This document shows positions 1-10,639 of a DNA stretch of 10,639 nucleotides, piece after piece. Location: NCBI GenBank assembly GCA_934569425.1, contig CAKTKM010000043.1:1-10639 (forward strand). The letters run 5' to 3'. Position 1 is the stretch's first letter. Each line of letters opens with the position of its first letter. Made by a program: the position numbers and the translations under genes. The notes beneath the pieces are model-generated. The model was not told the origin of the DNA. It ran no database searches and saw only the letters and a list, made by a program, of their open reading frames with translations. This DNA comes from an uncultured Oscillospiraceae bacterium (GTDB lineage Bacteria; Bacillota; Clostridia; Oscillospirales; Oscillospiraceae).

Positions 1-629
1 ACGGACCAGCCGGGAACGAACATGTACTTCAGGCCGTCCACAGCGCCGGGCAGCGTGCAGGCACGGATAATGCAGATCAGCAGCGCCACGAACAGAGCGG
101 GCATACCGATGGAGCAGACCTTTTCGATACCGCCGCCGATACCGCCCATGACGATGATCATGGTCAGAGCCACGAAGATCAGGCCGTAGATAATGGCCTC
201 GGTGGGGCTGGCCATGAAGGCGCCGAAAATCTCAGCGCCGTTCAGCCCGTTGGAGCCGAAGCCGGCGCCAAACAGGTCGCCCACGTTCAGGACGGTGTAC
301 TTGATGCAGTAGCCGCCCAGCGCACAGTAGAAGAACAGGATGAAGAACGCGGACAGGATGCCCAGCCAGCCCATCCAGCTGAACTTCTTGCTGAGCACCT
401 TGTAGGCGCCGACAGCGCCGTGTCCGGTCTTACGGCCCAGCGCCAGCTCGCCCACCATAACGATGAAGCCGCAGCAAACCGCCAGAACCAGATAGATCAG
501 AAGGAACGTGAAGCCGCCGCAGGCACCCATCTTATTGGGGAAACCCCAGATGTTGCCCAGGCCGACTGCCGAACCGACAGCAGCCATCAGGAATCCAAAA
601 TTGGACCCAAAGCCTTTTCTTTCTTCCAT
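1..629 (-). CDS. Sodium:neurotransmitter symporter (SNF/NSS) family transporter, N-terminal part
   Basis: Partial gene: the first 209 residues are in the window and the rest lies off the left edge. It starts at the ATG at 629, with AAGGAGAG about 6 nt upstream. The family couples inward Na+ flow to uptake of amino acids or related amines across the cytoplasmic membrane. The hallmark first-helix motif is clear at residues 17-31 (AVGSAVGLGNIWGFP), followed by a GGF-rich second helix, ELALGRKTG near 61-69, and further hydrophobic helices around 88-108, 144-164 and 174-190, in keeping with the LeuT fold. At residue 29 there is Gly where LeuT has the gate Arg30 (WRFP becomes WGFP); I recall this variant from some anaerobe homologues. 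It has its own promoter and lies downstream of a terminator, so it is probably not in the two-component operon. The substrate cannot be told from sequence. Confidence 0.93.
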   Translation of the reverse strand, partial: MEERKGFGSNFGFLMAAVGSAVGLGNIWGFPNKMGACGGFTFLLIYLVLAVCCGFIVMVGELALGRKTGHGAVGAYKVLSKKFSWMGWLGILSAFFILFFYCALGGYCIKYTVLNVGDLFGAGFGSNGLNGAEIFGAFMASPTEAIIYGLIFVALTMIIVMGGIGGGIEKVCSIGMPALFVALLICIIRACTLPGAVDGLKYMFVPGWS

Positions 630-681
630 TGTTTTCTCTCCTTATCACTTAGTTACCGCCATGGAAATGCGGTATGGAAAG

Positions 682-710
682 AGTTTACTATGCCGTCGGG
701 CGGCTGTAAA
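682..710 (-). promoter_or_regulatory. Candidate sigma-70 promoter for the SNF transporter
   Basis: Read on the minus strand, TTTACA (710-705) and TAAACT (687-682) are separated by exactly 17 bp. They match the consensus at 5/6 and 4/6 positions. A start site near 675 would give a leader of about 45 nt before the ATG at 629. This is a pattern match only; the -10 box is mediocre. Confidence 0.45.
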
Positions 711-802
711 TATGGCGGAACGTTTCTTAACACACCGCTTGCAGAGAGTCGTTTTTTCTTTATCGGCACCTTATAAAATTTCCGTTATTTGCCAACAAAT
801 TC

Positions 803-837
803 ACAAAAGACCCCCGCCAATGGCAGGGGTCTTTTGT
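803..837 (-). terminator. Intrinsic terminator after the two-component operon
   Basis: ACAAAAGACCCC (803-814) pairs with GGGGTCTTTTGT (826-837). The stem continues through one C/A mismatch into GCC/GGC around an AAT loop, about 15 pairs in all. The A-rich and T-rich stem ends make it potentially bidirectional. It lies 23 bp beyond the stop codon of the response regulator and ahead of the transporter promoter, so it separates the two units. Confidence 0.85.
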
Positions 838-859
838 CAAAAGTATGTAGCTGCAGGGT

Positions 860-1567
860 TCAGTCGCCTTCCCGCATCCGGTAGCCCACGCCTACCTCGG
901 TAAACAGGTACTCGGGATGGCTGGGATCCTTTTCGATCTTGCGGCGGATGTTGGCCATGTTCACACGGAGGATCTGGTTGTCTGTCTTGGCCTTGGGTCC
1001 CCACAACTCGCGGATGATGAAGTCATAGGTCAGCACCTTGCCGGCGTATTTGCCCAGCAGCGCCACGATCTTATACTCGTTGACGGTGAGCTTGGCGTTT
1101 TCGCCCCGCATCAGCACCTGATGCTTATCGTAGTCGATGGTCAGTTCGCCGGTGGTGAATTTGCCGGACTGGGCGATCTGCGGATCGGACAGGGTGGTGC
1201 GGGTATGGCGGATGGCGGTGCGGATGCGTGCCAGCAGCTCGGAGGTGCCGAAGGGCTTGGAGATGTAGTCATCGGCGCCGTAGTCCAGCGCCTCCACCTT
1301 GTCATGCTCGTGATGGCGGGCGGAGACCACTACCACCGGCAGGTTCGACCATTTGCGGACGGAACGCAGCACCTCCATGCCGTCCATATCCGGCAGACCC
1401 AGATCCAGAATGATCAGGTCGGGACAGTGGGAGGATATCATGGTCAGCGCCTCCTCGCCACTGTGGACAACGATGGTATCGTAGCCGTTGGCCGTCAGGA
1501 TCATGGAGATGAAATTGCTGATGCTCTGTTCATCCTCAACGATCAGTACCTTGTCTTTAATCTTCAT
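860..1567 (-). CDS. OmpR/PhoB-family response regulator, KdpE-like
   Basis: A 235-aa two-domain regulator of typical family length. The receiver domain (about 5-118) has the acidic pocket Glu11/Asp12, phospho-acceptor Asp55 in LIILDLGLPD, Ser82 in VVVSA, and Lys104 in SKPF. A linker leads to a winged-helix DNA-binding domain (about 137-232) with the characteristic TVNEYKIVALL, RELWG and FTEVGVGYRM segments. The spacing and the ELWG/VGVGYRM signatures resemble KdpE. The start ATG at 1567 lies inside the 3' end of the kinase gene (11-bp overlap), with GGAGGAGGAAG just upstream, so the two proteins are translationally coupled partners. No kdpFABC potassium pump genes are in the window, so the target genes are unknown. 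A likely target is its own operon, through the 11-bp repeats at 2738-2770. Confidence 0.95.
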   Translation of the reverse strand: MKIKDKVLIVEDEQSISNFISMILTANGYDTIVVHSGEEALTMISSHCPDLIILDLGLPDMDGMEVLRSVRKWSNLPVVVVSARHHEHDKVEALDYGADDYISKPFGTSELLARIRTAIRHTRTTLSDPQIAQSGKFTTGELTIDYDKHQVLMRGENAKLTVNEYKIVALLGKYAGKVLTYDFIIRELWGPKAKTDNQILRVNMANIRRKIEKDPSHPEYLFTEVGVGYRMREGD

Positions 1568-2684
1568 GGTCTTCCTCCTCCATAGGTAATTCTATTACAA
1601 AGCGCGCTCCGCCGTGGGGGGAGACGTTTTCGCCGTAAATAGTACCGTCATGCGCCTGTACCACGGTTTTGCATACGGAAAGGCCAATGCCCATATTGCG
1701 CTTACGGTCGCCCTGCTGGCTTTGATGGGCGCTGCTGTCAAAGAGGTTGGGCAGCTTGTCGTGGGCAATGCCCACGCCGTTGTCCTCTACGACGATACGC
1801 GCCATATCGCCGCGGTGCTCCAGTGTGATGTCCACCTCAGTGGCGTTTTCGCCATGTATGGCGGCATTTTCCAGAAGATTCAGCAGTACCTGCTCCATCA
1901 GCAGCTCGTCCATAGGAACCAGCAGCACCTCCTGCGGCAGATGGACGCAAACCGGCAGCGTGCCGCCGCGGCTGGTGAATTTTGCCACCGCGCCCTCGAT
2001 GACCTCCTCGGCCACGGCGCGTGTCTTGGTGACCTTGGTATCGCCCTGCGCGCCGATGCGGGTGATGGACAGCAGGTTTTCCACAATGCGGATGAGCCAG
2101 CGGGCATCCTCGTTGGCGGAGGCGGTCAGCTGGTGGCGCTGCTCCGTCGTCAGGGTCTCCTCCTGCTGCAGCAGCACATCCGTGGCGCCCACAATGCCGG
2201 TGAGCGGGGTACGGATGTCGTGGGACACGGCACGCAGGAGGTTGGCGTGGATCCGTTCCCGCTCGGCTTCCCGCTTCAGGATCTCCACCTGCTTGGCGCG
2301 GCTTGTCAGCATACCGGTGACCACCGAAATGAACATCATGACGATAAACGTCAGGGGAAAGCCCGCCAGCGTGAAGCTGATCTCCCAGTAGGGTTCGGTG
2401 AACACATAGTCCACGCAGAGAACGCCGGTGACGGCGATCAGGATGCTGAACAGATACCCGTCCGTCAGCAGGGCGGTCAGGAAAACATCCAGAAAGAAAA
2501 TGACAGCCACATAGCTGGTGTCGCTGTGGGGATCTACCGAACGCAGCAGCAGGCACAGCAGCACTGTGAGAAAAAACAGGGCAGCTGAAACAATGAAATC
2601 CTTGCCGGAATACAGCAGGGCATGGTGAAACAGCTTGCGCTTTTTTGTCCACTGCCCCGGCCAGGGGATCTTCCATTTGACCAT
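1557..2684 (-). CDS. Short KdpD-like sensor histidine kinase (DUF4118 membrane domain)
   Basis: A 375-aa membrane kinase, the cognate partner of the regulator that overlaps its 3' end. Hydrophobic segments at about 28-48, 57-73, 77-95 and 104-124 form a four-helix DUF4118-type region as in the C-terminal half of KdpD. Next comes a dimerisation/phospho-acceptor helix with SHDIRTPLTG (His155). The ATP-binding domain has an N-box (NLLENAAIHG, 269-278), a G1 box (DNGVGI, 301-306) and a G2 box (MGIGLSVC, 331-338). The N-terminal KdpD and universal-stress domains of full-length KdpD (about 890 aa) are absent, so the input signal may differ. The start at 2684 is preferred to the upstream in-frame ATG at 2720. 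The former has GGAGGTGG upstream, while the latter would coincide with the predicted transcription start and has no ribosome binding site. Confidence 0.93.
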   Translation of the reverse strand: MVKWKIPWPGQWTKKRKLFHHALLYSGKDFIVSAALFFLTVLLCLLLRSVDPHSDTSYVAVIFFLDVFLTALLTDGYLFSILIAVTGVLCVDYVFTEPYWEISFTLAGFPLTFIVMMFISVVTGMLTSRAKQVEILKREAERERIHANLLRAVSHDIRTPLTGIVGATDVLLQQEETLTTEQRHQLTASANEDARWLIRIVENLLSITRIGAQGDTKVTKTRAVAEEVIEGAVAKFTSRGGTLPVCVHLPQEVLLVPMDELLMEQVLLNLLENAAIHGENATEVDITLEHRGDMARIVVEDNGVGIAHDKLPNLFDSSAHQSQQGDRKRNMGIGLSVCKTVVQAHDGTIYGENVSPHGGARFVIELPMEEEDHED

Positions 2685-2725
2685 GTGTTTTCCACCTCCA
2701 GCCGAAGCCGCTGTAATCATTTCGT

Positions 2726-2770
2726 ATTATATCACAGCTTCGCGTTAAAATGTTGTAAAAATGTTGTTAA
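2726..2770 (-). promoter_or_regulatory. Promoter of the kinase-regulator operon with tandem 11-bp operator repeats
   Basis: On the minus strand there is a perfect TATAAT at 2731-2726. The -35 position (2754-2749, AACATT) is far from consensus. Across it run two adjacent 11-bp repeats, TTAACAACATT (2770-2760) and TTTACAACATT (2759-2749), identical at 10 of 11 positions, and a third partial unit beginning TTAACG (2748). PhoB/OmpR-class regulators bind head-to-tail as dimers to direct repeats with 11-bp spacing, often replacing a poor -35. I therefore infer an activator site, most simply for the operon's own regulator. The predicted start near 2719 gives a leader of about 35 nt to the ATG at 2684. 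Confidence 0.65.
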
Positions 2771-2812
2771 GGGGTGGTTTTTTACAGCCCCTTTACGGAT
2801 TTGATCCGGAAC

Positions 2813-2857
2813 AAAAAAAGGCCGGCCGCTTTCTTTTGCCGAAAGCGGCCGGCCTTT
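2813..2857 (-). terminator. Strong intrinsic terminator of the small transcription unit
   Basis: A perfect 17-bp stem: positions 2817-2833 pair with 2841-2857 around a 7-nt loop (TTTTGCC), with the core GGCCGGCCGC/GCGGCCGGCC. On the minus strand the stem runs into seven T residues (complement of 2813-2819). This direction terminates transcription coming from about 3063, that is, the small ORF unit. On the plus strand only TTT follows, so termination there should be weaker. Confidence 0.88.
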
Positions 2858-2947
2858 GTCGGATATGGTATCTTTCAGGGGAAAAACTCCCCATAAAAAG
2901 CAAATCGCCACGGCACCGGTGTGTCGTGGTTCCTTCGTGAGGCGCTC

Positions 2948-3025
2948 TTACCGCTCGCTGGGCTGCCAATCACAGTCCGCGAAGATCATGTCGTCCAGAT
3001 CGCCCGTGATGAACTTGTTCAACAT
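2948..3025 (-). CDS. Putative 25-aa small protein (orphan)
   Basis: I do not recognise this peptide. The ATG at 3025 opens a 25-codon frame ending in TAA. It begins MLNKFITGDLDD and ends ADCDWQPSER. It is acidic, with five Asp and one Glu, a single Cys and a single Trp. An AAGGAG lies about 13 nt upstream, slightly far but usable. The frame sits in its own transcription unit: promoter at 3098-3070, predicted start about 3063, and a strong terminator at 2857-2813. About 90 nt of transcript follows the stop codon and contains CACCGGTG and GGGGAGTTTTTCCCC, both able to form short hairpins. The unit could make a small protein, a dual-function RNA, or only a small RNA. Its start lies about 200 bp from that of the divergent mnmG gene. 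Confidence 0.45.
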   Translation of the reverse strand: MLNKFITGDLDDMIFADCDWQPSER

Positions 3026-3069
3026 CGTACTTATCACACTCCTTCCTCATTTTCAAATTTTCTATGTGT

Positions 3070-3098
3070 AGTATAATCCTTCCGCGTCGGCTTTGCAA
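3070..3098 (-). promoter_or_regulatory. Sigma-70 promoter of the small transcription unit
   Basis: On the minus strand, TTGCAA (3098-3093) and TATACT (3075-3070) are spaced by exactly 17 bp, matching consensus at 4/6 and 5/6 positions. The predicted start near 3063 leaves a leader of about 38 nt before the ATG at 3025. It faces away from the mnmG promoter, with about 64 bp between the two -35 boxes. Confidence 0.65.
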
Positions 3099-3162
3099 GA
3101 GAAAAGTTCTACATATTTTACAATTTTCATTCGGTTCATTTGGTTGAATTGCACAATGCCTC

Positions 3163-3191
3163 TTGCGCTTTTGCAGGAGATACATTATAAT
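3163..3191 (+). promoter_or_regulatory. Candidate sigma-70 promoter of the mnmG operon
   Basis: TTGCGC (3163-3168), a 17-bp spacer, and a perfect TATAAT (3186-3191). A start near 3198 gives a leader of about 28 nt to the ATG at 3227. This argues against the in-frame TTG at 3203, which would be almost leaderless. The -35 box is weak beyond its TTG. Confidence 0.6.
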
Positions 3192-3226
3192 ATGAAATAC
3201 TTTTGATTTTGGCGCGGGGGTCGCGT

Positions 3227-5092
3227 ATGAAAGAGTTTATTGCGGGACAGTTTGATATTGCTGTGATCGGCGCGGGTCACGCCGGGATCGAGGCGGCATT
3301 GGCCGCGGCGCGGCTGGGACTGGAGACGGTGTGTTTTACCATCAACCTGGACGCCGTGGGCAACATGCCCTGCAATCCCGCCATCGGCGGCACGGGAAAG
3401 GGACATCTGGTGCGGGAGCTGGACGCGCTGGGCGGCGAAATGGCCAAAGCGGCGGACAGGGCCTGTATTCAGTACCGGATGCTGAACCGCGGCAAGGGGC
3501 CTGCCGTATGGTCGCTGCGGGCGCAGGCCGACCGGCGGGCGTATCAGGCGGTAATGAAGCACACGCTGGAGCGCCAGAGCCATCTGACGGTGCGGCAGGG
3601 CGAGGTGGTGGACATCCGGGCGGAAAACGGCCATGTGACGCAGGTGGTACTGCGGACAGGGGCAGTGTTTCTCGTAAAAGCCGTCATCGTCTGCTCCGGC
3701 ACCTATCTGCGCGGGCGTACCATCATCGGCGAGTGCATTGAGGAAAGCGGCCCGGACGGTATGCATGCCGCTGCGGCACTGACAGAGCGGCTGCGGGCGC
3801 TGGGTCTGCCCCTGCGGCGGTTCAAGACCGGCACGCCGCCGCGGATCAACGCCCGAACCGTGGACTTTTCCAAAATGGAGCTTCAGGAGGGGGATCCCTC
3901 TCCCCTGCCCTTCAGCTTTGAGACGGCGCAGGCGCCGGAGAACCGTGCGGTGTGCTACCTGACCTATACCAACGAGGAGACCCACCGGATCATCCGGGAG
4001 AATCTGGATCGCAGCCCCATTTACAGCGGCGTCATCGAGGGCATAGGGCCGCGGTACTGCCCGTCCATCGAGACAAAGGTGGTGCGGTTTGCCGACAAGC
4101 CCCGGCACCAGCTGTTCATCGAGCCTATGGGGCTGGACACGGAGGAGCTTTATATTCAGGGGTTTTCCTCCTCTCTGCCGGAGGAGGTGCAGGTGGAAAT
4201 GCTGCACACCATCCCTGGCTTGGAAAACGCGGTGATGACACGGCCTGCCTACGCCATCGAATACGACTGCGTCGATCCGCTGGCGCTGAAGCCTACGCTG
4301 GAAACCAAGGCGGTGGCGGGACTATACGGCGCGGGACAGTTCAACGGCTCCTCCGGTTATGAGGAGGCGGCGGTGCAGGGCTTTGTGGCAGGTGTCAACG
4401 CAGCACTGGCGCTGCTGGGCCGGGAGGCACTGGTGCTAAAGCGCAGCGAAAGCTATATCGGCACTCTTATTGACGATCTTGTGACGAAGGGAACGGAGGA
4501 GCCGTACCGCATGATGACCAGCCGCTCGGAATACCGGCTGGTGCTGCGGCAGGACAACGCCGATCAACGACTGACGGCCATCGGCCACCGGATCGGCCTC
4601 GTCAGCGACGCACGTCTGGCAGCGGTGGAGGAAAAATACGCCGCCGTGGCGCGGGAGATCCGGCGGCTGGAGCGCACCGGCATCGCGGGAAGCGCAGCAC
4701 TGAATGCGCTGCTGGAGCAGCGCGGCACCGCGGCTGTCAGCGACGGATGCCGGCTTATCAATCTGCTGCGGCGGCCGCAGATCCGCTACGCCGACCTGCG
4801 CCCCTTTGACGCCGGTGCGCCGGAATTGACGGCGGACGTGATCGAACAGGTGGAGATCTCGGTAAAATACGAGGGGTACATCCGGCGGCAGGAAAAGCAG
4901 GTGGCGGAATTTGAGCGGCTGGAGCAGCGGCTGCTGCCGGAGGATCTGGACTATGCCCACATTCAGGGGCTGCGGCTGGAGGCACGGGAGAAGCTGAGCG
5001 CCATCCGCCCCCGCAGTCTGGGACAGGCAGGGCGGATCTCCGGCGTGTCCCCCGCCGACATGGCGGCGCTGATGATCTATCTGGGAAAATAA
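3227..5092 (+). CDS. mnmG: tRNA uridine-5-carboxymethylaminomethyl modification enzyme MnmG (GidA)
   Basis: A 621-aa protein, the usual family length. With MnmE, MnmG installs the carboxymethylaminomethyl group (or aminomethyl group) on wobble U34 of certain tRNAs, using FAD, NADH and methylene-tetrahydrofolate. Visible are the N-terminal dinucleotide-binding motif VIGAGHAG (13-20), [20 protein letters not shown] (46-65) with Cys49, [12 protein letters not shown] (274-285) with Cys278, and the conserved C-terminal segment [19 protein letters not shown] that binds MnmE/tRNA. The two cysteines correspond to the functionally important Cys47 and Cys277 of E. coli. The start ATG at 3227 is preceded by a G-rich stretch (GCGGGGGT), a weak ribosome binding site. 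mnmE is not next to it; instead mnmG heads an operon with a cyclase-family hydrolase and a MurT/GatD-like pair. Confidence 0.97.
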
Positions 5093-5104
5093 GGAGGGTG
5101 TTTT

Positions 5105-5731
5105 ATGCGGGTTTACGATCTTACCCATACGATTCAAAATGACATGCCGGTGTATCCCGGCACGGAGCAGCCGAAGCTGACCACCGCCTGCACCATTGAG
5201 CAGGTGGGGTACCGGGAGACGCTGCTGCACATGTTCTCCCATACCGGCACCCACATGGACGCGCCGGCGCACATGCTGCCCCACGGGGCGCCGCTGGACA
5301 GCTACGCAGGGGACAAATTCGCCGGCACCGCTCTGGTGGTGGACTGCCGGGGGCAGGAGGCCATTACGCTGCCCCTGCTGCGGTGCTATGACCTGACCGG
5401 CGTGGATTTTGTATTGTTCTGCACAGGATGGGACAAGAAATGGGGCAGCCCCGACTACTATGAGGGCTTTCCCTGTCTGACGGCGGAGGCGGCAGCCTAT
5501 CTGGCTTCCCTGCCCCTGAAGGGCGTGGGGGAGGATTCCATCTCGCTGGATCCCTGCGACAGCGTGGACTTCCCCAATCACATCACCCTGATGCGCGCGG
5601 ACTTTGTCAACACAGAAAACCTGACGGGACTGGACGCGCTGATCGGGCGGCGGTTCACCTTTGTGACGCTGCCGCTGAAATTTGAGAATTCCGATGGCTG
5701 CTCCTGCCGCGCCATCGCAATGGAGGCATAA
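5105..5731 (+). CDS. Cyclase/kynurenine-formamidase-family metal-dependent hydrolase
   Basis: A 208-aa protein of the cyclase family (KynB-like amidohydrolases), which hydrolyse amide or ester-type bonds using a bound divalent metal, usually zinc or manganese. The family signature HTGTHMDAPAH occupies residues 46-56, giving metal ligands His46, His50 and Asp52 plus His56. The N-terminal LTHTIQNDMPVYPG and the C-terminal VNTENLTGL and PLKFENSDGCSCRAIA segments also fit the family. It starts 12 bp after mnmG with AAGGAGGG overlapping the mnmG stop, and ends 3 bp before the MurT-like gene, so it is co-transcribed. No tryptophan-degradation gene is nearby, so kynurenine formamidase activity is not implied. 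Its substrate is unknown; the link to the MurT/GatD-like pair is suggestive only. Confidence 0.88.
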   Translation: MRVYDLTHTIQNDMPVYPGTEQPKLTTACTIEQVGYRETLLHMFSHTGTHMDAPAHMLPHGAPLDSYAGDKFAGTALVVDCRGQEAITLPLLRCYDLTGVDFVLFCTGWDKKWGSPDYYEGFPCLTAEAAAYLASLPLKGVGEDSISLDPCDSVDFPNHITLMRADFVNTENLTGLDALIGRRFTFVTLPLKFENSDGCSCRAIAMEA

Positions 5732-5734
5732 GAC

Positions 5735-7123
5735 ATGGGTAAGCTGCGGTTTCTGTTGGCGCTTTGGCTGGGCAAGCTGTCCATTCCGGCGCTGAAGATC
5801 ACACGACATAACGGCACGGACTTTCCCGGCGCACTGGCGGTGCGAGTGTGTCCGGACTTTCTGAAATATGTGGAAAAACCGAAAAAGATGATCGCTGTCA
5901 CCGGCACCAACGGCAAAACCACCGTCAGCAACATGCTGGTGGATATTCTGGAGGCGGAGGGACACCACGTTCTCAGCAACCGGGCCGGCAGCAACATCAC
6001 CTCCGGTATTTCTACCGCCTTTATCCGCAACTGTGACCTGCTGGGGCGGGTAAAAAAGTGCGATATGGCGGTGCTGGAGATCGACGAGCGGTCGGCGCCG
6101 AAGATCTATCCCCATGTGCGCCCCGATTATATCCTGATCACCAACCTGTTCCGGGACTCCATCATGCGCAACGCCCATCCCGGGTATATTGCCGATATTC
6201 TCAGCCGGAACCTGCCCCGTGAAAGCAAGCTGATCCTCAACGCCGACGATCTGATCTCCTGCGGCGTGGCCGGGGAAAACGAGCGCTGCTATTTCGGTAT
6301 CGGACGGCTGCCCACCGACGTGACGGACTGCGTGAACCTGCTGAACGATATGCGGATCTGTCCCCGCTGCGCGGGAAAGCTGCGGTATGAGTACCGGCGG
6401 TATCACCACATCGGCCACGCCGTGTGCGAAAACTGCGGCTTCCACTCGCCGGAGGCGGACTATCTGGCAGAGCAGGTGGATCTGAAGGCCCGCACCATGG
6501 TGGTGCGGGAAAAGGACGGTGTGACCTATCCTTATGCGCTGATCACCGACAGTCTTTTCAATATCTACAACATGATGGCGGTCATTGCCGCGCTGCGGCA
6601 GCTGGGGCTGTGCCACGAGACCATCCGGAAGCGGTTTGCCGGAACGAAGATCCTGGAGAGCCGGCTTTCCGAGGAAAAGATCGGCGGCGTAAACGTGATC
6701 ATGCAGATGTCCAAGGACAAAAATGCACTGGCGTGCAGCCGGAACTTTGACTATATCCAGTCCAAGCCCGGGCGCAAGGAGCTGCTGGTGATGATGAACT
6801 GCATGGGTGTATCAAAGAACTGGTCGGAAAATCCCAGTTGGATGTACGACACGGACTTTGAATTTCTGAACCATGACGACATCGTGCAGCTGGTGTGCGC
6901 AGGCCCCCGCGCCCGGGACTATAAGCTGCGGCTGCTGCTGGCGGGGATCGACGAGAAGAAGATCTTCTTGGAGGATGACGAATTCAAGGCGCTGGACAAG
7001 CTGTACCTGACGCCGGGGGATGACGTGTATATCCTCTACGGTGTGGACGGCACACCGCTGGCCTTCCGCGTGAAGGAAAAACTGAAGGAAAAGCTGCTGG
7101 CGAAGGGAGGACAGGACGCATGA
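5735..7123 (+). CDS. murT: MurT-like Mur ligase (lipid II isoglutaminyl synthase subunit homologue), divergent
   Basis: A 462-aa Mur ligase-family protein. MurT activates the D-Glu carboxylate of lipid II with ATP, and its partner GatD supplies ammonia from glutamine. Seen here: P-loop VTGTNGKTT (55-63), SNRAGSNITSGISTAF (81-96), EIDERS (115-120), NLFRD (137-141), LNADD (168-172), a four-Cys zinc ribbon (Cys209, 212, 231, 234) and a C-terminal DUF1727-type domain. The ribosome binding site GGAGG lies 8 nt upstream. Two regions diverge from the S. aureus protein as I recall it. NLFRDQMDR reads NLFRDSIMRN. The DTSW segment, which holds Asp349 of the glutaminase triad, reads NPSW with Asn366 in place of Asp, and the preceding Asp-rich DGRD stretch is lost. 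The ligase core looks functional but the coupling to a glutaminase does not. Confidence 0.88.
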   Translation: MGKLRFLLALWLGKLSIPALKITRHNGTDFPGALAVRVCPDFLKYVEKPKKMIAVTGTNGKTTVSNMLVDILEAEGHHVLSNRAGSNITSGISTAFIRNCDLLGRVKKCDMAVLEIDERSAPKIYPHVRPDYILITNLFRDSIMRNAHPGYIADILSRNLPRESKLILNADDLISCGVAGENERCYFGIGRLPTDVTDCVNLLNDMRICPRCAGKLRYEYRRYHHIGHAVCENCGFHSPEADYLAEQVDLKARTMVVREKDGVTYPYALITDSLFNIYNMMAVIAALRQLGLCHETIRKRFAGTKILESRLSEEKIGGVNVIMQMSKDKNALACSRNFDYIQSKPGRKELLVMMNCMGVSKNWSENPSWMYDTDFEFLNHDDIVQLVCAGPRARDYKLRLLLAGIDEKKIFLEDDEFKALDKLYLTPGDDVYILYGVDGTPLAFRVKEKLKEKLLAKGGQDA

Positions 7124-7830
7124 GGGCGGAGATTCTGTTTCCGGAGGTATGCAACCTCTATGGAGATCTGCAAAACATCTACTACTTGAAGCGGTGCTGC
7201 CCGGAACTGGAGATCGTGGAGACTGATCTCAGCTCCCGGCCCGCGTTTTTGGACGGGGATGTGGCACTGGTGTTTCTGGGTTCCACCACTGAACAGGGGC
7301 TGAAGCTGGCCGCGGATGCCCTGCGGCCTTACCGGGAGGCCATCGCGGAGAAAGTCGATGGCGGGCAGCTGTTTCTGGCCACCGGCAACGCGCTGGATAT
7401 TCTGGGCTGCGTCATCGACAGCGACACGGCGCCGTCCATCGAGGGACTGGGACTGCTGGACACCCGCGCCGAATACCACATGATGCAGCGGCACAACAGC
7501 TATTATGTGGGGAAATTTGAAGGCATGGACATTGTGGGCTTCAAGAGCCTGTTTGGACACTCCCATGGTACCGGCGCGGCGCTGTTCGACACCACGAAGG
7601 GCGTGGGACGGGACGGCGCCGAGGGAAGCGGCGAGGGCTTCCGCCGGGGTGGACTGATGGCCACCTATCTCATCGGGCCGCTGCTGATCCTGAATCCGCC
7701 CCTGTGCAAGTGGCTCCTGCGGCAGATGGGAGCAGCGTCTGATACGCTGGCCTTTGAGGATGCCGCCATGGACAGCTACAAAAAGCGCTTGGCGGAGTTT
7801 CTGGAGCCGGGGCGGAGCTGGAAATATTAA
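7120..7830 (+). CDS. gatD: GatD-like class I glutamine amidotransferase, catalytic residues missing
   Basis: A 236-aa homologue of GatD, the glutaminase subunit that delivers ammonia to MurT. Its ATG overlaps the stop of the MurT-like gene (ATGA), and GGGAGG lies 9 nt upstream, so the two are made in step. The N-terminal CNLYGDLQN (11-19), LEGLG-like IEGLGLLD (107-114), IVGF (138-141) and TYLIGPLLILNPPL (182-195) place it in the family. The nucleophile motif, ICGGYQ in S. aureus (Cys94), reads ATGNALDILG, with Gly89 at the Cys position. YLHGP (His189) reads YLIGP, with Ile185 at the His position. The glycine-rich oxyanion segment FIGGGSDREQ reads VFLGSTTEQ. Arg124 may correspond to the glutamine-binding Arg128. 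As read, it cannot be a standard glutaminase. The reading frame is otherwise intact, so it is a divergent gene rather than a decayed one. Confidence 0.87.
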   Translation: MRAEILFPEVCNLYGDLQNIYYLKRCCPELEIVETDLSSRPAFLDGDVALVFLGSTTEQGLKLAADALRPYREAIAEKVDGGQLFLATGNALDILGCVIDSDTAPSIEGLGLLDTRAEYHMMQRHNSYYVGKFEGMDIVGFKSLFGHSHGTGAALFDTTKGVGRDGAEGSGEGFRRGGLMATYLIGPLLILNPPLCKWLLRQMGAASDTLAFEDAAMDSYKKRLAEFLEPGRSWKY

Positions 7831-7888
7831 AAACCGGTCTACTTTGGAGCACGAAAACAACAAGGCGTGCCGTAAGGAGGAGAATACG

Positions 7889-8404
7889 ATGAAAAAAGCG
7901 AAGCCTTATCAACTTATTCTGATTGCTTTCCTTCTCGTCATTGCCGCTGTGGCAGGAACCCTTGCCTACAACCGATGGGTTGCGAACCACACTGTACCCG
8001 GTCCCGACTCTCTGGAAGGTCGTTTACAGGGCGTTGGCGATTGGGCCGAAGGCGAGCAGGGATTGGAACTGCTTGGCGCGTATACCTTTGTCACCACGGA
8101 TGAGATCGACACGGCTCGCATCAAAAAAGTATATGCCTATCAGCTTTCGGACGGCTCTGTTTACGGCTGGCTTTCCTTTCAACAGGAGCTGCAGGAGGAT
8201 CAGTGGGAGGAAGAGAGCGCGGTACCCGGCACCGATGCCAACTACGTCAAGGTGCTGCTGGAAGCAGAGGCGCAGCATTGGGAAAAAGACTTGTTTTTGG
8301 GTCACTATAGTCTGAGCGGGGTGTTTTTTGCCATCAGCGACAGCCCCGAAACCTTAGCGAGTTATTTTCTCAGCTGCACAGAGGGCAACTACTATCGCGG
8401 CTGA
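7889..8404 (+). CDS. Membrane-anchored hypothetical protein, 171 aa
   Basis: I do not recognise this protein. The ATG at 7889 has an ideal AGGAGG 8 nt upstream, which rules out the longer in-frame start inside gatD. A short basic N-terminus (MKKAKPYQ) precedes one strong hydrophobic helix at about 8-26. About 145 hydrophilic residues, rich in Glu, Asp, Trp and Tyr, follow and should lie outside the cell. There is no lipobox Cys, so the helix is either an uncleaved anchor or a signal peptide. The soluble part contains repeated aromatic segments such as VYAYQLSDGSVYGWLSFQ and HYSLSGVFFAI, compatible with a beta-rich domain. The gene is less GC-rich by eye than the mnmG operon and lies 58 bp after gatD. 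I see no clear promoter in that gap, so it may be read through from upstream. Confidence 0.75.
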   Translation: MKKAKPYQLILIAFLLVIAAVAGTLAYNRWVANHTVPGPDSLEGRLQGVGDWAEGEQGLELLGAYTFVTTDEIDTARIKKVYAYQLSDGSVYGWLSFQQELQEDQWEEESAVPGTDANYVKVLLEAEAQHWEKDLFLGHYSLSGVFFAISDSPETLASYFLSCTEGNYYRG

Positions 8405-8599
8405 GCCGGATCGCGCCGCAGGGCGGACAGCGTTGTCTGCCCCCGCAAAACATCCGCAACACAGCACACCCGTTTTGCGGCGCAGAACGGGTCTGTTGGC
8501 GCGGGTCTACGCTGCGCAGACTGATTTCCGAAATGGCGGGGTAGACATTTGGGGCCGCTTCGCGGCATACTGGCGTCACAACGAAAGGAGTGTGACCGT
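8405..8599 (+). other. Hairpin-rich gap between the 171-aa gene and the XRE regulator
   Basis: No gene is supported in these 195 bp. Several inverted repeats follow each other: GGGCGGACA (8421-8429) with TGTCTGCCC (8434-8442), one G/T pair; CCCGTTTTGC (8469-8478) with GCAGAACGGG (8482-8491), one G/T pair; GTCTG (8491-8495) with CAGAC (8517-8521); and GCCGC/GCGGC at 8554-8566. None is followed by a run of T, so they are not typical terminators. I could not find a convincing promoter for the downstream regulator. The region could be a structured leader RNA or a degenerate palindromic repeat. Confidence 0.4.
8575..8596 (+). promoter_or_regulatory. Inverted repeat enclosing the ribosome binding site of the XRE regulator
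   Basis: GTCACA (8575-8580) and TGTGAC (8591-8596) flank ACGAAAGGAG, so the Shine-Dalgarno sequence lies exactly in the 10-nt loop. The arrangement could be a protein operator or an RNA hairpin affecting translation. The arms are only 6 bp, so chance is possible. Confidence 0.35.
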
Positions 8600-9529
8600 A
8601 TGGATACCATAAAAACCGGCGGATATCTGGCGGCGCTGCGAAAGAGCGCGGGAATGACCCAGCAGGAGGTAGCCGACCGCCTCGGCGTGTCCAACAAGAC
8701 CGTCAGCAAATGGGAAAGCGGCGGAGGGTTCCCCGACATTGCCGTTCTGCCGGCATTGGCGGAGCTGTACGATGTGACGGTCGATGACCTGCTGGCCGGA
8801 GAAACGGTGCGGCACAACACCGGTGGACAGCAGGTAGCGGACTACCTTGCCCAGCGGTACGGCCTGCGGTGGCGGATCGGCTATGCAGCGGCGGCGCTGT
8901 GTCTGCTGGCGGCAGCACTGTGGCGTTCATCCGACTGGACCTGGCTGCTGCTGGCAGGCAGCGGGGCAGCGCTTTGGATCGGTTGGGGCCGCTGCGGCAA
9001 AGAAGCTCTGCGGGTTCGGCTTTTGATGCTGTTTCCACTGGCGGCGGCGCTGCTGTTCCTGCTGCTGGGAAAGTGTTTTCCCGCTTCGCTGATACAAAAC
9101 AGCCTGACCGCCGAGTCGGCAGACTACTTCAGCAGTGTCCTGCTGGCCAGCTATTTTGTAGAGCATGCGGTATGGGATCTGACACTGCTTCTGCTGCCGG
9201 GGCTGTACCTTCTGGCACGGCTCACCCTGCGGCGGTACGGCGATGAAGCGGCGCTGCTGAGCCCCGCGGCTTTTCGCTGGGTGCTGGCCGGCTGGATCGC
9301 ATCGCTGATCGTAGAGATTCCCCGTTGGCTGGTGGTGACGCCCCGCATGGTGGTATATCTGGAAGATCCTGTATTTGGCGGCGCTGCGCTGCAAGCCGGC
9401 TATGTCAACGCCGCACGGTGGTTTGCGGTGCTGCGGTGGGGTGTGATCGCGGTGACGCTGGTACTGGCGGCGCTGGCGGAGCGGAAGGCCACCGCGAAAC
9501 AGCCGCCGGAGCGTAGCGAAGCTGCGTGA
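8600..9529 (+). CDS. XRE-family helix-turn-helix regulator fused to a six-helix membrane domain
   Basis: A 309-aa protein. Residues 8-63 form a Cro/C1-type DNA-binding domain: LAALRKSAGMTQQEVADRLG, then VSNKTVSKWESGGGFPDI, the usual recognition helix, and the LAELYDVTVDDLL tail seen in Firmicute XRE regulators. After a short linker come about six hydrophobic helices (about 93-108, 113-129, 140-157, 179-207, 225-246 and 274-293), so the DNA-binding domain would be tethered to the inner face of the membrane. Such HTH-plus-membrane proteins are common in Clostridia, but their signals are mostly unknown. The start at ATG 8600 is set by AAAGGAG 9 nt upstream. An inverted repeat surrounds this ribosome binding site. 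The gene ends just before a bidirectional terminator. Its regulated genes may include the adjacent 171-aa membrane protein, but this is only positional. Confidence 0.87.
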   Translation: MDTIKTGGYLAALRKSAGMTQQEVADRLGVSNKTVSKWESGGGFPDIAVLPALAELYDVTVDDLLAGETVRHNTGGQQVADYLAQRYGLRWRIGYAAAALCLLAAALWRSSDWTWLLLAGSGAALWIGWGRCGKEALRVRLLMLFPLAAALLFLLLGKCFPASLIQNSLTAESADYFSSVLLASYFVEHAVWDLTLLLLPGLYLLARLTLRRYGDEAALLSPAAFRWVLAGWIASLIVEIPRWLVVTPRMVVYLEDPVFGGAALQAGYVNAARWFAVLRWGVIAVTLVLAALAERKATAKQPPERSEAA

Positions 9530-9532
9530 ACC

Positions 9533-9554
9533 GGCGGCATGCGGTCATGCCGCC
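9533..9554 (+). other. Perfect 9-bp hairpin after the XRE gene
   Basis: GGCGGCATG (9533-9541) and CATGCCGCC (9546-9554) pair perfectly around a CGGT loop, 3 bp after the XRE stop codon. CTAAAG follows rather than a T run, so on its own it is a poor terminator. It may protect the 3' end or assist the stronger terminator 12 bp further on. Confidence 0.6.
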
Positions 9555-9566
9555 CTAAAGAAGGAC

Positions 9567-9600
9567 AAAAAGATGTCTGCCGTGAGGCAGACATCTTTTT
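9567..9600. terminator. Bidirectional terminator between the convergent XRE and ileS genes
   Basis: A perfect 15-bp stem (9567-9581 with 9586-9600) around a GTGA loop: AAAAAGATGTCTGCC pairs with GGCAGACATCTTTTT. It ends in T runs on both strands (TTTTTT on plus, TTTTT on minus). It lies 37 bp after the XRE stop and 10 bp after the ileS stop, so it can end both transcripts. Confidence 0.92.
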
Positions 9601-9610
9601 TGTATTTGTT

Positions 9611-10639
9611 TTACGCCAGATCGGGGAAGTTCTTCACCACCGCGGCACAGCGGGGGCAGAGCTCCGGATGCTGGCTGTCGCTGCCGACAGAGGGCAGCAC
9701 CTTCCAGCAGCGCAGACACTTGCTGCCGGAGGCGGGACGAACCGTGACGGACAGGGCATCGCCCACCTCCACGCGCACCTGAGAGACGATCAGCAGATCG
9801 GCCAGCGCGGCGCCATCCATCCGGACAAGGAAGGCATCCTCGGCGGGAACCACCAGGTCTACCTCTGCCTCCAGACTCTTGCCGATGGTCTTGGCGGCAC
9901 GGGCGGTCTCCAACTCACCGTTGACGGCGTTGCGCAGGGCGGCGATGCGGCTCCACTTGGCCATTTCGTCGGCGGAAAGGGCATACGCGGTATAGGGCTG
10001 CACCATCTCATTGAACAGGACATTGCGGGCATCGTCGCTGCTGCGGTGAGGCATGGCCAGCCAGATCTCATCACAGGTGAAGGCCAGAATGGGAGCAAAC
10101 AGGCGGGTCATGGCGTCCAGGATCAGGAACAGGGCGGTCTGGGCGCTGCGGCGCTCCAGCCCATCGGCGGCGTCGCAATACAGACGATCCTTCAGAATAT
10201 CAAAGTAGAAGGAGCTGAGATCCACCACGCAGAAGTCGTTGACCATATGGGACACCACATGGAACTCATAGTTGTCATAGGCAGCGAAGACCTTGGCGAT
10301 CAGATCGTTCAGACGGGTGACCGCCCACTTATCCAGCGGCAGCATAACGGCGCTCTGCACCAGATGGTCGGCGTCGAAGCCCACCAGATTGTCCAGGCAG
10401 AACTTGGCGGTGTTGCGGAACTTCAGATAGTTCTGGCTGAGCTGCTTGAAGATCTCATCGGAGCAGCGGACATCCACATGGTAGTCGGCGCTGCCGGCCC
10501 ACAGGCGCAGCAGATCCGCACCGTACTTGTCAAAGATCTCGGCGGGATCCATACCGTTGCCCAGGGACTTGTGCATGGCCTTGCCCTCGCCGTCCACCGT
10601 CCAGCCGTGGGTCACGCACTCTTTGAAGGGAGCGCCGCG
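9611..10639 (-). CDS. ileS: Isoleucyl-tRNA synthetase, C-terminal part
   Basis: The last 342 residues of a protein that should be roughly 930 aa; the open frame continues past the right edge and the start is not in the window. It charges tRNA-Ile with isoleucine. The fragment opens just before the KMSKS loop (GAPFKECVTHGWTVDGEG, then AMHKSLGNGMDP), which reads AMHKS rather than KMSKS. Then come the end of the catalytic domain (LRLWAGSADYHVDV), the anticodon-binding helical domain (KFRNTAKFCLDNL onward), and a C-terminal zinc ribbon with CLRCW and LCPRC, four Cys as in the zf-FPG_IleRS domain. This selects IleRS over the related ValRS and LeuRS. Any T-box leader would lie outside the window. 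Confidence 0.96.
   Translation of the reverse strand, partial: RGAPFKECVTHGWTVDGEGKAMHKSLGNGMDPAEIFDKYGADLLRLWAGSADYHVDVRCSDEIFKQLSQNYLKFRNTAKFCLDNLVGFDADHLVQSAVMLPLDKWAVTRLNDLIAKVFAAYDNYEFHVVSHMVNDFCVVDLSSFYFDILKDRLYCDAADGLERRSAQTALFLILDAMTRLFAPILAFTCDEIWLAMPHRSSDDARNVLFNEMVQPYTAYALSADEMAKWSRIAALRNAVNGELETARAAKTIGKSLEAEVDLVVPAEDAFLVRMDGAALADLLIVSQVRVEVGDALSVTVRPASGSKCLRCWKVLPSVGSDSQHPELCPRCAAVVKNFPDLA

Follow-up and report, generated by a model that had tools for sequence, protein, structure and literature searches.

A MurT/GatD-like pair of the Oscillospiraceae that lacks the glutaminase triad and belongs to a Cys-less clade

The window (the whole stretch of DNA analysed, 10,639 nucleotides) encodes a MurT/GatD-like pair in which all three residues of the glutaminase triad are replaced, and this Cys-less pair forms a clade with its relatives and is not an oddity of the window. 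We see about an even chance (0.5) that the pair is a glutaminase-free complex that amidates the D-glutamate of lipid II with ammonia and has the GatD-like protein as its obligatory partner. Judging by the residues kept and lost, the Cys-less pair should act as a MurT-type ligase and has the GatD fold, while lacking the residues by which a GatD glutaminase is recognized. S. aureus and S. pneumoniae both depend on MurT/GatD for viability, and the minimal NOD2 ligand includes D-isoglutamine (PMC6085368, PMC3266927, PMC11382707); the family of Bacillus subtilis, by contrast, has almost no murT-gatD (PMC6085368). The features discussed below are as follows.

3203..5092, + strand: mnmG, which lies upstream of such loci in some members of the clade
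5105..5731, + strand: gene of the PF04199 cyclase family; 3 bp separate its end from murT
5735..7123, + strand: murT-like gene, Mur ligase subunit of 462 amino acids
5903..5920, + strand: MurT P-loop GTNGKT, kept (alignment, codons)
6089..6091, + strand: MurT Arg119, adjoining Asp117-Glu118 of the Mg/acceptor site; 31 canonical pairs have Ala or Gly here
6176..6178, + strand: MurT His148, in the active-site loop facing GatD; Glu in 31 canonical pairs
6359..6436, + strand: MurT zinc-ribbon Cys 209, 212, 231 and 234, kept (alignment, codons)
6830..6832, + strand: MurT Asn366 (WSEN motif), replacing Asp349 (alignment, codons)
7120..7830, + strand: gatD-like gene, subunit of 236 amino acids with a class I GATase fold without catalytic residues
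7279..7287, + strand: GatD Gly54-Ser55-Thr56, replacing the Gly-Gly-Gly oxyanion stretch (alignment, codons)
7384..7389, + strand: GatD Gly89-Asn90 (TGN motif), replacing Cys94-Gly95 (alignment, codons)
7489..7491, + strand: GatD Arg124, equivalent to S. aureus Arg128 (glutamine capture), kept (alignment)
7672..7674, + strand: GatD Ile185, replacing His189 (alignment, codons)

Reading frames and the former glutaminase site

Both genes are intact frames that overlap by 4 bp (ATGA), with gggagg a short way 5' of the gatD-like start, and both are under purifying selection (dN/dS between the window and the related locus L001 is 0.102/0.619 for GatD and 0.046/0.519 for MurT). The predicted folds of both subunits are intact and confident, and the GatD-like protein was recognized as having the GatD fold. 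The MurT-like protein scores 85.7 bits against MurT_C of Pfam (cut-off 25) and 37.5 bits against Mur_ligase_M (cut-off 24), while its scores against the NCBIfam equivalogs NF045635 and NF052464 (176.9 and 196.7 bits) stay below the 800-bit cut-off. The matching NCBIfam cut-off for GatD is reached by none of 391 class genomes, Cys-bearing ones included, and therefore the equivalog cut-offs do not discriminate here. Against GATase_3 of Pfam the window GatD scores 25.0 bits, below the gathering score of 27, which is passed by the relatives L013 (28.1 bits) and L067 (38.5 bits). A scan of positions 4900-8100 gave no more promoters and terminators than shuffled sequences did. Further along the window, an HTH_3 regulator with a hydrophobic C-terminal part lies between gatD and ileS (8549-9529), and a relative occupies the same place in L002; the C-terminal part of isoleucyl-tRNA synthetase follows on the minus strand (9611-10615), and the best NCBIfam match of this fragment is the exception model ileS_w_GNAT (271 bits, far below the full-length cut-off).

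Residues were matched by phmmer alignments to the S. aureus chains of the solved MurT/GatD, with the codons checked; statements on how near residues lie to one another are taken from published structures by alignment. The alignments bear out the sequence-only reading, which had proposed that GatD Gly89 and Ile185 and MurT Asn366 replace the triad, that the oxyanion glycines are altered (Gly54-Ser55-Thr56 align on the Gly-Gly-Gly stretch), and that intact frames, the 4-bp overlap, the MurT P-loop and the zinc ribbon are preserved. In the GatD-like protein the catalytic Cys is thus Gly89 and the His of the HGP/HGS motif is Ile185, and the glutamine-capture residue Arg128 is retained as Arg124. 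The suggestion of a possible clade, made in the sequence-only reading, also held: in the window and the best 120 of 707 GatD relatives, or of at least 3942 MurT relatives (E<=0.001; the latter total was counted among the 7997 best candidates only), Gly89, Asn90 and Arg124 of GatD and Arg119, His148 and Asn366 of MurT each occur in 121 of 121 rows. Position 185 of GatD is Ile in 110 of these 121 rows, Thr in 8, His in 1, Leu in 1 and a gap in 1. GatD Glu58, Gly89, Asn90, Arg124, Lys142 and Phe145 are invariant in a 53-row alignment, and conservation is enriched in the pocket, with P 5e-4 for a list of sites that was our own choice.

In the MurT-like protein the P-loop, the acceptor Asn, the Mg-binding Glu/Asp-Glu and the four zinc-binding Cys residues are present, and its share in the glutaminase triad, Asp349, is Asn366. 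In S. pneumoniae Lys59, Asn85 and Asp112/Glu113, which are counterparts of the kept ligase residues, are required for activity (PMC6085368). The functional weight of the MurT Asp is debated: 28% of the activity is left in S. pneumoniae D355A (PMC6085368), and the activity of S. aureus D349N is severely reduced (PMC6113224). The loop that bears the His148 position lies at the GatD face of S. pneumoniae MurT, where an ammonia channel is possible, and the Glu found there at the position of His148 is dispensable, as E143A retains 102% activity (PMC6085368).

Distribution of the Cys-less clade and matching changes in MurT

A contig scan of genomes confirmed 100 loci, 80 of which were kept; a MurT-like frame accompanies GatD in 79 of the 80 (a few are partial), and L046, the one without, begins at the edge of a contig. 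According to their record titles, the carriers are mostly rumen, gut and faecal metagenome bins. The GatD alignment comprised 145 rows (the window, the 80 loci with their additional copies, and two sets of 30 loci, one from each class search, with L081-L110 of the same carrier genomes omitted; L141, L142, L143 and L145 come from the same genomes as L076, L032, L061 and L007), which were sorted by motif and score into 32 canonical, 10 intermediate, 98 main and 5 odd rows. A usable MurT partner was available for 139 of the 145.

The state of GatD is matched by that of MurT. All 31 canonical pairs combine GatD Cys-Gly-His with MurT Ala/Gly-Glu-Asp, and none of them has Arg119 or His148, which go with the Cys-less clade. 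GatD Gly-Asn-Ile/Ser/Leu of the intermediates is found with MurT Arg-His-Glu (eight pairs) or Arg-His-Asp (two). The sequence-only reading had proposed following Gly89, Ile185 and Asn366 across genomes, and 79 of the 93 main pairs do combine Gly-Asn-Ile/Leu/Thr with Arg-His-Asn; the other 14 have Gly-Asn and, where covered, His148, and differ or are gapped at 185, 119 or 366. Among the five odd pairs there is Asp at 119 in two and at 148 in one, and two have Asn at 89 plus Leu and Asn in MurT. The MurT Asp is kept in 2/10 intermediate, 2/93 main and 2/5 odd pairs, and GatD Arg124 in 96/98 main, 10/10 intermediate and 32/32 canonical rows. On quick trees, for which the trait columns were removed in the comparison of canonical, intermediate and main rows, the canonical rows lie on one side of a branch (SH-aLRT 98), and the intermediates (96) and the main plus odd rows (100) are separate.

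The ligase site of MurT is common to these groups. Asn87, Glu115, Asp117, Glu118, Arg145 and Lys327 occur in all covered main, intermediate and canonical rows, and Arg310 in every covered row but one; the P-loop reads GSNGKT in intermediates and GTNGKT otherwise, and the N-terminal P31/G32/A35 and the zinc Cys4 are kept. The interface aromatic residue is Tyr371 in the window, aromatic in 93/93 main rows, Tyr in S. aureus and Trp360 in S. pneumoniae (PMC6085368). Two loops are changed: the K-N-P loop is 2 residues longer in the TGN than in the canonical rows compared, and the loop before Asp349 is rewritten, with WSEN in the main type and ISRKY..E in intermediates.

The sequence-only reading had named Cys97, His120 and His125 of GatD as residues that might have come to stand in the active site, and none of them is conserved throughout the clade. 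Cys97 is a Cys in the window alone (1 of the 121 closest rows listed), and position 120 is His in just 15 of the 98 main rows. His125 is invariant in the 121 closest rows listed and falls to 26/98 in the wider clade (Tyr in 44, Phe in 22). Because conservation is patchy outside the window's subclade, these residues do not look like clade-wide catalysts; a catalytic role of His125 confined to that subclade is conceivable.

In one family represented by 150 genomes, a GatD-like gene is present in 91, Cys-bearing in 37 and Cys-less in 54. The latter divide into 35 of the main type (score of at least 190 bits, six read by residue), 14 intermediate ones (motif TGN, TGT or TGG) and 5 others; the intermediate, other Cys-less and Cys-bearing groups were all read. 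Cys-bearing and Cys-less copies were seen together in none of the 91, and 13.3 such genomes would be expected among the 150 under independence (naive P 2.8e-9, with kinship and genome gaps ignored). MurT_C (PF08353) gave a single match in 45 of the 50 carrier genomes searched and two in 5. The sequence-only reading had raised the question of a second, canonical murT-gatD, and none was found in the carrier, class and family genomes, many of which are metagenome bins; the result covers the matches that were read, which do not include the additional MurT_C copy in each of G022, G027 and G032, the second A2 match in each of G328 and G415, weak extra matches to the canonical GatD profile (e.g. two in G006 and three in G051), a third match in G514 and, in G476, a second match 55 residues long. 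Among the 391 class genomes, all 28 matches of at least 115 bits were read and lack the Cys, the next two matches and the 30 top matches to the canonical GatD profile have it, and of the next 20 read it is present in 16 and absent in 4.

Cys has been lost at least three times on the quick trees, since two genomes nest among the Cys-bearing rows, apart from the TGN clade: G209, which combines a canonical MurT with Gly at the Cys and Ser at the His position of GatD, and G168, in which Gly has replaced the Cys, the GatD His and the MurT Asp remain, and MurT has Asn at position 119 and Thr at 148. G507, G516 and G471, which lie outside the tree sample, resemble these two in lacking the Cys and keeping the MurT Asp. 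The sequence-only reading had described the loss as affecting both proteins at once, and this is true of the window pair but overstated as a history, as some lineages lost the Cys yet keep the MurT Asp, or also the GatD His. Arg119 and His148 are not needed for the loss of Cys as such, because lineages with this loss only do not share them. Further variants were observed: GatD of G471 (L255) has Asp for the catalytic Cys (IDGAYE) and keeps the His, GatD of L181 and L194 (G138) keeps the Cys (VCSGFD) and has Asp for the catalytic His (LDGP) with a canonical MurT, MurT and GatD of G182 (L196) form a single 697-residue open frame with a canonical HGP motif, and P0210 is a chained MurT-GatD open frame without a GatD start.

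The PF04199 cyclase is found at 2/80 related loci, and its adjacency to murT is probably incidental. In P0212 cyclase and MurT share one 682-residue open frame, the junction of which is unlike the end of the window cyclase and may have arisen by a frame shift. In the intermediate subclade the commonest neighbour is an MnmG-like gene (5/20 loci). As mnmG adjoins none of the 16 Cys-bearing loci examined and 1 of 4 Cys-less loci of other types, the TGN pair did not simply replace the Cys-bearing pair at the same site. In three loci (L067 in G042, L070 in G043, and L072) the order is MurT'-GatD' of the RHNSQ/SLGP/TETLTW subtype, an ATPgrasp_ST-cluster gene and MurT-GatD (L067:5519-10735; L070:5532-10789), both GatD copies being Cys-less.

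Possible functions of the Cys-less complex

In the proposed mechanism the MurT-like subunit would bind ATP and the lipid-linked stem peptide and form an acyl phosphate on the alpha-carboxyl of D-Glu, as the kept ligase site suggests. The GatD-like subunit probably no longer hydrolyses glutamine, because the nucleophile, the His, the partner Asp and the oxyanion glycines are gone, and would remain as a structural subunit that the complex cannot do without and as the vestibule by which the amine enters. The amine would be free ammonia or ammonium from the cytosol, which His148 in the GatD-facing loop, together with Arg119, could allow MurT to capture or deprotonate near neutral pH, His148 supplying a base or an ammonium site. 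Lipid II presumably stays the substrate, since MurT retains the acceptor Asn, the acidic pair that binds Mg and the N-terminal Pro-Gly..Ala, and since no genome was seen with both a Cys-bearing and a Cys-less pair; the product would then be D-isoglutaminyl lipid II, as in canonical organisms. In the peptidoglycan table of a review the entries for Oscillibacter and Mageeibacillus are blank (PMC11382707).

On the one hand, this reading is supported by the kept ligase residues, the lack of any family genome seen with both Cys-bearing and Cys-less copies and the repeated loss of Cys, and the closest experiment to the natural Cys-less state is, by analogy, the S. aureus GatD C94G complex, which lost the use of glutamine and kept NH3-dependent amidation of lipid II at pH 8.5, whereas S. 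aureus MurT alone was inactive with any donor (PMC3266927 Table 2). On the other hand, neither S. aureus MurT/GatD nor C94G used ammonia at pH 7.5 (PMC3266927), and this, together with the severely reduced D349N, counts against it. A GatD acting as mere scaffold leaves the conservation of the pocket and the kept glutamine-capture Arg unexplained, and the rewriting of the loop before Asp349 would suit a different amine or a different stem residue. Genes that mark ammonia use do not distinguish Cys-less from Cys-bearing genomes: AsnA is found in 40/54 Cys-less versus 33/37 Cys-bearing genomes, and Amt in 32/54 versus 16/37. Because the pocket, Arg124, the loop and the AsnA/Amt points count against ammonia, the ammonia reading is put no higher than even, and ligation of a different amine to the D-Glu alpha-carboxyl is kept as a serious though less likely alternative, in view of the rebuilt amine side of MurT. 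The amine would most likely be an amino acid, its carboxylate held by Arg119 (and by ISRKY in intermediates), with the GatD-like protein capping the site; the conserved pocket, Arg124 and the rewritten loop would suit a carboxylate-bearing amine at least as well. Arg119 and His148 go with the TGN type, the loop differs by subclade, and a PF14397-cluster ATP-grasp gene lies directly upstream of MurT in 15 of 73 loci with a called upstream gene (three members of the cluster were Pfam-tested). However, no particular amino acid has direct support, Arg124 sits in GatD, away from the MurT acyl site, and the near-canonical MurT of the lineages that lost the Cys only is a better fit to ammonia. That the whole clade is a family of amino-acid ligases with a dead GATase as obligatory cap, its subclades (WSEN, ISRKY..E) differing in the amino acid added, is a more doubtful extension; if true, it would supply a reaction that peptidoglycans with substituted D-Glu require, those with group B cross-links among them.

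An acceptor outside peptidoglycan, e.g. a surface glycopolymer made with an ATPgrasp_ST enzyme, is brought to mind by the tandem second Cys-less pair and the gene between the pairs. Against it stand murC near 8/80 and murE near 1/80 loci (L049), the single MurT_C match of most carriers, the absence of a Cys-bearing copy in any genome seen with a Cys-less one, and the retention of Asn87 and P31/G32/A35, and we consider it unlikely. Glutaminase activity might also persist through a relocated nucleophile, GatD Cys11, which lies in a loop beside the Tyr capping the canonical active site, working with MurT His148. Cys11 is found in 91/98 main and 113/121 closest listed rows, where 32/32 canonical rows have Leu, and His148 is invariant where covered, in a loop that faces GatD in S. 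pneumoniae; but position 11 is Ala, Thr or Ser in 7/98 main rows and Met or Leu in all 10 intermediate rows, which carry His148 nevertheless, and the oxyanion glycines have changed too, making this quite improbable. The loss of all GatD catalytic residues could finally be taken as decay, an explanation that is scarcely credible for intact frames with confident folds, purifying selection, invariant new residues and a main type that occurs in 35/150 family genomes. The invariant replacements, matching MurT switches, purifying selection, confident folds and lack of any genome seen with both states agree with the sequence-only reading of a coherent change of function. It had left four options open; the data lean towards amidation by free ammonia with GatD kept for structure, ligation of a different amine being the less likely reading.

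If the 54 of 91 gene-bearing family genomes do skip glutamine hydrolysis, their nitrogen source, control and possibly peptidoglycan chemistry differ from the textbook, and annotating Cys-less GatD genes as glutamine-hydrolysing is unsafe. The repeated losses provide a graded series found in nature, running from canonical pairs through loss of the Cys alone and loss of both Cys and His with retention of the Asp to the full TGN type, suited to asking how an amidotransferase turns ammonia-dependent.

Comparison with known systems

No earlier description of a Cys-less GatD/MurT clade was found in the literature searched, the coverage of which excludes most subscription papers; the main text of a 2025 pangenome survey that includes MurT/GatD does not contain the words 'cysteine', 'glutaminase', 'active site' or 'ammonia' (PMC11915815). 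The nearest known system is the lipid II isoglutaminyl synthase MurT/GatD of S. aureus, S. pneumoniae and S. pyogenes, with which the window pair shares the operon order, the MurT fold with P-loop and zinc ribbon, the GatD fold, the acceptor Asn, the Mg-binding acidic residues and the glutamine-capture Arg. Unlike it, the window pair has no Cys94, His189, Asp349 or oxyanion Gly triplet, and its MurT has gained Arg119, His148 and the 2-residue insertion in the K..N loop. Pseudomurein peptide ligase type C (6vr7) is related in its Mur ligase fold and has a Cys-rich stretch that can be aligned, and is a weaker match than MurT (E 2e-18 vs 9e-52). By its name, we take it to be an amino-acid ligase.

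The S. aureus C94G mutant has the same Cys-to-Gly change and ammonia-only activity (PMC3266927); however, it needed pH 8.5, whereas the natural pair also lacks the His and the Asp and has a modified MurT. Carbamoyl phosphate synthetase I likewise has a glutaminase domain without the catalytic Cys and takes free ammonia as donor (PMC7657897), although its synthetase is unrelated and ammonia use, which is established there, is put forward for the window pair on the strength of its residues. Single-domain NAD synthetases also use ammonia (PMC3376133), and by analogy these enzymes and carbamoyl phosphate synthetase I are precedents for the change that the Cys-less pair appears to have undergone.
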